From Bacillota bacterium (GTDB taxonomy: Bacteria; Bacillota; Clostridia; UBA1381): a DNA stretch of 64,000 nt. Of the stretch, positions 1-64,000 are shown in pieces. The position numbers and the translations under genes were made by a program. How positions within the stretch are numbered: the stretch's first letter is position 1; each line of letters starts with the position of its first letter. The DNA lies in NCBI GenBank assembly GCA_029007725.1, contig JAQXIJ010000061.1, positions 1 to 64,000 of the forward strand. The letters run 5' to 3'. Below the pieces are notes generated by a model, which saw only the letters and a list, made by a program, of their open reading frames with translations, ran no database searches and was not told the origin of the DNA.

Positions 1-14
1 AGGTGGTGAGTTCT

Positions 15-281
15 GTGGAAATTACAGACATCAGAGTAAAAAAGATTGCAAGTGACGGAAAAATGAAAGCAGTTGTATCAGTGACTTTTGACAATGAATT
101 TGTAGTTCATGACATTAAGATTATTGAAGGTCAGGAAAAGCTGTTTACGGCAATGCCGTCAAGGAGAACTCCTGACAATGAGTTTAAAGATATCGCTCAT
201 CCAATCAATTCACAAATGCGCGATAAGCTCGAAAAAGCAATAATTGCCAAATACGAAGAAGCAATTCTTGCTGAGGAATAA
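15..281 (+). CDS. spoVG: SpoVG family regulator
   Basis: SpoVG is a small nucleic-acid-binding regulator with roles in sporulation and septation in Firmicutes. The 88-residue product begins [11 protein letters not shown] and carries the family signature [11 protein letters not shown] near residues 47-57, followed by a charged C-terminal helix. I chose the GTG at 15 as the start because AGGTGG at 1-6 then lies 8 nt upstream and the protein begins where family members begin. The in-frame GTG codons at 3 and 6 overlap that ribosome site. The upstream promoter lies outside the window. A decayed insertion sequence follows about 20 nt after the stop. Confidence 0.95.
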
Positions 282-337
282 AAAATACCGATGCGCAAAT
301 TTGAACAGAACCAGTAAAAACGTACAATAGAAAATAC

Positions 338-376
338 CCTCCTATGGTAGAAAATAATATAAACTGCCATAGGAGG
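338..376 (+). promoter_or_regulatory. Hairpin sequestering the IS orfA ribosome site
   Basis: CCTCCTATGG (338-347) and CCATAGGAGG (367-376) form a perfect 10-bp inverted repeat. Its 3' arm contains the AGGAGG ribosome site of orfA (ATG 384). Such structures are known in several insertion sequences, where they stop read-through transcripts from making transposase. Confidence 0.65.
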
Positions 377-383
377 ATTTTTT

Positions 384-831
384 ATGCCAAGAAAATACAG
401 ACATATCAAGAAGTATGAAAAAGAGATAGTAGAGTTAAAATCGCAAGGTTTAACATTACGGGCCATTGGAGAAAAGCTGGGTTTTAGTCTGGAACAGGGA
501 AAAGAATTTTTCAAATGAAAAGAAAAAATAAAAGAAAGCTTTGCGGCAGGAATAGGATTAAAACAAAGAGGATGACCGCCGAAAGAGCAAATAAAAATGG
601 GTTACGTATATTTCATATATCAAAATAGATCAAGGAGTGTTGTACTTAATGACAATACTTTAGATAAAAACTTCTTTTCGATTCTCAAGACATAATGTAT
701 TTATCGTACCAGGCTTGAGACTTATGAAGATGCACGTATATTCATAGATGCCTATATCCATTTTTACAATAACTAAAGAATTAAACTAAAACAAAACAGG
801 CTTCGCTCGAAAAATGAAGTCAGTATGCTAT
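384..831 (+). pseudogene. IS3-family transposase orfA/orfB remnant
   Basis: Translation from ATG 384 gives MPRKYRHIKKYEKEIVELKS and then TLRAIGEKLGF, the N-terminal helix-turn-helix of IS3-family OrfA, and ends at TGA 516-518. A shifted frame continues with AAGIGLKQRG, typical of the OrfA tail. From about 649 an interrupted frame reads DNTLDKNFFSILKT, stop, CIYRTRLETYEDARIFIDAY, FYNN, stop, RIKLK. This matches the C-terminal end of the OrfB DDE integrase core, where the last catalytic Glu (expected just after ILKT) is replaced by a stop. The central DD part is deleted. The gene is non-functional. Confidence 0.8.
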
Positions 832-915
832 TTAAATTTAATATCGCTTGCCATAGTTTTTTTACTGTCTGCACGAACTGGGGCAGTTAATTGTTGCACC
901 GGTATTTTTTTATTG

Positions 916-1329
916 TTATAATGCAATGACAAGTGTTCCGACCGTTATAAAAACGCAGCCTATTATTGTTTTCGGCTCGGCCTTTTCGCCGAGAATTAAG
1001 AATGCAAAAATCATTGAAATAACAACACTTAGTTTGTCGATGGGAACTACCTTTGATGCCTGACCGGTCTGCAGCGCCTTGAAATAAAAAAGCCATGACA
1101 AACCGGTGGCGATTCCGGACAGAATCAGAAAAAGCCAACTTTTTTTTGTTATATCACCTATTTCGGTATGATTTCCTGTTAAAAAGACGATTCCCCATGC
1201 CATTATAAGTACTACTACGGTTCGTATGGCTGTTGCAAGATTGGAATTTACGTTATCTATTCCAAGCTTTGCGAGTACAGATACAGCCGCTGCAAAAACG
1301 GCGGATAACACAGCATATACAATCCACAT
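916..1329 (-). CDS. Half-size EamA/DMT-family transporter
   Basis: This 137-residue membrane protein has one EamA (drug/metabolite transporter) repeat of about four to five hydrophobic segments instead of the usual two. Recognisable stretches are SVLAKLGIDNVNSNLATAIR, GLSWLFYFKALQTG and VPIDKLSVVISMIFAFLILG. Single-repeat members are thought to act as dimers; the substrate is unknown. The ATG at 1329 is chosen because GGGAGG lies 8 nt upstream; the GTG nine bases earlier overlaps that ribosome site. The stop lies about 25 bp from the right end of the decayed IS element. Confidence 0.85.
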   Translation of the reverse strand: MWIVYAVLSAVFAAAVSVLAKLGIDNVNSNLATAIRTVVVLIMAWGIVFLTGNHTEIGDITKKSWLFLILSGIATGLSWLFYFKALQTGQASKVVPIDKLSVVISMIFAFLILGEKAEPKTIIGCVFITVGTLVIAL

Positions 1330-1387
1330 AATATTCACCTCCCAAAAACTATTTTATAACTTTTTTTGATTTAATGCAATAAATATG

Positions 1388-1416
1388 TTGCAAAAACATG
1401 ATAAATGTTATATAAT
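1388..1416 (+). promoter_or_regulatory. Sigma-A promoter of the FMN riboswitch/ribU unit
   Basis: TTGCAA (1388-1393) and TATAAT (1411-1416) are separated by 17 bp, just upstream of the FMN aptamer. Confidence 0.8.
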
Positions 1417-1423
1417 ATAGGTA

Positions 1424-1534
1424 ATCTTCGTGGCAGGGTGTGAGTCCCTACCGGTGGTTACAGTCCACGAGCAGCAATGCAGATTCGGTGTAATTCCGAA
1501 ACCGACGGTATAGTCCGGATGAAAGAAGAAAACC
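1424..1534 (+). promoter_or_regulatory. FMN riboswitch (RFN element)
   Basis: The segment carries the conserved RFN blocks in order: ATCTTCGTGGCAGGGTG, TCCCTACCGGTGGTTACAGT, CGAGC, GATTCGGTGTAATTCCGAA, ACCGACGGTATAGTCCGGAT and GAAAGAAGA. The first and last blocks close the P1 helix. FMN binding is expected to favour the terminator just downstream and so lower riboflavin uptake through ribU. Confidence 0.97.
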
Positions 1535-1548
1535 ATATGTGTTTTTTA

Positions 1549-1580
1549 GTCCGAAGCGCTTGCTTCGGATTTTTTATTTT
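1549..1580 (+). terminator. Expression-platform terminator of the FMN riboswitch
   Basis: TCCGAAGC (1550-1557) pairs with GCTTCGGA (1562-1569), followed directly by a T-rich run. It ends transcription before ribU when FMN is bound. About 150 nt without other recognised features separate it from the ribU start. Confidence 0.9.
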
Positions 1581-1729
1581 AAAAATACATAAGAGTCACC
1601 GGTCAGGAAGAAAATTTTTAGAAGATGTAACATGAAAATAAGCACTGATTCGGTTTTAAAACTTTAATTATGCCGTCTGCTTTTTCATGATGAGTCTGTG
1701 TCGCAATAGGCGGCAGAAAGGAGCTTTTT

Positions 1730-2332
1730 ATGAATTTTACTATTATGGAAAAAAACACGGTATCAAAAACAAAAACTATAACTTCGGTCGGAGTTTTATC
1801 TGCGATTGCGGCGGTACTTATGCAGATTTTGGAATTTCCTATTCCGTTTATGCCACCGTTTTTAAAGCTTGACTTTTCAAATATTCCGGCGCTGATAGGC
1901 GGATTTGCATACGGCCCGCTTGTGGGTGTTGCCGTCGTATTTGTAAAGTCGCTCCTTCATCTTTTGGTTACTACTACCGGAGGAGTGGGGGAAATAGCCG
2001 ATTTTTTGACAAGTGCTTCGATGGTTTTTACTGCATCGCTTATTTATAAGCATATGAAGACGCGCAAAAATGCACTTTTAGGCATGGCTGCAGGGATAAT
2101 TTTGATGATGGCCGTCGGTGCTGTTACAAATTATTTTATACTTATACCTTTTTATGAAAAGATTATGCCTATTGAACAGATAATTGCAGCCTGTTCTGCA
2201 GTCAACCACAAAATAAGCGGTATGTCAACGTACATTTTGTTCGGTGTTCTGCCGTTTAATCTGATAAAAGGTGTGCTGATATCTGCAATAACAATTATGA
2301 TTTACAAAAAGATTTCGAGGCTGATAAAATGA
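1730..2332 (+). CDS. ribU: Riboflavin ECF transporter S component RibU
   Basis: RibU is the substrate-binding membrane subunit of an energy-coupling-factor transporter for riboflavin; it works with the shared EcfA/EcfA'/EcfT module, which is not in this window. The 200-residue protein has about six hydrophobic segments and the S-component signature FPIPFMPPFLKLDFSNIPAL near residues 43-62, followed by GFAYGPLVGV. AAAGGAG lies 7 nt before ATG 1730. The upstream FMN riboswitch agrees with the assignment. Its 3' end overlaps comF by 4 nt (ATGA). Confidence 0.95.
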   Translation: MNFTIMEKNTVSKTKTITSVGVLSAIAAVLMQILEFPIPFMPPFLKLDFSNIPALIGGFAYGPLVGVAVVFVKSLLHLLVTTTGGVGEIADFLTSASMVFTASLIYKHMKTRKNALLGMAAGIILMMAVGAVTNYFILIPFYEKIMPIEQIIAACSAVNHKISGMSTYILFGVLPFNLIKGVLISAITIMIYKKISRLIK

Positions 2333-3015
2333 TATTCGGAAGAAAAAAGCTGTGTATTTTCTGTGGAAGATGCCTCAGTTATGAGCTTATGCACACGGTG
2401 TATAAGGGTATAGGAATATGCAGCGAATGTTACAGCGACTTGCTGACAACCAAAGATAAGAGCTTTGAAGGACGGGAACATATAAAAATGCTGCTTGCGC
2501 CGTTTTTCTATTACGGCAGTATGCGCAGAGTTGTAAGAAAATTTAAGTTTTCAGACCAGGAACTTTACGGAGAGTTGCTCGGGAAAATGCTATCCGAAGA
2601 ACTTTCTGTACATAAATGGATTTCGGAGTATGACTGTATTATTCCGGTTCCACTGCATGAAAACAGGCTGAAGGAAAGGGAATATAATCAGTCGGAAATT
2701 TTATCGCACGCGATTTCAAAGGATTTTAGAGTGTCAGTTTGCGAAGACTATCTGATGCGTGTAAAGGATACCCAGCGACAAAGCTCGCTTAAAGGTATAG
2801 ATAGAAAGGAAAATGTAAAAAACGCATTTTATGCCGATAAAAAAAATGTGATGGGAAAGCGGATTATTTTAATAGACGATATTTATACTATGGGTGAGAC
2901 TATAGATGCTTGTGCAAAAGAGCTTAAAGCTAAGGTAGCAAAGGACGTACTGGCGATAACTCTATGCAAAACGCCGCAAAAGGAAATCAACGAATATTTT
3001 GATTTAATACATTAA
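2329..3015 (+). CDS. comF: ComF family phosphoribosyltransferase-like protein
   Basis: ComF proteins take part in DNA uptake in naturally competent bacteria, probably handling incoming single strands. The 228-residue product starts with a zinc-finger-like N-terminus (CIFCGRC near residues 10-16 and CSECY near 37-41). It then has a type I phosphoribosyltransferase domain with IILIDDIYTMGETIDAC near residues 182-198. QREYNQSE-like and RQSSLKG segments also fit the family. The start overlaps the ribU stop, so it is probably translationally coupled to it. Competence is not proven, but dprA is also present at about 31 kb. Confidence 0.88.
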   Translation: MIFGRKKLCIFCGRCLSYELMHTVYKGIGICSECYSDLLTTKDKSFEGREHIKMLLAPFFYYGSMRRVVRKFKFSDQELYGELLGKMLSEELSVHKWISEYDCIIPVPLHENRLKEREYNQSEILSHAISKDFRVSVCEDYLMRVKDTQRQSSLKGIDRKENVKNAFYADKKNVMGKRIILIDDIYTMGETIDACAKELKAKVAKDVLAITLCKTPQKEINEYFDLIH

Positions 3016-3046
3016 AAAGCGAGATGCATTTTGCACCTCGCTTTTA
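3013..3046. terminator. Bidirectional terminator between comF and the minus-strand operon
   Basis: AAAAGCGAG and CTCGCTTTT form a symmetric stem with a short inner stem TGCA/TGCA. A-tracts and T-tracts on both sides let it serve comF (plus) and the minus-strand gene ending at 3047. Confidence 0.85.
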
Positions 3047-3700
3047 CTATTTTTTTATGTTAAGTATAATTCCGAGCGCTATCGAAAGGCTGGCTGCCAT
3101 AATAACCTGATATTCGGCAGGGAGCATGAATGTTATTGTATGCGCCGGAATCCAGAAAAGCGGAATGGTTTTGAACAGCGTGAAACTGACAAAGCCCGAC
3201 CAATCAACCGCCGATACAACATTGGAAACTGAGCAATGGCTTTTTTTTGCTTTAAGCTCAAGCAATTTGTCGGTACATTTGTGAAATGCCATAAATGTCG
3301 GTCCGAAGGACAGATTCATTATCGCACTGGTATAAAACGCTTTCAAGAACAATGCGGCAATCGGAGGACAGTTCTGACCCGGTAGAACATGTTGTTCAAT
3401 AAGCCCTATGACTGCAAACGTATAGCTTTTCATCATAAAGGTTATAGCAATTCCGATAAGTCCCCATATAAGTGCGCGTAGACCTATGTAGTCGGGAAGA
3501 AGCCAGGATTTTTTTGCCAATCTTGCCGCAATAAGTTCGCCGACGGTTGCAAGCAGACCGAATTTTATGAATCCCATAATAAACGGATGAGTTGACGATA
3601 GGGATTTAAAAATTTCGCGCGACTGTGGGACAATAAGAATCAGAGCGAAAAGGGAAATTATCATAAAACTGACAATTCCTATCCCAATATTTTTTTTCAT
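3047..3700 (-). CDS. Polytopic membrane protein, Mpv17/PMP22-like
   Basis: This 217-residue protein has about six hydrophobic segments. The motifs FIKFGLLATVGELIAARLAK, MNLSFGPTFMAFHKCTD and FKTIPLFWIPAHTITFMLP resemble bacterial proteins annotated as Mpv17/PMP22-like; that link comes from memory of the family and is moderate. Function is unknown. An AGGAGGG ribosome site lies ahead of ATG 3700. It starts 21 nt after the ACT gene, so it may be the last gene of the T-box operon. Confidence 0.6.
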   Translation of the reverse strand: MKKNIGIGIVSFMIISLFALILIVPQSREIFKSLSSTHPFIMGFIKFGLLATVGELIAARLAKKSWLLPDYIGLRALIWGLIGIAITFMMKSYTFAVIGLIEQHVLPGQNCPPIAALFLKAFYTSAIMNLSFGPTFMAFHKCTDKLLELKAKKSHCSVSNVVSAVDWSGFVSFTLFKTIPLFWIPAHTITFMLPAEYQVIMAASLSIALGIILNIKK

Positions 3701-3721
3701 GTGTACCCTCCTAAAAATTTT

Positions 3722-4153
3722 TTACAGTCTGTATATTTCTTTTGCTTCAACTGTGCTGATTCCGGCATTATCGAGCGCCTTTACTGCACTGTCGGTATCG
3801 GAAACTTTGACAACCATCAGCGCTTTTTTGCTGACAGTTGCGACAAAGGCATACATATAGTCAACATTAATGTTGTTTAAAACAAAGACAGAGAGCACCT
3901 TTGCAAGTCCGCCCGGTGTGTCATCCATTGCTACCGCCAGCACATTGGTGATTTTAACCACTACGCCGATATCTTTGAGAACACCTGCGGCTTTCTCTGG
4001 TTTATTTACAATCAGTCTTAAAATGCCGTATTCCGATGTGTCGGCAAGTGACAGTGCGCTTATGTCGATGTCATTTTTGCCAAGAGCGTCAATTATTGCT
4101 GCCAAACGTCCGGGCTTGTTTTCAATAAAAACGGAAATTTGTTTAATTAACAT
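3722..4153 (-). CDS. Tandem ACT-domain protein
   Basis: The 143-residue protein consists of two ACT repeats. The first starts ISVFIENKPGRLAAIIDALG and the second begins LAVAMDDTPGGLAKVLSVF. ACT domains bind amino acids and act as allosteric sensors. In Clostridia and Deltaproteobacteria such proteins commonly sit beside paaK and ior genes, as here, which suggests sensing of an aromatic amino acid. ATG 4153 is chosen because AAGGAG lies 8 nt upstream; the GTG at 4162 overlaps that site. It begins 12 nt after the paaK stop. Confidence 0.9.
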   Translation of the reverse strand: MLIKQISVFIENKPGRLAAIIDALGKNDIDISALSLADTSEYGILRLIVNKPEKAAGVLKDIGVVVKITNVLAVAMDDTPGGLAKVLSVFVLNNINVDYMYAFVATVSKKALMVVKVSDTDSAVKALDNAGISTVEAKEIYRL

Positions 4154-4165
4154 AGCAATCACTCC

Positions 4166-5467
4166 TTACAGCTTTCTCTTATCTATAACTCTTTTTGCTT
4201 TACCTTCGCTTCGCTCTATGGACTTGGGATTTACAAGATGAACCTTTGCGCCGATACCCAAAACCTCGCGGAGCTTTGACGTTATCATTTTTTCTGTTTT
4301 GTCTACAGATTTGACATCGTCTGCGAACAGAGCTTCGTTCATTTCAACATTAATGTCAAATGTGTCGTTGTTGTTCACTCTGTCAACAATAATCTGGTAG
4401 TTCGGCGTTACGTCGCCGCCTACTTTCAAAAGAACTTCTTCAATTTGCGACGGGAAGACATTGACACCGCGGATTATAAGCATATCGTCGCTTCTTCCGT
4501 GTGGTTTATGCATTCTTATATGTGTTCTGCCGCATTTGCACGGTTCATAAATCAGTGAACACATATCGCGCGTGCGGTATCGGATAAGCGGAAAACCTTC
4601 TTTGTTAAGCGTTGTAAACACAAGTTCTCCAAAACTTCCGTCGGGCAAAACCTCGCCTGTCTCTGGGTCAATAATTTCGGCAATGAACATATCTTCGCAT
4701 ATGTGCATGCCTGCCTGGCACTCACATTCGTACGAAACACCCGGACCCATTATTTCTGACAGGCCGTATATGTCATATGCCTTAATATTAAGACCTTTTT
4801 CGATAGCTATTCGCATATCCTCTGTCCACGGCTCTGCACCGAAAATGCCGACTCTCAGCTTGAGTTGATCCTTTACTCCCATTTCCTCAATAGTTTCGGA
4901 AAGATACATTGCATAGGACGGGGTACAGCACAGAACAGTTGCGCCGAAGTCTATCATGGTCTGAATCTGGTTATGGGTGTTGCCTGCGGAAATCGGAATA
5001 ACGGTTGCACCGACCCTTTCAGCTCCGTAATGCGCTCCCAAACCACCAGTAAACAGACCATAGCCAAAGGAAACCTGTATAAAATCTTTTGGACCGACGC
5101 CGATTGCAGTGAACATTCTTGCAAGGCTGTCTGCCCAATTATCAATATCGTTTTTTGTATATCCGACAACAATTTTTTTGCCGGTAGTTCCGCTTGAAGC
5201 GTGAACGCGCACAATATTTTCGAGTGGTTCTGCAAAAAGTCCGTACGGGTAGTAGTCGCGCAAATCCTGCTTATATGAAAACGGAAGTTTTTTAAGGTCG
5301 TCTACCGAGTGAATGTCGGACGGTTGTAAGCCTTGGTCGTCCATGCGCTTTCTGAAACATTCAACTTTGTCGTACATTCTGTTTACCTGTTTTATGAGTC
5401 TTTCACTTTGCAGCTTTCTCAGCTCTTCACGAGGCATCGATTCAATTTCGGGTTGCCACATTGCCAT
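4166..5467 (-). CDS. paaK: Phenylacetate-CoA ligase
   Basis: This ANL-superfamily ligase (433 residues, usual length) activates phenylacetate or related aryl acids to the CoA thioester using ATP. The P-loop-like motif [15 protein letters not shown] lies near residues 90-104. [15 protein letters not shown] (A5 region), LIRYRTRDM (A7 region) and the C-terminal [20 protein letters not shown] follow. An AAGGAGGT ribosome site precedes ATG 5467. Placed behind iorA and iorB in a T-box-controlled operon, it most likely feeds aryl-CoA to the oxidoreductase, or uses its product in the reverse direction. Confidence 0.95.
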
Positions 5468-5495
5468 ATTTATACCTCCTTATGTATATGAGTGA

Positions 5496-6065
5496 TTACT
5501 TTAAATTATATCCGAGCTCAAATGCTTTTAAATTAACGTCAAGGAATTTCGGCGGTACCGTGGTCGTTATTGTTTCAACCCACTTTTCGTACGGAATGTC
5601 GGTTCTTTTTGCCATAACGCCTATGAGTACAACGTTTACCGCCTTGAAGTTTCCGGCTTTTTCAGCCATGGTGAGTGCATCTACCGGAATAACGTCAATT
5701 TTTTCGGCAAGCTTGTCTTTTATGTCCGCGGGGTACGAGCATGCGCCTGTGATAACCGGCATAGGTGCGATTTCCTGTGTGTTTACAATCATTTTGCCGC
5801 CCTTTTTCAAATATGGCATTGCACGGTATGCCTCGAGCATCTCGAATGCAAGGATTATATCCGCTTCGCCGCGGTCTATTATCGGCGAGTATACCTTGTC
5901 GCCGTATTTTACATAGGTAACAACGCTTCCACCCCGCTGGCTCATTCCGTGAACCTCGGAAACCTTTACATCATATCCCTCGTTTATAACCGTGTTGCCT
6001 AAAATTCTGCTGGCTAAAAGCGTTCCCTGACCGCCTACGCCGACAATCATAATTTGCTTTGTCAT
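5496..6065 (-). CDS. iorB: Indolepyruvate:ferredoxin oxidoreductase, beta subunit
   Basis: IorB is the small (gamma-domain type) subunit of indolepyruvate:ferredoxin oxidoreductase, which interconverts arylpyruvate plus CoA with aryl-acetyl-CoA, CO2 and reduced ferredoxin. The 189-residue protein begins with IMIVGVGGQGTLLASRILG and contains KVSEVHGMSQRGGSVVTYVK, both typical of 2-oxoacid oxidoreductase gamma domains. It starts 3 nt after the iorA stop, with its ribosome site inside the end of iorA. Confidence 0.95.
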   Translation of the reverse strand: MTKQIMIVGVGGQGTLLASRILGNTVINEGYDVKVSEVHGMSQRGGSVVTYVKYGDKVYSPIIDRGEADIILAFEMLEAYRAMPYLKKGGKMIVNTQEIAPMPVITGACSYPADIKDKLAEKIDVIPVDALTMAEKAGNFKAVNVVLIGVMAKRTDIPYEKWVETITTTVPPKFLDVNLKAFELGYNLK

Positions 6066-6068
6066 TTT

Positions 6069-7802
6069 TCAGCCCTCCTTTACTATTGCGTCGAACGGAC
6101 ATACATTTGTGCAAAGTCCGCAGCCGTTGCATTGTGTAAGGTCAATATTAACGCCGTCGCCTTCAGCGGTTATTGCAGGACAGCCGAGTTTCATGCACAT
6201 TTTACATTTTTTACATTTGTCCGTAACTGTGCAGTGACCTGTATATTTAACCTTTTTAAGGAGAGCACACGGACGCTGCGCAATGATTACCGATGGTTCT
6301 TCACGCGCAACCTCTTCCTTTAGAACTTTTTCAAAATTTTCAAGGTCAAACGGATCTGCAACCACAACGTGTTCAACGCCTATGCCCTTGCATAGTGTAA
6401 TAAGATTCACTTGTTTTGTTTCTTCTCCGCGGATTGTATAGCCGGTGGTGGGGTTATCCTGATGACCGGTCATGCCCGTTATTGAATTGTCAAGAATAAT
6501 CACGGTGTTGTTGCCTTTGTTGTACACAATGTCAACAAGACCGGTAATTCCGGAATGAATAAAGGTAGAATCTCCGATTACCGACACAAGTTTTTTGTTA
6601 AATTCGTCACCACGCGCCTTGGCCATACCGAGAGCGGCAGAAACCGAAGCTCCCATGCATATGGTTGTATCAACGCTTTGCAGCGGAGCAACTGCGCCTA
6701 AAGTATAGCATCCTATGTCACCTGAAACGACAAGACCGAGCTTTTTCAAAACATAGAATGTTCCTCTGTGCGGACATCCGGGGCACATAACCGGCGGACG
6801 TACCGGGATTGTTTCTTCGATTTCGACAGACGGTGAGGGGGCTTCGCTGAGAATTGCCTTTTTAATCATTGTTGGAGTATATTCTCCGAGCAGTGTGAAG
6901 ATTCCCTTGCCGATAACCTCAACGCCGAGCGATTTGCAGTGTTCTTCGATAACCGGGTCGAGTTCTTCAATTACATAAAGCTTGTCGACCTTTGCGGCAA
7001 AATCTTTTATCAGCTTTTCGGGCATTGGGTATACAAGACCGAGTTTTAGGTAGCTTGCCTTGTCACCAAGTGCTTCCTTTGCGTACATATATGAAATACC
7101 GGAGGTTATTACGCCGATTTTTTTAGAGTGCATTTCGACAGTGTTAAGGTTGGTGTTCTCAGCAAATTCCGTAAGTGCGCGAATTCTGTCCTCAACAATA
7201 ACATGGCGTTTTATGGCATTTCCTGGCATCATAACAAATTTACCGATATTTTTTTCATATGGCTTAAGCTTCACATCTTCTTTTTCGCCTATGTCAACAA
7301 GGCTCTGGGAATGTGATACACGGGTAGAAAGCCGTATAAATACCGGAGTATCAAACTCTTCTGAAAGCTCAAATGCCTGTTTGGTAAATTCTTTGCATTC
7401 AGAAGAATCCGACGGCTCAAGCATCATTATTTTTGATGCCTTGGCATAGTGACGTGAATCCTGTTCGTTCTGTGATGAATGCATGCCAGGGTCGTCTGCC
7501 ACGCAGAAAACGAGACCTCCGTTTACACCGGTGTAGCTTACTGTAAATACAGGGTCTGCCATTACGTTAAGCCCGACATGCTTCATGCATGACATACTTC
7601 TTGCACCGCCGATGGAAGCACCGATTGCAACTTCTGATGCAACCTTTTCGTTTGGTGCCCATTCCGCGTAAATATCGTCATATTTTACTATACTTTCGGT
7701 AATTTCTGTGCTTGGTGTGCCCGGATATGATGCAACCACGCGCACGCCGGCTTCATATGCGCCCTGTGCAACGGCTGCATTGCCCAACATTAGTTTTTTC
7801 AT
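6069..7802 (-). CDS. iorA: Indolepyruvate:ferredoxin oxidoreductase, alpha subunit
   Basis: IorA carries the pyrimidine and thiamine-diphosphate domains plus a ferredoxin module. In the 577-residue protein the N-terminal domain includes SYPGTPSTEITES near residue 25. MCPGCPHRG near 342 and the TPP-binding parts GDIGCYTLG and VIGDSTFIHSGITGLVD follow. Two cluster motifs lie near the C-terminus: CKKCKMCMKLGCP and CNGCGLCTNVCP, for two [4Fe-4S] clusters. The enzyme is oxygen-sensitive and needs ferredoxin, which implies an anaerobe. It starts 18 nt after the acyl-CoA synthetase stop. Confidence 0.97.
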   Translation of the reverse strand: MKKLMLGNAAVAQGAYEAGVRVVASYPGTPSTEITESIVKYDDIYAEWAPNEKVASEVAIGASIGGARSMSCMKHVGLNVMADPVFTVSYTGVNGGLVFCVADDPGMHSSQNEQDSRHYAKASKIMMLEPSDSSECKEFTKQAFELSEEFDTPVFIRLSTRVSHSQSLVDIGEKEDVKLKPYEKNIGKFVMMPGNAIKRHVIVEDRIRALTEFAENTNLNTVEMHSKKIGVITSGISYMYAKEALGDKASYLKLGLVYPMPEKLIKDFAAKVDKLYVIEELDPVIEEHCKSLGVEVIGKGIFTLLGEYTPTMIKKAILSEAPSPSVEIEETIPVRPPVMCPGCPHRGTFYVLKKLGLVVSGDIGCYTLGAVAPLQSVDTTICMGASVSAALGMAKARGDEFNKKLVSVIGDSTFIHSGITGLVDIVYNKGNNTVIILDNSITGMTGHQDNPTTGYTIRGEETKQVNLITLCKGIGVEHVVVADPFDLENFEKVLKEEVAREEPSVIIAQRPCALLKKVKYTGHCTVTDKCKKCKMCMKLGCPAITAEGDGVNIDLTQCNGCGLCTNVCPFDAIVKEG

Positions 7803-7820
7803 AGTTGTTTCCTTTCTTTT

Positions 7821-9461
7821 TTATTGTTCTATTTCGTTTTCGTGAGCAACTACAGATTTTGCCCCATACATCCCGCGAAGTTTAGGTTTTTCGATTTTTC
7901 CAGTAGGATTTCTTGGAACCTCGGCGAATATAATCTTTCTCGGACGCTTATAACGCGGAAGGTCAAGACAAAATTCGTTTACTGCGTCTTCGGTGAGAGT
8001 CATGCCATCCTTTACCGATATAATCGCAGCTGCGATTTCACCCAGACGTGCGTCTGGAAGTCCGATAACGGCAACGTCCTTTATTTTATCGTTCTTTCTC
8101 AAAAAGTCCTCAATCTGAACCGGATACAGATTTTCGCCGCCGGATATAATTACATCCTTTTTGCGATCGACAAGGTATATAAATCCGTCCTCATCCTCAC
8201 GCGCCATGTCGCCGGTGAATAGCCATCCGTCTTTAAGAACCTCGTTTGTTGCCTTTTCGTCTTTATAGTAGCATTTCATGACACCGGGTCCCTTGACTGC
8301 AAGTTCGCCTACTTCACCCTGCTTTACGGTGCTTTTGTTTTCATCAACGATGCGTGCCTGCCAGCCATAACCCGCCTTGCCTATAGCGCCGACCTTATCA
8401 ATATTTTCAACTCCAAGATGAACGCAACCCGGTCCGATTGATTCAGAAAGACCGTAGTTTGTGTCATACATATGGTTAGGAAAATGCTCCTTCCAGCGCT
8501 TTATAAGGCTTGGCGGAACAGGCTGAGCACCTATATGCATGAGTCGCCACTGTGACAAATCATAGTCGCTAAGATTAATAGCTCCGCTGTCTATTGCGTC
8601 CAAAATATCCTGTGCCCATGGAACAAGAAGCCATACTATTGTACAGTGCTCATCCGAAATTGCTTTCAAAATCCATTCGGGTTTTATTCCTTTTAACAGA
8701 ACCGCTTTTCCACCAACCAAAAAGCTTCCGAACCAGTGCATCTTAGCGCCGGTATGATAGAGAGGCGGAATACACAAAAATACATCGTTCTTTGTCTGCA
8801 TATGGTGATTCTGCTCGGTCATTGCGGCATGCATAAGGCTTTGATGATTATGTACTATTGCTTTTGGAAAGCCGGTTGTGCCTGAGGAAAAGTAAATTGC
8901 CGCCTCGTCCTCATCGGTAAGCTTTATGTCAGGCGCCTTTGATGAGCAGTATGTAACAAGACAGTCATAGCTTTCGGCAAAGGTAGGACAGTCACTGCCG
9001 GCATAGAGCCACATTTTGACTCTCGGAACTCTGTCACAAATTTCTTCGACACGTCCGGTAAATTCCGGCCCGAAGATTATTGCGTCGGAATCGGAAAGGT
9101 CAAGGCAATACTTTATCTCGGACGCAGTGTAGCGGTAGTTGAGAGGAACAGCAAGCGCACCTGTCTTTAAAATTCCGAAATAAATAGGTAACCATTCAAG
9201 ACAGTTCATGAGCAGAATGGATACTTTGTCACCCTTTTGTATGCCACGCGACAAAAGCAGATTTGCAAATCTGTTGGCTTTTTTATTAAATTCGCTCCAT
9301 GTGATTTCGGTGCGGTATGCCTCGTTGGGACTAGATTCTATCAGTGCATATTCCTTCCATGTCATGCGTGTCTGATTTTCGAGCTTTGGATTGATTTCTA
9401 CCAGAGCGGTATCGTTTGGATAAAAATCAGCATTTTTTTTAAGAATTTCGGTAATTGGCAT
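7821..9461 (-). CDS. AMP-dependent acyl-CoA synthetase
   Basis: This 546-residue ANL-family ligase forms acyl- or aryl-CoA from a free acid, ATP and CoA. Visible motifs are YFSSGTTGFPKAIVHNHQS (A3) near residues 190-208, YGLSESIGPG (A5), GWLFTGDMAREDEDGF (A7), DRKKDVIISGGENLYPVQIE (A8) and a C-terminal PRNPTGKIEKPKL with the catalytic Lys. It is the first gene after the T-box, with AAAGGAGC ahead of ATG 9461. The substrate cannot be read from sequence; the context (iorAB, paaK) favours an aryl or short branched acid. Confidence 0.9.
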   Translation of the reverse strand: MPITEILKKNADFYPNDTALVEINPKLENQTRMTWKEYALIESSPNEAYRTEITWSEFNKKANRFANLLLSRGIQKGDKVSILLMNCLEWLPIYFGILKTGALAVPLNYRYTASEIKYCLDLSDSDAIIFGPEFTGRVEEICDRVPRVKMWLYAGSDCPTFAESYDCLVTYCSSKAPDIKLTDEDEAAIYFSSGTTGFPKAIVHNHQSLMHAAMTEQNHHMQTKNDVFLCIPPLYHTGAKMHWFGSFLVGGKAVLLKGIKPEWILKAISDEHCTIVWLLVPWAQDILDAIDSGAINLSDYDLSQWRLMHIGAQPVPPSLIKRWKEHFPNHMYDTNYGLSESIGPGCVHLGVENIDKVGAIGKAGYGWQARIVDENKSTVKQGEVGELAVKGPGVMKCYYKDEKATNEVLKDGWLFTGDMAREDEDGFIYLVDRKKDVIISGGENLYPVQIEDFLRKNDKIKDVAVIGLPDARLGEIAAAIISVKDGMTLTEDAVNEFCLDLPRYKRPRKIIFAEVPRNPTGKIEKPKLRGMYGAKSVVAHENEIEQ

Positions 9462-9510
9462 TTTTTTAATGCTCCTTTTAATTTTTTTGTTTATGCGGGG
9501 AATTTTATAA

Positions 9511-9546
9511 TAAAAAAGTCCCCTGTATGCTAAAAATACAGAGGAC
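9511..9546 (-). terminator. T-box regulated terminator
   Basis: On the minus strand GTCCTCTGTAT pairs with ATACAGGGGAC around a 7-nt loop (plus-strand arms 9518-9528 and 9536-9546), followed by TTTTTT. It lies between the T-box core and the acyl-CoA synthetase gene. Confidence 0.92.
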
Positions 9547-9785
9547 GGAAAATCCGTGGTACCACCTCAATTTGCCGATACCTCGCGGCAACGGCCTCGT
9601 CAGGTACGATTTCATACCCCAGCGCTGTTACGGGCGCATCCCGTTGCAGCCTACTCATTGCTTTTCGGTGCACGGCTCACGGAACGTAATTCGTATATAT
9701 TCTTTCCATTGTCTTGCAGCAACCGACAACTCTCTCAAGGTTCCGAATATAACTACTGATTTTCCGATCATAGCTTTTAATATTT
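9511..9785 (-). promoter_or_regulatory. T-box leader upstream of the acs-iorA-iorB-paaK-ACT operon
   Basis: Read on the minus strand, the leader has the main T-box landmarks. Stem I has an AGTAG on its 5' side, a GAGAGAG bulge and an apical GGTTGCTGCAAG. The T-box core AGGTGGTACCACGGA lies at 9553-9567, and a terminator follows. In the specifier loop, GAA (9690-9692) is followed by T and TAC (9686-9688), pointing to tyrosine. A TTA (Leu) reading is possible if the register is one base off. Uncharged tRNA should stabilise the antiterminator and turn the operon on. Confidence 0.93.
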
Positions 9786-9796
9786 ACATATAAATA

Positions 9797-9824
9797 AGTA
9801 TAACATATTTTTTATAAAAGTCAA
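9797..9824 (-). promoter_or_regulatory. Promoter of the T-box operon
   Basis: On the minus strand TTGACT (9819-9824) and TATACT (9797-9802) are 16 bp apart, just upstream of the T-box Stem I. Confidence 0.7.
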
Positions 9825-9898
9825 CACTTTTTTGTCGAAATCATTGCATAATAAAGGTATATGTGCTATAATTATAGAAAAAATTTCGGAGGGTTAAA

Positions 9899-10693
9899 AT
9901 GATTACAGACAAGAAAAATTTATGGGAAAATACACCGGGAATCTGCGATGAAATTCCTACAATAACCTCATACATACCGGAAAATAAAAAGTCGGATGCA
10001 GCAATTGTTATTTTTCCCGGCGGAGGCTATGCAATAAGGGCTGCGCACGAGGGCCAGGGATATGCAGAATTTCTGGCGGAAAACGGTCTCTGTGCATTTG
10101 TTGTAGACTACCGTGTGGCGCCGCATAAATTTCCACTTCCGCTCCTCGATGCAAGAAGGGGAGTTAGGACGGTTAGGTATTATGCGGAAAAATACGGAAT
10201 AGACAAAAATAAAATTGCCGTGATGGGGTCTTCTGCCGGCGGAAACCTTGCAGCCATTACTTCTACATACTATGATAAAATTGATTTTGAAGGCGCAGAC
10301 GAGATTGACAAAGAGGATTTCATTCCAAATGCTCAGATTTTATGCTATCCTGTAATAGATTTGATTGGTGAATATGCGCACATAGGCTCGACAGAAAATC
10401 TTCTCGGAGATCGCATTGACGAAATGGCTGAGAAGTTGTCACCTGCGATTATAGCCAAAAAGGGAACACCACAAACATTTATATGGCATACATTTGCCGA
10501 TGACTGTGTAAACGTCAATAATACGATAAAATATATAAAAAAGCTTAAAGAAATCGGAACGGACACAGAATGCCACATTTTTTCAAAAGGTGGTCACGGA
10601 CTTGGACTGGCGCCGGGAGATGATGATGTATCGAAAAATGTAGCTCAATGGGGCGGGCTTCTTTTGAAATGGCTGAAGTTTATCGGATTTTAA
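9899..10693 (+). CDS. Alpha/beta hydrolase, acetylesterase-like
   Basis: This 264-residue alpha/beta hydrolase resembles BD-FAE-type carbohydrate acetyl esterases and hormone-sensitive-lipase-like enzymes. FPGGGYAIRAAHEG (residues 39-52) supplies the oxyanion hole. GSSAGG has the nucleophile Ser112, HTFADDCVNV near 200 the acidic residue, and SKGGHGLG near 235 the catalytic His. There is no signal peptide, so it acts in the cytoplasm, perhaps on imported acetylated oligosaccharides. CGGAGGG precedes ATG 9899. It is divergent from the T-box operon. Confidence 0.88.
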   Translation: MITDKKNLWENTPGICDEIPTITSYIPENKKSDAAIVIFPGGGYAIRAAHEGQGYAEFLAENGLCAFVVDYRVAPHKFPLPLLDARRGVRTVRYYAEKYGIDKNKIAVMGSSAGGNLAAITSTYYDKIDFEGADEIDKEDFIPNAQILCYPVIDLIGEYAHIGSTENLLGDRIDEMAEKLSPAIIAKKGTPQTFIWHTFADDCVNVNNTIKYIKKLKEIGTDTECHIFSKGGHGLGLAPGDDDVSKNVAQWGGLLLKWLKFIGF

Positions 10694-10712
10694 ATTTTTT
10701 TGTAAAAAACTA

Positions 10713-10741
10713 TTGACAAGCCTATGGCGCCGTGCTATAAT
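10713..10741 (+). promoter_or_regulatory. Near-consensus sigma-A promoter of the leader-peptide operon
   Basis: TTGACA (10713-10718) and TATAAT (10736-10741) are both perfect hexamers with a 17-bp spacer. They start 20 bp after the esterase stop. Confidence 0.9.
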
Positions 10742-10772
10742 ATCTTCAATTAAAAAATATGGAGAAATCAAA

Positions 10773-10874
10773 ATGTATTCAAGAGAAAATGTCAGTTTAA
10801 TTAACATTCCCAGCGCTATTGTCCTTCTACTCCTATGCGGTGTAAAACGGAATAGCGCTATTTGTCGTGCTTAG
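10773..10874 (+). CDS. Candidate leucine leader peptide, 33 codons
   Basis: This short ORF starts 31 bp after the -10 box, with GGAG 8 nt ahead of the ATG. It encodes MYSRENVSLINIPSAIVLLL followed by LCG and ends at TAG 10872-10874. Four consecutive Leu codons, CTT CTA CTC CTA (10824-10835), include two CTA codons. They lie inside an inverted repeat AGCGCTATT (10812-10820) / AATAGCGCT (10851-10859). An intrinsic terminator follows 47 nt after the stop. The arrangement is that of ribosome-mediated attenuation sensing leucine. Coding status is inferred from layout only. Confidence 0.55.
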   Translation: MYSRENVSLINIPSAIVLLLLCGVKRNSAICRA

Positions 10875-10921
10875 TTGATGAAAGGATATACTTTGGTTTA
10901 AACATATTGCTGTAGACTTTC

Positions 10922-10959
10922 AGGGCTTGCGACCATAGCGGTTGTAAGTCCTATTTTTT
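10922..10959 (+). terminator. Leader terminator (candidate attenuator)
   Basis: AGGGCTTGCGACC (10922-10934) pairs along its full 13 bp with GGTTGTAAGTCCT (10940-10952), with three G-U pairs and a 5-nt loop. A run of six T follows at 10954-10959. It sits between the leader peptide and the first structural gene of the same operon, where an unregulated terminator would be pointless. Confidence 0.8.
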
Positions 10960-12967
10960 ATGAAGGATAGATATGATATGCAGAACATTAAGGTTGCAGA
11001 CGTGACATTAATAGAAAGCGAGAAAACCGCGGCGCTCAATTTCAAGGAAAAAATTGAAGTTGTAAAAGAGATTGACAGGCTTAATGTCAGTATTATTGAA
11101 ACAGAACTGGTAAGAAACAGAAAAACGTATGTGCTGTTTCTACATACCATTGTACCGCTTGAAAAAAACAGTACGATTTCATGCCCAATTGAGTTGTCTG
11201 AGGAATCCGTGGAAATTACGGCGGACGCAATTAAAGGTGCCGAAAAAAAACGACTTCACGTCATGGTTCCGACATCGTCTGTGCAGATGGAATATCTTTG
11301 CCATAAAAATTCAAAGGCAATTTTGGAAAACAGCGAAACTCCGGAACAGACGGTAAAAAATCTCAGTGCTTACATAAAACATATTCATATAAAGGACTCG
11401 GACGGCAGAGATTCGTACAGCATGGTGGGCGAAGGTTCACTGCTGATTCCGGAAATTATGAATGCACTGCGATCAATCAACTATAACGAATTTATGTCGA
11501 TTGAGTGGGATCCGGAATGGGACAGCGAAATTTCGGATATGGACATAATTTTCCAGCATTTTGTCAGCTATATGTCACGGTACGAAAACCTTTCTCGCAA
11601 AAAGTCGACTTTGTATGAAAACAGAGCCGGAACAGGTAAGGTTGTCTGGAAAAAGGACTCTTTTATCGAAAAGACCTTTTCTCAAGTGCTGGATAAAATG
11701 GTAGAGGAATTTCCAGATCAGCTTGCATTCAAGTATACTACACTTGATTATACAAGAACATATTTACAGTTTCGCGATGATGTAGATACATTTGCACGTT
11801 CGTTGGTTTCTATGGGGGTTAAGGTCGGAAGCCATGTTGCAATTTGGGCAACCAATGTGCCGCAGTGGTATATAGCATTCTGGGCAACGACCAAAATCGG
11901 TGCGGTTTTGGTAACGGTTAATACCGCATATAAAATTCACAAGCCAGAATATCTGATGAAGCAGGCGCATACGCATACGCTTATCATGATAGAGGGTTAC
12001 CGCGACTCAAATTACAGCGCCATTATGGCAGAGTTGTGTCCAGAATTGGGAAATACCAAAAAAGGCGAACAGCTTCATTCAAGACGTCTGCCGTTTTTGA
12101 GAAATATCATAACAGTGGGTTATGAGCAGAAGGGATGCATAACATGGGAAGACGCAATCAGACGTGCGTTCAAGGTGTCTGTGGAAGAAATACGGCGCAT
12201 GGCTGCCGCGGTAAATATCAACGATGTCTGCAATATGCAGTACACATCAGACACGACAGGCTTCCCAAAGGGTGTTATGCTTACACATTATAACGTTGTA
12301 AACAACGGAAAATGTATCGGTGACAGAATGGATTTGTCAACGGCAGACAGATTGATGATTCAAGTTCCCATGTTCCATTGCTTCGGAATGGTTTTGGCAA
12401 TGCCGAAAATTGAGTGTAAAATCGTTGATCCCGCAACAGGAGAGGATTTGCCGGATAATGTAACCGGAGAATTTGTGGCACGCGGCTATAATATAATGAA
12501 GGAATATTATAAAATGCCGGTTGAAACCGCAAATACAATCGATAAAGACGGATGGTTGCACACCGGTGACTTGGCGCTCAGGACACCGGAGGGCAACTAC
12601 CGCATAACTGGCAGACTTAAAGATAGATTATACGTGGTGGCGAAAATATTTATCCCAAGGAAATTGAGGAATTTATATACAATCATGACAAGGTTCAGGA
12701 CGTGCAGATAATCGGTGTTCCCGATGAACAGTACGGATAAGAAATTATGGCGTGCATAGTACTTAAAAATGGCAAAACCATGACAGCTAAGAAATGAAGC
12801 AGCATATACGCGATCACATGGCAGAGCATAAGATGCCGAAATATATCGACTTTGTTGATGACTTCCCAATGAATGCCGCTGGAAAAATATTAAAGTTCAA
12901 AATGCGTGAAGACGCAATGAATAAATTATGTATAAAAAAAGTAGAAGAAATAGTAACGGAGGAGTAA
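10960..12967 (+). pseudogene. Broken fusion: LeuA/HMGL-like, TIM barrel, AMP-dependent ligase
   Basis: The N-terminus (MQNIKVADVTLIESEKTAAL, likely start ATG 10978) resembles the 2-isopropylmalate-synthase/HMGL family, but the RDGEQ-type active-site motif is changed and the barrel is truncated. A piece of a sugar-isomerase-like TIM barrel follows (YIKHIHIKDSDGRDSYSMVG). Then comes an ANL ligase with YTSDTTGFPKGVMLTHYN. The ligase jumps from PMFHCFGMVLA to KIVDPATGEDLP, so its central part is deleted. After GRLKDRL the frame shifts; the correct frame continues [20 protein letters not shown], meets TAA at 12738-12740 and TGA at 12796-12798, shifts again and ends FPMNAAGKILKFKMRED. Several independent lesions make it non-functional. 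Its end still carries GGAGGAG, the ribosome site of the aminotransferase. Confidence 0.85.
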
Positions 12968-12970
12968 AAA

Positions 12971-14035
12971 ATGGAAATTAAAATTACAAAAACAACAAAC
13001 CCAAAAACAAAACCGACCGAAAACCTTGGCTTCGGAAAATATTTTTCCGACCATATGTTTATAATGGACTACGAAAAGGGAAAGGGATGGCATGACGCAA
13101 GAATAGTACCTTTTGCAGACATTTCAATGAGCCCGGCAGCCACAGTTTTCCACTACGGTGCAGAGGTTTTTGAAGGACTTAAGGCATATAGATGCGCAGA
13201 CGGCAGCGTTCAGTTGTTCAGACCCATTGAAAATGCAACGAGAATGAATAACTCGGCAGACAGAATCAGACTGCCGCAAATCCCGGTAGATGATACTATT
13301 CAGGCAATCAAGCAGTTGGTCGAAATCGATAAGGACTGGGTACCGTCCGGTGCGGGTGAGTCGCTCTATATCAGACCGTTTCTTTTCGGTTCGGATGCTC
13401 AGCTGGGACTGCATGAAATCAAGCAGGCTCGCTTTATGATTATCTGTTCACCGAGTGGAAGCTATTATGCTGAGGGAATCAATCCGGTAAAGATTATGAT
13501 TGAGGATGAAGACGTAAGGGCGGTTCGCGGCGGTACCGGCTACGCAAAGTGCGGCGGTAACTATGCTGCCAGCAATCGTGCCGGCGAAAAAGCAGAAAAA
13601 CTCGGATTTACGCAGGTTTTGTGGCTTGACGGAGTTGAAAGAAAATACATCGAGGAAGTCGGCGCAATGAACGTTATGATGAAGATTAACGGCGAGGTTG
13701 TTACCCCCATGCTGACTGGATCAATTCTTCCGGGAGTTACAAGAAAGTCAATAATTGAGCTGCTGAAATCAAAGGGTTACAAAGTAACCGAAAGAAGAAT
13801 CAGCGTAGAAGAAATTATAAATGCCCTCGAAAGCGGCGAGCTTGAAGAATTCTGGGGCTGCGGAACGGCGGCTGTGGTTTCACCTGTCGGCGAGCTGTAC
13901 TATGAGGGCAAAACATATGTTATAAACGACAACAAAATCGGCGAAACAACCCAGATGCTTTATGATACACTGACAGGAATTCAGTGGGGAAGAATTAAAG
14001 ACGAGTTTGGTTGGACAGTTAATTTAGGAAAATAA
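12971..14035 (+). CDS. ilvE: Branched-chain amino acid aminotransferase
   Basis: This 354-residue fold-type IV PLP enzyme (BCAT group II, usual length) transfers amino groups between Leu/Ile/Val, or some aromatic amino acids, and 2-oxoglutarate. Visible motifs are VFHYGAEVFEGLKAYR near residues 58-73, the PLP-lysine region GTGYAKCGGNYAAS near 189-202 and VLWLDGVERKYIEEVGAMNV near 216-235. GILPGVTR-type LPGVTRKSI follows. Its ribosome site lies in the tail of the preceding pseudogene, 3 nt before ATG. Context with the candidate Leu leader supports a branched-chain role. It could also supply the final step of aryl-acid salvage. Confidence 0.93.
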   Translation: MEIKITKTTNPKTKPTENLGFGKYFSDHMFIMDYEKGKGWHDARIVPFADISMSPAATVFHYGAEVFEGLKAYRCADGSVQLFRPIENATRMNNSADRIRLPQIPVDDTIQAIKQLVEIDKDWVPSGAGESLYIRPFLFGSDAQLGLHEIKQARFMIICSPSGSYYAEGINPVKIMIEDEDVRAVRGGTGYAKCGGNYAASNRAGEKAEKLGFTQVLWLDGVERKYIEEVGAMNVMMKINGEVVTPMLTGSILPGVTRKSIIELLKSKGYKVTERRISVEEIINALESGELEEFWGCGTAAVVSPVGELYYEGKTYVINDNKIGETTQMLYDTLTGIQWGRIKDEFGWTVNLGK

Positions 14036-14054
14036 TTAGACGGGACTTGATACA

Positions 14055-14852
14055 ATGTACAAAATTTTAGACGCGCACTGCCATATATACCCAAGTAAAA
14101 TTGCAAGAAAAGCGTCAGACGCAACCGGACGCTTTTATGATACAATTTCATTGATGGACGGCACCGTTGACACTTTGGTCAAAGAAGGGAAAAATGCGGG
14201 TATTTCGCACTTTATAGTACAGTCGGTCGCAACTTCGCCGAAGCAGGTTTCGAGCATAAACCGCTTTATATCCGAAACGGTAGAAAACAGCGGCGGAACA
14301 ATGACCGGATTTGGGACGCTGCACCCAGACAGCGAGGATATTGAGGGAGATTTTGAAGAACTGAAAGCTCTCGGCTTGATCGGCGTCAAGCTTCATCCCG
14401 ATATTCAGGGCTTTAAGATTGATGATTACAGAATGCTGAAAATATATGAGCTGTGCGAGCACGACAAACTTCCGATTTTGATGCATACCGGTGATTCAAG
14501 ATTTGACTTATCAAATCCAAATAGGCTTGCACCGGTTTTGGATATATATAAAAATCTTGTAATTATAGGAGCGCATTTTGGAGGATATTCTATATGGGAC
14601 GAGGCCTCGCACAAACTGCACGGCTATGAGAATTTTTATGTTGATACCTCATCATCGCTTTTTGCAATGTCGCCGGATATGGCAAAGAAAATCATCTTTA
14701 TGTACGGTGTAGAAAAGGTAATGTTCGGAACCGACTATCCGATGTGGAATCCATCGGAAGAGATTGAAAAGTTCATGAAGGTTCCGCTGACTGACTCGGA
14801 GAGGCAAACCATTCTCTGGGACAATGCTGCAAAGCTGATAGGATTGAAATAA
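14055..14852 (+). CDS. Amidohydrolase-family metal-dependent hydrolase
   Basis: The 265-residue TIM-barrel protein belongs to the amidohydrolase 2 family (decarboxylase/hydrolase type). It begins ILDAHCHIYPSKIARK with the HxH metal motif. GVKLHPDIQGF near residue 115, PILMHTGDSRF near 142, IIGAHFGG near 173 and FGTDYPMWNP near 225 supply further metal ligands. No substrate can be assigned. It starts 19 nt after ilvE and probably belongs to the same operon. Confidence 0.85.
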   Translation: MYKILDAHCHIYPSKIARKASDATGRFYDTISLMDGTVDTLVKEGKNAGISHFIVQSVATSPKQVSSINRFISETVENSGGTMTGFGTLHPDSEDIEGDFEELKALGLIGVKLHPDIQGFKIDDYRMLKIYELCEHDKLPILMHTGDSRFDLSNPNRLAPVLDIYKNLVIIGAHFGGYSIWDEASHKLHGYENFYVDTSSSLFAMSPDMAKKIIFMYGVEKVMFGTDYPMWNPSEEIEKFMKVPLTDSERQTILWDNAAKLIGLK

Positions 14853-14870
14853 ATCAGCCAAGTTACTGCA

Positions 14871-14919
14871 AAAAAATAGTGGATTCATTCGTTTTTGCAA
14901 TGAAGCCACTATTTTTTAT
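14871..14919. terminator. Bidirectional terminator
   Basis: AAATAGTGG (14874-14882) and CCACTATTT (14906-14914), extended by TTCATT/AATGAA, form a long stem flanked by A and T tracts. It serves the amidohydrolase gene (plus) and the YitT gene (minus). Confidence 0.85.
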
Positions 14920-15752
14920 TTGTATACAAAAAAGCCTTCTCCGAAAATTTTGTCCGATTCGCTGAATATGATGAATGCATCACTGTCGGCATCGGTTATC
15001 ATTTTGTGAAAAGCAGGTATCTCGCGGTTTTTCAATGCACAAACCAAAAGCTTTTTGTTTTTACCGGAATATGCTCCCTTGGCGTCAAGCACTGTTACAC
15101 CTCGGCGGCTGTTCTGAACAATTTTTTTTGAAATCTCCTCGCCTTTTTCCGATATGACAAATGCAAGTTTTGACAAATTCAATTGACCTATTACAAAATC
15201 AATAGTGAAGGTGGAAAGAAAAAGAGCAAGTATTCCATAAAGAGTAAGGTCAACTTTGTGAAAAATTAACAGCGACGAAAGAATGATGATTCCGTCGACA
15301 ATCATAAGCAAACGTCCGATTGGCAGATAGGGATATTTCACTTGAATTAGTCTGCCGACTATGTCAGTTCCGCCGGTGTTGGAATTTTCAATAAAAGCCA
15401 TTGCAGCGCCGAGTCCAAACAGTACACTTCCGTAGACCGTAGCAAGCAGGATATCGGTTGTGACCGGCGGAAGTACTGAAAAAATTTGAACAAGAACTGA
15501 CATTAGAAATACAGAATAGAGCGAATTGATTACAAACCGCTTTCCGAGAACTCTGTAGCTTATTAAAAGCAGGAAAATGTTTATAACCAAAAAAACAAGC
15601 CCCGGTGGAATTCCTATTTGATATAGTATCGTCGAAATTCCAGAAACGCCGCCGGTTACTATATGATTCGGCAGATAAAAAAGTCCGGTCGAAACCGATA
15701 CAAGAGTAATTCCGGCGGTGGTTATTATGAATGATTTGATTCTGCCCGACAA
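14916..15752 (-). CDS. YitT family membrane protein
   Basis: This 278-residue protein has the YitT layout: five to six hydrophobic segments (residues about 8-170), then a cytosolic DUF2179 domain with SRRGVTVLDAKGAYSG near residue 218. LPNHIVTGGVSGISTIL near 27-43 and NSNTGGTDIVGRLI near 123-136 are the usual conserved loops. The family's function is poorly known. Its ribosome site is AGGAGGGA ahead of ATG 15752. Confidence 0.93.
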   Translation of the reverse strand: MSGRIKSFIITTAGITLVSVSTGLFYLPNHIVTGGVSGISTILYQIGIPPGLVFLVINIFLLLISYRVLGKRFVINSLYSVFLMSVLVQIFSVLPPVTTDILLATVYGSVLFGLGAAMAFIENSNTGGTDIVGRLIQVKYPYLPIGRLLMIVDGIIILSSLLIFHKVDLTLYGILALFLSTFTIDFVIGQLNLSKLAFVISEKGEEISKKIVQNSRRGVTVLDAKGAYSGKNKKLLVCALKNREIPAFHKMITDADSDAFIIFSESDKIFGEGFFVYK

Positions 15753-15776
15753 AAATATCCCTCCTAAATAAAATCA

Positions 15777-15797
15777 GCACGCAAAATAGCTGCGTGC
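15777..15797 (-). terminator. Hairpin after the SCP2 gene
   Basis: GCACGCA and TGCGTGC form a 7-bp stem with a 7-nt loop. On the minus strand it is followed by GATTTTATTT. It separates the SCP2 gene from the YitT gene. Confidence 0.6.
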
Positions 15798-15820
15798 CGA
15801 TCTTTTGTAAAAATTAAGAT

Positions 15821-16480
15821 TTATTTATCCTTAGTGCTTTTTTTAGTATTCGATTTTTTTTCGGGTTCAGCCTTTTTTGCGTCTGCCATTTTTTGTGCGA
15901 CAGCCAGCTTTTCAGCAGCTGTTTTTACGGCTGTTTCGGCTTTATCCGCTATTTTCTCTGCGGCCTTTTCAACTTTTTTCTCTAGTTTCTTTGCAGCAGG
16001 CTTTGCTGATTTTTTCACAGCCTTTTTTACTGTTTTTGCCGAGACGGAAATTTCGGCTGCTTTATCCGCAATCTTTTCAGCGGTTTTTTCAACCTTTTTC
16101 TCAGCTTCTTTCACTGCTTTTGCGGCAGTTTTCTTTGCTGCTGATCTTGTCTTTTTTTGCTTGATTGAGTTCAAAAAGTCTATAAGTCTATCCGCATCGC
16201 CGCTTATTGTAATTTTGCCTGATGCGGCAGCATCGGCAGCCTTAAGCTTTCCGGTAAGTATTGACGTAAAATCCTTTAGAGCTGTAGTGATAACTGCATT
16301 GTTGTCAAAATAATCGTAAGGTTCAACAAACAGTTGATTATCTTTCATTTCAATGTAGAAAATTCCGTTGCAATCATCATCTGTCAAGTTTACTTGAACA
16401 GCAAAATGCCCGTCATTTACAGGAACATCGATTTTACCGAAAGTTGTTTTGACTTTGTCAAATGCTTTAAAAAAATCCAT
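15821..16480 (-). CDS. SCP2 sterol-carrier-like domain with histone-H1-like tail
   Basis: Residues 1-105 of 219 form an SCP2-like lipid-binding domain: VKTTFGKIDVPVNDGHFAVQ, FYIEMKDNQLFVEPYDYF, and a C-terminal KITISGDADRLIDFLNSI. From about residue 110 the protein turns into a Lys/Ala-rich tail with repeats such as KKVEKTAEKIADKAAE and KKVEKAAEKIADKAETA. These resemble histone H1 or bacterial HU-tail sequences and would form a basic helix or coiled coil. Function is unknown; the tail could bind nucleic acid or acidic cell-surface polymer. Confidence 0.8.
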   Translation of the reverse strand: MDFFKAFDKVKTTFGKIDVPVNDGHFAVQVNLTDDDCNGIFYIEMKDNQLFVEPYDYFDNNAVITTALKDFTSILTGKLKAADAAASGKITISGDADRLIDFLNSIKQKKTRSAAKKTAAKAVKEAEKKVEKTAEKIADKAAEISVSAKTVKKAVKKSAKPAAKKLEKKVEKAAEKIADKAETAVKTAAEKLAVAQKMADAKKAEPEKKSNTKKSTKDK

Positions 16481-16614
16481 ACCTTATCACCTTTCTGTTC
16501 TATGTATATTTACTTGTCGCATAGACTTAGTATATTCATTATATCACATTTTATCCGCAAAATCCAGTATAATTTTTTTAATATAGAAAATAATTAAATC
16601 AAGGAGTGATGCAA

Positions 16615-17286
16615 ATGAATGAAAACAACGAAAATAATGGATCAACTGCACCGGGCGAAGCTGCAGATATAGTTATGACAAAAAATTCTAAAGGATGTAT
16701 AAAATGCCTGAATATTATTGGTGCAATAGAGGGACATACGCTTTTGCCGTCGCAGAGCAAGACGACTAAATATGAGCACGTTCTGCCGCAATTGGTCGAG
16801 GTAGAGGAGGATGAAAATGTGGATGGACTTTTGATTTTACTTAACACTGTAGGCGGTGACGTGGAGGCAGGACTTGCAATTTCGGAGATGATTTCCGGAA
16901 TGTCAAAGCCAAAGGTTTCACTTGTTCTCGGCGGAGGACATTCAATCGGTGTGCCACTTGCGGTTTCGGCAGATATATCATATATAGCACCGTCCGCTAC
17001 AATGACTATTCATCCAATGCGCACAACCGGAGTTGTGATAGGTGTTTCGCAGACTTTTGAATATATGCAGAAGATGCAGGACAGAATTATTGATTTTATT
17101 GTAAAAAATTCAAATATAGAATATGACACATATAAAAATATGATGCTGACTACAGATGAAATTGCAAATGATGTAGGCAGTGTGCTATTCGGCGAAAAAG
17201 CGGTTGAATGCGGTCTGATAGATAGAGTTGGGAGCCTTAAGGACGCTGTTGCGGCGCTCTATGATCTTATCAATGAAAAAAAGTAA
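16615..17286 (+). CDS. tepA: ClpP-like serine protease, TepA type
   Basis: The 223-residue protein belongs to the ClpP/crotonase-like proteases of the TepA (YmfB) type, cytoplasmic proteins linked in Bacillus to protein export. It has GLLILLNTVGGDVEAGLAIS near residues 74-93, the Ser region LGGGHSIGVPLAVSAD near 106-121 and the His region ATMTIHPMR near 130. ATG 16615 is chosen because AAGGAG (16601-16606) lies 8 nt upstream; earlier in-frame GTG 16606 and ATG 16609 are too close to it. Confidence 0.88.
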   Translation: MNENNENNGSTAPGEAADIVMTKNSKGCIKCLNIIGAIEGHTLLPSQSKTTKYEHVLPQLVEVEEDENVDGLLILLNTVGGDVEAGLAISEMISGMSKPKVSLVLGGGHSIGVPLAVSADISYIAPSATMTIHPMRTTGVVIGVSQTFEYMQKMQDRIIDFIVKNSNIEYDTYKNMMLTTDEIANDVGSVLFGEKAVECGLIDRVGSLKDAVAALYDLINEKK

Positions 17287-17337
17287 GGATAACAGGCATG
17301 AAAAGTTTTTTGCGTTTATAATTAATGGGAGCATGAA

Positions 17338-19809
17338 ATGAAAAAGACTTTTGAAGTAAGGGGCATGAGCTGCTCCTCATGTGTAGCGAAAATTCAAAAT
17401 AAACTAAATAATTCCGCTGGCATAAAAAAAGCTGAGGTTAATTTGATTACCAATTCAATGACCGTAGATTTTGACGAAGAAATAACCGATGCAAAAAAAA
17501 TAGAAACTTTGGTAAAAAGACTCGGATATGACGTTGCGGAAAAGGGCGAGGACGAAAAAGAAAAAAAACGTGAAATTATGGCGAATGCTGAAGCCGCCAA
17601 AATGAAAAAACGGATGATACTGTCATTTGCCTTTCTCGTTCCGCTAATGTATGTTTCGATGGGACATATGGCAAATCTTCCGATGCCCGGATTTCTTTCC
17701 GGAAAAAATAATGCGCTGTCTTTTGCATTTATGCAGTTTTTGCTATGTCTTCCGGTTATTGCGGTAAACAAAAAGTTTTTTTCGGGCGGTTTTAAAGCAC
17801 TTTTTTTGCGCTCACCGAATATGGATAGCCTAATTGCGGTCGGATCGGGAGCATCACTCGCGTACGGAATATTTGAAATTTTCAGAATGAGCTACGGAAT
17901 GGGGAACGGACAAATGCATTTAGTGGAAAAATACTATATGGATTTGTATTTTGAAACGGCGGCGATGATTCCTGCACTTATAACTCTCGGAAAATTTTTG
18001 GAAACTCTGTCAAAAGGCAGAACGAGTGAGGCTATAAACCGTCTTATGAATTTGTCGCCTAAACGTGCGCTGGTGATTAGGGATGGCGAAGAGTTTGAGA
18101 TAGACGCGGACGAGCTTGCTGTCGGTGATACTGTTGCAGTAAAGCCCGGAATGTCGATTCCTGCCGACGGAAAAATTGTATTCGGCAGCACTGCAGTTGA
18201 TGAATCCATGCTGACCGGCGAGAGTATTCCGGCTGAGAAGGGAGTTGGAGATCGCGTTACGGCGGCAACGATAAATAAGTCGGGATATATACGGTTTGAA
18301 GCCGAAAAAGTTGGTGAAAACACATCATTTTATGAAATAGTGCGACTTGTTGAGGAGACTGCGTCAAAAAAAGCGCCTATTGCAAAGCTGGCAGACAAAA
18401 CCGCAGGCGTGTTCGTACCGGTGGTAATGGTTATTGCACTTCTGACATTTACTGCATGGCTTGCAATGGGTTACACTTTTGAATCGGCGCTTTCCTTTGG
18501 TATATGTGTTTTGGTAATATCCTGTCCGTGTTCGCTGGGGCTTGCAACGCCGGTTGCAATTATGGTAGGAACGGGAGTCGGAGCGGAAAACGGCATTTTG
18601 ATAAAATCAGGCGAGGCACTTGAAACAGCTCATTCGGTAAACACGGTTGTTTTTGATAAGACCGGAACGATAACAGAAGGGAGACCTGCGGTTTCTGATG
18701 TATTCGGTAAAACTCAGAAGCTTGTGAATGCCGCATACGCATTAGAAAAAAACAGCGAACATCCAATTGCCGGAGCAGTTGTGGAATACTGCGAAAAAAC
18801 GGCTGACAAAAATGTTGCATCAGATAGTTTTGAAGCTATGACAGGTCTGGGAATATGCGGCACAGTTGATGGAGTGAAATACTTTGCTGGCAGTGCGCGG
18901 TTTATGCGCGAACACGGACTTATGAATGAGGAATATGAGGATATACATTCAAAACTTTCAAAAGAGGGAAAAACGGCTGTGTTTTTTGCGTCTAAAAAAA
19001 GCATTATCGGCGGATTCGGAATTGCCGATAATATAAAGCCGTCCGCAAAAAAAGCGATAGAGACACTTAAAGCCATGCATATTGATGTGATTATGCTGAC
19101 CGGTGACAACAGAACAGCTGCGAAGGAAATTGCGCGCAAGGTAAGAATACGGCAGGTTATTGCGGAAGTTTTGCCGGCAGACAAGGAAAAGGAGGTCGCA
19201 GCGCTTATGAAACGCGGCAAAAAGGTAGCAATGGTCGGCGACGGCGTAAACGACTCTCCCGCACTTGCGGCTGCGGATGTAGGAATGGCGGTAGGAACAG
19301 GAGCGGATGTGGCTATAGAAAGCGCGGATATAGTGCTCATGCACAGTGATGTAAACGCAGTCCCGAATGCAATTCGACTTTCGCGCGCGGTGGTCATAAA
19401 CATCAAGGAAAATCTGTTTTGGGCGTTTTTTTATAATATTATAGGTATTCCGGTTGCAGCAGGCGTTTTGTTTCCGTCGTTCGGGATTAAGCTGAGCCCC
19501 ATGTTCGGAGCATTGGCAATGAGCCTTTCGAGCGTGTGTGTTGTTGCAAATGCATTGCGTCTTAGAGGTTTTAAAATAAAGAATAATGATGAAAACGGAG
19601 AAAGGGGAAAAATTACAATGAAAAGAGTATATATTGACGGAATGAGCTGTATTCACTGTGCGGAAACCGTGAAAAAGGCATTTGCCGAAAACAAAATTGA
19701 GGCGGCGGTAAATCTCGACGGTAAATATGCCGACATCGCAAACGGAGATGATGTTAAAATAAAAAAAATTATTGAAGAAGTCGGATATACGGTTACAAAG
19801 ATAGAATAA
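17338..19809 (+). CDS. copA: Heavy-metal P1B-type ATPase, CopA-like, with N- and C-terminal HMA domains
   Basis: This is an integral-membrane pump for Cu(I) or a similar soft metal. In the 823-residue protein, the N-terminal HMA domain has MSCSSC at residues 10-15. The actuator loop has MLTGES, the transmembrane metal site is CPC at 396-398 (followed by Ser where Ala is usual), and the phosphorylated Asp is D440 in DKTGT. NSEHPIAGA and MVGDGVNDSPALAAADVGMA follow. A second HMA domain with MSCIHC closes the protein from about residue 761. GGGAG precedes ATG 17338. No CsoR-type operator is visible upstream, unlike the second ATPase at 44.2 kb. Confidence 0.93.
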   Translation: MKKTFEVRGMSCSSCVAKIQNKLNNSAGIKKAEVNLITNSMTVDFDEEITDAKKIETLVKRLGYDVAEKGEDEKEKKREIMANAEAAKMKKRMILSFAFLVPLMYVSMGHMANLPMPGFLSGKNNALSFAFMQFLLCLPVIAVNKKFFSGGFKALFLRSPNMDSLIAVGSGASLAYGIFEIFRMSYGMGNGQMHLVEKYYMDLYFETAAMIPALITLGKFLETLSKGRTSEAINRLMNLSPKRALVIRDGEEFEIDADELAVGDTVAVKPGMSIPADGKIVFGSTAVDESMLTGESIPAEKGVGDRVTAATINKSGYIRFEAEKVGENTSFYEIVRLVEETASKKAPIAKLADKTAGVFVPVVMVIALLTFTAWLAMGYTFESALSFGICVLVISCPCSLGLATPVAIMVGTGVGAENGILIKSGEALETAHSVNTVVFDKTGTITEGRPAVSDVFGKTQKLVNAAYALEKNSEHPIAGAVVEYCEKTADKNVASDSFEAMTGLGICGTVDGVKYFAGSARFMREHGLMNEEYEDIHSKLSKEGKTAVFFASKKSIIGGFGIADNIKPSAKKAIETLKAMHIDVIMLTGDNRTAAKEIARKVRIRQVIAEVLPADKEKEVAALMKRGKKVAMVGDGVNDSPALAAADVGMAVGTGADVAIESADIVLMHSDVNAVPNAIRLSRAVVINIKENLFWAFFYNIIGIPVAAGVLFPSFGIKLSPMFGALAMSLSSVCVVANALRLRGFKIKNNDENGERGKITMKRVYIDGMSCIHCAETVKKAFAENKIEAAVNLDGKYADIANGDDVKIKKIIEEVGYTVTKIE
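19618..19809 (+). CDS. Possible internally initiated CopZ-like chaperone (in frame within copA)
   Basis: The C-terminal HMA domain of the ATPase starts at an internal ATG (19618) preceded by a good ribosome-site-like run (GGAGAAAGGGG, about 9 nt away). Starting there would give a 63-residue free metallochaperone, MKRVYIDGMSCIHCAETVKK and onward, the size of CopZ. Whether it is made separately is inference. It may simply be a fused domain. Confidence 0.35.
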   Translation: MKRVYIDGMSCIHCAETVKKAFAENKIEAAVNLDGKYADIANGDDVKIKKIIEEVGYTVTKIE

Positions 19810-19813
19810 AAAC

Positions 19814-19852
19814 AAGAGAGCTCCAAGGTGAGACAATAATTGGAGCACTCGT
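19814..19852. terminator. Hairpin between copA and the recombinase
   Basis: CTCCAA (19821-19826) pairs with TTGGAG (19840-19845), extended by GAG/CTC. The T-run downstream is weak (GTTTGAATTT). Confidence 0.5.
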
Positions 19853-19859
19853 TTGAATT

Positions 19860-20924
19860 TCATTCATCCGTTAATTTTTTTCCGTCATGCTCATGCAGAA
19901 CGTCAAGGTTGTGCATAACCTCGCGGCGCTTTTGACTGCTATACTGTGCATAGTAGCGGTGGGTGACTTCAATGTTTTTGTGCCCCAAAAGCTCGGCAAC
20001 CATTTTTATGTCAACACCGTCCTCCAAAAGGCGGCAGGCAAAAGTACGGCGCAATGCGTGCGGTCTGGTCTTGTCCGGGTGTGTTATTCCGACTGCAAGA
20101 CAATAATTTTTCAGCATTTTTTCTATTGCCGCGGTTGTAAGAGCCCTGCCGCCGCGTCCTAAAAACAAAGGCCCTGCATCTCTCGGAGGATCAAAACTGT
20201 CCAAATAATCTGCGATTGCATTGTTCACCTGCACCGGCATAAAAATTTCCTGCTGATCTCCGCCCTTGCGAGTTACGATAAAGGATTCCGTTTGAAAATC
20301 GACATCTGTGACCCTGAGGTTTGCAAGCTCGCTGACACGGATTCCCGTACCGAGATAGGTAGTAAAAATGGCGATATCGCGCAGTTTCTTATTTTTGTAT
20401 TCTGTCAGGTTTCTGCCGGTAAAATACTTTTCGCCGTTGTGGATGACGTCTATAAGTCGCAAAGTTTCCTGAGTAGTAAGCGGCTTTTTTATTTTTTGAT
20501 GAAGTTTTGCAAAATCAACCTTGTCGGTTACGTTTTGGCTGATTTCTTCGGTTTTATAAAGATATATGAACATTCCGCGTACTGCCGAAAGCTTGCGATT
20601 TATGCCGAACGGCGAGTTACGGCAAATCCGCTTGATTTTCTTTCCGTATGGTGAAAAATAGGTTGTTTCGTATTCGCGCAGGTATGCCTTGAAGCGAATT
20701 AGGTCGCTCGGCGTGACAGCATCCATGTCACTTGTTGTAAAATCCTCATTTTTTTTTATATTCGTAAACTTATATTCGCGCAGATAGTTAAGAAAAACAC
20801 GTATGTCAAGGCTGTATCCGAGTTGAGTATTTATACTTTCGCCGTTATAGTACTCTTCTATATATGTAAAAACAAAGTCGGGCAGCTCGCTTAAATAATT
20901 TCTCAGATAATGTTCTTTTATCAT
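19860..20924 (-). CDS. Tyrosine recombinase (XerC/XerD-like integrase)
   Basis: The 354-residue protein has an N-terminal SAM-like core-binding domain (about residues 15-135) and a C-terminal catalytic domain. The catalytic set is complete: R196 in GTGIRVSEL, K220 in TRKGG, H289 and R292 in HALRRT, H315 in LLGHKNIEVT and the nucleophile Y324 (or Y325) in HRYYAQ. It could act in chromosome dimer resolution or site-specific inversion or integration. No phage, conjugation or second recombinase gene is nearby, so a prophage is unlikely. A perfect palindrome lies in its leader. Confidence 0.92.
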   Translation of the reverse strand: MIKEHYLRNYLSELPDFVFTYIEEYYNGESINTQLGYSLDIRVFLNYLREYKFTNIKKNEDFTTSDMDAVTPSDLIRFKAYLREYETTYFSPYGKKIKRICRNSPFGINRKLSAVRGMFIYLYKTEEISQNVTDKVDFAKLHQKIKKPLTTQETLRLIDVIHNGEKYFTGRNLTEYKNKKLRDIAIFTTYLGTGIRVSELANLRVTDVDFQTESFIVTRKGGDQQEIFMPVQVNNAIADYLDSFDPPRDAGPLFLGRGGRALTTAAIEKMLKNYCLAVGITHPDKTRPHALRRTFACRLLEDGVDIKMVAELLGHKNIEVTHRYYAQYSSQKRREVMHNLDVLHEHDGKKLTDE

Positions 20925-20937
20925 AATTTTTATTCCT

Positions 20938-20965
20938 CCGTATACCTACAGTATACGGTTTTTTT
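20938..20965. promoter_or_regulatory. Palindrome CCGTATAC-N5-GTATACGG in the recombinase leader
   Basis: Two perfect 8-bp arms (20938-20945 and 20951-20958) flank CTACA, with seven T after it on the plus strand. On the minus strand its last bases GG belong to the GGAGG ribosome site of the recombinase. It could be an intrinsic terminator against plus-strand transcription, a translational hairpin, or a binding or crossover site with 8-bp arms and a 5-bp spacer. Confidence 0.55.
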
Positions 20966-21084
20966 GTAATTTTTCAATAAAATTTAAAAAATTGTAATAA
21001 TATTTTTATTTTTACTATAGACTAAACGCAAATATTATAGTAAAATAAAATATGTATATATTGCTAATGGAAAGGAGCGGTTTT

Positions 21085-21441
21085 ATGGCTATTCTTATAA
21101 ACGGAGAGCTCGGTGAGATTTCGGTTGACAATAATGTTGTTGCTTCTATCGCCGGGGCGGTTGCTTCAAAGTGTTATGGAGTTGTCGGCATGGTGTCAAA
21201 AAGCAAAAAAGACGGAGTCATAAGGCTTTTAAAAATGGAAAATATGTCAAGGGGCATAAGTGTGCGCGTGGAGGACAGCGGAATTGTGATAGATATGCAC
21301 ATAGCTGTTGAATACGGAGTGAATATTCACGCTATTTGTGACAGTATTATTCATAATGTCAGATACAAGCTTGAGCATAACACCGGACTTAAGGTGACAA
21401 AGGTAAATGTTGCCGTTGAGTCGGTCAGAGTTAAGGAGTAA
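21085..21441 (+). CDS. Asp23/Gls24 family envelope-stress protein
   Basis: The 118-residue product belongs to the Asp23/Gls24 (alkaline shock) family: GEISVDNNVVASIAGAVASK, CYGVVGM and the C-terminal VTKVNVAVESVRV. Members are often found directly before a DAK2/DegV-type kinase gene, as here. ATG 21085 is chosen because AAAGGAG lies 8 nt upstream. The ATG at 21052 and the intermediate one at 21067 lack a ribosome site. Confidence 0.92.
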   Translation: MAILINGELGEISVDNNVVASIAGAVASKCYGVVGMVSKSKKDGVIRLLKMENMSRGISVRVEDSGIVIDMHIAVEYGVNIHAICDSIIHNVRYKLEHNTGLKVTKVNVAVESVRVKE

Positions 21442-21448
21442 CAAAAAA

Positions 21449-23068
21449 ATGATGAATGGAAAATTGCTTGCGCAGATGTTTATATCCGGTGCAAATAATT
21501 TATATAACAACAGAGCAGCTGTTGATGAGCTTAATGTTTTTCCTGTACCTGACGGAGATACGGGAAGCAATATGTCTATGACTGCCTCCGCAATGGCAAA
21601 GGCTCTTTCAGAGGTGCAGTCCGATTCCGTCACAAAGGTTGCCGATGTAATGTCCTTTGCAACCCTTAGGGGTGCAAGGGGAAATTCTGGCGTAATTTTG
21701 TCGCAGTTTTTCAGAGGAATTTCAAAAAGCCTTAAGGGAAAAACTGAGTGTGAGCCGCACGACCTTGCGCTTGCCTTAAAGATTGGTTCGGATACTGCGT
21801 ATAACGCAGTTATGAATCCTACCGAGGGTACAATTCTGACTGTTGCAAGAGATGCCGCGGATGCGGCCGTAAGCACGGAAGGAGATATTTTGTCGATTAT
21901 TGAAAATGCTGCCCAAAAAGGCTATGAAACTCTTAAGAAAACACCGGAGATGCTGCCTGCGCTTAAAACAGCGGGCGTAGTCGATGCAGGCGGACAGGGG
22001 TGGCTCTATGTTCTGGACGGAATGCTGTATTTCCTCAAGAACAACGAAATTATCGTAAAGAACATTTCTGAATCTGGAGCAAAAAATCAGGAGGAGCATT
22101 CCGTCAAGGCGCAGAGCAAGCTCAAAACCGATAATATTAAATATATGTACTGCACCGAGTTTATTGTTGAAAAAAAAGACAGAAGTGTAAATGTGCTTGC
22201 CTTTAAGCAGTCGCTTGAAAAAATCGGTGACAGCATGCTTGTTATAGATGATGATGATATAGTTAAGGTGCATATTCATACAAACAACCCGGGCATTGTG
22301 CTTGAAAAGGCGGTAAAGCTCGGTACGATGATAAATATAAAAATTGATAACATGAAACATCAGCATCAGTCACTGATTCAGTCAGCACCGGAAAAAGCGG
22401 AAATGCCACATAAAAAGTTCGGATTTGTTGCGGTCTGTGCCGGGGACGGAATTTCGGAAATTTTCAAAGACCTTGGCATTGACAACATAATCGAAGGCGG
22501 TCAGACCATGAACCCAAGTACAGAAGATATTCTTGCCGCCTGCGAAAAGATAAATGCCGATATGGTTTTTGTATTCCCGAATAACAAGAATATTATTCTT
22601 GCGGCAAATCAGGCAAGGGAAATTTCCAAAAAAAATATAACGGTCATTCCGACAAAGAGTATACCTGCCTGCGTTGCGGCGATGCTTGCATATAATGAAG
22701 CAAAGGATGCTGAAAACAACGAAAAAGCTATGAACAAGGCTATCTCAAATGTAAAGTCAGGTCAGATTACCTTTGCGGTAAGAGATACCGAGGTTGACGG
22801 TCAGAAAATCAGCAAGGACGATATTCTGGGCATTGCCGAGGGCAAAATAAAATCAGTCGGAAAGAGTGTCAGTGACGTTTTATGCGGCGTGGTCGATGAA
22901 ATGTATGACGAGGACAGCGAGTTTATAACGCTTTATTACGGCAGCGGCGTGACTGAAGAGGATGCACAAAAAGCAGGTAAGATACTTGAAGAAAAATACG
23001 AGGATACAGAGGTTTCAGTAAAATACGGAGGTCAGCCACTTTATTATTACCTTGTATCGGTTGAATAA
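21449..23068 (+). CDS. DAK2 domain / FakA-like fatty acid kinase
   Basis: The 539-residue protein has an N-terminal DAK2 (dihydroxyacetone kinase L-like) domain. LNVFPVPDGDTGSNMSMTA near residues 26-44 holds the nucleotide/Mg site, and GARGNSGVILSQFFRG near 73-88 follows. A middle domain contains VKVHIHTNNPG, and a C-terminal EDD/DegV-like part contains TLYYGSGVTEEDA. It matches FakA, which phosphorylates fatty acids bound to FakB for phospholipid synthesis. ATG 21449 lies 10 nt after AAGGAG. The gene begins 7 nt after asp23 and recG follows. Confidence 0.92.
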   Translation: MMNGKLLAQMFISGANNLYNNRAAVDELNVFPVPDGDTGSNMSMTASAMAKALSEVQSDSVTKVADVMSFATLRGARGNSGVILSQFFRGISKSLKGKTECEPHDLALALKIGSDTAYNAVMNPTEGTILTVARDAADAAVSTEGDILSIIENAAQKGYETLKKTPEMLPALKTAGVVDAGGQGWLYVLDGMLYFLKNNEIIVKNISESGAKNQEEHSVKAQSKLKTDNIKYMYCTEFIVEKKDRSVNVLAFKQSLEKIGDSMLVIDDDDIVKVHIHTNNPGIVLEKAVKLGTMINIKIDNMKHQHQSLIQSAPEKAEMPHKKFGFVAVCAGDGISEIFKDLGIDNIIEGGQTMNPSTEDILAACEKINADMVFVFPNNKNIILAANQAREISKKNITVIPTKSIPACVAAMLAYNEAKDAENNEKAMNKAISNVKSGQITFAVRDTEVDGQKISKDDILGIAEGKIKSVGKSVSDVLCGVVDEMYDEDSEFITLYYGSGVTEEDAQKAGKILEEKYEDTEVSVKYGGQPLYYYLVSVE

Positions 23069-23076
23069 AAGCTGTA

Positions 23077-25098
23077 ATGGAAGATATCAAGACACTGAAC
23101 GGAATCGGCAGCCGGCGTGCGACTCTGTTTGAAAAAAAGGGCATCAGATCGGTTGAGGATTTGCTATACTTTTTTCCGCGCACACACGAGGACAGGACAA
23201 AGTTTTCAAATATTGCCGCGTGCGTTCCGAGCGAATATGTATGCATACGTGCCAAGATTTTTGCGCCGGTTAAGGAGACAAGAATAAAAAAGAACTTTAC
23301 GGTTTATTCCGTGACGATTTTTGACGACAGCGGAGCAATGAACGTTGTTTGGTACAACAACCGCTTTGTAAAGGATGCCTTCCGAACCGGCGAAGAATGT
23401 ATGTTCTACGGCAAAATCGGATTTAACCGTGGCAAAAAGGAGCTGCAGAATCCGGTTTTTGAAAAAGGGAACAGCGGGCGTCAGATAGGCAGAATTGTGC
23501 CGGTATATCCGCTGACCGAAGGGCTTACGCAAAAAATGGTGTGTTCTGCTATGGAACAAGCGATTGAGCGCACCGGAAGAATCGCCGAATATATTCCGAA
23601 GGAGATACGAAGCAGATATGAAATTGCTGAAATCAATTTTGCCATGCGGAATATTCATTTTCCGGAAAGCTTCGAGAACTACGAAATCGCGCGAAAACGC
23701 TTTGTTTTTGAAGAATTGCTGATACTTCAGTTGGCAATTTTAAACCGCCGCGAAAAAAATTTTGGCGTGAGGGGAGTACGGTTTAAAAATACGAAATGTA
23801 TTACTGATTTTACCTCTGCACTGCCTTTTGAGCTGACATCGGCACAAAAGCGCGTATTGGGCGAAATATCGGCAGATTTGGAATCGGAACGACCTATGAA
23901 CAGGCTTGTTCAGGGAGATGTCGGCTCGGGTAAAACGGCGGTTGCCGCGGCAGCGATGTATGCCGCATACAAAAACGGTTATCAGTCGGCAATTATGGCA
24001 CCTACCGAAATCCTTGCAAATCAGCATTACGAAACCTTTTTACGCTTTTTTAAAGATATGCCGGTGCGGATAGTCCTACTGACCAGTTCCGTTACGAAAA
24101 AAAATGATTTGTATGAGGCGATTGAAAGCGGCGATGCAGACATTATTATAGGGACAAATGCCATAATTCAGGAAAAGGTTGAATTTAAAAATCTCGGTTT
24201 GGCAGTTACCGATGAGCAGCACCGATTCGGTGTTTCGCAAAGAGCTTGTCTTGTGGCAAAGGGAGAAAATCCAAACGTGCTGATTATGACAGCAACGCCT
24301 ATTCCGCGTACTCTGTCGCTTATTCTCTACGGCGACCTTGATGTTTCGATGATTGATGAGCTTCCGCCTGGTCGAAAGCCGGTAAGTACTTATGCGGTCG
24401 GTGAAAATATGCGCAGACGTGTATACAGTTTTTTGGACAAGCATATAAAAAATGGCTCCCAGGCATATGTCGTGTGTCCTCTGATTGAGGAAAGCGAAAA
24501 AAATGATTTGGCGAATGCAAAGGGAATTTTTGACAAACTGGCGGCGATTTTTCCGCAGTATAATATCGGACTTGTGCACGGCAAAATGCGAGCCGCCGAA
24601 AAAGACACCATTATGCGGGATTTTGTTGACGGAAAAATAGACATTCTCGTTTCAACAACAGTCATTGAGGTAGGAGTGAATGTGCCGAACAGTAATATTA
24701 TGATTATAGAAAATGCCGAACGTTTCGGACTTTCGACGCTGCATCAGCTTCGCGGAAGAGTGGGAAGGGGTCAGGATCAGGCATTTTGCATAATGTTTGT
24801 CCATTCGGATAACGAAATTACTAAAAAGAGAATGAAGATTATGTGCAGATCAAACGACGGCTTTTATATTTCGGAGGAGGATTTGAAGCTTCGCGGTCCG
24901 GGAGACTTTTTTGGGACGCGTCAGCACGGTTTGCCCGAACTGAAAATCGCAAATCTTTTCTGCGATATGGACATTTTGAAATCTGCACAGAAAGCAGCCA
25001 CTGAAATTGAGTCGGGAGAGTTTTCAAAAAACTGCGATTTGTCAATTTTACGTAAAAAAGTGGATAAGCTTATATGCGATAATATTGTTTTGAACTGA
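23077..25098 (+). CDS. recG: ATP-dependent DNA helicase RecG
   Basis: RecG remodels stalled replication forks and recombination junctions. The 673-residue protein has an N-terminal wedge/OB domain (about 1-225). The helicase motifs follow: Walker A GDVGSGKTAVA near residue 284, APTEILANQHYETF, a DEQH box in TDEQHRFGV near 380 and MTATPIPRTLSL near 406. C-terminal STTVIEVGVNVPNS, QLRGRVGRGQ and a GPGDFFGTRQHGLPEL motif finish the family pattern. It starts 8 nt after the FakA-like gene. Confidence 0.97.
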   Translation: MEDIKTLNGIGSRRATLFEKKGIRSVEDLLYFFPRTHEDRTKFSNIAACVPSEYVCIRAKIFAPVKETRIKKNFTVYSVTIFDDSGAMNVVWYNNRFVKDAFRTGEECMFYGKIGFNRGKKELQNPVFEKGNSGRQIGRIVPVYPLTEGLTQKMVCSAMEQAIERTGRIAEYIPKEIRSRYEIAEINFAMRNIHFPESFENYEIARKRFVFEELLILQLAILNRREKNFGVRGVRFKNTKCITDFTSALPFELTSAQKRVLGEISADLESERPMNRLVQGDVGSGKTAVAAAAMYAAYKNGYQSAIMAPTEILANQHYETFLRFFKDMPVRIVLLTSSVTKKNDLYEAIESGDADIIIGTNAIIQEKVEFKNLGLAVTDEQHRFGVSQRACLVAKGENPNVLIMTATPIPRTLSLILYGDLDVSMIDELPPGRKPVSTYAVGENMRRRVYSFLDKHIKNGSQAYVVCPLIEESEKNDLANAKGIFDKLAAIFPQYNIGLVHGKMRAAEKDTIMRDFVDGKIDILVSTTVIEVGVNVPNSNIMIIENAERFGLSTLHQLRGRVGRGQDQAFCIMFVHSDNEITKKRMKIMCRSNDGFYISEEDLKLRGPGDFFGTRQHGLPELKIANLFCDMDILKSAQKAATEIESGEFSKNCDLSILRKKVDKLICDNIVLN

Positions 25099-25165
25099 AA
25101 ATGTTATTAATTTCCACAAAATTTAGGCTAATTTGATAAAAAATATAAAAAAAACAGAAAAGCTG

Positions 25166-25194
25166 TTGACCTTTTGGCGACAATAAGATACAAT
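25166..25194 (+). promoter_or_regulatory. Sigma-A promoter before rsmD
   Basis: TTGACC (25166-25171) and TACAAT (25189-25194) are separated by 17 bp in the 128-bp gap between recG and rsmD. Confidence 0.65.
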
Positions 25195-25226
25195 ATATAT
25201 GTAGTAGTGTAGTTTGGAGGAGTTTA

Positions 25227-25763
25227 ATGAGGATAATTTCCGGGAGCCGAAAGGGACATAAGCTGGCTGAATTTGGCGGGCAAAGCATCCGACCTACCAC
25301 AGATAGAGTGAAGGAGTCAATCTTTAATTTGATTCAGAATTTTGTGCCGGCTGCGGTTACGCTTGATCTTTTTGGCGGCAGCGGCGCGCTGACCTTTGAA
25401 GCGCTAAGCCGCGGGGCTGAAAGAGGTGTCTGTGTGGATATTTCCCCGGACTCAATAGACGTTATAAATAAAAATGCCGAAAGTCTTAAATTTGACAATC
25501 TGACGGTTGTCAGGGCGGACGCGCTGAGCTTTATAAAAAATACAAAGCAGAAATTTTCTATAATATTTCTCGATCCTCCGTACAACAAGGGCTTCATCTC
25601 TCCGGTTATAAACGGTATTACTGAGCACGGTCTGCTTGCCGAGGATGGAATCATTGTGCTCGAAAGCGATTTTCCGGATGAGCACGGAGAATTTGACGGA
25701 TTGAAAATTATAAAGCAAAAAAAATACGGGCGAAGCTATGTTACAATTTACCAAAGAGGGTGA
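25227..25763 (+). CDS. rsmD: 16S rRNA (guanine(966)-N(2))-methyltransferase RsmD
   Basis: RsmD methylates G966 of 16S rRNA using S-adenosylmethionine. The 178-residue protein begins [13 protein letters not shown] and has [13 protein letters not shown] near residue 22. The SAM-binding loop is [19 protein letters not shown] near 45-63 and the catalytic motif FLDPPYNKG near 112. GGAG lies 8 nt before ATG. It ends in TGA overlapping the ribosome site of coaD, the common rsmD-coaD pairing. Confidence 0.96.
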
Positions 25764-25768
25764 CTTAT

Positions 25769-26242
25769 TTGAGAGTTGCAGTATATCCGGGTAGTTTTGA
25801 CCCAATCACCAACGGTCATCTTGATATAATCAGACGCGCGTCAAAGCTCTACGACCGTCTGATTGTCGGAGTTCTTAACAACATGAACAAAAAGCCGATG
25901 TTTACGGCAGAGGAAAGAAAAAGACTGATTGATGAGGTTACAGAGGATATTCCGAATGTGACTTGTGATGTTTTCAGCGGACTTTTGGTTGACTTTGCAA
26001 AAAACAACGGTGCGACTGTTATCGTCAAAGGCTTAAGAACTGTGGCGGATTTTGAATATGAGTTTCAGATGGCGCTGCTTAATAAGGCGCTGAATCCGGA
26101 ATTTGAAACAATGTTTCTTATGACTGACACAAAGTATTCATATATCAGTTCAAGCATGGTCAAAGAAGTTGCAAAATATAACGGTGAACTAAATGGTCTT
26201 GTACCGCAGCAAGTTATTTCAAAAATAAAAGAAAAGATGTAG
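25769..26242 (+). CDS. coaD: Pantetheine-phosphate adenylyltransferase
   Basis: CoaD makes dephospho-CoA from 4'-phosphopantetheine and ATP. The 157-residue protein begins [20 protein letters not shown] with the T/HxGH nucleotidyltransferase motif. It continues with [20 protein letters not shown] and ends with [17 protein letters not shown]. The start is a TTG at 25769, where the family N-terminus begins and AGAGGG lies 8 nt upstream; the GTG at 25760 overlaps that site. It follows rsmD at 5 nt. Confidence 0.95.
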
Positions 26243-26257
26243 ATGGGAGTTTTTAAA

Positions 26258-26701
26258 ATGGAAATTATGCAAATCATCGACATGATGGAAGAAACGATTG
26301 ACAAGGCACCGACTGTTCCTTTAAGCGGAAAAATTGTTGTTGATAAGGAAGATTTGCTGGACTATATCCAGGAAATGCGACTTGTTTTCCCTGACGAGGT
26401 TAAGGAAGCAAAGTGGGTTAAAGAAGAAAGAGAAAGAATCCTTGCCGAGGCAGAATCACGATCTGAAACTATGATAAAAAATGCCGAAGAAAAGGTTAAT
26501 CAGATGATTGATGAGCACGAAATAACAAAACAGGCATATGAGCAGGCAAACCAGATGGTTAATGAAGCTCAGACAAAGGCTATGGAAATAAAGACAGACT
26601 GTGATCAGTATGCGGACGATATTTTGGGCGATGTTGAGCGTCGTCTTGATATGTTGCTCAAAAAGGTGCACGACGACAGAGCATATTTTGAAAATAAGTA
26701 A
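26258..26701 (+). CDS. Coiled-coil protein, DivIVA/F0-b-like
   Basis: The 147-residue protein is conserved after coaD in many Clostridia but has no firm function. Residues about 45-140 form a long charged coiled coil (KEERERILAEAESRSETMIK, EQANQMVNEAQTKAME) similar to ATP synthase subunit b or DivIVA. The N-terminus EIMQIIDMMEETIDKA is a separate helix. The ATG at 26258 is chosen for GGGAG 8 nt upstream; the earlier ATG 26243 overlaps the coaD end. Confidence 0.75.
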   Translation: MEIMQIIDMMEETIDKAPTVPLSGKIVVDKEDLLDYIQEMRLVFPDEVKEAKWVKEERERILAEAESRSETMIKNAEEKVNQMIDEHEITKQAYEQANQMVNEAQTKAMEIKTDCDQYADDILGDVERRLDMLLKKVHDDRAYFENK

Positions 26702-26727
26702 ATTCGTATGCTACATAAGATAATTTC

Positions 26728-26780
26728 GGCTATGCCTGCAAAAAATGCGATTGGTATAGCCTTGTTTACTGTATGTTTTT
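26728..26780 (+). terminator. Hairpin after the coiled-coil gene
   Basis: GGCTATGCC (26728-26736) pairs with GGTATAGCC (26753-26761) with one G-U pair. A T-rich stretch ending in TTTTTTT follows about 12 nt later. Confidence 0.5.
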
Positions 26781-26799
26781 TTCGAAAATGGAGGGCAAG

Positions 26800-27225
26800 A
26801 TGTTATATAAGTCAAACAGTGCTCGTGAAACGATAAATATTGCAAAGGCTTTCGCAAAGGAGCTTAAAGCGGGCGATGTAATCTGCCTTGATGGTGACCT
26901 TGGCGCAGGAAAAACTGCGTTTGTGCAAGGCCTGGCGAAAGGATTATGCATTGACGAATATATAAGCAGTCCTACTTTTACGATAGTAAATTGCTATGAG
27001 GGCAGACTGCCGCTGTATCATTTTGATGTCTACCGCATAAGCGACAGCGATGAGATGTACGAGGTCGGCTTTGACGAATATGTTTACGGAAACGGTGTTG
27101 CTGTTATAGAATGGTCGCAGCTGATTTCCGATATTTTGCCGGAAAAGCGCTTTGATGTGACTATCGGTAAAAATATTGATGTGCATGAGGATTACAGAGA
27201 AATCAACATTGAAAAAAGAGGATAG
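26800..27225 (+). CDS. tsaE: tRNA t6A ATPase TsaE
   Basis: TsaE is the P-loop ATPase of the threonylcarbamoyl-adenosine (t6A37) tRNA complex with TsaB and TsaD. The 141-residue protein has Walker A GDLGAGKTAFVQGLAKGL near residues 33-50, SSPTFTIVNCYEG and LYHFDVYRI near 66-87, and a VIEWSQLI motif. ATG 26800 follows GGAGGG at 6 nt; the earlier in-frame ATGs lack a site. tsaB follows at 2 nt. Confidence 0.94.
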   Translation: MLYKSNSARETINIAKAFAKELKAGDVICLDGDLGAGKTAFVQGLAKGLCIDEYISSPTFTIVNCYEGRLPLYHFDVYRISDSDEMYEVGFDEYVYGNGVAVIEWSQLISDILPEKRFDVTIGKNIDVHEDYREINIEKRG

Positions 27226-27227
27226 AT

Positions 27228-27920
27228 ATGAGAATTTTGGCGGTGGATACATCATCGGCGGTTGCAACAGCGGCGGTTGTTGAGGACGATAAGCTGGTTT
27301 GCGAATGCGAGCTGAACAACGGTCTGACACATTCGCAGACAATTTTGCCGATAATTGATGGTGTACTGAAAAAGAGCGGACTTAGTCCGCGAGATATTGA
27401 CATTTTTGCCGTCGCAAGCGGGCCAGGGTCATTTACCGGCCTCAGAATCGGCGTGACGACTGTAAAGGGACTTGCACACGCGGCAGATAAGCCGGCAGTT
27501 GGAGTGAATACGCTGGAGGCAATGGCGTATAATCTTCCGCTTTGCCAATACATTATTTCGCCGATAATGGACGCAAGGCGTGGACAGGTGTACAATGCTT
27601 TTTACAAGTTTTCGGATGGAGTGCTGACAACTCTTGAAAAACCGCGAGCGGTATCGCTTGAGGACTGCGCAAAGCAGCTTAAAGAATATAACGAAAAGGT
27701 TGTTTTTTTGGGTGACGGAGTTCCTGTGTTTCGGCAGAGGATATCAGAAATTTTGGGTGAATTGGCGCTTTTTGCTCCGCAGAACGTGTGTATGCAGCGG
27801 GCAAGCTCTGTTGCGGAGGCAGCAAAAAATAAAAAAACGCTTGGATATGCAGAGCTCGTGCCTAACTATTTCAGAAAATCACAGGCAGAAAGAGAATCAG
27901 AGGAAAGAGGTAAAAAATAA
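27228..27920 (+). CDS. tsaB: tRNA t6A complex dimerization protein TsaB
   Basis: TsaB is an ASKHA-fold scaffold of the t6A machinery. The 230-residue protein starts MRILAVDTSSAVATAAVV and contains FAVASGPGSFTGLRIGVTTV near residues 64-83 and PIMDARRGQVYNAFYKF near 111, all typical. tsaD and rimI, often neighbours, are not in this window. Its stop shares a base with the rpiB start (TAATG). Confidence 0.95.
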   Translation: MRILAVDTSSAVATAAVVEDDKLVCECELNNGLTHSQTILPIIDGVLKKSGLSPRDIDIFAVASGPGSFTGLRIGVTTVKGLAHAADKPAVGVNTLEAMAYNLPLCQYIISPIMDARRGQVYNAFYKFSDGVLTTLEKPRAVSLEDCAKQLKEYNEKVVFLGDGVPVFRQRISEILGELALFAPQNVCMQRASSVAEAAKNKKTLGYAELVPNYFRKSQAERESEERGKK

Positions 27921-28354
27921 TGTTAGCAATCGGTTGTGACCATGGAGGTCTTGAACTTAAAAATCACATAATTGCTCATTTGAAGGAACAGGGCATTGAG
28001 TGCAAGGATTTTGGAACATATGACGAGAACAGTTGTGACTATCCGGATATTGCGGAAAATGTCTGCGGCGCTATAACCTCGGGCGAATGTGAAAGCGGCA
28101 TTCTTGTCTGTGGAACCGGCATAGGAATGTCTATTGCCGCAAATAAAATCAAGGGCATAAGAGCGGCACTCTGCACAGATGTGTATTCTGCAAAAATGAC
28201 GAAGCAGCACAATAATTCAAACGTAATCTGCCTGGGCGGACGCGTTACCGGCAGAGAGCTTGCATTTATGATTGTTGACACATGGATTTCGGAAAAATTT
28301 CAAGGCGGTAGACATCAGAACAGAATAGACAAAATTTCCAAACTTGAAAAATAA
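27920..28354 (+). CDS. rpiB: Ribose-5-phosphate isomerase B
   Basis: RpiB interconverts ribose-5-P and ribulose-5-P. The 144-residue protein shows MLAIGCDHGGLELKNHI, the catalytic Cys region GILVCGTGIGMSIAANKIKG near residues 62-81, and HNNSNVICLGGR near 100. GRHQNRIDKISKLE closes it. AGAGG lies before the ATG, inside the end of tsaB. Confidence 0.95.
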   Translation: MLAIGCDHGGLELKNHIIAHLKEQGIECKDFGTYDENSCDYPDIAENVCGAITSGECESGILVCGTGIGMSIAANKIKGIRAALCTDVYSAKMTKQHNNSNVICLGGRVTGRELAFMIVDTWISEKFQGGRHQNRIDKISKLEK

Positions 28355-28395
28355 CGTGATAAAGTCCTTAATGGTTGTATTTTTTCATGAATTAA

Positions 28396-28899
28396 ATGTT
28401 TGATAATATGAACATGACATCGGGGGCTATAGGGAAAAGCACCGGCCGGGAACACTCAGAGCGTGGGATCACGACAATTCTTGTTACGCTGTTTACCGGA
28501 TTTCTCATAGGAATGTGAAACGGTGTAAATGTGCTTGTTTAGTGAAAACGAGAACTTATAGACGGTGCGAGACTCTATCTTAAAATATTTTTTTTGTATG
28601 CAGGCTTTCTCTGAATATAATTTCGAAAATGCCGTTTTGAGTGCGGTATGTTATACAAAAAGACCGCTTTATTACCCATTTATGGGCTATACCATAACAG
28701 CTTCAAGATGACTCGGAAAAATGTTTGTAACGAAAGTTGTCGTAATAAATGGATCGTGCATATTCCGTATAGCGTGTATTTTGAAACAATTTTTCGCTTT
28801 ATTGTCTGTACGCCGTCTGGTGGACAATTACATAGTTGGCGGAAATCGTATATTTTGCTGTGGCATAAAAAAACTGTTTTCATAAATGAAACGTATTAA
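28396..28899 (+). pseudogene. Decayed MATE-family efflux transporter remnant
   Basis: The 620-bp gap after rpiB is not empty. From ATG 28396 one frame reads MFDNMNMTSGAIGKS, then TTILVTLFTGFLIGM, stop, NGVNVLV, stops, ELIDGARLYLKIFFLYAGFL, stop. Another frame continues YNFENAVLSAVCYTKRPLYY from about 28615. These correspond in order to MATE segments: the N-terminal MTSGxIGK, a membrane span with GxNVLV, and the YNFxxAxLRAVGDTKRPLYY region. At least four stops and one frameshift occur and most of the 450-residue protein is missing. Residues after about 28680 cannot be matched with confidence. Confidence 0.65.
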
Positions 28900-28976
28900 A
28901 GACTGTCAAAAAAAACAATAAACAATCAGCCGAAGCACAGACTGATTAAAATTAATTACGGAAAGGTTGTGTTTTA

Positions 28977-29495
28977 ATGAACGCAGTACTTGATAATATA
29001 AGAACAAGAAGAAGTATAAAAAAATATAAACCGGAGCAGATAAAAAAGGATGATCTTGACGCAATTCTGGAGGCAGGCACATATGCCCCTACAGGAAGAA
29101 ATTTGCAGTCCCCTATAATTGTTGCGGTTCAGGACAAAGAAACCATTAAAAAGTTGTCGAAAATGAATGCAAAAATTTTAGAAAATGAGAAAATAGACCC
29201 GTTTTATGGTGCACCGACTGTTTTGGTTGTTCTTGCGGACAAAAACATTAATACATATATTGAAGACGGAAGTCTTGTAATGGAAAATTTGATGCTTGCG
29301 GCACATTCTCTTGGATTGGGTTCGTGCTGGATTCACAGAGCTCGTGAGGAATTTGAAAGCGAGGAAGGAAAAGCTCTGCTAAAAAAATGGGGAGTAAGCG
29401 GAAATTATGCCGGAATAGGTCACTGCGTCTTAGGTTATGCGGACATGGAGCCGATCGAAAAACCGCGAAAAGACGGATATATAATAATAGTATGA
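28977..29495 (+). CDS. Nitroreductase-family protein
   Basis: This 172-residue FMN-binding protein of the nitroreductase family probably reduces a nitro, quinone or enoate substrate with NAD(P)H. RTRRSIKKYKPEQI near residues 10-23 is the FMN phosphate-binding start. APTGRNLQSPIIVAV near 36-50 and LGLGSCWIHRAREEF near 110-124 also fit. GILGHCVLGYAD-like GIGHCVLGYADMEP closes the fold. AAAGG precedes ATG 28977. It lies apart from its neighbours after a pseudogene region. Confidence 0.9.
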   Translation: MNAVLDNIRTRRSIKKYKPEQIKKDDLDAILEAGTYAPTGRNLQSPIIVAVQDKETIKKLSKMNAKILENEKIDPFYGAPTVLVVLADKNINTYIEDGSLVMENLMLAAHSLGLGSCWIHRAREEFESEEGKALLKKWGVSGNYAGIGHCVLGYADMEPIEKPRKDGYIIIV

Positions 29496-29513
29496 TAATA
29501 AGGAGTCAGGTCC

Positions 29514-30278
29514 GTGACGGTAAAAGAGATAACATCAGCACAAAATCACAAGTACAAATATTTTAAATCGCTTAAAACAAAAAAGACGCGCGATAATAAC
29601 CGTCAGTATACCGTAGAAGGCATAAAATCGGTGAATGATGCAATAAATGCAGGTGCTGATATTGACTGCGTTATAGTTTCTAATAGCTTCGGCATAGATA
29701 TTTCGACGGAAACGGTGTATAAGCTTCCGGACGAACTGTTTGCAAGGCTTTGCGATACCGAAACACCGCAGGGGGTTATGGCGGTCATCAATATGCCGCC
29801 CAAAAACAAAAAAACGCTGTCACAGGACAAATTGTACCTTTACTGCGATAAAGTTACAGATCCGGGAAATGTGGGGACCATAATAAGAATTTGCGATGCG
29901 GCGGACTGTGGACTGCTGCTGTCGCGTGGAACGGCAGATATTTATAACCCCAAAACGGTGCGCGCAAGCATGGGATCGTTTTTTCACACTGAAATAACAG
30001 AGAGCATAACTGTTGATGATATTGAAAGCTTCCGTGTGGCAGGGTTTAAAATTATTTGCAGTACACTTTCGGGAAATACGTCGGATTACAGATATGCGGA
30101 TTATGGCGGCAGCACAATTATAGTTGTTGGAAACGAAGCAAACGGTATTTCGGACGAAATACTGGCACTTGCTGATGTTTGTGTAAAAATTCCCATATGG
30201 GGAAAAGCAGAATCACTGAATGTAGGTGTTGCATCTGCACTTTTGGTATATGAAGCACAAAAAAAGCGGAAAACATAA
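29514..30278 (+). CDS. SpoU/TrmH-family RNA methyltransferase
   Basis: This 254-residue SPOUT enzyme probably 2'-O-methylates rRNA or tRNA. An N-terminal L30e-like substrate-binding domain begins ITSAQNHKYKYFKSLKTKK and includes RQYTVEGIKSVNDAI. The SpoU knot follows: DKVTDPGNVGTIIRICDAAD near 112-131, ASMGSFFHTEI near 153-163 and VVGNEANGISDEI near 204. IPIWGKAESLNVGVASALLV closes it. The start is GTG 29514 with AAGGAG upstream. Its stop lies in the loop of the following terminator. Confidence 0.92.
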   Translation: MTVKEITSAQNHKYKYFKSLKTKKTRDNNRQYTVEGIKSVNDAINAGADIDCVIVSNSFGIDISTETVYKLPDELFARLCDTETPQGVMAVINMPPKNKKTLSQDKLYLYCDKVTDPGNVGTIIRICDAADCGLLLSRGTADIYNPKTVRASMGSFFHTEITESITVDDIESFRVAGFKIICSTLSGNTSDYRYADYGGSTIIVVGNEANGISDEILALADVCVKIPIWGKAESLNVGVASALLVYEAQKKRKT

Positions 30279-30289
30279 TCCGCTTTTTT
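30260..30289 (+). terminator. Terminator overlapping the methyltransferase stop codon
   Basis: AAAAAAGCGGA (30260-30270) pairs with TCCGCTTTTTT (30279-30289); the TAA stop at 30276-30278 is in the loop. The 300 bp that follow, up to the dprA promoter, are AT-rich and hold no recognisable gene. Confidence 0.9.
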
Positions 30290-30550
30290 GTGTATTTGTT
30301 TTATTATACGATATATTTTACGTTCTGATAAAATTTCTAATATATTTCGAAAAATGATGATTATAACTGTTCCGATTTGCAATCTTTAGTACCTATAATT
30401 TTGTAATAACATTTAATATATGCTGTATTAAATTTGTTGGTACATATGTTGAAAGAACTGAAATTCTTATAATAAACATTTATAAAATAAGTAAAATCCT
30501 GTAAGAAACATAATTTTTCTACTTATTTATATGTAAAAATAAAAAAATCT

Positions 30551-30579
30551 TTGACATTCCGACATTTTTGTAGTAATGT
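30551..30579 (+). promoter_or_regulatory. Candidate sigma-A promoter before dprA
   Basis: TTGACA (30551-30556) is followed after 17 bp by TAATGT (30574-30579), a weak -10. It leads into dprA at 30615. Confidence 0.55.
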
Positions 30580-30614
30580 ATTTAGTATGGACAAATTTGC
30601 GTGGGGGTGAGAAG

Positions 30615-31772
30615 ATGGATAACAGGATGTATTGGATGTGGCTGACTGCCATGAGTGGCATAACTAACGGCGACATAACCGCTTTGTTTGAACGGTTTGA
30701 CAGCATCGACGATATTTATTCTGCAAAAGATTTTGGTGGAATTTCCGGTATAAAACCGCTGGCTCGGCTAAAACTTAAAGATAAAAGCCTAAAAAAGGCA
30801 GAAGCAATGTTGAAATATTCAAAAGAGAAAGACATCAAGATTCTTACCTATGACAGTCCAGAATTTCCAGATTCTCTGCGGTGCATTTCGGATCCGCCTT
30901 ATGTTTTGTATCTGCGCGGAGAGGTTATGCAGTGGGACAGACTGCTTGCTGTTTCTGTCGTGGGAACGAGAAATTGCACTGACTACGGAATAGCTGCTGC
31001 AGACAAGCTGTGTTTTGCGCTTGCTGAAAATGGGGTAACTATTGTGAGCGGCATGGCACGCGGAATTGATACCGAAGCATCAAAGTCTGCAATCAGAGCC
31101 GGAAACAAAACGATTGCTGTTATGGGCTGTGGGGTTGATATAGTGTATCCGCCCGAAAATGCGCACTTAATGAATAAAATTATTGAAAACGGGGCGGTTA
31201 TATCGGAGTATCCTCCGGGGACTCCGCCAAAACCAATGCATTTTCCGAGAAGAAACAGAATAATCAGCGGTCTTTCTCGCGGGATATTGGTCATTGAAGC
31301 ACCGGAAAAGAGCGGCGCACTGATAACTGCGCGCTTTGGTCTGGAAAACGGCAAAGATATTTTTGCTGTTCCTGGTAGCATTTTCAAGAGCAGCTGTGCC
31401 GGTACAAACCGGCTTATTGCGCACGGCGCAAAAGCGGTGTCTGAGGCGAGAGATATTCTTGAGGAATATGTCTATGATATAGAGCGTCTGGGAATTAAAA
31501 AACCTGATGCTGTGCAGCACAAAATAAAAAAAACACCGAAAAACAAGGTAAACAACGTGCTTAAAATCACACCGGACGATAAAAAATATGCTAACCTTTC
31601 AGAAGATGAAAGGCAGATAATAATGTTATTGATAGAAAGTAATCTGCATATTGATGATATAAAAAGAAAAAGTGGATTTGAGATAGGTAAACTGACAACA
31701 ATATTGTCCATGCTGGAATTCGGCGGATTTATCCAAAAGATTCCGGGGAACAATTACAGGCTTAATATATGA
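30615..31772 (+). CDS. dprA: DNA processing protein DprA
   Basis: DprA (Smf) protects incoming single-stranded DNA and loads RecA during natural transformation. The 385-residue protein has an N-terminal SAM/HhH-like part. The Rossmann-like core follows: VSVVGTRNCTDYG near residue 114, IVSGMARGIDTEASKSAI near 145-162 and AVMGCGVDIVYPPEN near 172-186. SEYPPGTPPKPMHFPRRNRI is typical. The C-terminal winged helix DprA/WH is present (ISEDERQI-like LSEDERQIIMLL onward). ATG 30615 follows GGGGGTGAG at 5 nt. Confidence 0.95.
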   Translation: MDNRMYWMWLTAMSGITNGDITALFERFDSIDDIYSAKDFGGISGIKPLARLKLKDKSLKKAEAMLKYSKEKDIKILTYDSPEFPDSLRCISDPPYVLYLRGEVMQWDRLLAVSVVGTRNCTDYGIAAADKLCFALAENGVTIVSGMARGIDTEASKSAIRAGNKTIAVMGCGVDIVYPPENAHLMNKIIENGAVISEYPPGTPPKPMHFPRRNRIISGLSRGILVIEAPEKSGALITARFGLENGKDIFAVPGSIFKSSCAGTNRLIAHGAKAVSEARDILEEYVYDIERLGIKKPDAVQHKIKKTPKNKVNNVLKITPDDKKYANLSEDERQIIMLLIESNLHIDDIKRKSGFEIGKLTTILSMLEFGGFIQKIPGNNYRLNI

Positions 31773-31788
31773 TTAACGGAGGAGTTTT

Positions 31789-33861
31789 ATGGCAAAGAAA
31801 CTTTTAATAGTGGAATCACCGGCAAAGGCAGGCACTATAAAAAAATATCTTGGAAAGGAATATGAGGTGGCGGCATCTATGGGTCATATCATAGACCTTC
31901 CGAAGAGCCAGCTCGGAGTCGATATTGAGCATGGCTTCATGCCTAAATATATTACAATACGAGGCAAGGGCGAGCTTTTGGCAAAGCTTAAGAAGCTTGC
32001 CAAGGCAGCAGATGTTGTATATCTTGCAACAGACCCAGACCGCGAGGGAGAAGCAATAAGCTGGCACATGGCAAAGGCGCTTAACATTGATTTGGAGTCG
32101 GATTGCCGTGTTACATTTAACGAAATTACAAAAACCGCTGTGAAGGCATCTATTAAAGAGCCACGAAAAATTGACATGAATCTAGTTGACGCGCAGCAGG
32201 CAAGAAGAGTTCTTGACAGAATTGTGGGTTATAAAATCAGCCCGATTTTGTGGGAAAAAGTCAAGAAAGGTCTCAGCGCCGGAAGAGTTCAGTCGGTTGC
32301 AACGCGGATGATATGTGATCGTGAGGACGAAATCGAGAATTTTACTCCAAAGGAATACTGGACTGTTGAAGCAGAGGTTGCGGATGAAAAATCCAAAAAG
32401 AAATTCAACGCAAAATATTTCGGCGAAAATAACAAAGAAACCGAACTCTTGAAAGGAGAGGAAGCCGAAAGGGTTATAAAGGATATAGATAAATTTACGG
32501 TAACTGCGGTTAAAAAGAGTGAAATTACGAAAAATCCGCCGCCGCCGTTTACCACAAGTACCCTTCAGCAGGACGCGTCGCGCAAAATTGGATTTTCGAC
32601 ATATAAAACGATGCAGACGGCACAGACACTGTATGAAGGTGTGAATATCGGTGGAAAATTCGGTACAATCGGTCTTATCACATATATGAGAACCGATTCG
32701 CTGAGAATTTCCGTCGAAGCTCAGCGCGAAGCTATAGGATATCTTACAGCGGAATATGGAAAAGAATATGTACGTCCGCGTCAGTACAAGGCTAATAAAA
32801 ACGCGCAGGACGCTCATGAGGCAATTCGTCCGACCAGCATAAATATCACTCCGTCACAGATCCGTGATAAGCTGTCAAACGACCAATTTAAGCTTTACAA
32901 ACTTATTTGGGAAAGATTTGCGGCTTCACAGATGGCGGCAGCTATATATGATTCAGTCAGCGCGACGCTTAATTCGGGTACACATACCTTTAAGGCAAGC
33001 GGTTCTCAGATAAAGTTCAAGGGATATCTGATGGTGTATGAAGAAGGCAGCGATGACAAAAAGGAAAAGATGAAAATGCTTCCGCCAATTGAAAAAGATG
33101 AGGTGGCAGAAGTTAAGTCGATAGATTCGATGCAGCACTTTACAAAGCCGCCGGCACGATATTCCGAAGCGGCACTAGTGCACGCTCTTGAAGAAAACGG
33201 AATCGGCCGCCCGAGTACCTATGCGCCGACGATAACAACCATTGTTTCGCGCGGATATGTGCGCAGAATTAAAAAGCAGCTTGTTCCAACAGAGCTCGGA
33301 ATGATAACAACCGATATAATGAAAAAGCATTTCAAGGAAATTGTGGATGTTGAGTTTACTGCCGGCATGGAAAAGGAACTTGATGAGGTTGAAGACGGAA
33401 AACTCGGCTGGGTAAGCGTTTTGTCCGGTTTCTATCCGGACTTCAGCAAAAATCTGGAAAAAGCGACTGCAGCCATAGAAAAGGTGAAAATTAAGGACGA
33501 GGAATCCGATGTTGTATGTGAAAAATGTGGCAGAAAAATGGTTTATAAAATTAGCAAATTTGGAAAATTTCTGGCTTGCCCGGGATATCCAGAGTGTAAA
33601 AATACAAAGACCATACGTAATGAAACAGGAGTTAAGTGCCCGAAATGCGGTGGAGAAATTCTTTCGAAAAAGTCGCGCAAGGGCAAAATCTACTTTGGCT
33701 GCGAGAATAATCCGAAGTGTGATTTTATGGTATGGGATACGCCTGTAAAGAACGAAAAATGTCCTCAGTGTGGCGGAGTTTTGCTTAAGAAAAAGGGTAA
33801 AAGCGCAAAAATTTACTGTACAAACGAAAACTGTAAATATGAAAGGAAACCGTCAAAATGA
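31789..33861 (+). CDS. topA: DNA topoisomerase I
   Basis: TopA relaxes negative supercoils. The 690-residue type IA enzyme begins KKLLIVESPAKAGTIKKYLG (TOPRIM) and has DPDREGEAISWH near residue 81. The active-site Tyr is in LITYMRTDSLRIS near 298. Three C-terminal zinc-ribbon modules follow: CEKCGRKM/CPGYPEC, CPKCGGEI/CENNPKC and CPQCGGVL/CTNENC. GGAGG lies 7 nt before ATG. Its stop overlaps the trmFO start by 4 nt, the usual topA-trmFO order. Confidence 0.97.
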   Translation: MAKKLLIVESPAKAGTIKKYLGKEYEVAASMGHIIDLPKSQLGVDIEHGFMPKYITIRGKGELLAKLKKLAKAADVVYLATDPDREGEAISWHMAKALNIDLESDCRVTFNEITKTAVKASIKEPRKIDMNLVDAQQARRVLDRIVGYKISPILWEKVKKGLSAGRVQSVATRMICDREDEIENFTPKEYWTVEAEVADEKSKKKFNAKYFGENNKETELLKGEEAERVIKDIDKFTVTAVKKSEITKNPPPPFTTSTLQQDASRKIGFSTYKTMQTAQTLYEGVNIGGKFGTIGLITYMRTDSLRISVEAQREAIGYLTAEYGKEYVRPRQYKANKNAQDAHEAIRPTSINITPSQIRDKLSNDQFKLYKLIWERFAASQMAAAIYDSVSATLNSGTHTFKASGSQIKFKGYLMVYEEGSDDKKEKMKMLPPIEKDEVAEVKSIDSMQHFTKPPARYSEAALVHALEENGIGRPSTYAPTITTIVSRGYVRRIKKQLVPTELGMITTDIMKKHFKEIVDVEFTAGMEKELDEVEDGKLGWVSVLSGFYPDFSKNLEKATAAIEKVKIKDEESDVVCEKCGRKMVYKISKFGKFLACPGYPECKNTKTIRNETGVKCPKCGGEILSKKSRKGKIYFGCENNPKCDFMVWDTPVKNEKCPQCGGVLLKKKGKSAKIYCTNENCKYERKPSK

Positions 33862-35165
33862 GAGTAAAGGTAATCGGAGCGGGACTTGCAGGATGCGAAG
33901 CTACATGGCAGCTTGTAAGACAGGGGATTGAGGTTGAGCTTTGTGAAATGAAGCCGCAAAAATATTCGCCTGCGCATCACAGCGAAGGCTTTTGCGAACT
34001 GGTGTGTTCAAACTCACTGAAGGCGGACAGAATAGAAAATGCCTGCGGACTTTTAAAAGAAGAAATGCGTCTTTTTGATTCGGTGATAATGCAGGCGGCG
34101 GACGTTGCACGCGTGCCGGCAGGCGGTGCACTGGCCGTGGACAGGGACGTTTTTTCGGACTATGTCACAAAGATGATAAAAAGTAATCCTTTGGTTACTG
34201 TGAAAACCGGTGAGGTTAGCAAAATCGATACAGATGAATATACGATTGTTGCAACCGGACCGCTTACTTCAAAAAGCCTTTCGAAGGAAATTGCAAAGCT
34301 CACCGGAAGTGAGGGACTTTACTTTTATGACGCTGCTGCACCAATAGTGTCGAAGGACAGCATTAATATGGAAAGAGTATTTTATGGCGCGAGGTATGGG
34401 CGCGGTACCGCAGATTATATAAACTGCCCCATGACAAGAGATGAGTATAGCGCGTTTTATAACGAGCTTATAAATGCCGAAACAACGACGCTTAAAGAAT
34501 TTGAAAACAAAAAGGTTTTTGAAGGCTGTATGCCGGTAGAGGTCATGGCAAAGCGCGGAGAACGAACATTGCTTTTTGGACCGTTAAAGCCGGTCGGACT
34601 GATTAATCCACAAACCGGAAAGGATGATTTTTATGCCGTAGTTCAGTTGCGTCAGGACAATAAGGAAGCATCGCTTTATAATTTAGTTGGCTTTCAGACA
34701 AATCTGAAATGGGGCGAGCAAAAACGCGTGTTTTCTAAGATATCCGGGCTCGAAAACGCGGAGTTTGTTCGTTATGGTGTAATGCACCGCAACACGTATA
34801 TCGACGCACCGAGGGTGATCAACAGATTCTATCAGATGAAAAAATATCCTAAAGTTTTTTTTGCGGGGCAGATTACCGGAGTTGAGGGATATGTGGAATC
34901 TGCTTCCTCTGGAGTTTTGGCGGGATATAATATGGCGCGTATGATGTTGGGAAAGACCATGACAGAACCGAGTTCAAAAACGGCAATCGGCGCGCTTCCG
35001 CTGTATATTTCAAATGAATCAATTGAAAAACTGCAACCGATGAACGCAAACTTCGGAATTATAGATTCGCTCGAAAAACGAGTGCGGAACAAACAGGAGC
35101 GATACAGGATTATTGCGGAAAATGCTTTGGATATTGTAAAAAGCAAGGTGGATTCTGATGAATAA
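33858..35165 (+). CDS. trmFO: Methylenetetrahydrofolate-tRNA-(uracil-5-)-methyltransferase TrmFO
   Basis: TrmFO is an FAD-dependent, folate-using enzyme that makes m5U54 in tRNA. In the 435-residue protein the FAD fold begins VKVIGAGLAGCEATWQLVRQ. EMKPQKYSPAHHSEGFCELV and SNSLKADRIENACGLLKEEM follow near residues 32-70. GCMPVEVMAKRG near 224 and FFAGQITGVEGYVESASSGV near 334 are also present. It overlaps topA and the next gene and is probably translationally coupled to both. Confidence 0.96.
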   Translation: MRVKVIGAGLAGCEATWQLVRQGIEVELCEMKPQKYSPAHHSEGFCELVCSNSLKADRIENACGLLKEEMRLFDSVIMQAADVARVPAGGALAVDRDVFSDYVTKMIKSNPLVTVKTGEVSKIDTDEYTIVATGPLTSKSLSKEIAKLTGSEGLYFYDAAAPIVSKDSINMERVFYGARYGRGTADYINCPMTRDEYSAFYNELINAETTTLKEFENKKVFEGCMPVEVMAKRGERTLLFGPLKPVGLINPQTGKDDFYAVVQLRQDNKEASLYNLVGFQTNLKWGEQKRVFSKISGLENAEFVRYGVMHRNTYIDAPRVINRFYQMKKYPKVFFAGQITGVEGYVESASSGVLAGYNMARMMLGKTMTEPSSKTAIGALPLYISNESIEKLQPMNANFGIIDSLEKRVRNKQERYRIIAENALDIVKSKVDSDE

Positions 35166-35595
35166 GCTTAATAAAGATGAAATAACAATGCTTAAAATTG
35201 CGGTGGCTACGGTGCTTTCTACACTGATTTTGTTTTTTATCATTCACCCGTATGCAAACAGACAGACAGTGCAGAACGAGGAGCAGACAACCATAAATTC
35301 CGACGGAGAAGAGATAAAAAAACCGATTTTCACATATTATGTTACATCAGCCGACTTAAAGGACAAGGAAATTAAAGCTTGCCTTGAAAGGCTGACCGAG
35401 GAATATGGCACAAGGGTGGTTTTTGAAATAAAAAACGTCAGTGAAAATAGAAAGCTGCTTGACGAATATCCTGTAAAGGATCGTACGCCTGCACTAATAA
35501 TGCAGGACCGAAACGGAAATGTTTCGGATATATTGTTTAAAACCGCAGAATACAAAAATTTAAAAGAGTCACTGGAACGGGTTTTGGAAAATTAA
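35158..35595 (+). CDS. Membrane-anchored protein of unknown function, thioredoxin-fold-like
   Basis: The 145-residue protein has one N-terminal membrane anchor (residues about 12-30) and an extracytoplasmic domain. The domain pattern resembles a thioredoxin-like fold (FTYYVTSADL, then an amphipathic helix, RVVFEIKNVSENRKLLDEY, RTPALIMQDRNGNV) with the cis-Pro-like TPALIM. It lacks a CxxC motif, so it is not a standard redox protein. It overlaps trmFO by 8 nt and ends 15 nt before argS. Confidence 0.7.
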   Translation: MNKLNKDEITMLKIAVATVLSTLILFFIIHPYANRQTVQNEEQTTINSDGEEIKKPIFTYYVTSADLKDKEIKACLERLTEEYGTRVVFEIKNVSENRKLLDEYPVKDRTPALIMQDRNGNVSDILFKTAEYKNLKESLERVLEN

Positions 35596-35610
35596 AAAAA
35601 GGGGTATCAT

Positions 35611-37311
35611 ATGGATTATAGAGAATATACAATAAATAAAATTGCTGAGGCAGCGGGTCTTGAAAAAAGCATTATTACGGCTACGATTGAAATTCCACCG
35701 GAGCAAAAGTTGGGTGATTTGGCTTTTCCATGCTTCGTATTAGCAAAAGTACTGCGCAAAGCTCCGCCGGTTATTGCCAAGGAGCTGGCGGAAAAATTTT
35801 CGGCTGACGAACATATAGCAAAAGCAGAAGCTGTAGGCGGATATTTGAATTTTTTCTATAACAGGGAGGACTTTACAAAAAATGTAATAAACGAAGTAAA
35901 TACTAAAAAGGGAGACTTCGGAAAATCAGACATAGGCAGTGGAAAGACAGTTCTTGTTGAATTTTCTTCACCGAATATTGCAAAGCCGTTCCACATTGGA
36001 CATCTGTTTTCTACAGCTGTCGGCAATTCTCTAGAAAGAATATATAGACAGCTTGGATATGATACAGTAAAAATAAATCATCTGGGTGATTGGGGCACAC
36101 AATTCGGAAAGCTCATCTGTGCATATAAAAAATGGGGAGACAAGGAAGCAATTGAAAAGAACCCGATAAACGAGCTGCTCAAGATATATGTAAAATTCCA
36201 TGAAGAGGCAGAAAAAAATCCTGAGTTGGAGGATGAGGCAAGAGAATATTTTAAAAAGCTGGAAAACGGTGACAAGGAGGAAACCGAGTTGTGGCAGCAT
36301 TTCCGAGATTTAAGCCTCGTCGAATTTAAACGTGTATATGATATGCTGGGCGTCAGCTTCGATTCATATGCGGGTGAGAGCTTCTATACAGACAAAATGT
36401 CCGAAATAGTAGATATTTTGCGTGAGAAAAATCTACTTGTTGAAAGCGATGGCGCACAGGTCGTTGATTTGTCCGAACTGAATGTTCCGCCATGTATAAT
36501 TTTGAAATCAGACGGTGCAACAATTTATGCAACGCGTGATATTGCAGCGGCGCTTTATCGTCACAGAACATATAATTTTTATAAGAACATATACGTTGTA
36601 GGAACACCGCAGGCACTACATTTTAAGCAGATTTTTGCGGTTATGAAAAAGGCAGGCTGGGACTGGGCGGACGACTGCGTTCATGTAGGCTTCGGATTGG
36701 TTAAATTCCCTGACAAAAAGTTGTCTACACGGCATGGTGACGTGGTATTTTTAGAAGATGTTCTGAAGGAATCAGTTCAAAAAACCTATGATATCATTGC
36801 GGAAAACAGTCCGGAAATGGAAAACAAGCAAGAAGTTGCACAAAAGATAGGCATAGGAGCAATTTTGTATACCTTTCTAAAAAATTCGCGTGAAAAGGAT
36901 ATTGTATTCAGTTGGGACAGTATGCTTGACTTTGAGGGGGAATCTGCGCCGTATGTACAGTACAGTTATGCACGCGGGAAGAGCATTTTAAGACGCAGCG
37001 GCGAATGCGATTTTGATGGAGCGGACTTTTCTGCAGTTACATCTGATGACGAATATGCGCTTGTGTCGCAACTGAATGAATTTGGAACGGCTGTTGCAGA
37101 CGCAGCGGACAAAAACGAGCCGTTTTATGTGAACCGGTATGTCACTAATCTCGCACGATTGTTTAATAAATTCTATAACAGCTGTCCTATTTTGAAGGAG
37201 AATGTTGCACCGGAGGTTAAAAAGGCACGTCTGGCAATAGTAAGCGCAACCTGCGAGGTTATACATTCGGCACTGGGACTTTTGGGCATAGAAACAGTGG
37301 AAAGTATGTAA
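35611..37311 (+). CDS. argS: Arginyl-tRNA synthetase
   Basis: ArgS charges tRNA-Arg. The 566-residue class I synthetase has the arginyl N-terminal domain. The HIGH motif is in SSPNIAKPFHIGHLFSTAVG near residues 117-136. HLGDWGTQFGKLI near 155 and KLSTRHGDVVFL near 370 (KMSK-equivalent, as usual in ArgS) follow. The DALR anticodon domain contains APYVQYSYARGKSIL near 445. GGGG lies before ATG 35611. A tRNA-Arg(CCG) gene lies at 47.2 kb. Confidence 0.96.
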   Translation: MDYREYTINKIAEAAGLEKSIITATIEIPPEQKLGDLAFPCFVLAKVLRKAPPVIAKELAEKFSADEHIAKAEAVGGYLNFFYNREDFTKNVINEVNTKKGDFGKSDIGSGKTVLVEFSSPNIAKPFHIGHLFSTAVGNSLERIYRQLGYDTVKINHLGDWGTQFGKLICAYKKWGDKEAIEKNPINELLKIYVKFHEEAEKNPELEDEAREYFKKLENGDKEETELWQHFRDLSLVEFKRVYDMLGVSFDSYAGESFYTDKMSEIVDILREKNLLVESDGAQVVDLSELNVPPCIILKSDGATIYATRDIAAALYRHRTYNFYKNIYVVGTPQALHFKQIFAVMKKAGWDWADDCVHVGFGLVKFPDKKLSTRHGDVVFLEDVLKESVQKTYDIIAENSPEMENKQEVAQKIGIGAILYTFLKNSREKDIVFSWDSMLDFEGESAPYVQYSYARGKSILRRSGECDFDGADFSAVTSDDEYALVSQLNEFGTAVADAADKNEPFYVNRYVTNLARLFNKFYNSCPILKENVAPEVKKARLAIVSATCEVIHSALGLLGIETVESM

Positions 37312-37324
37312 TGGGGGGTTGATG

Positions 37325-37570
37325 ATGGAAAGCAGAGTAGCCGTTATAGGCATAGTGGTTGAAAATTTCGATTCGGTGGAGAAACTTAATATGCTGCTGC
37401 ATGAGTATTCGGCATATATTATAGCCAGAATGGGAATACCATATAAAAAGCGCAAAGTTTCGATTATAAGTGTTGCAATTGACGCACCGAACGATGTTAT
37501 AAGCGCGCTTTCCGGAAAGATTGGAAGGCTTGACGGAATTACTTCAAAGACGCTGTATGCGAAACTGTAG
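37325..37570 (+). CDS. TM1266-family putative iron-only hydrogenase system regulator
   Basis: The 81-residue ACT/NikR-C-like protein matches the TM1266 family, named from co-occurrence with [FeFe]-hydrogenase maturation genes. RVAVIGIVVENFDSVEKLN, HEYSAYIIARMGIPY and DVISALSGKIGRLDGI cover nearly the whole family pattern. No hydrogenase gene is in this window. GGGGGG ends 6 nt before ATG 37325; ATG 37322 is an alternative. Confidence 0.85.
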   Translation: MESRVAVIGIVVENFDSVEKLNMLLHEYSAYIIARMGIPYKKRKVSIISVAIDAPNDVISALSGKIGRLDGITSKTLYAKL

Positions 37571-37593
37571 GATGATAAATAGGAAACATAACA

Positions 37594-38286
37594 ATGAAAG
37601 AAACGATTTATACAATTCCGGTAAATGAGGCTTTTGAGCAGAACTGCAAATGTCCATTGTGCTTTCTTGAAGAAAAGCTTGAGGCCGAGGCGGTGGAATA
37701 TGCGCTTGGACCCGCAATGATGGAGCCGGATTGCCGCGAAATTTCAAATAAAAAGGGCTATTGCAACAAGCATTTTGAAATGATGTACAGACAGCCGAAT
37801 AAGCTACCGCTTGCACTTGTTTTGGATACGCACCTTGAATATGTAAGAAAAATGATTGAGCAAACAGAACTTAAGCCACAGAAAAAAAGACTTTTTAAAT
37901 CTAAAGACACCATAGAAAAAACGAGTTTGCAGCCGATTATTGACTCTTGCATGATATGTGAGAAAATAGAGCATACAATGTCACGCTATTATGACGTTCT
38001 TTTGCTGATGTGGAAAAATGATGATGAGTTTAAAACAAAATTTGAGACTTCAAGCGGTTTTTGTCTGCCGCATTTTGAAAAGATGTATAAAATTTGCGAT
38101 AGTGATGCTTTTGCGCACGCGCTGTTTAAAAAGGAACTCTGTGTACTTGAGGATCTGCAGCATGATATACACAAGTTTACCCTGAAATTTGATTACCGAA
38201 ACAAGGATATGGAGTGGGGGAATGCAAAGGATGCCCCAATACGCACGGTTGAAAAGCTAGCAGGATATATAAATAATAAAGACTGA
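37594..38286 (+). CDS. Cys-rich protein, DUF6062-like
   Basis: The 230-residue soluble protein has CKCPLCFLEEKLE near residues 18-30, GYCNKHFEMMY near 54-64, a second CMICEKI near 118 and GFCLPHFEKMY near 152-162. It is therefore a tandem repeat of a CxxC plus CxxHF unit, which probably binds metal or a cluster. It resembles clostridial proteins grouped as DUF6062; the name is from memory. The function is unknown. It begins 23 nt after the TM1266-like gene. Confidence 0.7.
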   Translation: MKETIYTIPVNEAFEQNCKCPLCFLEEKLEAEAVEYALGPAMMEPDCREISNKKGYCNKHFEMMYRQPNKLPLALVLDTHLEYVRKMIEQTELKPQKKRLFKSKDTIEKTSLQPIIDSCMICEKIEHTMSRYYDVLLLMWKNDDEFKTKFETSSGFCLPHFEKMYKICDSDAFAHALFKKELCVLEDLQHDIHKFTLKFDYRNKDMEWGNAKDAPIRTVEKLAGYINNKD

Positions 38287-38293
38287 TGTTATG

Positions 38294-38327
38294 AAAAAAG
38301 CACGGTGCATAAACACTGTGCTTTTTT
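38294..38327. terminator. Symmetric terminator between the Cys-rich gene and the LysR gene
   Basis: AAAAAAGCACGGTG and CACTGTGCTTTTTT form a stem with a short loop, able to work in both directions. Confidence 0.85.
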
Positions 38328-38329
38328 GA

Positions 38330-39214
38330 CTATGCTGATAAACTCAAAATCATTCGTTCCAGTTCTTTTGCGGCAACGCTTAATGGCTGGTATTTTCTTT
38401 TTATAAGACAAATGCTTCTGGAAGGGATTTTTTCAATAAGTTCGACTATTCGCACATTGTCCGACGGATGTATAAATTCGCGTGGAACAAATCCGATGCC
38501 GAGGTTTGCTTCTACCATAGGCAAAATTTGGTCAGCAGTGAAGGCTTCGATGTCGGGACGATATACAAGACCGTAGCTTGAAAAAAATTCTGAATAAAAT
38601 TCAAAAGATTTTGTGTCGGAGCCGAGGGAAATAAGCGGATAGTTTTTAAAATCTGCAAGTGAAACCTTCTTACCTATAAGAGCGGTGAAATCCGGCGGAC
38701 AGATAGCTGTTTCGTGTATGTGTTTTATATTAGTTTGAACGAGGGAGGCAGAAACAGATGTAGGAGTGGTAATTACTGCAAAATCCGCGACACCCTCATT
38801 TATAGCACACATCGCCTGTGGCGTTGAATAATTGCTGATTCTGAGCTTTATTTTAGGATAAAGCATCCGGTATTTTTTTAGAACTGGCAACAGCAAACAC
38901 CGCAGTGCAACTTCGCTTGCTGCAACAAAAACCGTGCCGCTTGCGAGATTTGTGCTATTAGTAATTTCTGCTTCTGCTGCCTCAATATGCTCAAAGGCAA
39001 TGCGGACGTGACTGTACAGTTTTTCGCCTTCAATAGTCAGCTTCATGCCGCGGTTTGTCCGTGAAAAAAGCGGACAGCCGAGCTGACTTTCAAGATTTTT
39101 TATGGTTCGTGTAAGATTCGGCTGATTATTCAGCAAAAACTTGGCAGCATGGGATATACTTCCATATTTCGCCACATAATAGAACACTCTGTAATAGTCA
39201 TAGCTTATATTCAT
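38330..39214 (-). CDS. LysR-family transcriptional regulator
   Basis: The 294-residue protein has an N-terminal winged HTH (YYRVFYYVAKYGSISHAAKF, LLNNQPNLTRTIKNLESQLG, LFSRTNRGMKLTIEGEKLY). A LysR effector domain follows from about residue 90 (LASGTVFVAASEVALRCLLL, MVEANLGIGFVPREF). The effector is unknown. ATG 39214 is chosen because GGAG precedes it and the family HTH begins there; a longer in-frame extension upstream is Ile/Asn-rich and unlike the family. Divergent targets are not evident: the upstream gene glmM runs the same way. Confidence 0.92.
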   Translation of the reverse strand: MNISYDYYRVFYYVAKYGSISHAAKFLLNNQPNLTRTIKNLESQLGCPLFSRTNRGMKLTIEGEKLYSHVRIAFEHIEAAEAEITNSTNLASGTVFVAASEVALRCLLLPVLKKYRMLYPKIKLRISNYSTPQAMCAINEGVADFAVITTPTSVSASLVQTNIKHIHETAICPPDFTALIGKKVSLADFKNYPLISLGSDTKSFEFYSEFFSSYGLVYRPDIEAFTADQILPMVEANLGIGFVPREFIHPSDNVRIVELIEKIPSRSICLIKRKYQPLSVAAKELERMILSLSA

Positions 39215-39319
39215 ATAAAAACTCCAATATATTATAATGATATTGTTAATATGCGTATTATAATTTTTACACATATAGTTAATAGTATTATAATATTAAA
39301 GATATCAAATGTTAATATT

Positions 39320-39384
39320 GCAATTTGTATTATTCTGCCATAGTAGGGTATGTTTTCTATTGTCCGTTTTACTGGTTCTGTTCA
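39320..39384 (-). repeat. Solitary left end of the IS3-type element
   Basis: Read on the minus strand from 39384, TGAACAGAACCAGT is identical to the left end at 302-315. Similarity continues for about 60 bases (AATAGAAAA, TACCCT, CTATGG, then the AT-rich spacer) with small differences, and stops before any orfA sequence. The second half of the ribosome-site hairpin is degraded. It lies between glmM and the LysR gene. Confidence 0.75.
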
Positions 39385-39412
39385 TTCTTTACTAATTGAG
39401 GAATATTATTTT

Positions 39413-40762
39413 TTAGTTGAGACGTGCTTCTATTATATTCGCAAGGTAGCGAGCTTTTTGTGTAATTATATCCTGATTTTCGCCTTCGATCATTACACGT
39501 ACGCAAGGCTCTGTGCCTGAAGCTCGAACCAAAACGCGGCCTTTTCCGGCAAATTCATCTTCAAGATGCTGAATCTCGTCAATGATTACCGGATCACTTG
39601 TATAATTCTTCTTTTTCTTGTTTGATACTTTTGCATTGACAATGCATTGCGGCATTGTTTCATATATTTTTGCAAGATCAGACATTTTCTTGCCCGAGAG
39701 TTTAAGAATTTTCAAAAGATTAAGAGCAGAAACAAGTCCGTCACCTGTAGTGTTGTGGTTAAGGAAGATGATGTGACCGGAAGCCTCTCCGCCGAGGCTA
39801 TAGCCGGATTTAAGCATTTCCTCAAGTACATATCTGTCGCCTACGGCCGTCTGAACGGTATTTATGCCAAGTTCTTCGGCTTTTAAGATAAGTCCGAGAT
39901 TTGACATAACCGTAACAACAAGGGTGTCCTTTCTGAGCATTCCCTGTGATTTTAGATAATTTGCACAGATAAGCATAACCTTGTCCCCATCGATAACGTT
40001 TCCGAGCTCGTCAATTACCATAAGTCTGTCGGCGTCACCGTCGAAAGAAAGACCAATGTCGACATTGATATTCTTTACATAATTGCTGAAATCAGAGGTA
40101 TGCGTTGAACCACAGTTAAGATTAACGTTGGTGCCATTGGGGTGGTTATGCACCACAAATGCTTCGCCGCCAAGCGCAGAAATTACGCGCGGAGCCGTTT
40201 TGTAGCTTGCACCATTTGCGCAGTCTATCGCAATGCGCATGTCGTTTAGATCGCAGTCAATTACATTTTTTGCAAATTCAGTATAGTCCTCAACCGCCGT
40301 TTCGCAGTGTTTTACCGTTCCAACGTCATCTCCTGTGGGCATATCAATTTCTTCGGCATTGTCAAGGATAATTGCTTCAATTCTTTCTTCAATTGTGTCG
40401 CTGAGCTTATAGCCGTTTGAATTAAATATTTTTATTCCGTTGTATTCGGCGGAATTGTGCGAAGCGGAAATCATAATTCCTGCCTCGGCTTCATATTTTC
40501 TTGTAAGATAGGCAACTGCAGGTGTCGGAATTATGCCGAGCGTGACAACCTGTGCGCCGACAGAGCAAAGCCCTGCAGCGAGTGCGGATTCAAGCATATC
40601 GCAGGATATACGCGTATCCTTCCCGATAAGAATTTTTGGTTTTCTGTGGCACTCTTCGGTGAGTACAAATGCGGCTGCCTGACCGATTTTAAATGCAATT
40701 TCGCAGGTTAGTTCTTGATTTGCAACGCCTCTTGCGCCGTCTGTTCCGAATAATCTTCCCAT
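39413..40762 (-). CDS. glmM: Phosphoglucosamine mutase
   Basis: GlmM converts glucosamine-6-P to glucosamine-1-P for cell-wall synthesis. The 449-residue protein begins MGRLFGTDGARG and has the phosphoserine loop GIMISASHNSAEYNGIKIF near residues 96-114. The metal loop is LSFDGDADRLMVID near 240, the sugar-binding loop GGEASGHIIF near 325, and the phosphate-binding loop VRASGTEPCVRVMIEG near 411. ATG 40762 lies 5 nt after GGAGG. It follows glmS by 21 nt, so both are in one operon. Confidence 0.96.
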   Translation of the reverse strand: MGRLFGTDGARGVANQELTCEIAFKIGQAAAFVLTEECHRKPKILIGKDTRISCDMLESALAAGLCSVGAQVVTLGIIPTPAVAYLTRKYEAEAGIMISASHNSAEYNGIKIFNSNGYKLSDTIEERIEAIILDNAEEIDMPTGDDVGTVKHCETAVEDYTEFAKNVIDCDLNDMRIAIDCANGASYKTAPRVISALGGEAFVVHNHPNGTNVNLNCGSTHTSDFSNYVKNINVDIGLSFDGDADRLMVIDELGNVIDGDKVMLICANYLKSQGMLRKDTLVVTVMSNLGLILKAEELGINTVQTAVGDRYVLEEMLKSGYSLGGEASGHIIFLNHNTTGDGLVSALNLLKILKLSGKKMSDLAKIYETMPQCIVNAKVSNKKKKNYTSDPVIIDEIQHLEDEFAGKGRVLVRASGTEPCVRVMIEGENQDIITQKARYLANIIEARLN

Positions 40763-40783
40763 ATTTTCCTCCAAAAAGTATTT

Positions 40784-42592
40784 TTATTCAACCGTAACCG
40801 ATTTTGCAAGGTTTCTCGGCTTATCTACATCAAATCCTTTTGCCGTGCATACATGGTAAGCCAAAAGCTGCAACGGTATGATTGCAGGAAGCGGAGCTAA
40901 AATCGGATTGATTTTCGGCAGCTCAATGATTTCATTATAAGCTGAGGTGTCCGAAAGGCATGATGTAAAGCCGACTGTATGTGCTCCCCTTGCCGTAACC
41001 TCCTTTACGTTGCTGTTTAGCTTGTTGCTTATATCGGGATTGGTGCAGATGGAAATAACAACCGTACCATCCTCGATAAGTGCTATAGGACCGTGCTTAA
41101 GCTCACCGCTTGCATAGGCGTCGGAATGAATATATGATATTTCCTTTAATTTCAGTGATGCCTCCATTGCAACAAAGTAGTCAAGACCTCTGCCAAGGAA
41201 ATATACATCGTGTTCTTTTGCAATTTTTTTCGAAAGAGCTTTAATCTTTTCATCAAGTGCTATTGCTTCGTTTATCGCACCGTCAAGATTCAAAAGCTGA
41301 TTTTTCAACTCGTCAAGCACAGGTGCTACTGTAGTTTTTTTAAGTTCCGCAAGGTGAATTGCAAAAAGGTAAAAAGCAACAAGCTGTGTTGTGTAGGCTT
41401 TTGTTGAGGCAACTGCGATTTCAGGACCGGCATAAGTGTAGAACACATAGTCCGCCTCGCGTGCGATGGAAGAACCAACCACATTTGTTATTGCATATAC
41501 CTTGTTGCACTCTTTTTTTGCCATTCTCAAAACGGCGAGGGTGTCGGCTGTTTCGCCGGATTGGCTTACGACAAGAACTGCCGTGTGCTCGTTTATGAGC
41601 GGTTCGCCGTAGCGGAATTCAGAAGCAAGGCAAACTTCACACGGAATTTTTGCAAGGGTTTCGATAGCTTTTTTGCCGACAAGACCGGCATGGTATGCTG
41701 TACCGCAGGCAACTATATACAGTTTTTCAATTTTGTCGCTGAATTCTATATTATCCAAATTAAGGTTAAGATTCTTGTCGAGTCTGCCTCTTAAAGTATT
41801 CCTAATTGCCTGTGGCTGTTCATGAATTTCTTTAAGCATAAAGTGTTCATAACCTTCTTTTTGCGACGCCTGCGCAGAAAACTGCACTTTGTAGACCTCT
41901 TTTTTTATAGGTGCCGAATTTGTGTCACAGATAGAAACGCCGTCCTTCTTCAGCACGACGAATTCGTTATCGTTTAATAAATAAACGTCCTTGGTTTCCG
42001 ATAAAATCGCAGGAATATCCGACGCAATGAAATTACCGTCTTTTCCCAGACCCACGATAAGCGGACTATCCTTTCGTACTGCAATGATTTTGTCGGGCTC
42101 ATACGAGCATACTACACCCAGTGCATAGCTTCCGTCCAATTTTTTTGCTGCTTTTTGTACAGCGGAAAGAAGGTCACCGTCATAGTAATAGTCAATAAGG
42201 TGTGGGATAACTTCGGTATCCGTTTCCGATACGAATACATATCCTTTATCTTTAAGAAAAGCTTTCAGTGCTTCGTGATTTTCGATGATTCCGTTATGAA
42301 CGACAGCGATAGTTCCGCTTTCATTTGTATGCGGATGCGAATTTTTAACAGAAGGTACTCCGTGTGTTGCCCAGCGTGTATGACCAATACCAAGATTACC
42401 TTTGGCCGGTGATTTGGAAAGGACCTCGCGCAGTACAGACAGTCTGCCTTTTTCCTTGGCAACACGCAGCTTTTCTCCGTCAAAAACCGCTATGCCGGCA
42501 GAGTCGTAGCCTCTGTATTCAAGACTTTCAAGTCCGTTTAAAAGTAATTCCGTTGCATTTTTTGCTCCGATATAACCAACTATTCCACACAT
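40784..42592 (-). CDS. glmS: Glucosamine-fructose-6-phosphate aminotransferase
   Basis: GlmS makes glucosamine-6-P from fructose-6-P and glutamine. In the 602-residue protein, the class II glutamine amidotransferase domain begins MCGIVGYIG with nucleophile Cys2. RWATHGVPSVKNSHPH lies near residue 73, and two SIS domains follow, with ACGTAYHAGLVGK near 297 and VVSQSGETADTLAVLR near 345. The C-terminus ends DKPRNLAKSVTVE, as in the family. AAGGAG precedes ATG 42592. Expression is controlled by the upstream glmS ribozyme, closing a feedback loop on its own product. Confidence 0.98.
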   Translation of the reverse strand: MCGIVGYIGAKNATELLLNGLESLEYRGYDSAGIAVFDGEKLRVAKEKGRLSVLREVLSKSPAKGNLGIGHTRWATHGVPSVKNSHPHTNESGTIAVVHNGIIENHEALKAFLKDKGYVFVSETDTEVIPHLIDYYYDGDLLSAVQKAAKKLDGSYALGVVCSYEPDKIIAVRKDSPLIVGLGKDGNFIASDIPAILSETKDVYLLNDNEFVVLKKDGVSICDTNSAPIKKEVYKVQFSAQASQKEGYEHFMLKEIHEQPQAIRNTLRGRLDKNLNLNLDNIEFSDKIEKLYIVACGTAYHAGLVGKKAIETLAKIPCEVCLASEFRYGEPLINEHTAVLVVSQSGETADTLAVLRMAKKECNKVYAITNVVGSSIAREADYVFYTYAGPEIAVASTKAYTTQLVAFYLFAIHLAELKKTTVAPVLDELKNQLLNLDGAINEAIALDEKIKALSKKIAKEHDVYFLGRGLDYFVAMEASLKLKEISYIHSDAYASGELKHGPIALIEDGTVVISICTNPDISNKLNSNVKEVTARGAHTVGFTSCLSDTSAYNEIIELPKINPILAPLPAIIPLQLLAYHVCTAKGFDVDKPRNLAKSVTVE

Positions 42593-42699
42593 GATTATTC
42601 TCCTTATAACAAAAGAACGCAGGAAACTACAATATCATAAATGATACTGCAGCTCGCATACAGTTCATTTGTGACATTTTTAATATTAAATTTATCATT

Positions 42700-42840
42700 G
42701 CATAATTCCTTGTTTACAGATTACTCCATTGCTTTGAGAATTATGCTTTCGACATGACTGCCGTGGGACATCCGCCGATAAATTCGATACTCCCCATCCT
42801 CGTCAACCGGTGTCATCAGCTGGTTCTGGCGCTTCTTTTT
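42700..42840 (-). ncRNA. glmS ribozyme
   Basis: On the minus strand the leader reads AGCGCCAGAACCAGCTGATG, then GGTTGACGAGGATGGGGAGT, ATCGAATTTATCGGCGGATG and TCCCACGG. These are the conserved core blocks of the glmS self-cleaving ribozyme. Cleavage is expected between A (42833) and G (42832). Glucosamine-6-P is the cofactor. The 3' boundary (P4 region) is approximate. Confidence 0.96.
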
Positions 42841-42899
42841 ATCGATAAAACTGCCCAATATCCTTTCATAATATTTTGATGACAAAACAGTTTTATATT

Positions 42900-42928
42900 A
42901 TTATACACACAAATGAAAAAAAAGTCAA
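42900..42928 (-). promoter_or_regulatory. Promoter of the glmS ribozyme-glmS-glmM operon
   Basis: On the minus strand TTGACT (42923-42928) and TATAAT (42900-42905) are separated by 17 bp, about 70 bp before the ribozyme. Confidence 0.8.
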
Positions 42929-42956
42929 TGAATTTATGCAGCTTATTACATAAATA

Positions 42957-42983
42957 CAAAAATCCCGCTTTTATAAGCGGAAT
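42957..42983 (-). terminator. Terminator after the PHP gene
   Basis: On the minus strand TTCCGCTT and AAGCGGGA form a short stem followed by TTTTTG. It separates the PHP gene from the glmS promoter. Confidence 0.75.
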
Positions 42984-43023
42984 TCAGACTGTCAAAAAAG
43001 TAAGTAAACCACAATAAGTGACA

Positions 43024-43701
43024 TTATCTGTAAAAAGAAAAAGTCTTTGCCTGTCTGCTTTTTACGGCAGCAATGAAGTCTTCTTCATTTGAAAATGGTT
43101 CTTCGGCTGACATTCCGGCAAGATGTATCTGATTGCTTCCGATATGGTTGTCGCTGCCAGCTGTTTTTAAAAGTCCGTATTCGTCAGCGAACATAAGCGC
43201 CATTTTGTTTTCGAGTTCTGCTCGATTGGCATTTATAACTTCAACGCCGTCGATACATTCGGGAAAAAGTCGTATGTGGTCAATATAATCCGCTTGACGG
43301 TACGGATGTGCTTGAATTACCAGAGCACCGTTTTCCCTGAAAAAATTCAACTCATCGCTCTTTTTCATCTGCATTATCTGCGGATTTTTCAAAAACCATT
43401 TTTTGTCAAGACCATAGACCAAAAAATCTGTGCCCTTGTATGATGATTCTATTCCGAAAAACACCTTCAAGCCTATTTCATTTCCGATTTTAACACCCTT
43501 TTCGTAGTCGGAAAAATAAAATTCAATCTTCTGTTCATACGGTAGAGAAGAATCCGTATTTATATTTCCATCAAGAAAATGATTAGTTATAAAAACTCCG
43601 TCATAGCCGCAGCTTTTGTAGAAAGCAAGAGTTTCCCCGACAGAAGCCTGAGCACACTTGCTGACCGGCGAGGTATGGAGATGAGTTTCATATTTGTACA
43701 T
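43024..43701 (-). CDS. PHP-domain metal-dependent phosphoesterase
   Basis: The 225-residue protein has the PHP fold: YETHLHTSPVSKCA (HxH) near residues 4-17, FITNHFLDGN near 38, KVFFGIESSY near 80, LVIQAHPYRQAD near 125 and TAGSDNHIG near 187. It is probably a phosphoesterase of the TrpH/histidinol-phosphatase type, but the substrate is unknown. ATG 43701 follows AAGGTG; the 18-codon in-frame extension upstream is Ile/Thr-rich and unlike PHP proteins. Confidence 0.88.
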   Translation of the reverse strand: MYKYETHLHTSPVSKCAQASVGETLAFYKSCGYDGVFITNHFLDGNINTDSSLPYEQKIEFYFSDYEKGVKIGNEIGLKVFFGIESSYKGTDFLVYGLDKKWFLKNPQIMQMKKSDELNFFRENGALVIQAHPYRQADYIDHIRLFPECIDGVEVINANRAELENKMALMFADEYGLLKTAGSDNHIGSNQIHLAGMSAEEPFSNEEDFIAAVKSRQAKTFSFYR

Positions 43702-43779
43702 TATAATCACACCTTTCACTTTTATTATTATAGTATTGGTATGTAGTGTTGTCAATATAAATTTGATTCAAAATTTTCC

Positions 43780-43829
43780 TTGACAAATACCCCATATGGA
43801 TATATATTTAAAATACCTATATGGGGTAT
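43780..43829 (+). promoter_or_regulatory. csoR-copA promoter with CsoR-type operator
   Basis: TTGACA (43780-43785) and TATATT (43803-43808) are 17 bp apart. They are overlapped by a perfect 11-bp inverted repeat ATACCCCATAT (43787-43797) / ATATGGGGTAT (43819-43829). The TACCCC/GGGGTA halves match copper-responsive CsoR operators. CsoR bound here should block RNA polymerase until Cu(I) releases it. Confidence 0.82.
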
Positions 43830-43844
43830 ATTGGAGGTGTAAGA

Positions 43845-44153
43845 TTGGAAGAAAATAAGTTCTGCTGCCCGTGCGAAAAGCGCACAATGCGTTCGGATGA
43901 ACAAAAAAAACTGCTATTGAATCGACTTAAGCGCATTGAAGGACAGGTGCGCGGCATACAAGCTATGATTGAACGCGATGCATACTGTAACGATGTTTTG
44001 ATACAGTCGGCGGCGGTTAGTGCAGCGATTAATGCGTTTAATAAAGAAATTTTGGCAAGTCATATACACGGCTGTGTTGTTCGTGATATACGTGCTGGAA
44101 AAGACGAGGTTGTGGACGAGCTTGTTGCAACCATTCAAAAGCTTATGAAGTGA
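43845..44153 (+). CDS. csoR: CsoR/FrmR-family copper-sensing repressor
   Basis: The 102-residue all-helical repressor (DUF156) has [20 protein letters not shown] near residues 22-41. The metal site is Cys in DAYCNDVL near 47 plus H and C in [11 protein letters not shown] near 72-82. These Cys-His-Cys ligands are those of Cu(I)-binding CsoR. The N-terminus has extra Cys (FCCPCEKR). The start is TTG 43845, with GGAGG 8 nt upstream. It overlaps the ATPase upstream region and shares its operon with copA. Confidence 0.92.
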
Positions 44154-44167
44154 CGGAGGAGACGAAT

Positions 44168-46672
44168 ATGGAACAGTATACTGTTTCGGGAATGAGCTGT
44201 GCAGCATGCTCTGCGCGAGTGGAAAATGAGGTCAAAAAGGTTGATGGTGTTACCTCATGCTCAGTAAATTTTTTGACAAATTCCATGGCAGTAGAGGGCA
44301 ATGCTGACAGCAAAAGCATAATAAATGCGGTTAAAAAAGCAGGCTATACGGCGTCGCTAAAAGGCGCGCATAGCAGTACGGAAAATTCCGTGCAAGCAGC
44401 ATTTGAGGACCAAGAAACGCCAAGATTAAAGAAACGCCTTCTTGCATCATGCGTATTCTTAGTAATACTTATGTATTTTTCTATGGGACATATGATGTTT
44501 AGTCTGCCGCTGCCGCCGTGGTTTAACGGTAATCATGTGGCGGTGGGGATTGTACAGCTTTTGCTAACAGTAATTATTATGGTAATCAATCAGAAATTTT
44601 TCATAAATGGATTTGTGAGTCTGTGGCACAGATCACCAAACATGGATACGTTGGTCGCGCTTGGCTCATCTGCTTCCTTTGTATGGAGCGTATATGCACT
44701 GTTATCAATGACAGAAGCACAGATGGCAGGGGACAGTAGTGCAGTTATGCAGTATATGGACGAATTTTATTTTGAATCGGCAGCAATGATACTGACATTT
44801 GTAACGGTTGGGAAAATGCTTGAGGAAATGTCAAAGGGAAAAACAACCGATGCACTGAAAGGCCTGATGAAACTTGCACCGCAGACAGCTGTACTTGTCC
44901 GTGACGGAAAGGAGATAACAGTACCTATTGAACAGGTAAAAAAAGGCGATGTGTTCGTTGTGCGCCCCGGTGAAAATATTCCTGTTGACGGTGTGGTGAT
45001 TTACGGAAGCAGTGCAGTAGACGAGGCGGCGCTTACCGGTGAGAGCATACCGGTTGATAAGGAGCCTGGTGACAGCGTTTCGGCTGCTACCGTAAACCGC
45101 TCGGGATTTATGCGCTGTGAGGCTTCTCGCGTTGGTACGGACACCACTCTGTCGCAGATTATAAAAATTGTGAGCGACGCGTCCGCAACAAAGGCACCGG
45201 CGTCAAAGGTTGCGGATAAGTTTGCCGGATTTTTCGTTCCGGCGGTTATTGCGATTGCTGCGGCAACTCTGATTGTATGGCTGCTGATAGGAAAAGAGAT
45301 AGGATTTGCACTGACACGAAGCATTTCTGTCCTTGTTATAAGCTGTCCGTGCGCTTTGGGACTTGCAACGCCTGTTGCGGTAATGGTAGGCAGCGGAATC
45401 GGTGCTAAAAACGGAATTTTGTTTAAAACCGCAGTGACTCTTGAAAATGCAGGAAAGGTAGAGATTGTTGCCATTGACAAAACGGGAACAATTACCGAGG
45501 GAAAGCCCGAGGTGACTGATATTGTTCCAGCTCGAGGCTTTGACAACGACGGCCTTTTGCAGCTTGCTGTATCACTGGAGGCAAAGAGTGAACATCCGCT
45601 TGCACGGGCTGTTATGAAAAAGGGCGCAGAGCTTGGAATAAGCCCTCAGGATGTTTCGAATTTTTCGGTTATGCCGGGTAACGGTCTTGCGGCAACAGTT
45701 GGCAGAAACAAACTGTTTGGCGGTAGTGTGAAATTTATAGGTGAAAAGGCAAAGATTCCACCCGATATACAAGCTCGTGTCGAAGATCTTTCGCACGAGG
45801 GAAAAACTCCGATGCTGTTTATGCATAACCAAAGCTTTGCCGGAATAATTGCTGTTACTGATACAATAAAGTCAGACAGTCAGCAGGCTATACGGGAACT
45901 GCGAAATATGGGCATAAGAGTAATAATGCTGACCGGTGATAATGAGCAGACGGCAAAAGAGGTAGGAAAGTTTGCCGGTATTGACGAAGTAATCTCAGGC
46001 GTCTTACCTAACGAAAAGGAAAGTGTTATCAGGACGCTTAAAAGTCAAGGCAAAATCGCAATGGTGGGCGACGGCATCAACGATGCCCCATCGCTCGCTC
46101 GCGCGGATGTTGGAATAGCAATAGGAGCAGGCTCAGATATAGCGGTCGACACTGCGGATATTGTGCTTATGAAAAGCAGACTTTCGGATGTTCCGGCGGC
46201 AATACGTTTAAGCCGCGCAACGCTTCGGAATATTAATGAAAATCTTTTCTGGGCATTTATATACAACGTTATCGGAATACCGCTTGCGGCAGGATGCTAT
46301 ATGGGAATAGGGCTCACTCTTAATCCGATGTTCGGCGCAGCGGCAATGAGTCTGTCAAGCTTCTGTGTTGTTTCAAACGCACTGCGGCTTAATTTTTTCA
46401 AAATTTATTCGTTGGCACATGACAGAAAAATCAGGCACGGAAAAATCCGAAAGATGCCGGATAAAACAAAGACTATGCGGATAAAAGGCATGATGTGCGG
46501 TCATTGCGAAATGAGAGTAAAAACGGCACTTGAGGCTTTGCCAAATGTGGAGTCAGCGCAGGTAAATCATAAAAACGGAACAGCTGTTGTTTTGCTAAAA
46601 TGTACCGCGGAAAATTCAGTACTGAAGGCCACGGTTGAATCCGAGGGCTATAAAGTTACTAAAATAAAATGA
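44168..46672 (+). CDS. copA: Copper-exporting P1B-type ATPase CopA
   Basis: This Cu(I) export pump has 834 residues. The N-terminal HMA domain has MSCAAC near residues 8-13. TGES is in [12 protein letters not shown], the membrane copper site is CPC at 393-395 in [13 protein letters not shown], and the phosphorylated Asp is D437 in [15 protein letters not shown] and [20 protein letters not shown] follow, then a second HMA domain near 770-834 with MMCGHC. ATG 44168 follows GGAGGAG. Its position behind csoR and the operator makes this the copper-inducible pump. Confidence 0.96.
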
Positions 46673-46688
46673 AAAGGAGATATAAAAA

Positions 46689-47066
46689 ATGACAAAAACA
46701 ACATTAAAAATTGATGGAATGATGTGTGGAATGTGCGAGGAACATGTTAATGACGCAATATGCGGAGCATTTGAGGTAGATAAGGTTACATCTTCACATT
46801 TAAGCGGAGAAACGGTTATTATAAGCAAAAGACCACTAGACAAGGCAAAGCTTGATAAAACCGTAAAGGAAGCTGGTTATACTTTGGTGGGCATAACCGG
46901 TGAACCATATACAAAAGGAGGACGTTTTTCCTTCTTAAAAAAAATAAGCGACAGCAGCCTGCATGGTACTGCAGGCATTATAAAAACTTGTTGGAATTTC
47001 ATACAACACCGTTTCTTCTTTTTCAGCGTAGCGAACTATTTTAATAAAATAAAACAGACAAACTAA
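46689..47066 (+). CDS. HMA-domain copper chaperone-like protein
   Basis: Residues 1-72 of 125 form an HMA domain with DGMMCGMCEEHVNDAI, a CxxC copper site of CopZ type. The C-terminal 50 residues (RFSFLKKISDSSLHGTAGII, then a Phe-rich FFFFSVANYFNKIKQ) are not part of the fold and may bind membrane or be degenerate. It follows copA by 16 nt with AAGGAG and is the third gene of the copper operon. Confidence 0.82.
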   Translation: MTKTTLKIDGMMCGMCEEHVNDAICGAFEVDKVTSSHLSGETVIISKRPLDKAKLDKTVKEAGYTLVGITGEPYTKGGRFSFLKKISDSSLHGTAGIIKTCWNFIQHRFFFFSVANYFNKIKQTN

Positions 47067-47202
47067 GAACAAAGCTTGCCTGTTATGAAAAATCTAAATA
47101 AAACTCCGATGCGGAAAACAAACCATCGAAAAATATCCATGTCGCAAGGCACATAACCGTGAAAAGTTGGAACAGTATAGCGGGTGACCGATTTTTCTAT
47201 TT

Positions 47203-47236
47203 CAATAAAAAATCGGAACAAGCAAAACTTGTCCCG
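47203..47236 (-). terminator. Terminator of the tRNA-Arg gene
   Basis: On the minus strand GGGACAAG and CTTGTTCC pair around a 5-nt loop and are followed by GATTTTTTATT. Confidence 0.8.
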
Positions 47237-47239
47237 ATG

Positions 47240-47316
47240 TGGCGCGCCTGACTGGATTCGAACCAGCGACACATAGCGTCGGAGGCTATTGCTCTATCCA
47301 ACTGAGCTACAAGCGC
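47240..47316 (-). tRNA. tRNA-Arg(CCG)
   Basis: The minus strand folds into a full cloverleaf. The acceptor is GCGCTTG/CAGGCGC, the D-arm has AGCTCAGTTGGATAGAGC, and the anticodon stem is ATAGC/GCTAT with loop CTCCGAC, giving anticodon CCG for codon CGG. The T-arm is CTGGTTCGAATCCAG. The 3' CCA is encoded. Confidence 0.97.
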
Positions 47317-47399
47317 ATAAATATATTATATCAAAAAAAAATGAATATGTCAATTTGATTATGTAAAAAAACTGTATTAAAAATGAAATAATTTCTTTG

Positions 47400-47427
47400 T
47401 TGATTTTTTTGAAATAGGATATATAAT
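47400..47427 (+). promoter_or_regulatory. Candidate promoter before the U32 peptidase
   Basis: TTGATT (47400-47405) and TATAAT (47422-47427) are 16 bp apart, 45 bp before the start codon. Confidence 0.6.
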
Positions 47428-47471
47428 AAGAATATAATAGGGATATTTTACACGAAATTAGAGGTGTTTTG

Positions 47472-49508
47472 ATGGAATTGCTTGCACCGGCAGGCAGCTT
47501 TGACGCGCTTAGAGCGGCCGTACAAAGCGGAGCTGACGCTGTATACATAGGAGGAAGTGAATTTTCGGCACGCCGAAGCGCAGATAATTTTACGACTGAC
47601 GAAATTAAAGAAGCGGCTGATTATTGCCATATACGCGGTGTAAAGCTCCATGTTGCTGCGAATATTTTAATAAAAGAAAAGGAAACGGGCGCTTTTTTAA
47701 GATATGTTGAAAAGCTGAATGATGCTGGTGTTGACGCTGTGATTATACAGGACATTGGCATGGCATCGGTAATACGACAGGCTTTTCCAGATCTTCCGCT
47801 TCATGCAAGTACGCAGATGACGGTAACTAGCCTCGATGCGGCCAAACGTCTTGAAGAAATGGGATTTTCGCGGATAGTCCTTGCACGCGAGCTCTCACGC
47901 GAAGCCATTGAAAAAATAGCTGCCGGAACAGGCACCGAAATTGAAGTTTTTGCACACGGTGCAATATGCATGTGCTATTCTGGGCAGTGTCTTATGAGCA
48001 GTATGATAGGTGGCAGAAGCGGAAACCGCGGAATGTGCGCACAACCATGTCGTCTGCAGTATCAAATCGGCGAAAAAAAAGGATACCTGCTCAGTCCGAA
48101 AGATTTGTCACTCATAGATTATCTGGATGATTTAAAAAAAATCGGCGTGGATTCGCTTAAAATTGAGGGACGCTTAAAGCGCAGCGAATATGTCGCGGCG
48201 GTTACGGGAATATACAGAAAATACATTGACAGCGGAAACAGCGTTACCGCCAGGGACAGAAAAGAACTGACCAATGCGTTTAACCGAAGCGGTCTTACGA
48301 GCGCATATTTCGGAAATTCAACCGGAGCGAAAATGATGAGCTATGAGAATCCCGCAAATGTTTCGAACAACATATTTTCAGATGAAGTAAAAAAACGCTG
48401 TGCAAAAGATGCGAATTTCAGGAAGACCGAAATATTCATGTCGGCGGAGTTGAAGGAAAATGCGCCGCTCGTCCTGCAGGTTTGGGACAGCGATGGACAC
48501 TTTGCGGAAAGTTGTGGCACAAAAAATGCGGAAACAGCAAACTGCAAACCTCTGTCCAAAGAGCGTCTTTGCGATCAGCTTTTAAAGCTTGGTAACACTC
48601 CGTTTTTCTGCAATGATATTGCGGCATATCTTGATGATGGTATAACGGTTCCTGTTTCTGAGATAAACAGTGTGAGAAGAACTGCAATAGAAAAGCTGAA
48701 AAAAGAAAAATGCCGTATCGAAATCCGCAGAAAAAATGAGCCCATGATGCCAAAGTATCGTGTGAGTTATGGAGAAATTATTCTTACTGCGCAGGTGGAA
48801 ACCGAGGAACAGGCAAAAATATGCATAGACGGTGGAATCAGAAGAATATATGCGGATACTCCACTTGCAAATAGGCTGGTGAGAAAATATAAAAATGCCG
48901 AAATTGTTGCCAAACTTTCGCCGATTTTCAGGGATGACAGAAAATATGAAATTCCAAAAACAGATTCCGTGCTTGCTTCAAACATCGGTCAGTTGTCCTG
49001 CGGAAAAAGCAAGCTGTACGGCGATTTTCGCCTTAATATTTTTAACAGCGCAAGCGCGGCATTTTATAACAATATTGAACAGATTACATTTTCGCCCGAG
49101 CTGAACCTTAAAGAGCTTGAAAAAATTGCCCGCGGCTGTGAAGTAATAGGATACGGCAGGATCCCGCTTATGGTTATGGAAAATTGCCCGCTTAAGGCTG
49201 TCGGAAAGTGTCAGAATCACAAACTTATGCACTCGATAACCGATAGGCACAAAGAAAAATTCCTGTTTAAATGCTGCGAAGGGTGCGTGTGCGAGCTACT
49301 CAATTCAAAGCCGATTTTTGTGGCGGACAGGATTGATGAGCTGAAAAAAATTGAAATCGGAGCGCTAAGATTGATATTTACGGTTGAAAATTCTGAAGAA
49401 TGTGGTAAAATAATAAATATATATACATCTGCCCTGTCGGGCAGAACTGTGGGAAAACTGCCGGATAATACTTTCACACGCGGCCATTTTTTTCGCGGAG
49501 CAGAGTAA
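47472..49508 (+). CDS. Peptidase U32 family protein
   Basis: The 678-residue protein begins MELLAPAGSFDALRAAVQSG and contains the U32 signature EVFAHGAICMCYSGQCLMSS followed by GRSGNRGMCAQPCR near residues 160-195. It has the long form with a DUF3656-like middle and a C-terminal part with NCPLKAVGKCQN. U32 proteins include collagenase-like proteases and the tRNA/ubiquinone hydroxylation proteins TrhP and UbiU. The RNA-modifying role (TrhP, 5-hydroxyuridine) is plausible here, and the conserved Cys residues may hold an Fe-S cluster. ATG 47472 follows GAGGTG. Confidence 0.92.
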   Translation: MELLAPAGSFDALRAAVQSGADAVYIGGSEFSARRSADNFTTDEIKEAADYCHIRGVKLHVAANILIKEKETGAFLRYVEKLNDAGVDAVIIQDIGMASVIRQAFPDLPLHASTQMTVTSLDAAKRLEEMGFSRIVLARELSREAIEKIAAGTGTEIEVFAHGAICMCYSGQCLMSSMIGGRSGNRGMCAQPCRLQYQIGEKKGYLLSPKDLSLIDYLDDLKKIGVDSLKIEGRLKRSEYVAAVTGIYRKYIDSGNSVTARDRKELTNAFNRSGLTSAYFGNSTGAKMMSYENPANVSNNIFSDEVKKRCAKDANFRKTEIFMSAELKENAPLVLQVWDSDGHFAESCGTKNAETANCKPLSKERLCDQLLKLGNTPFFCNDIAAYLDDGITVPVSEINSVRRTAIEKLKKEKCRIEIRRKNEPMMPKYRVSYGEIILTAQVETEEQAKICIDGGIRRIYADTPLANRLVRKYKNAEIVAKLSPIFRDDRKYEIPKTDSVLASNIGQLSCGKSKLYGDFRLNIFNSASAAFYNNIEQITFSPELNLKELEKIARGCEVIGYGRIPLMVMENCPLKAVGKCQNHKLMHSITDRHKEKFLFKCCEGCVCELLNSKPIFVADRIDELKKIEIGALRLIFTVENSEECGKIINIYTSALSGRTVGKLPDNTFTRGHFFRGAE

Positions 49509-49544
49509 TTTTTTTACAAATAGAGTATAATAAGGATAAAATGT

Positions 49545-50147
49545 ATGAAAAAGTATATTTTGGCGTCGGCATCTCCGCGCAGAAGAGAGCTTTTGTCAAT
49601 TATGGGGATTGATTTTGATGTTATGCCGTCGGAAGCTGATGAAAGCACTGTGAACCCGAACGGTGTGCCGGTAAATGTTTATGTGCAGGAGCTGGCACTT
49701 TTGAAAGCCGGTGATATTGCAAAGAAAACTGGCAGGGATAAGAGTAAAATTATTATTTCTGCCGATACTGTAGTGTATGCCGGCGGAAAAATATGCGGAA
49801 AACCGAAGGATGAAGAGGATGCAAAGAAAATGCTATGTGACCTTTCGTCAAAGGTACACAGCGTATTTACAGGAGTGTGCGTAATGCGGCCGTTGGACGG
49901 ATTTAGCGTATGCTCCGCCGTTGAAACAAAAGTGTACTTTAAGACGCTTACTAAAGAGCAAATTGAAAGCTATGTAAAAACCGGCGAACCGATGGATAAG
50001 GCGGGCGCATACGGTATTCAGGGCAAGGGCGCTCTGCTGGTGGATAAAATTGACGGTGACTATTTTAATGTTGTCGGACTTCCGATAGCACGTCTGTCAG
50101 AAATTTTACTTAAAGAGTTCGATATTGATGTATTTAAAGGAGAATAG
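49545..50147 (+). CDS. maf: Maf family nucleotide pyrophosphatase
   Basis: The 200-residue Maf/YhdE-type enzyme hydrolyses non-canonical or UTP/dTTP-type nucleotides and often lies beside mreB. YILASASPRRRELLSIMGI at the N-terminus binds nucleotide. ISADTVVYAGGKICGKPKDE near residues 71-90 and VHSVFTGVCVMRP follow, then MDKAGAYGIQGKGALLVDKI near 146-165. It ends 2 nt before the mreB start. Confidence 0.94.
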   Translation: MKKYILASASPRRRELLSIMGIDFDVMPSEADESTVNPNGVPVNVYVQELALLKAGDIAKKTGRDKSKIIISADTVVYAGGKICGKPKDEEDAKKMLCDLSSKVHSVFTGVCVMRPLDGFSVCSAVETKVYFKTLTKEQIESYVKTGEPMDKAGAYGIQGKGALLVDKIDGDYFNVVGLPIARLSEILLKEFDIDVFKGE

Positions 50148-50149
50148 TA

Positions 50150-51181
50150 ATGAAATTTAAGGCTTTTGACTTTGGGAGTGACGTTGGTATTGACCTCGGC
50201 ACCGCAAATACATTAGTGCATATAAAAGGAAAGGGAATAGTGGTGCGTGAGCCATCCGTGGTTGCAATTGACAAGTATAATCACAAGGTGCTTGCAGTAG
50301 GAAACGATGCGGACGAAATGCTGGGCAGGACTCCCGAGAATATTGTTGCCATACGGCCGGTAAAAGATGGAGTTATAGCAGATTTTGAGATAGCCGAAGC
50401 AATGATGAAGCGCCTTTTGCATATTGCACTCGGAAAAAGAGGAAGCCTGTTTAAGCCAAAGGTAATCGTTTGCGTGCCGTCAGGAGTCACAAATGTAGAA
50501 AAAAGGGCTGTAATGCAGTCACTTTCGCTTGCCGGCGCAAAATCTGTACGGCTTATCGAAGAGCCTATGGCGGCAGCGCTCGGTGCGGGAATTGATGTAA
50601 TGAAGCCATTCGGAAGCATGGTGGTAAACATTGGCGGGGGAACAAGCGAGGTTGCTGTGGTAGCGCTTGGCGGAGTGGTCGCGTCGCGATCAATGCGCTG
50701 CGCCGGAAACAGCTTTGACACAGCGATAATTACTTATGTTAAGAAAAAATATAATCTGACAATAGGAGATAAAACAGCAGAAGAAATAAAGATGGAGCTT
50801 GGATCGGCGCTGCCGTACACCGATGAGGGATTTTATGAAGTGCGCGGCAGAGACGTGGTTACGGGACTGCCTAAAAATGTTCAGGTTTCCGCTGCCGAAG
50901 TGCGCGAGGCAATGGCAGAAAACATTGACTGCATAATTGATGAAATCCGAGAAACGCTTGAAATAACACCAGCGGAACTTACGTCGGACATACTGCGCAA
51001 CGGAATTGTTCTGACCGGCGGCGGAGCGCTTATTAAAAATATAAATAAGGCGATAGAAAGTTCAATAGGAGTGCCGGTAAAGATTGCAGATTCTCCGCTT
51101 GACTGTGTTGCGGTCGGAACGGGAATGGCTATGGAAAATGAGGATATTCTTATGCGTTCGCTTGTGGCACGAAAAAGATGA
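50150..51181 (+). CDS. mreB: Rod-shape-determining protein MreB
   Basis: MreB is the actin-like filament that guides lateral wall synthesis, so the cell is probably a rod. The 343-residue protein shows DVGIDLGTANTLVHIKGKGI near residues 11-30, VCVPSGVTNVEKRAV near 105, EEPMAAALGAGIDV near 136, NIGGGTSEVAVVALGGVV near 160-177 and VLTGGGALIKNINKAI near 287. GGAG precedes ATG 50150. It opens the mreB-mreC-mreD-PBP2 cluster. Confidence 0.97.
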   Translation: MKFKAFDFGSDVGIDLGTANTLVHIKGKGIVVREPSVVAIDKYNHKVLAVGNDADEMLGRTPENIVAIRPVKDGVIADFEIAEAMMKRLLHIALGKRGSLFKPKVIVCVPSGVTNVEKRAVMQSLSLAGAKSVRLIEEPMAAALGAGIDVMKPFGSMVVNIGGGTSEVAVVALGGVVASRSMRCAGNSFDTAIITYVKKKYNLTIGDKTAEEIKMELGSALPYTDEGFYEVRGRDVVTGLPKNVQVSAAEVREAMAENIDCIIDEIRETLEITPAELTSDILRNGIVLTGGGALIKNINKAIESSIGVPVKIADSPLDCVAVGTGMAMENEDILMRSLVARKR

Positions 51182-51200
51182 TTGAAAGAGGAATCCTGTA

Positions 51201-52091
51201 ATGTCGTTTTTAAAAAACAAAATTGTAAAAATAACGTTGGCTGTTATTATTGCATCGGCAGCATTAGCGGTTGCGGCGAATTTTGGGAACAATCCTGTTC
51301 AACGAGTGATGAATACGGCTCTTACACCGATTTATGGAGCCATTTATGATGTCATAACACCAGCAAGAAAATTTTTTGGTGCAGTTTCAAAATCTGGTAC
51401 GTATGAGAAAAAAATATCCGAGCTTGAGCAGCAGGTTACAAAGCTTGAAACCGAAAACAAAAGCCGCGAAGACTATATAGCCGAAAACAGACGCCTAAAG
51501 GAACTTTTGGATCTTAAAGAGGGGATGTCAGACTATAAAACCGTGTCTGCACGCGTTGTGTCCTACGAGCCTAACAGCTGGTACGATACCGTAATGCTCG
51601 ATAAGGGAACAAATGACGGTATAGAAACGGATGATGTGGTGATAACAAAGCTTGGAGTTGCGGGAAAGGTTATAAGCACCGGAACAAATTGGGCAAAGGT
51701 ATCAACTATTATCAATACTGCCCATTCTGTGGGAGTAAAGCTGAGCCGTACTGGTGACGTCGGTGTTGCAAGCGGTGACGCGAGCCTTGCAAAGGACAAG
51801 CAGTGCAAGCTTGAATATCTTTCTAACGATAAGAATCTTATAACCGGTGATATTCTTGTAACATCGGGACTCGGCGGAATATATCCTCCTGATTTGCCGG
51901 TGGGAAAGATAATCGAAATAAAGTCGGACAGTGCTGGAAACCTTAAATACGGCGTTGTGGAGCCGAATGTTGATTTTTCATCGCTTTATGAAGTGTTGGT
52001 GATTACATACTGGGATTCGGGAGCGGGAAATGACAATATTCCGGTGCCGCATGGACAAAAAACGGGTGACGTACAAGATGAAACTGATTAA
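51201..52091 (+). CDS. mreC: Rod-shape-determining protein MreC
   Basis: MreC links MreB to the extracytoplasmic wall machinery. The 296-residue protein has an N-terminal membrane anchor (residues about 10-28) and a coiled coil near 68-105 (ISELEQQVTKLETENKSRED). The beta-domain follows, with SWYDTVMLDKGTNDGIETDD and DILVTSGLGGIYPPDLPVGK. Its 3' end overlaps mreD by 14 nt. Confidence 0.94.
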   Translation: MSFLKNKIVKITLAVIIASAALAVAANFGNNPVQRVMNTALTPIYGAIYDVITPARKFFGAVSKSGTYEKKISELEQQVTKLETENKSREDYIAENRRLKELLDLKEGMSDYKTVSARVVSYEPNSWYDTVMLDKGTNDGIETDDVVITKLGVAGKVISTGTNWAKVSTIINTAHSVGVKLSRTGDVGVASGDASLAKDKQCKLEYLSNDKNLITGDILVTSGLGGIYPPDLPVGKIIEIKSDSAGNLKYGVVEPNVDFSSLYEVLVITYWDSGAGNDNIPVPHGQKTGDVQDETD

Positions 52092-52572
52092 AAATATAAA
52101 ACTTTTTATAATATCATTAGTGGTCATAGTTTTTGAGCTGACTGCCGGAAAATATATTGCTGTCGGCGGAATTTCACCTATGATAACATTTTCGCTTTGT
52201 CTTGCAATGGCGCTTTTGGAGGATAATCCTGTCTATGTTGCGGCAGTCCCGGCAATTTTGGGTGCTGTGCTCGATATAATGTGCGGTCACGGCTTCGGTA
52301 CATATACCATTACCTTTGAGTTGTCTTCTGTGCTGACCTTTTTTGTACGAGACAAGGTATTCAGCTCAAAAATACTTATGCTTATTCCGGATGTTTTTAT
52401 AATGACGTTGATGTGTGAATCGTTGTACTATTTGCTACACATAAGAGCCGTAAATTCAACAGACTATATTGTTGCACTTATATCACTGATTATACCAACT
52501 GCTCTTTATAATATTGTGTTGTGTCTTATTTTTTACTCTGTGCTGAGAGTGATTTTTTACAAAAGGAGGTAG
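52078..52572 (+). CDS. mreD: Rod-shape-determining protein MreD
   Basis: The 164-residue, very hydrophobic protein has about five membrane segments and fits MreD by position and pattern (GGISPMITFSLCLAMALLED, AILGAVLDIMCGHGFGTYTI). ATG 52078 starts the family-like sequence and overlaps the end of mreC; an in-frame extension to 52030 lies entirely inside mreC. PBP2 follows at 3 nt with an AAAAGGAGG site in the mreD end. Confidence 0.85.
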   Translation: MKLIKNIKLFIISLVVIVFELTAGKYIAVGGISPMITFSLCLAMALLEDNPVYVAAVPAILGAVLDIMCGHGFGTYTITFELSSVLTFFVRDKVFSSKILMLIPDVFIMTLMCESLYYLLHIRAVNSTDYIVALISLIIPTALYNIVLCLIFYSVLRVIFYKRR

Positions 52573-52575
52573 CTT

Positions 52576-54654
52576 ATGTCTAAGTGGAGATTGCGTTTTA
52601 TAAAAATAGTTCTTGTTCTTATGATAGGATTGCTTGTGTGGCGACTGTATGATATGCAGATTATAAATGGGCAGGGCTACAAAAATCTTTCTGATCAGAG
52701 AATATCGTCAAATATCACCGAAAAGGCACCGCGCGGAGAAATAACAGACCGATATGGCAGAGTGCTGGTCACAAACAGAAAGGGATATTCAATCAAGCTT
52801 CAAAAAACGGAAATGTCCGATGAGGAATTTAACGTTATGCTTTTGAAGCTTTTTAATATTTTGGACACAGATGGATACACTCTTTCGGATTCTCTGCCTG
52901 TGTCGGAATATCCGTACAAATATACCTTTGCAGACGACGGCGAAAAAAAAGCTTGGTTTTCGGACAAAAAAAAGTTGAACGATACAATGTCTGCAGGAGA
53001 TGTCATGAACTACTATAAAAAGGCTTTCAATATAGCGGATAATTACTCAAACGAGCAGATAAGGCGTCTTGTCGGTCTGAGATATGACATAAGCACAAGT
53101 GGATTTTCTATAAATTCGCCGTACGTCCTTGCTGAGGACGTTTCGCCTTACGTAATTTCAAAAATAAAAGAGCGTCGCGACGAATTTGACGGAATAAACG
53201 TAAGCCAGGACTATTTCAGGCAATATACAAGCGGAACGCGTGCTGCACATATTCTCGGTGTCGTGGGAAAGATTTATAAGGAAGAATATACTGAGCTTGC
53301 GGACAAGGGATACGGAATGAACGACCTTGTCGGGAAACAGGGTATTGAAAAGATATGCGAGGAATATCTGAAGGGATCTGACGGAAGCAGGAATGTTTTT
53401 TACGGAAAGGACGCAAAACTGATAGGTGAAGAAAACAATGTGCCGGCAACACCGGGAGATTATGTTGTGCTTACAATAGACAGTGAGCTTCAGCGAATTG
53501 CGGAGGAATCGCTTGAGCGCAACATAAAGGAAATTGCCCAAAGGGGTGCGTCATCGGTTAAACGAGGAGGCGACGCAAATGCCGGTGCGGCGGTTGCGAT
53601 AGATATAAAAACTGGTGAGGTTTTGGCTCTTGCTACCTATCCGACCTATGACCCGGCCAAATTTAATGAAGATTACAGCAAACTTTTGAAGGATTCGGCA
53701 AAGCCGTTGTGGAACAGAGCTATAAGCGGAACATATACTCCCGGCTCGACCTTTAAGCCGCTGACTGCAATTGCGGCGCTGTCAACAGGGGCTATTACTA
53801 CAAATGAACATATTTCGTGTGACGGCGTTTACCGCTACTATAGCGACTATCAGCCAAAATGCTGGATTTGGAGTGAATCCGGAAAAACACATGGAAGCAT
53901 AAATGTTACGCAGGCGATTGAATATTCCTGCAACTGTTTTTTTTATGAAACTGGCAGAAGAACCGGAATAGATGCCATTGACGAATATGCAAAAAAAATG
54001 GGCTTGGGAGAAAAAACCGGAATAGAACTGACCGAAGAGGTAAGCGGAAATGTTGCAAGCCCGGAATATAAGAAGACACTCTATAAAAATGCATCGGATC
54101 AAAAATGGCGCGGCGGCGATACCATACAGACAGCTATCGGACAGTCGTATTCCGAATTTACTCCAATAGGTCTTGCCAACTATGTAGCAACAATTGCAAA
54201 TGGCGGAACTCGGTACAAGACGCATATTATAAAAAGTGTTCATTCGTCGGTTGACGGCAGCACTGTATATGAAAGTCAGCCTGTTATATTAGAAAATGTA
54301 TCAATTTCGGAGGATAATTTAAACGCGGTAAAACGCGGTATGCTGGGCGTTACGGACGAGGGTTCGGCAAAACAGATTTTCAAGGATTATCCGATTGCGG
54401 TAGGAGGAAAAACCGGAACGGCACAGGTGGGCAAAAAGGTTTCAAACAATGCTTTGTTTGTTTCCTTCGCACCGTTTGATGCACCTGAAATTGCGGTTGC
54501 GGTAGTAATAGAGCATGGCTTTCGTGGGGCAAATGCGGCTTACATCGCACGTGATATATTTAATGAATACTTCGGACTGAAAACCGATGAAGAAACAAAA
54601 AATGATGAAAAAACCGAACCTGAAACAGCTGTGAAAAGTGACCTTCTGCCGTAA
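52576..54654 (+). CDS. mrdA: Penicillin-binding protein 2 (elongation transpeptidase)
   Basis: This class B PBP crosslinks peptidoglycan during rod elongation with RodA. In the 692-residue protein, an N-terminal membrane segment spans about 8-25. The dimerisation motif APRGEITDRYGRVL is near 53-66. The transpeptidase domain has SxxK at S391 (PGSTFKPL), SxN at S451 (YSCNCF) and KTG at K612 (GGKTGTAQ). All catalytic motifs are intact. Position after mreBCD is the usual one. Confidence 0.95.
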   Translation: MSKWRLRFIKIVLVLMIGLLVWRLYDMQIINGQGYKNLSDQRISSNITEKAPRGEITDRYGRVLVTNRKGYSIKLQKTEMSDEEFNVMLLKLFNILDTDGYTLSDSLPVSEYPYKYTFADDGEKKAWFSDKKKLNDTMSAGDVMNYYKKAFNIADNYSNEQIRRLVGLRYDISTSGFSINSPYVLAEDVSPYVISKIKERRDEFDGINVSQDYFRQYTSGTRAAHILGVVGKIYKEEYTELADKGYGMNDLVGKQGIEKICEEYLKGSDGSRNVFYGKDAKLIGEENNVPATPGDYVVLTIDSELQRIAEESLERNIKEIAQRGASSVKRGGDANAGAAVAIDIKTGEVLALATYPTYDPAKFNEDYSKLLKDSAKPLWNRAISGTYTPGSTFKPLTAIAALSTGAITTNEHISCDGVYRYYSDYQPKCWIWSESGKTHGSINVTQAIEYSCNCFFYETGRRTGIDAIDEYAKKMGLGEKTGIELTEEVSGNVASPEYKKTLYKNASDQKWRGGDTIQTAIGQSYSEFTPIGLANYVATIANGGTRYKTHIIKSVHSSVDGSTVYESQPVILENVSISEDNLNAVKRGMLGVTDEGSAKQIFKDYPIAVGGKTGTAQVGKKVSNNALFVSFAPFDAPEIAVAVVIEHGFRGANAAYIARDIFNEYFGLKTDEETKNDEKTEPETAVKSDLLP

Positions 54655-54689
54655 ATAGTTGAAATTTACTATTATTTTTGATAAAATTA

Positions 54690-54718
54690 TTTACAAAATT
54701 GTATTTTTTTGATATAAT
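54690..54718 (+). promoter_or_regulatory. Promoter of mgsA
   Basis: TTTACA (54690-54695) and TATAAT (54713-54718) with 17 bp between them, 34 bp before the GTG start. Confidence 0.75.
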
Positions 54719-54751
54719 GATAATATATTACGGTATGGGAGGTACATCACA

Positions 54752-55159
54752 GTGAATATTGCGTTTATTGCACATGACAAAAAAAAAGAGCTGATGATTC
54801 AGTTTTGCATCGCATATAAAGGAATATTTGAGAAACACACACTTTTCGCAACCGATACCACTGGGAAGATGATTACGGAAAATACCGGAATGAGCGTATA
54901 TCGTTTTTTGTCAGGACCGCAGGGCGGCGACCAGCAGATTGGTGCAAGGGTTGCATACAACGAGATTGATCTTGTGCTGTTTTTCAGAGATCCGATAACT
55001 GCCGGAAGCTATGAGCCGGATGTTTCCAATCTTCTGAAGCTTTGCGATATGCACAATATTCCGATCGCGACAAATCTTGCAACGGCAGAGGTTCTTATCC
55101 ACGGTCTTGAACGCGGCGACCTCGACTGGCGTGATATTGTTAATCCTAAAAACAAATAG
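54752..55159 (+). CDS. mgsA: Methylglyoxal synthase
   Basis: MgsA turns dihydroxyacetone phosphate into methylglyoxal and phosphate, an overflow route relieving phosphate stress in glycolysis. The 135-residue protein has [18 protein letters not shown], the phosphate loop ATDTTGKMI near residues 34-42 and [20 protein letters not shown] near 54-73. [15 protein letters not shown] and the C-terminal NLATAEVLI complete it. The start is GTG, with GGGAGG 9 nt upstream. Confidence 0.96.
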
Positions 55160-55167
55160 AGAAATAA

Positions 55168-55193
55168 AAACAATGCTCAGCATTGTTTTTTTT
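55168..55193 (+). terminator. Terminator of mgsA
   Basis: AAACAATGC and GCATTGTTT pair around TCA, followed by more T residues. The AT-rich 130 bp after it hold no recognised feature. Confidence 0.88.
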
Positions 55194-55333
55194 GAAATTA
55201 TATAAAATGTACCATTATGACTCACTATGTATTTATACTCTCAATTTATGCATATTTAAAACTTTATGTTGCTTTTGACTTGACATTTCAAGAAAAATAA
55301 ATTCAAGAAGTAAATTGCCAATATGCAAAAAGT

Positions 55334-55376
55334 GAACTGCGGTACCTTGTGGTGTGTGCACAGAATACCGCAGTTC
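55334..55376 (-). terminator. Long inverted repeat after spoVT
   Basis: GAACTGCGGTA (55334-55344) and TACCGCAGTTC (55366-55376) are a perfect 11-bp inverted repeat with a 21-nt loop. On the minus strand ACTTTTT follows. It probably terminates spoVT. Confidence 0.65.
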
Positions 55377-55402
55377 ATGGCGTATTATACAATAATGTTT
55401 TT

Positions 55403-55942
55403 TTAGCCTTCCATGTGCTTGCCGAGAAAAGTCGCCGCCGCTTCGGCAAGTTTTAAATCGGTGTCGTCCGGCTGCTCGCCGTTGCCTACGGCAAAAATGA
55501 CCGAGCCTATTGTGTCGCCTTCAGAAACAATAGGAACCACAACTCCGGCATTATAGCCCGAGGCGCCTTCTGCTATTGCCATTCCCGAATCAAATCCCTG
55601 AGATTTAAAAATCTGTTTTTCCGAAAGAATTCCTTCGATATCCGATGTTATGCGCTTTTCCATAATTTCTTTTTTGGGGATTCCGGAGGCAGCAATTACG
55701 TTGTCACGGTCGGTTATAACAGCCGGTTTGCCGCTTGTTTTTGAAAGTGCTTCGGTATATGTTACGGCAAAGTCTCCAAGCTCGCCGATCGGAGAGTATT
55801 TTTTAAATATAACTTCACCATCTTTTTCAGTAAAAATCTCCAATGGGTCGCCCTCGCGTATACGCATGGTACGTCTGATTTCTTTTGGTATTACAACACG
55901 TCCGAGATCGTCAATTCGTCTGACAATTCCAGTAGCTTTCAT
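55403..55942 (-). CDS. spoVT: Stage V sporulation protein T
   Basis: SpoVT is a forespore transcription regulator. The 179-residue protein has the AbrB-type swapped-hairpin DNA-binding domain MKATGIVRRIDDLGRVVIPK, EIRRTMRIREGDPLEI, then a GAF domain (residues about 55-179) with GFDSGMAIAEGASGYNAGVV and GSVIFAVGNGEQ. Domain order and length match the family. AAAGGAG precedes the ATG. Together with spoVG it supports a spore-forming lineage. Confidence 0.96.
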   Translation of the reverse strand: MKATGIVRRIDDLGRVVIPKEIRRTMRIREGDPLEIFTEKDGEVIFKKYSPIGELGDFAVTYTEALSKTSGKPAVITDRDNVIAASGIPKKEIMEKRITSDIEGILSEKQIFKSQGFDSGMAIAEGASGYNAGVVVPIVSEGDTIGSVIFAVGNGEQPDDTDLKLAEAAATFLGKHMEG

Positions 55943-56057
55943 ATATAAAAAACTCCTTTTTTTGAATTTACAGGATTATTTTGTGTCAAAAAAAGCAGTT
56001 TTATGTAATTTGTTTTGGGGAATTTAATGGAATTATTTTCTTTAAAATTTAATTAAT

Positions 56058-56092
56058 TAAAAAAAGCAGGATTGCCGTAAAAGCAGTCCTGC
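56058..56092 (-). terminator. Terminator of mscL
   Basis: GCAGGATTGC (56066-56075) and GCAGTCCTGC (56083-56092) form a 10-bp stem with one wobble. On the minus strand a run of T follows. Confidence 0.88.
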
Positions 56093-56099
56093 ATAAAAA

Positions 56100-56504
56100 T
56101 TATTTGTTTTGTTCCTTTAACAAATCGCGGATTTCGGTAAGCAAAAGTTCCTCTTTTGAAGGCTCGGGAGTTTTTGTTTCAACTGCTTTAGTTTCTTTTT
56201 TTGCAAATTTTTCGCGTGCGGCATTCATAAATTTTATCATAATGAATACTGAAATTGCAATTAGCAAAAAGTCGATGACAGACTGCAAAAACATTCCGTA
56301 GGGAATAGTGAGAGTATCCTGAATTTTTATCTCAAGCGTGGATACATTGACCTTGCCGGTTATAACACCGATGACCGGTGTTATAATATTTTCAACAAGT
56401 GAATTTACGATTTTGGTAAAAGCAGTACCCATAACAACACCGACAGCCATGTCAAGCACATTTCCTCGGTAAATGAATTTTTTAAATTCTTCAAAAAATT
56501 TCAT
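56100..56504 (-). CDS. mscL: Large-conductance mechanosensitive channel
   Basis: MscL opens under hypo-osmotic membrane tension. The 134-residue protein has the N-terminal amphipathic helix MKFFEEFKKFIYRGNVLDMA, the pore helix AVGVVMGTAFTKIVNSLVEN, a periplasmic loop and TM2 IPYGMFLQSVIDFLLIAISV. The charged C-terminal helix EELLLTEIRDLLKEQ closes it. The length is typical. It lies 12 nt downstream of glyS on the same strand. Confidence 0.96.
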   Translation of the reverse strand: MKFFEEFKKFIYRGNVLDMAVGVVMGTAFTKIVNSLVENIITPVIGVITGKVNVSTLEIKIQDTLTIPYGMFLQSVIDFLLIAISVFIMIKFMNAAREKFAKKETKAVETKTPEPSKEELLLTEIRDLLKEQNK

Positions 56505-56516
56505 GAAAATAACCTC

Positions 56517-57908
56517 CTAAAACGCAAGTTTTTCCGAAAGGAACCCCTCAAGCTCGGAAATCTTGATTCTCTGCTGATCCATGGTATCTCTGTCGCGTAC
56601 GGTTACTGAATTGTCATTTTGAGAATCGAAGTCATATGTTATGCAGAAAGGAGTTCCGATTTCGTCTTGTCGGCGGTAACGCTTTCCGATTGAACCTGCA
56701 TCATCATACTCTATGTTAAACTGCTTTGAAAGCTCTTCAAAGACCTTTCCGGCACCTTCATTAAGCTTCTTTGAAAGCGGCAGAACGGCTGCCTTTACCG
56801 GAGCCAAAGCCGGATGGAGGTGAAGAACTACACGGCTGTCACCGTCGCCGAGGTCTTCTTCGTTATATGCTTCAACCAAAAATGCAAGTGTAACGCGGTC
56901 CGCACCGAGAGATGGTTCGATGCAGTACGGGATGTATCTTTCGTTTGTAAGCTGGTCGATATATTCCATGCTTTCGCCCGAATGATCCTGGTGCTGCTTT
57001 AAATCGTAGTCTGTTCTGTCAGCAATTCCCCAGAGCTCTCCCCAACCGAATGGGAATACAAATTCAATATCCGATGTTGCCTTTGAATAGAATGCAAGTT
57101 CTTCCTTTGAATGGTCGCGGAAACGCAGATTTTCTTCCTTTATGCCGAGTGCTAAAAGCCACTTCATGCAATAATCTTTCCAATAATAGAACCAATCAAG
57201 GTCATCACCGGGTTTGCAAAAAAATTCGAGCTCCATCTGTTCAAATTCACGTGTACGGAAAGTGAAGTTGCCCGGAGTGATTTCGTTTCGGAATGATTTT
57301 CCAACCTGACCGATACCGAAGGGGATTTTTTTTCTTGATGTACGCTGAACATTTTTAAAGTTCACGAAAATACCCTGAGCTGTTTCGGGACGCAGATAAA
57401 CCGTTGAGGAGGAGTCCTCGGTTACGCCCTGAAATGTTTTAAACATTAGGTTAAATTGTCTGATATCTGTAAAATTCTGCTTGCCGCATTCAGGGCATAC
57501 GATGTTGTGTTCTTTTATATAATCGAGCATTTTTTCGTTATTCCATCCGTCAACAGTAAGATCTTCACCGTGCTCAAAGGCGTAATCTTCAATCAGCTTG
57601 TCGGCTCTGTGCCGCGCATGACATTCCTTACAGTCCATAAGCGGATCGGAAAAGCCACCGATATGCCCGGAAGCAACCCATGTTTCTGGATTCATAAGTA
57701 TTGCGCAGTCAACGCCGACATTGTATTTTGATTCTTGAACAAATTTTTTCCACCATGCTTTTTTTATGTTGTTTTTAAATTCAACACCCAAAGGACCGTA
57801 GTCCCAGGTGTTTGCAAGACCGCCGTATATTTCGCTGCCCGGATATATGAATCCGCGGCTTTTACATAGCGCTACAATTTTATCCATTGTTTTTTCTGAA
57901 TTATTCAT
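56517..57908 (-). CDS. glyS: Glycyl-tRNA synthetase (single-chain alpha2 type)
   Basis: The 463-residue class II synthetase charges tRNA-Gly. It has [20 protein letters not shown] at the N-terminus, [16 protein letters not shown], motif 2 [20 protein letters not shown] near residues 206-225, and motif 3 with [15 protein letters not shown] near 331-345. A zinc-like [11 protein letters not shown] and CPECGKQNF are present. The C-terminal anticodon-binding domain contains [20 protein letters not shown]. No T-box is visible upstream, although glyS genes often have one in Firmicutes. Confidence 0.96.
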
Positions 57909-58045
57909 TTTTGCACCAATTCCTTTTTTTACATAATAATAAGTATAGTTTACTTGTAAATTTCCAATTTGTCAATAGAGAGAGTTTGTTTTTCGACGAT
58001 TTACACATAATTTTATTAAAAAGCGCTATTATGTCAACCAAAAAT

Positions 58046-58161
58046 GTGAGGATAAAGTTATCCACTTATCCACATTTATCAGTTAATAACACGCAAAAAT
58101 GCGCGTTTTTGACAACAATGTTACAAAATTTGATGGATAACAGTGTGGATAAAGTGGATAG
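58046..58161. other. Cluster of DnaA-box-like 9-mers
   Basis: The glyS-birA gap contains TTATCCACT (58058-58066) and TTATCCACA (58066-58074, perfect) on the plus strand. On the minus strand are TTATCCACA (58144-58152, perfect), TTATCCATC (58132-58140), CTATCCACT (58153-58161) and TTATCCTCA (58046-58054). Two opposed groups face each other across about 60 bp of AT-rich DNA. This is an initiator-binding pattern, of the origin, datA/DARS or regulatory type. Confidence 0.6.
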
Positions 58162-58166
58162 TAACA

Positions 58167-58188
58167 TTACTGTAATCTTACTGTAATC
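58167..58188 (+). repeat. Tandem 11-bp direct repeat
   Basis: TTACTGTAATC occurs twice with no gap (58167-58177, 58178-58188), about one helical turn per unit. It lies between the DnaA-box cluster and the birA promoter. Confidence 0.85.
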
Positions 58189-58213
58189 TAAATTATGTAC
58201 CCACGTCACAAAT

Positions 58214-58242
58214 TTGACAAAATTGCCTTTAAGTATTATAAT
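58214..58242 (+). promoter_or_regulatory. Promoter of birA
   Basis: TTGACA (58214-58219) and TATAAT (58237-58242) are perfect hexamers with a 17-bp spacer. Confidence 0.85.
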
Positions 58243-58277
58243 TAGCAAAAATACTACAAAATAAGGAAATGAAAACT

Positions 58278-59216
58278 ATGAAGTATAAAATCCTGGAGCT
58301 CTTAACCCGCGCAGACGGATATGTATCTGGTGAAAAAATTTCGGAAAAATTCAATATATCACGCAGCGCAGTGTGGAAACACATAAATGCATTGCGAAAA
58401 GACGGATATGAAATCAATTCGTCAACCAATAAAGGTTACAGACTTACAGTAAGGCCTGACACAATTGATGCAGGACTGCTGGAAAAGCATCTGACGGGGA
58501 GGGTTTATTACGCTAAGGAAATAAAATCCACCAACCTTTGGGCAAAGAGTGCAGAGGACGTCCCGGATGGAAGCCTATTTATTACCGAAAGTCAGACTGG
58601 CGGAAGAGGACGTCTTGGAAGAACATGGTCTTCACCCATGGGTGATGGGATTTGTATGAGTCTTTATCTAAAGCCAGAAATTTCGCCTGCAATCGTATCA
58701 CAGCTTACACTTGTTGCGGGGCTTGCCGTGTCAAGAGTGATTGAAGATGCGAAAATAAAGTGGCCGAATGATGTACTCATTGACGATAAAAAGATCTGCG
58801 GAATACTGACCGAGATGTCTGCAGAAATGGACAGGGCAGAATTCGTTGTTATAGGTATCGGCATAAATATCAATAACACAAGCTTTCCCGAAGATTTGGC
58901 AGACAAGGCAACGTCGCTGTATATCGAAAAAGGTGTTAAATATGACAGAAACACGATTATTACGGATTTTTTGGATAATTTCCGTACATTGTACAATGAT
59001 TTCTTAAAGCACGGATTTTTGGCGCTTAAAGCAGAATATGAAGAAAAGTGTGTAACACTCGGAAGAAAGGTAAGAATTATCCGAGGAGAAAAAGAAGTAA
59101 TTGCTGATGCGGTTAGAATAACCGATGGCGGCGAGCTTGTTGTGATTTATGGAGGAAAAGAAACGATCATAAATTCGGGCGAGGTTTCGGTAAGAGGACT
59201 TTTGGGATATAATTAG
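58278..59216 (+). CDS. birA: Biotin-[acetyl-CoA-carboxylase] ligase / biotin repressor BirA
   Basis: BirA attaches biotin to carboxylases and can repress biotin genes. The 312-residue protein has an N-terminal winged HTH (KISEKFNISRSAVWKHINAL near residues 20-39). The ligase domain has TESQTGGRGRLGRTWSSPMG near 99-118, KWPNDVLIDDKKICGILTEM near 160-179 and VVIGIGININN near 190. A C-terminal SH3-like domain follows. Group II (regulatory) type. ATG 58278 follows AAGGAA at 9 nt; ATG 58269 touches that site. Confidence 0.95.
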   Translation: MKYKILELLTRADGYVSGEKISEKFNISRSAVWKHINALRKDGYEINSSTNKGYRLTVRPDTIDAGLLEKHLTGRVYYAKEIKSTNLWAKSAEDVPDGSLFITESQTGGRGRLGRTWSSPMGDGICMSLYLKPEISPAIVSQLTLVAGLAVSRVIEDAKIKWPNDVLIDDKKICGILTEMSAEMDRAEFVVIGIGININNTSFPEDLADKATSLYIEKGVKYDRNTIITDFLDNFRTLYNDFLKHGFLALKAEYEEKCVTLGRKVRIIRGEKEVIADAVRITDGGELVVIYGGKETIINSGEVSVRGLLGYN

Positions 59217-59275
59217 TACTTGAAATATATGCGGAAATTTGATATACTTTTTTTCAAATAACTTTTGGGGGTGTC

Positions 59276-60838
59276 GTGTTGTTGTTTTCGGGTTATGAGC
59301 TATGGCCACTGGATCAGCTTAATATGTTCGATTTGGGTGAAATACCGCAAACTTTATATAATAATACTATAGAAGACGCTAACAGATATCTGAATTTTGA
59401 TTGGGGGAGTCTGACCGCTTCGATGTATACCGACGCGCAGCACAGCGACTATTCGGATATAGTAAAGCTGCGCAGGAAGGCACTTGCCTGTCTTGCACTT
59501 GCCGAGCATGCCGAACGTAAAAGCAGATATCTTGAGGATATTATAAACGGAATTTGGTGCATATGTGAGGAAAGTACATGGATTTTGCCGGATAATTCCG
59601 GATATTTGCGCGATATTGAAAATCCGCGTTTTGATGCGGATGCTGCGGCAACGGCCGCACTTCTGGCGCTCAGCGTGCATTTGTTCAGAAAGGAACTGCC
59701 GGTGATGATAAAAAAACGCGCTGTGCATGAAATAAAAAAAAGAGTTTTGCGTCCGTTTGAGGACGCAAAGCAACTTGCTCCGTATTCGGTTTCGCAGACG
59801 CTCGTCTCTTGCCTGTTTGCGGAAAACGACGACGAAAAGCGCAGGACCATTGTTGATAAATCAATTGAGGCGCTCGATATATTCCTCGGAGAGTTTACTA
59901 AAAATGGGATAAAGACAAAGAACGATCAGGGGCTGTATACATGGTCTGCCTATATTTTTGACATTCTTGAAATGATTTATAACGCGACAGATCAAAAATT
60001 TGAGGCTTTCAGTGACGAAAGACTTAAATATGCCGCGGATTTTATATATAAAATTCATATGGGAAGTGACGGATTTGCGGAAAACGTCACTGAAGAGGAC
60101 GGCCCGAGAACATACCTGTTCGGAAAGAGAATGGATTCAAAAAAGCTGATTGATTTTGGCGCAAGTGAATTTTTAAAGATTGAGGACAAGACTTTGCCTG
60201 ACAGCACCAATCTTTTTCATAAGCTGTATTCGCTGAAATATACGGCGGAAGTTGTAACTTACGGAGATAATTTTGATGAGCAGGAATGCGGATATATAGA
60301 AAGTATGGATTTATTTGTCAAAAAGACAAAAACATTCTCCGTTGCGATAAAGGGCGGCTCCAACGCTGCCGGAAATTTCATGGCATACCTCGAAAACGAA
60401 CCGTATATCGTCGACCTTGAAAAATCACATAATTTGCCAATGATAAACGGATTTTATCAGTTCCCCAATACAAAAAAGGCTACAGTTGAGGTTCTGGAAA
60501 ACGGACTGGCTCTGGATTTGTCAAAAACATATCCTAAGGAAGCCGGTGTAATCAGCTGGATGCGAAGCATCGAGGCAGAGGAAAAATATATCATAATAAC
60601 CGATGACTATGAGCTTTCAAAACTTGATGACCTTAAATGTATACTCCTTTTAAATCAAAAGCCGATTATTTCGGAAAACCGCATACTTGCCGGGGATGCT
60701 TCAATTTTGTGGGACGGAAATATTGCACTTAGGGTTGAGCTTGTAAAGTCAAAAACATATGACTTTGTTTATAGAATGCTGTTTCATGTAAAAAGTAATG
60801 ATTTTAAGGGCAGAATCAGAATTGCTCTGAAAAAATAA
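59276..60838 (+). CDS. Heparinase II/III-like protein
   Basis: The 520-residue cytoplasmic protein (no signal peptide) has an N-terminal alpha-toroid-like half. YLEDIINGIWCICEESTWIL near residues 84-103, ENPRFDADAAATAALLALSV and a Tyr/Trp-rich TWSAYIFDILEMIY lie there. A C-terminal beta-sandwich-like half contains FSVAIKGGSNAAGNFMAYLE near 356. The layout resembles polysaccharide lyases of the heparinase II/III group acting on uronic-acid oligosaccharides. GTG 59276 is used; TTG 59279 or 59282 would sit better behind GGGGGTG. Confidence 0.7.
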   Translation: MLLFSGYELWPLDQLNMFDLGEIPQTLYNNTIEDANRYLNFDWGSLTASMYTDAQHSDYSDIVKLRRKALACLALAEHAERKSRYLEDIINGIWCICEESTWILPDNSGYLRDIENPRFDADAAATAALLALSVHLFRKELPVMIKKRAVHEIKKRVLRPFEDAKQLAPYSVSQTLVSCLFAENDDEKRRTIVDKSIEALDIFLGEFTKNGIKTKNDQGLYTWSAYIFDILEMIYNATDQKFEAFSDERLKYAADFIYKIHMGSDGFAENVTEEDGPRTYLFGKRMDSKKLIDFGASEFLKIEDKTLPDSTNLFHKLYSLKYTAEVVTYGDNFDEQECGYIESMDLFVKKTKTFSVAIKGGSNAAGNFMAYLENEPYIVDLEKSHNLPMINGFYQFPNTKKATVEVLENGLALDLSKTYPKEAGVISWMRSIEAEEKYIIITDDYELSKLDDLKCILLLNQKPIISENRILAGDASILWDGNIALRVELVKSKTYDFVYRMLFHVKSNDFKGRIRIALKK

Positions 60839-60894
60839 TACAAGAACCGCGATCTGCACGGATATGCTTATCCTTATGTGCAATGCGGCTCTTT

Positions 60895-61719
60895 TTATCT
60901 ATGGAGATTTCTGAAACGCGCTGGAGAAAATCCGGTTTTCTTTTTAAAAATTCTGCTGAAATAATATACATCGTCATAACCGCATGCTTTTGCGACTTCT
61001 GTTATGCTTTTTTCACTTTCATCCAGCATAACCGCGGCAGATTCAATTCGTCAGTTGATTATGTATTGAATAGGTGAAGCACCTGTTGCACGCCGAAAGC
61101 AAAGGCGATAGTGAGTTTCGCTCATGTTTTCCAGGTACGCAAGATAAGGCACGGTTATTTCGGAGGAAAAGTGCTCGTGAATATAAAGAATTGAACGAAA
61201 GAGCGGAGTGCTGCTGCTTTTGCCGCGCAGATAGCGCGAAAACGCAGCAAATATTTCTTTTAATATCCATGATGAGGTGTCATAAAAGTATTCGTCATTC
61301 AAAATAAATTCTCCGAACAAACGTTGCCATTTTTCGAACATTGTACTGTGAATACCTGTGTCTGAAACGTTATTTGCAGTCAGTCCGAAATATTCTAATG
61401 TATCTGCAGCGAGCATGCCGGTAAAATGTATCCATAGATAGTTAATGTGCTGTCCGGGGCCTGAACGGTAGCGGTAATGAGTTCCGGGGGCAATTATCAG
61501 CATATTTCCGGTGTTTAAAATATTCTGCTTGCCGTCAAGTTCAATGCTCATGCTTCCGTCGGTAATATACATAAGGTAAAAGTCTTTTCTTACCGACGAA
61601 TTGAAAATTTCTACGCTTTCATCGACAGCTCCGGCACAGTTTACGCACAGTTCACGCGACAGATTGCAAATGTCTGCTTCTTTTTCTGAAACGGTATTGT
61701 AATAGGTTTGAGTTTTCAT
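60895..61719 (-). pseudogene. AraC-family regulator interrupted by an in-frame TGA
   Basis: The minus-strand gene starts at ATG 61719 (GGAG upstream). It encodes a cupin-like AraC sensor domain (LMYITDGSMSIELDGKQNIL, GNMLIIAPGTHYRYRSGPGQ) and enters the C-terminal HTH domain (ITVPYLAYLENMSETHYRLC, ASPIQYIIN). There TGA at 61051-61053 stops it. The same frame then continues RIESAAVMLDESEKSITEVA, CGYDDVYYFSRIFKKKTGFS and ends RFRNLHR with TAA at 60895-60897, a complete AraC of 274 codons. Only one base is wrong (CGA or TTA to TGA). The truncated product lacks the second HTH. It sits between two carbohydrate-related genes it may have regulated. Confidence 0.85.
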
Positions 61720-61753
61720 GATTTTTACTCCATACAATAGAAAAGTCCATTTT

Positions 61754-61782
61754 TTGAACTGATGTGTGCATTGAAATAATAT
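61754..61782 (+). promoter_or_regulatory. Candidate promoter of the DUF4091 gene
   Basis: TTGAAC (61754-61759) and TAATAT (61777-61782) are 17 bp apart, between the divergent AraC and DUF4091 genes. Confidence 0.55.
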
Positions 61783-61849
61783 ATAAGTCATTATACAATA
61801 TTAAATACAAAAAATCAAGCATAATAGCATAAAAGGAGATTTGTATATA

Positions 61850-63505
61850 ATGAATATAACGGTGAAGCAGCTTTCGTCACTGAAAAAAGTACGTAGCATA
61901 AATGATATGCAGACAGATGAAATCTGCAAAAAAATGATACTGGCGGGACAGAGCTTTTCATACCAGGTTGCAGTTTATTCCGATGAAAAGGCAGAAATTG
62001 AAGTTGAGATTGATTCTTCGTTAAGCGAGTATATCAGGCTGTACGCTGTGAGGGACACGGTCATGGATTATACGGCGGATCCGGAAGTTACCGATACCGA
62101 CTTTTTGACACGTGAGCCGGGCACAATGCCGGATCTGCTTGTTCCGATCGAGGAACAAAACGGAATTATCCACGTTTCCGGCTCGGTTTCCTCAATTTGG
62201 ACGGAAATAAAACTGCCGCATAGTTTTTCTGCCGGAAAAAGAATAGTAAGCATAGGACTCACATGCAGAAATATTGCTGACGAAAACGACTGTGCCGAAT
62301 TTGTACAGACAATGGAAATAGAGGTTATCGGAGCGGATATTCCGGAGCAGAGCACTCTTTTTACGCAGTGGTTTCATACCGACTGCATAGCCGAAGCGTA
62401 CAATACCGAAATTTACAGCGAAAAGCATTGGGCAATGATTGATAAATTTATGAGACTTGCGTCAGAACTGGGTATAAATATGCTTTTAACACCTGTAATT
62501 ACGCCTCCTCTTGATACCAAGGAGGGCGGACTGCGCCCGAATACCCAGCTTGTGAAAATTGAAAAATGCGGTGAAAAATACAGTTTTGATTTTTCACGTC
62601 TTGACAGGTGGATATCACTGTGCCGCAAAAACGGAATAAAATATTATGAAATATCACACTTTTTCTCTCAGTGGGGACTAAAATATGCACCGAAGATATA
62701 TGTTACCGAAAACGGTGAGGAAAGCCGTATGTTCGGTTGGCACGTTCCGGCAAAGAGTACATCGTATAGAGAATTTTTGGAGCAGTTTCTGCCGGAGCTT
62801 ATAAAAGAACTGAAAAAACAGGGTGTAGAGGAAAACTGTTATGTTCATCTGTCTGATGAACCGAATATTTCACATCTTGAATCATATCTCTATGCCTATG
62901 AAACCATAAAGCCGCTGATAGGCAGATGTAAAATAATGGACGCTCTGTCGGATGTGGATTTTTATGACAGCGGACTTGTAAACGTACCGGTTACTGCGAG
63001 CGACCACATAGAGCCGTTTTTAGAAAAGCGGATAGAAAATCAGTGGATATATTACTGCTGCGAACAGGCGAATAAAGTCGGAAACAGGTTTATGGCAATG
63101 CCGTCATACAGGAATCGTATTCTCGGTTTACAGATGTACAAGTATAGGATTGAAGGCTTTCTGCATTGGGGATTTAATTTTTATAACAGCCGGTTTTCTA
63201 TGTATAAAATAAATCCGTATGTCACAAGCTCTGCAGACAAGTGTTTTCCGTCGGGTGACAGCTTTTCGATGTACCCCGGAAAGGATGGACCTCTGCCTTC
63301 GCTGCGCGCTATGATCTTTAAAGAAGCGCTGGAGGATATAGAAATATGCCGGCTACTTGAAAAATATATCGGCAGGGAAAATGTTATTGAAATTATAGAG
63401 CGGGAGGCAGACATGAAGCTGACTTTTTCCGAATATCCTTGTAATGATAAGTTTATACCTGAGGTTATGGAAAAGATAATCGGCATGATAAAGAAATATA
63501 TTTAA
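61850..63505 (+). CDS. DUF4091 protein, glycoside-hydrolase-like
   Basis: The 551-residue protein has an N-terminal beta-domain (residues about 20-165) and a TIM-barrel-like region. FTQWFHTDCIAEAYNTEIYS near 165-184, FMRLASELGINMLLTPVITP, CYVHLSDEPNISHLESY near 325-341 and EGFLHWGFNFYNSRFS near 430-445 lie in it. A C-terminal DUF4091 part follows with SLRAMIFKEALEDIEICRLL. Asp/Glu in HLSDEP are likely catalytic. There is no signal peptide. ATG 61850 lies 11 nt after AAGGAG. Substrate unknown, probably a plant or host glycan fragment. Confidence 0.85.
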   Translation: MNITVKQLSSLKKVRSINDMQTDEICKKMILAGQSFSYQVAVYSDEKAEIEVEIDSSLSEYIRLYAVRDTVMDYTADPEVTDTDFLTREPGTMPDLLVPIEEQNGIIHVSGSVSSIWTEIKLPHSFSAGKRIVSIGLTCRNIADENDCAEFVQTMEIEVIGADIPEQSTLFTQWFHTDCIAEAYNTEIYSEKHWAMIDKFMRLASELGINMLLTPVITPPLDTKEGGLRPNTQLVKIEKCGEKYSFDFSRLDRWISLCRKNGIKYYEISHFFSQWGLKYAPKIYVTENGEESRMFGWHVPAKSTSYREFLEQFLPELIKELKKQGVEENCYVHLSDEPNISHLESYLYAYETIKPLIGRCKIMDALSDVDFYDSGLVNVPVTASDHIEPFLEKRIENQWIYYCCEQANKVGNRFMAMPSYRNRILGLQMYKYRIEGFLHWGFNFYNSRFSMYKINPYVTSSADKCFPSGDSFSMYPGKDGPLPSLRAMIFKEALEDIEICRLLEKYIGRENVIEIIEREADMKLTFSEYPCNDKFIPEVMEKIIGMIKKYI

Positions 63506-63739
63506 CAAAAAGCGTATGTTAAATATTGAACTTTTTGTTATTTTGCATAAAATTTATGAAAATATAATTTTTTTTTGCAAAAAATACGTCATTTTTATAC
63601 GAAAAAAGTGGTAAATTTAAAAATTTTGTTTTAATCTTTTACACCCAGAAAAGTGCGGTACTATGCGAAAAAACGGAATAAAAAACTATTCGAACATATA
63701 TATATCGATAATGATATAACACATATAAAAATTTAGGTA

Positions 63740-63768
63740 TTCACAAAAACAATTTTTTGTGTTAAAAT
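63740..63768 (+). promoter_or_regulatory. Candidate promoter of the terminal leader segment
   Basis: TTCACA (63740-63745) and TAAAAT (63763-63768) with a 17-bp spacer, just before the structured segment. Confidence 0.5.
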
Positions 63769-63779
63769 ATAAAAGATTA

Positions 63780-63960
63780 TGGTGAAAATTGTCATTGCAT
63801 GGTGCATTTGACGCAAAACCGGGTATACCGGCTTAAGATACCGCGGCTGTGCGCATTCCTTTCGGATGCACATTTGGCAAAAAATAAAGCATGCCGGATA
63901 AGTTGCAGCATTGGCAGCTTTTGGTAAAAACCGTGAGGAAGGGAGGATTTTGACGGCAGG
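63780..63960 (+). other. Structured leader-like RNA segment, identity open
   Basis: After 230 bp of very AT-rich DNA the sequence becomes GC-richer and full of short stems. These include TGCATGGTGCA (63796-63806), ACCGGGTATACCGG (63818-63831) and TGTGCGCATTCC with GGATGCACA (63848-63871). TTTGACGCAAAACC followed by CGGCTTAAGAT resembles the ACGCAAA and CTAAG blocks of cyclic-di-GMP-I (GEMM) riboswitches, but the other GEMM blocks are not clear. A GGGAGG site at 63941-63946 lies near the window end; the downstream gene is not included. Confidence 0.4.
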
Positions 63961-64000
63961 CAGGGCTGTGGTATAAAAAACGGCGATGCAAAAACGGCTG

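Follow-up and report, generated by a model that had tools for sequence, protein, structure and literature searches.

The leader region described here most probably (at a probability of about 0.9) acts as a leucine-responsive, ribosome-mediated transcription attenuator of the leuL type in an uncultured gut Clostridium. It lies in a stretch of 64 kb of DNA, called the window below. An earlier note on this DNA had proposed a leuL-type attenuator, a reading that is supported here; the case is indeed stronger than that note stated, given a longer antiterminator, conserved leaders and covariation. The features of the region are collected in the table.

Features of the leader and of the genes that follow it (positions in the window)
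Feature	Position	Strand	Remarks
Sigma-70 promoter TTGACA-N17-TATAAT with extended -10 (TG)	10713..10741	+	12/12 consensus match
Leader peptide ORF, MYSRENVSLINIPSAIVLLLLCGVKRNSAICRA	10773..10874	+	ATG, 33 codons, TAG
Segment 1 (AGCGCTATT)	10812..10820	+	partner of segment 2; proposed to lie under the ribosome stalled at the Leu run
Proposed regulatory Leu codons, CTT CTA CTC CTA	10824..10835	+	read in the leader ORF
Segment 2 (AATAGCGCTATTTGTCGTG)	10851..10869	+	overlaps the end of the leader ORF
Intrinsic terminator	10922..10959	+	13-bp stem (10922-10952), 5-nt loop, then T run
Segment 3 (TGCGACCATAGCG)	10928..10940	+	antiterminator partner; contributes to the 5' arm and loop of the terminator
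Pseudogene in which a deletion joins a LeuA-like N-terminus to a TIM-barrel/acyl-CoA ligase gene	10978..12964	+	
Intact IlvE type II branched-chain amino acid aminotransferase	12971..14035	+	Aminotran_4; full-length match
Amidohydrolase-2 family protein, intact, next gene of the conserved operon	14055..14852	+	

The consensus promoter, the 33-codon ORF with its four adjacent Leu codons and the 13-bp terminator are all present as the earlier note had described them, and a similar promoter precedes the leader in those relatives that have upstream sequence. A GGAG ribosome-binding site is located about 9 nt 5' of the leader ATG, and the short ORF sits between promoter and terminator; its translation is suggested by the coding constraint described below. 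The Leu run is enclosed by the inverted repeat AGCGCTATT/AATAGCGCT (10812-10820, 10851-10859). Among the 749 ATG ORFs of 15–60 codons in the window, two hold LLLL, and of these two only the leader ORF comes with a ribosome-binding site as well as a terminator downstream. A search for other copies of the leader within the genome gave none that was convincing. The hairpin could be read as simply ending transcription of the upstream gene (9899-10693), next to a short ORF that arose by chance, as it sits between two genes on the same strand; this has a negligible probability, however, because it lies 230 nt beyond that gene, past the perfect promoter and the leader ORF, and because the leader–terminator unit is still conserved in G001, G004, G006 and G008, where the upstream neighbour is divergent.

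The first part of segment 2 pairs with segment 1, and the antiterminator is predicted to form between CGCTATTTGTCGTG (10856-10869) and TGCGACCATAGCG in segment 3, with 11–12 bp and a small internal loop. Only the GTCGTG/TGCGAC part of this helix had been noticed before; the pairing holds, but the length of 6 bp does not.

Ribosome-mediated leader attenuation is best known from E. coli. In the mechanism proposed here, RNA polymerase would start at around 10748, and a ribosome would translate the leader peptide. With ample charged tRNA-Leu, this ribosome would pass the four Leu codons, reach the stop codon and cover segment 2; segment 3 would then pair with segment 4, and transcription would end at 10952-10959. 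Under leucine shortage, it would instead stall on CTT CTA CTC CTA and cover segment 1, freeing segment 2 to pair with segment 3 as this emerges and before segment 4 has been transcribed, and with 2:3 paired the polymerase would read on into the operon. If the leader were not translated, 1:2 would pair and the terminator would form. The anatomy, the conservation and the covariation of the leader are read directly from the sequences; that the switch responds to leucine, that the ribosome stalls and that transcription terminates are predictions.

The leader was found upstream of the homologous gene in seven of eight genomes of the genus (G001, G002 and G004–G008). Leader BLAST over nine same-genus genomes gave matches in G005 and G002, and the leaders of G001, G004, G006, G007 and G008 were found by reading the sequence 5' of the homologous gene, that of G007 being incomplete as it ends at the contig end. 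The leader peptides of the genus include MLKIKFFSLTSLLNAILLLSVVF, MMNVCKSIINNLLSVIALLLNSQENNAICRA and MSQAKSFNLINLLGAVLLILCGKSNSAVCRA. Six more distant leaders from Clostridia, different in sequence (L060, L062, L068, L074, L102 and L116), were recognised by eye among 80 loci, which were obtained by searching named genomes for matches to an alignment of the gene and belong mostly to rumen and gut Clostridia MAGs. Two other loci considered as Ile-rich leaders (L066 and L082) were dropped, since by eye they look like small membrane-protein genes. The relatives' leaders hold several Leu codons near segment 1, and each of the 14 leaders has a terminator behind it. With the window left out, a covariance model of the seven relatives recovers both the window (57.8 bits, E 2e-8) and the distant leader L102 (47 bits, E 2e-6). 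In a search of the same family (R1), the leader was found only in the genus, plus G064. Leader and gene in this last genome (G064:C63:5494-7055) are practically identical to those of G005, though G064 belongs to another genus, and the copy is probably a mis-binned contig or comes from the same species as G005.

Comparison with relatives, which the earlier note had named as a way to check its reading, revealed a conserved Leu run and also covarying stems. In the genus alignment, the antiterminator pairs are kept in 77 of 77 cells, compared to 21–81% when the pairing is slid; the 1:2 pairs are kept in 86% and those of the terminator in 95%, the terminator, which hardly differs between genomes of the genus, giving correspondingly little covariation. 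In a partner-swap test over the 14 leaders, in which each segment is paired with its own partner or with partners exchanged between leaders, the 1:2 helix has 108 of 117 positions paired versus a mean of 73 when swapped (0 of 20000 exchanges as good), and the loop-side half of the antiterminator has 45 of 45 versus 34 (1 of 20000). The GTCGTG/TGCGAC half is nearly invariant and therefore uninformative for covariation, while the newly recognised half has its partner in the terminator loop, on which the terminator itself places no constraint. As the original blocks had been chosen partly by eye, the test was repeated with fixed regions and free register: none of 20000 exchanges was as good for either 1:2 or the antiterminator over all 14 leaders, and over the ten diverged leaders the counts were 0 of 20000 for 1:2 and 4 of 20000 for the antiterminator, counts that are not strict probabilities because the leader sequences are related. 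These tests replaced an unaligned duplex-energy test, in which shuffled sequences often did as well and the antiterminator was not separated from them in most leaders. The predicted, mutually exclusive pairings 1:2, 2:3 and 3:4 are backed by covariation, little of it in the terminator.

The leader codons appear to evolve as coding sequence: 5' of segment 1, outside the helices, the pooled pN/pS of four close relatives is 0.19, from pairwise counts that are not mutually independent. In 13 of the 14 leaders the stop codon falls in or near segment 2, between -6 and +23 nt from the start of that segment (+36 in L060), with an exact position that differs; this is as the attenuation mechanism requires, the terminating ribosome masking segment 2. 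The switching was modelled by nascent folding, in which the RNA up to segment 4 is folded with the stretch under the ribosome removed. In the window, the modelled probability of the antiterminator is 0.00 without a ribosome, 0.93 with one stalled at the Leu run and 0.00 with one at the stop codon. For the stalled state it is at least 0.45 in 12 of the 14 leaders, being weak in L060 and L116, and in G005 and L102 some of the modelled antiterminator remains when the ribosome has reached the stop codon. For the complete RNA at equilibrium, the terminator is favoured in 13 of the 14 leaders even in the stalled state, and control would therefore have to be kinetic.

This coding constraint also bears on the idea of a T-box or another ligand-binding riboswitch that contains an ORF by chance, which we regard as highly improbable. 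Folded as a single sequence, the leader gives an unusually stable (z -4.2), multi-branched structure, but no Rfam family reaches its threshold, permissive E-values yield a single match at chance level, and the stem that closes the fold (10756-10778/10886-10908) uses a spacer that is shorter and unlike in relatives; since it has no Rfam match and its closing stem is not common to relatives, the stable fold is not read as a riboswitch. The T-box model RF00230 likewise has no match at the leader, in agreement with the earlier note, the one T-box nearby being about 1 kb away on the opposite strand. The long-range closing stem, a pairing of the window only, could hide the ribosome-binding site and start codon of the leader.

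It is very unlikely that the stalling senses a drug, general translation stress or amino acids other than leucine. Drug-sensing leader peptides are common in Firmicutes, which speaks for such a signal, as do the hydrophobic peptide with its conserved C-terminal SAVCRA/NAICRA and the Ile-rich leader of L068, which also contains Leu. However, SAVCRA is conserved because its codons are RNA segment 2, the leaders of G005, L074, L102 and L116 stop before it, and Leu codons are common to the leaders, with T-box counterparts that read Leu.

Behind the attenuator, what had been described as a LeuA-like relic does begin with a LeuA-like N-terminus, but this is only one end of a larger pseudogene, which carries a second deletion and a frameshift near 12.68 kb. 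Its counterpart in relatives is two intact genes, and the operon order of the genus is LeuA-like, TIM-barrel/acyl-CoA ligase fusion, branched-chain aminotransferase and amidohydrolase. The aminotransferase, also named in the earlier note, is branched-chain specific by family, its G005 orthologue exceeding the TIGR01123 cut-off; the LeuA-like and ligase genes have a putative role only. In this genome, the present target of the attenuator is most likely the aminotransferase.

The loss of the first gene raises the possibility, unlikely in our view, that an ancestral attenuator is decaying with it and that switching has been lost in this genome. Besides the pseudogene, this would fit the window leader being the most divergent of the genus, with the lowest covariance score (57.8 bits versus 118–164). 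On the other hand, every helix is intact in the window (9/9, 5/5 and 6/6 pairs), neither the promoter nor the ribosome-binding site, Leu run, terminator or T run has been lost, and both the aminotransferase and the amidohydrolase downstream are intact.

In the nine genomes of the genus (G000–G008), neither ilvC above its family cut-off nor LeuA above the TIGR00973 cut-off was found, and branched-chain 2-oxo acids may be formed by another route, such as reductive carboxylation. Another LeuA-type gene fragment is present on contig C20 of G000, behind a T-box of its own. In 85 aligned homologues of the LeuA-like protein, the LeuA allosteric domain is present and the HxH metal motif is absent, and the unit of LeuA-like and TIM-barrel/acyl-CoA ligase genes occurs in MAGs of gut Clostridia, Lentisphaeria and Synergistes (e.g., L019 5191-9048).

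The mechanism proposed for this leader is known; what is new is the lineage, gut Clostridia, and the gene family. The earlier note considered such an attenuator unusual for a Firmicute, and T-boxes are indeed common in this gene family, but leader-peptide attenuators for branched-chain amino acids are supported by experiment in Staphylococcus aureus, where a Leu-rich one precedes ilvD of the ilv-leu operon (PMC5794164), and in Listeria monocytogenes, where Rli60 is ribosome-mediated (PMC5864092). The S. aureus attenuator resembles the present one in its Firmicute host, short Leu-rich leader peptide, terminator, lack of a T-box and dependence on leucine (here predicted), and differs in its gene family, its class (Bacilli) and its mixed Ile and Leu codons; only there is the antiterminator proposed to pair with the poly-U tail, the terminator hairpin staying intact (PMC5794164). 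Rli60 is likened by anatomy, sharing a leader peptide with branched-chain codons, a 3:4 terminator, a competing antiterminator and (here predicted) super-attenuation on loss of the start codon; its 13-aa peptide, ilvD target and Bacilli host differ. The enterobacterial leuL (Rfam Leu_leader) has adjacent Leu codons in a leader peptide and the same 1:2, 2:3 and 3:4 pairings but a different sequence and target operon, and its covariance model does not match the window leader. In the literature searched, no leucine leader-peptide attenuator was found for Clostridia; in Clostridium difficile, His attenuation has been predicted upstream of hisZ (PMC4833913). The covariation across 14 leaders would extend leucine attenuation by leader peptides to uncultured gut Clostridia. 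In bacilli, histidine leader peptides occur in place of T-boxes at the hisS paralogues hisS/hisZ (PMC2965389), which are alike in having a peptide attenuator instead of a T-box at related Firmicute genes, but concern histidine, aminoacyl-tRNA synthetase genes and Bacilli.

A similar exchange is indicated for the LeuA-like gene family, within which, judging from the matches upstream of its members, the T-box is the common regulator, carried by most homologues of the first gene. Rfam finds T-boxes upstream of LeuA-like homologues elsewhere, and the specifier is CUC (Leu) in every one that was read from alignments of these upstream regions, so leucine would be the signal of the operon, which is widespread and uncharacterised. 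These CUC T-boxes (RF00230) share with the leader the tRNA-Leu charging signal and the gene family downstream, but they read the tRNA directly, without translation. In a tree of 85 homologues, the 13 attenuator rows all fall in one clade of 31 rows (SH-aLRT 94), which holds no confirmed T-box, while most rows outside it carry a T-box signature, a label that denotes a sequence pattern and is Rfam-confirmed in 11 loci (the regex match at L089 is probably spurious). From this clade and the CUC specifiers elsewhere, leucine as the signal and a change of sensor in the attenuator clade are well supported; the direction and number of changes between T-box and peptide are less certain. In G003, of the same genus, a T-box occupies the corresponding position, but it is doubtful as an orthologous swap, as the very long branch of its gene suggests a possible xenologue. 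That in one clade of gut Clostridia a leuL-type attenuator replaced a leucine T-box under the same tRNA-Leu signal, in an operon that is headed by a LeuA paralogue lacking its metal-binding motif and would be an undescribed leucine-linked pathway, has roughly even odds. T-box and peptide attenuator stand as alternatives upstream of one gene family, and their exchange could be dated and tested; if the replacement is true, the family would offer a natural series for studying the exchange of RNA sensors.

The T-box near the leader (9538-9780, minus strand) fronts genes for an acyl-CoA ligase, indolepyruvate:ferredoxin oxidoreductase alpha/beta and a PaaK-like protein. Its specifier is UAC (Tyr) in the Rfam register, as in G006, and a reading as Leu (UUA) was rejected on this basis. 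Ordinary Rfam matches in the window are an FMN riboswitch (1420-1534, plus strand) and a glmS ribozyme (42691-42844, minus strand). A further clade (L064, L065, L067, L069, L071 and L081) has neither a T-box nor a leader peptide upstream of the LeuA-like gene and holds there a conserved 5' region, in several members around CTTATAGTGCATAAGTGTT.
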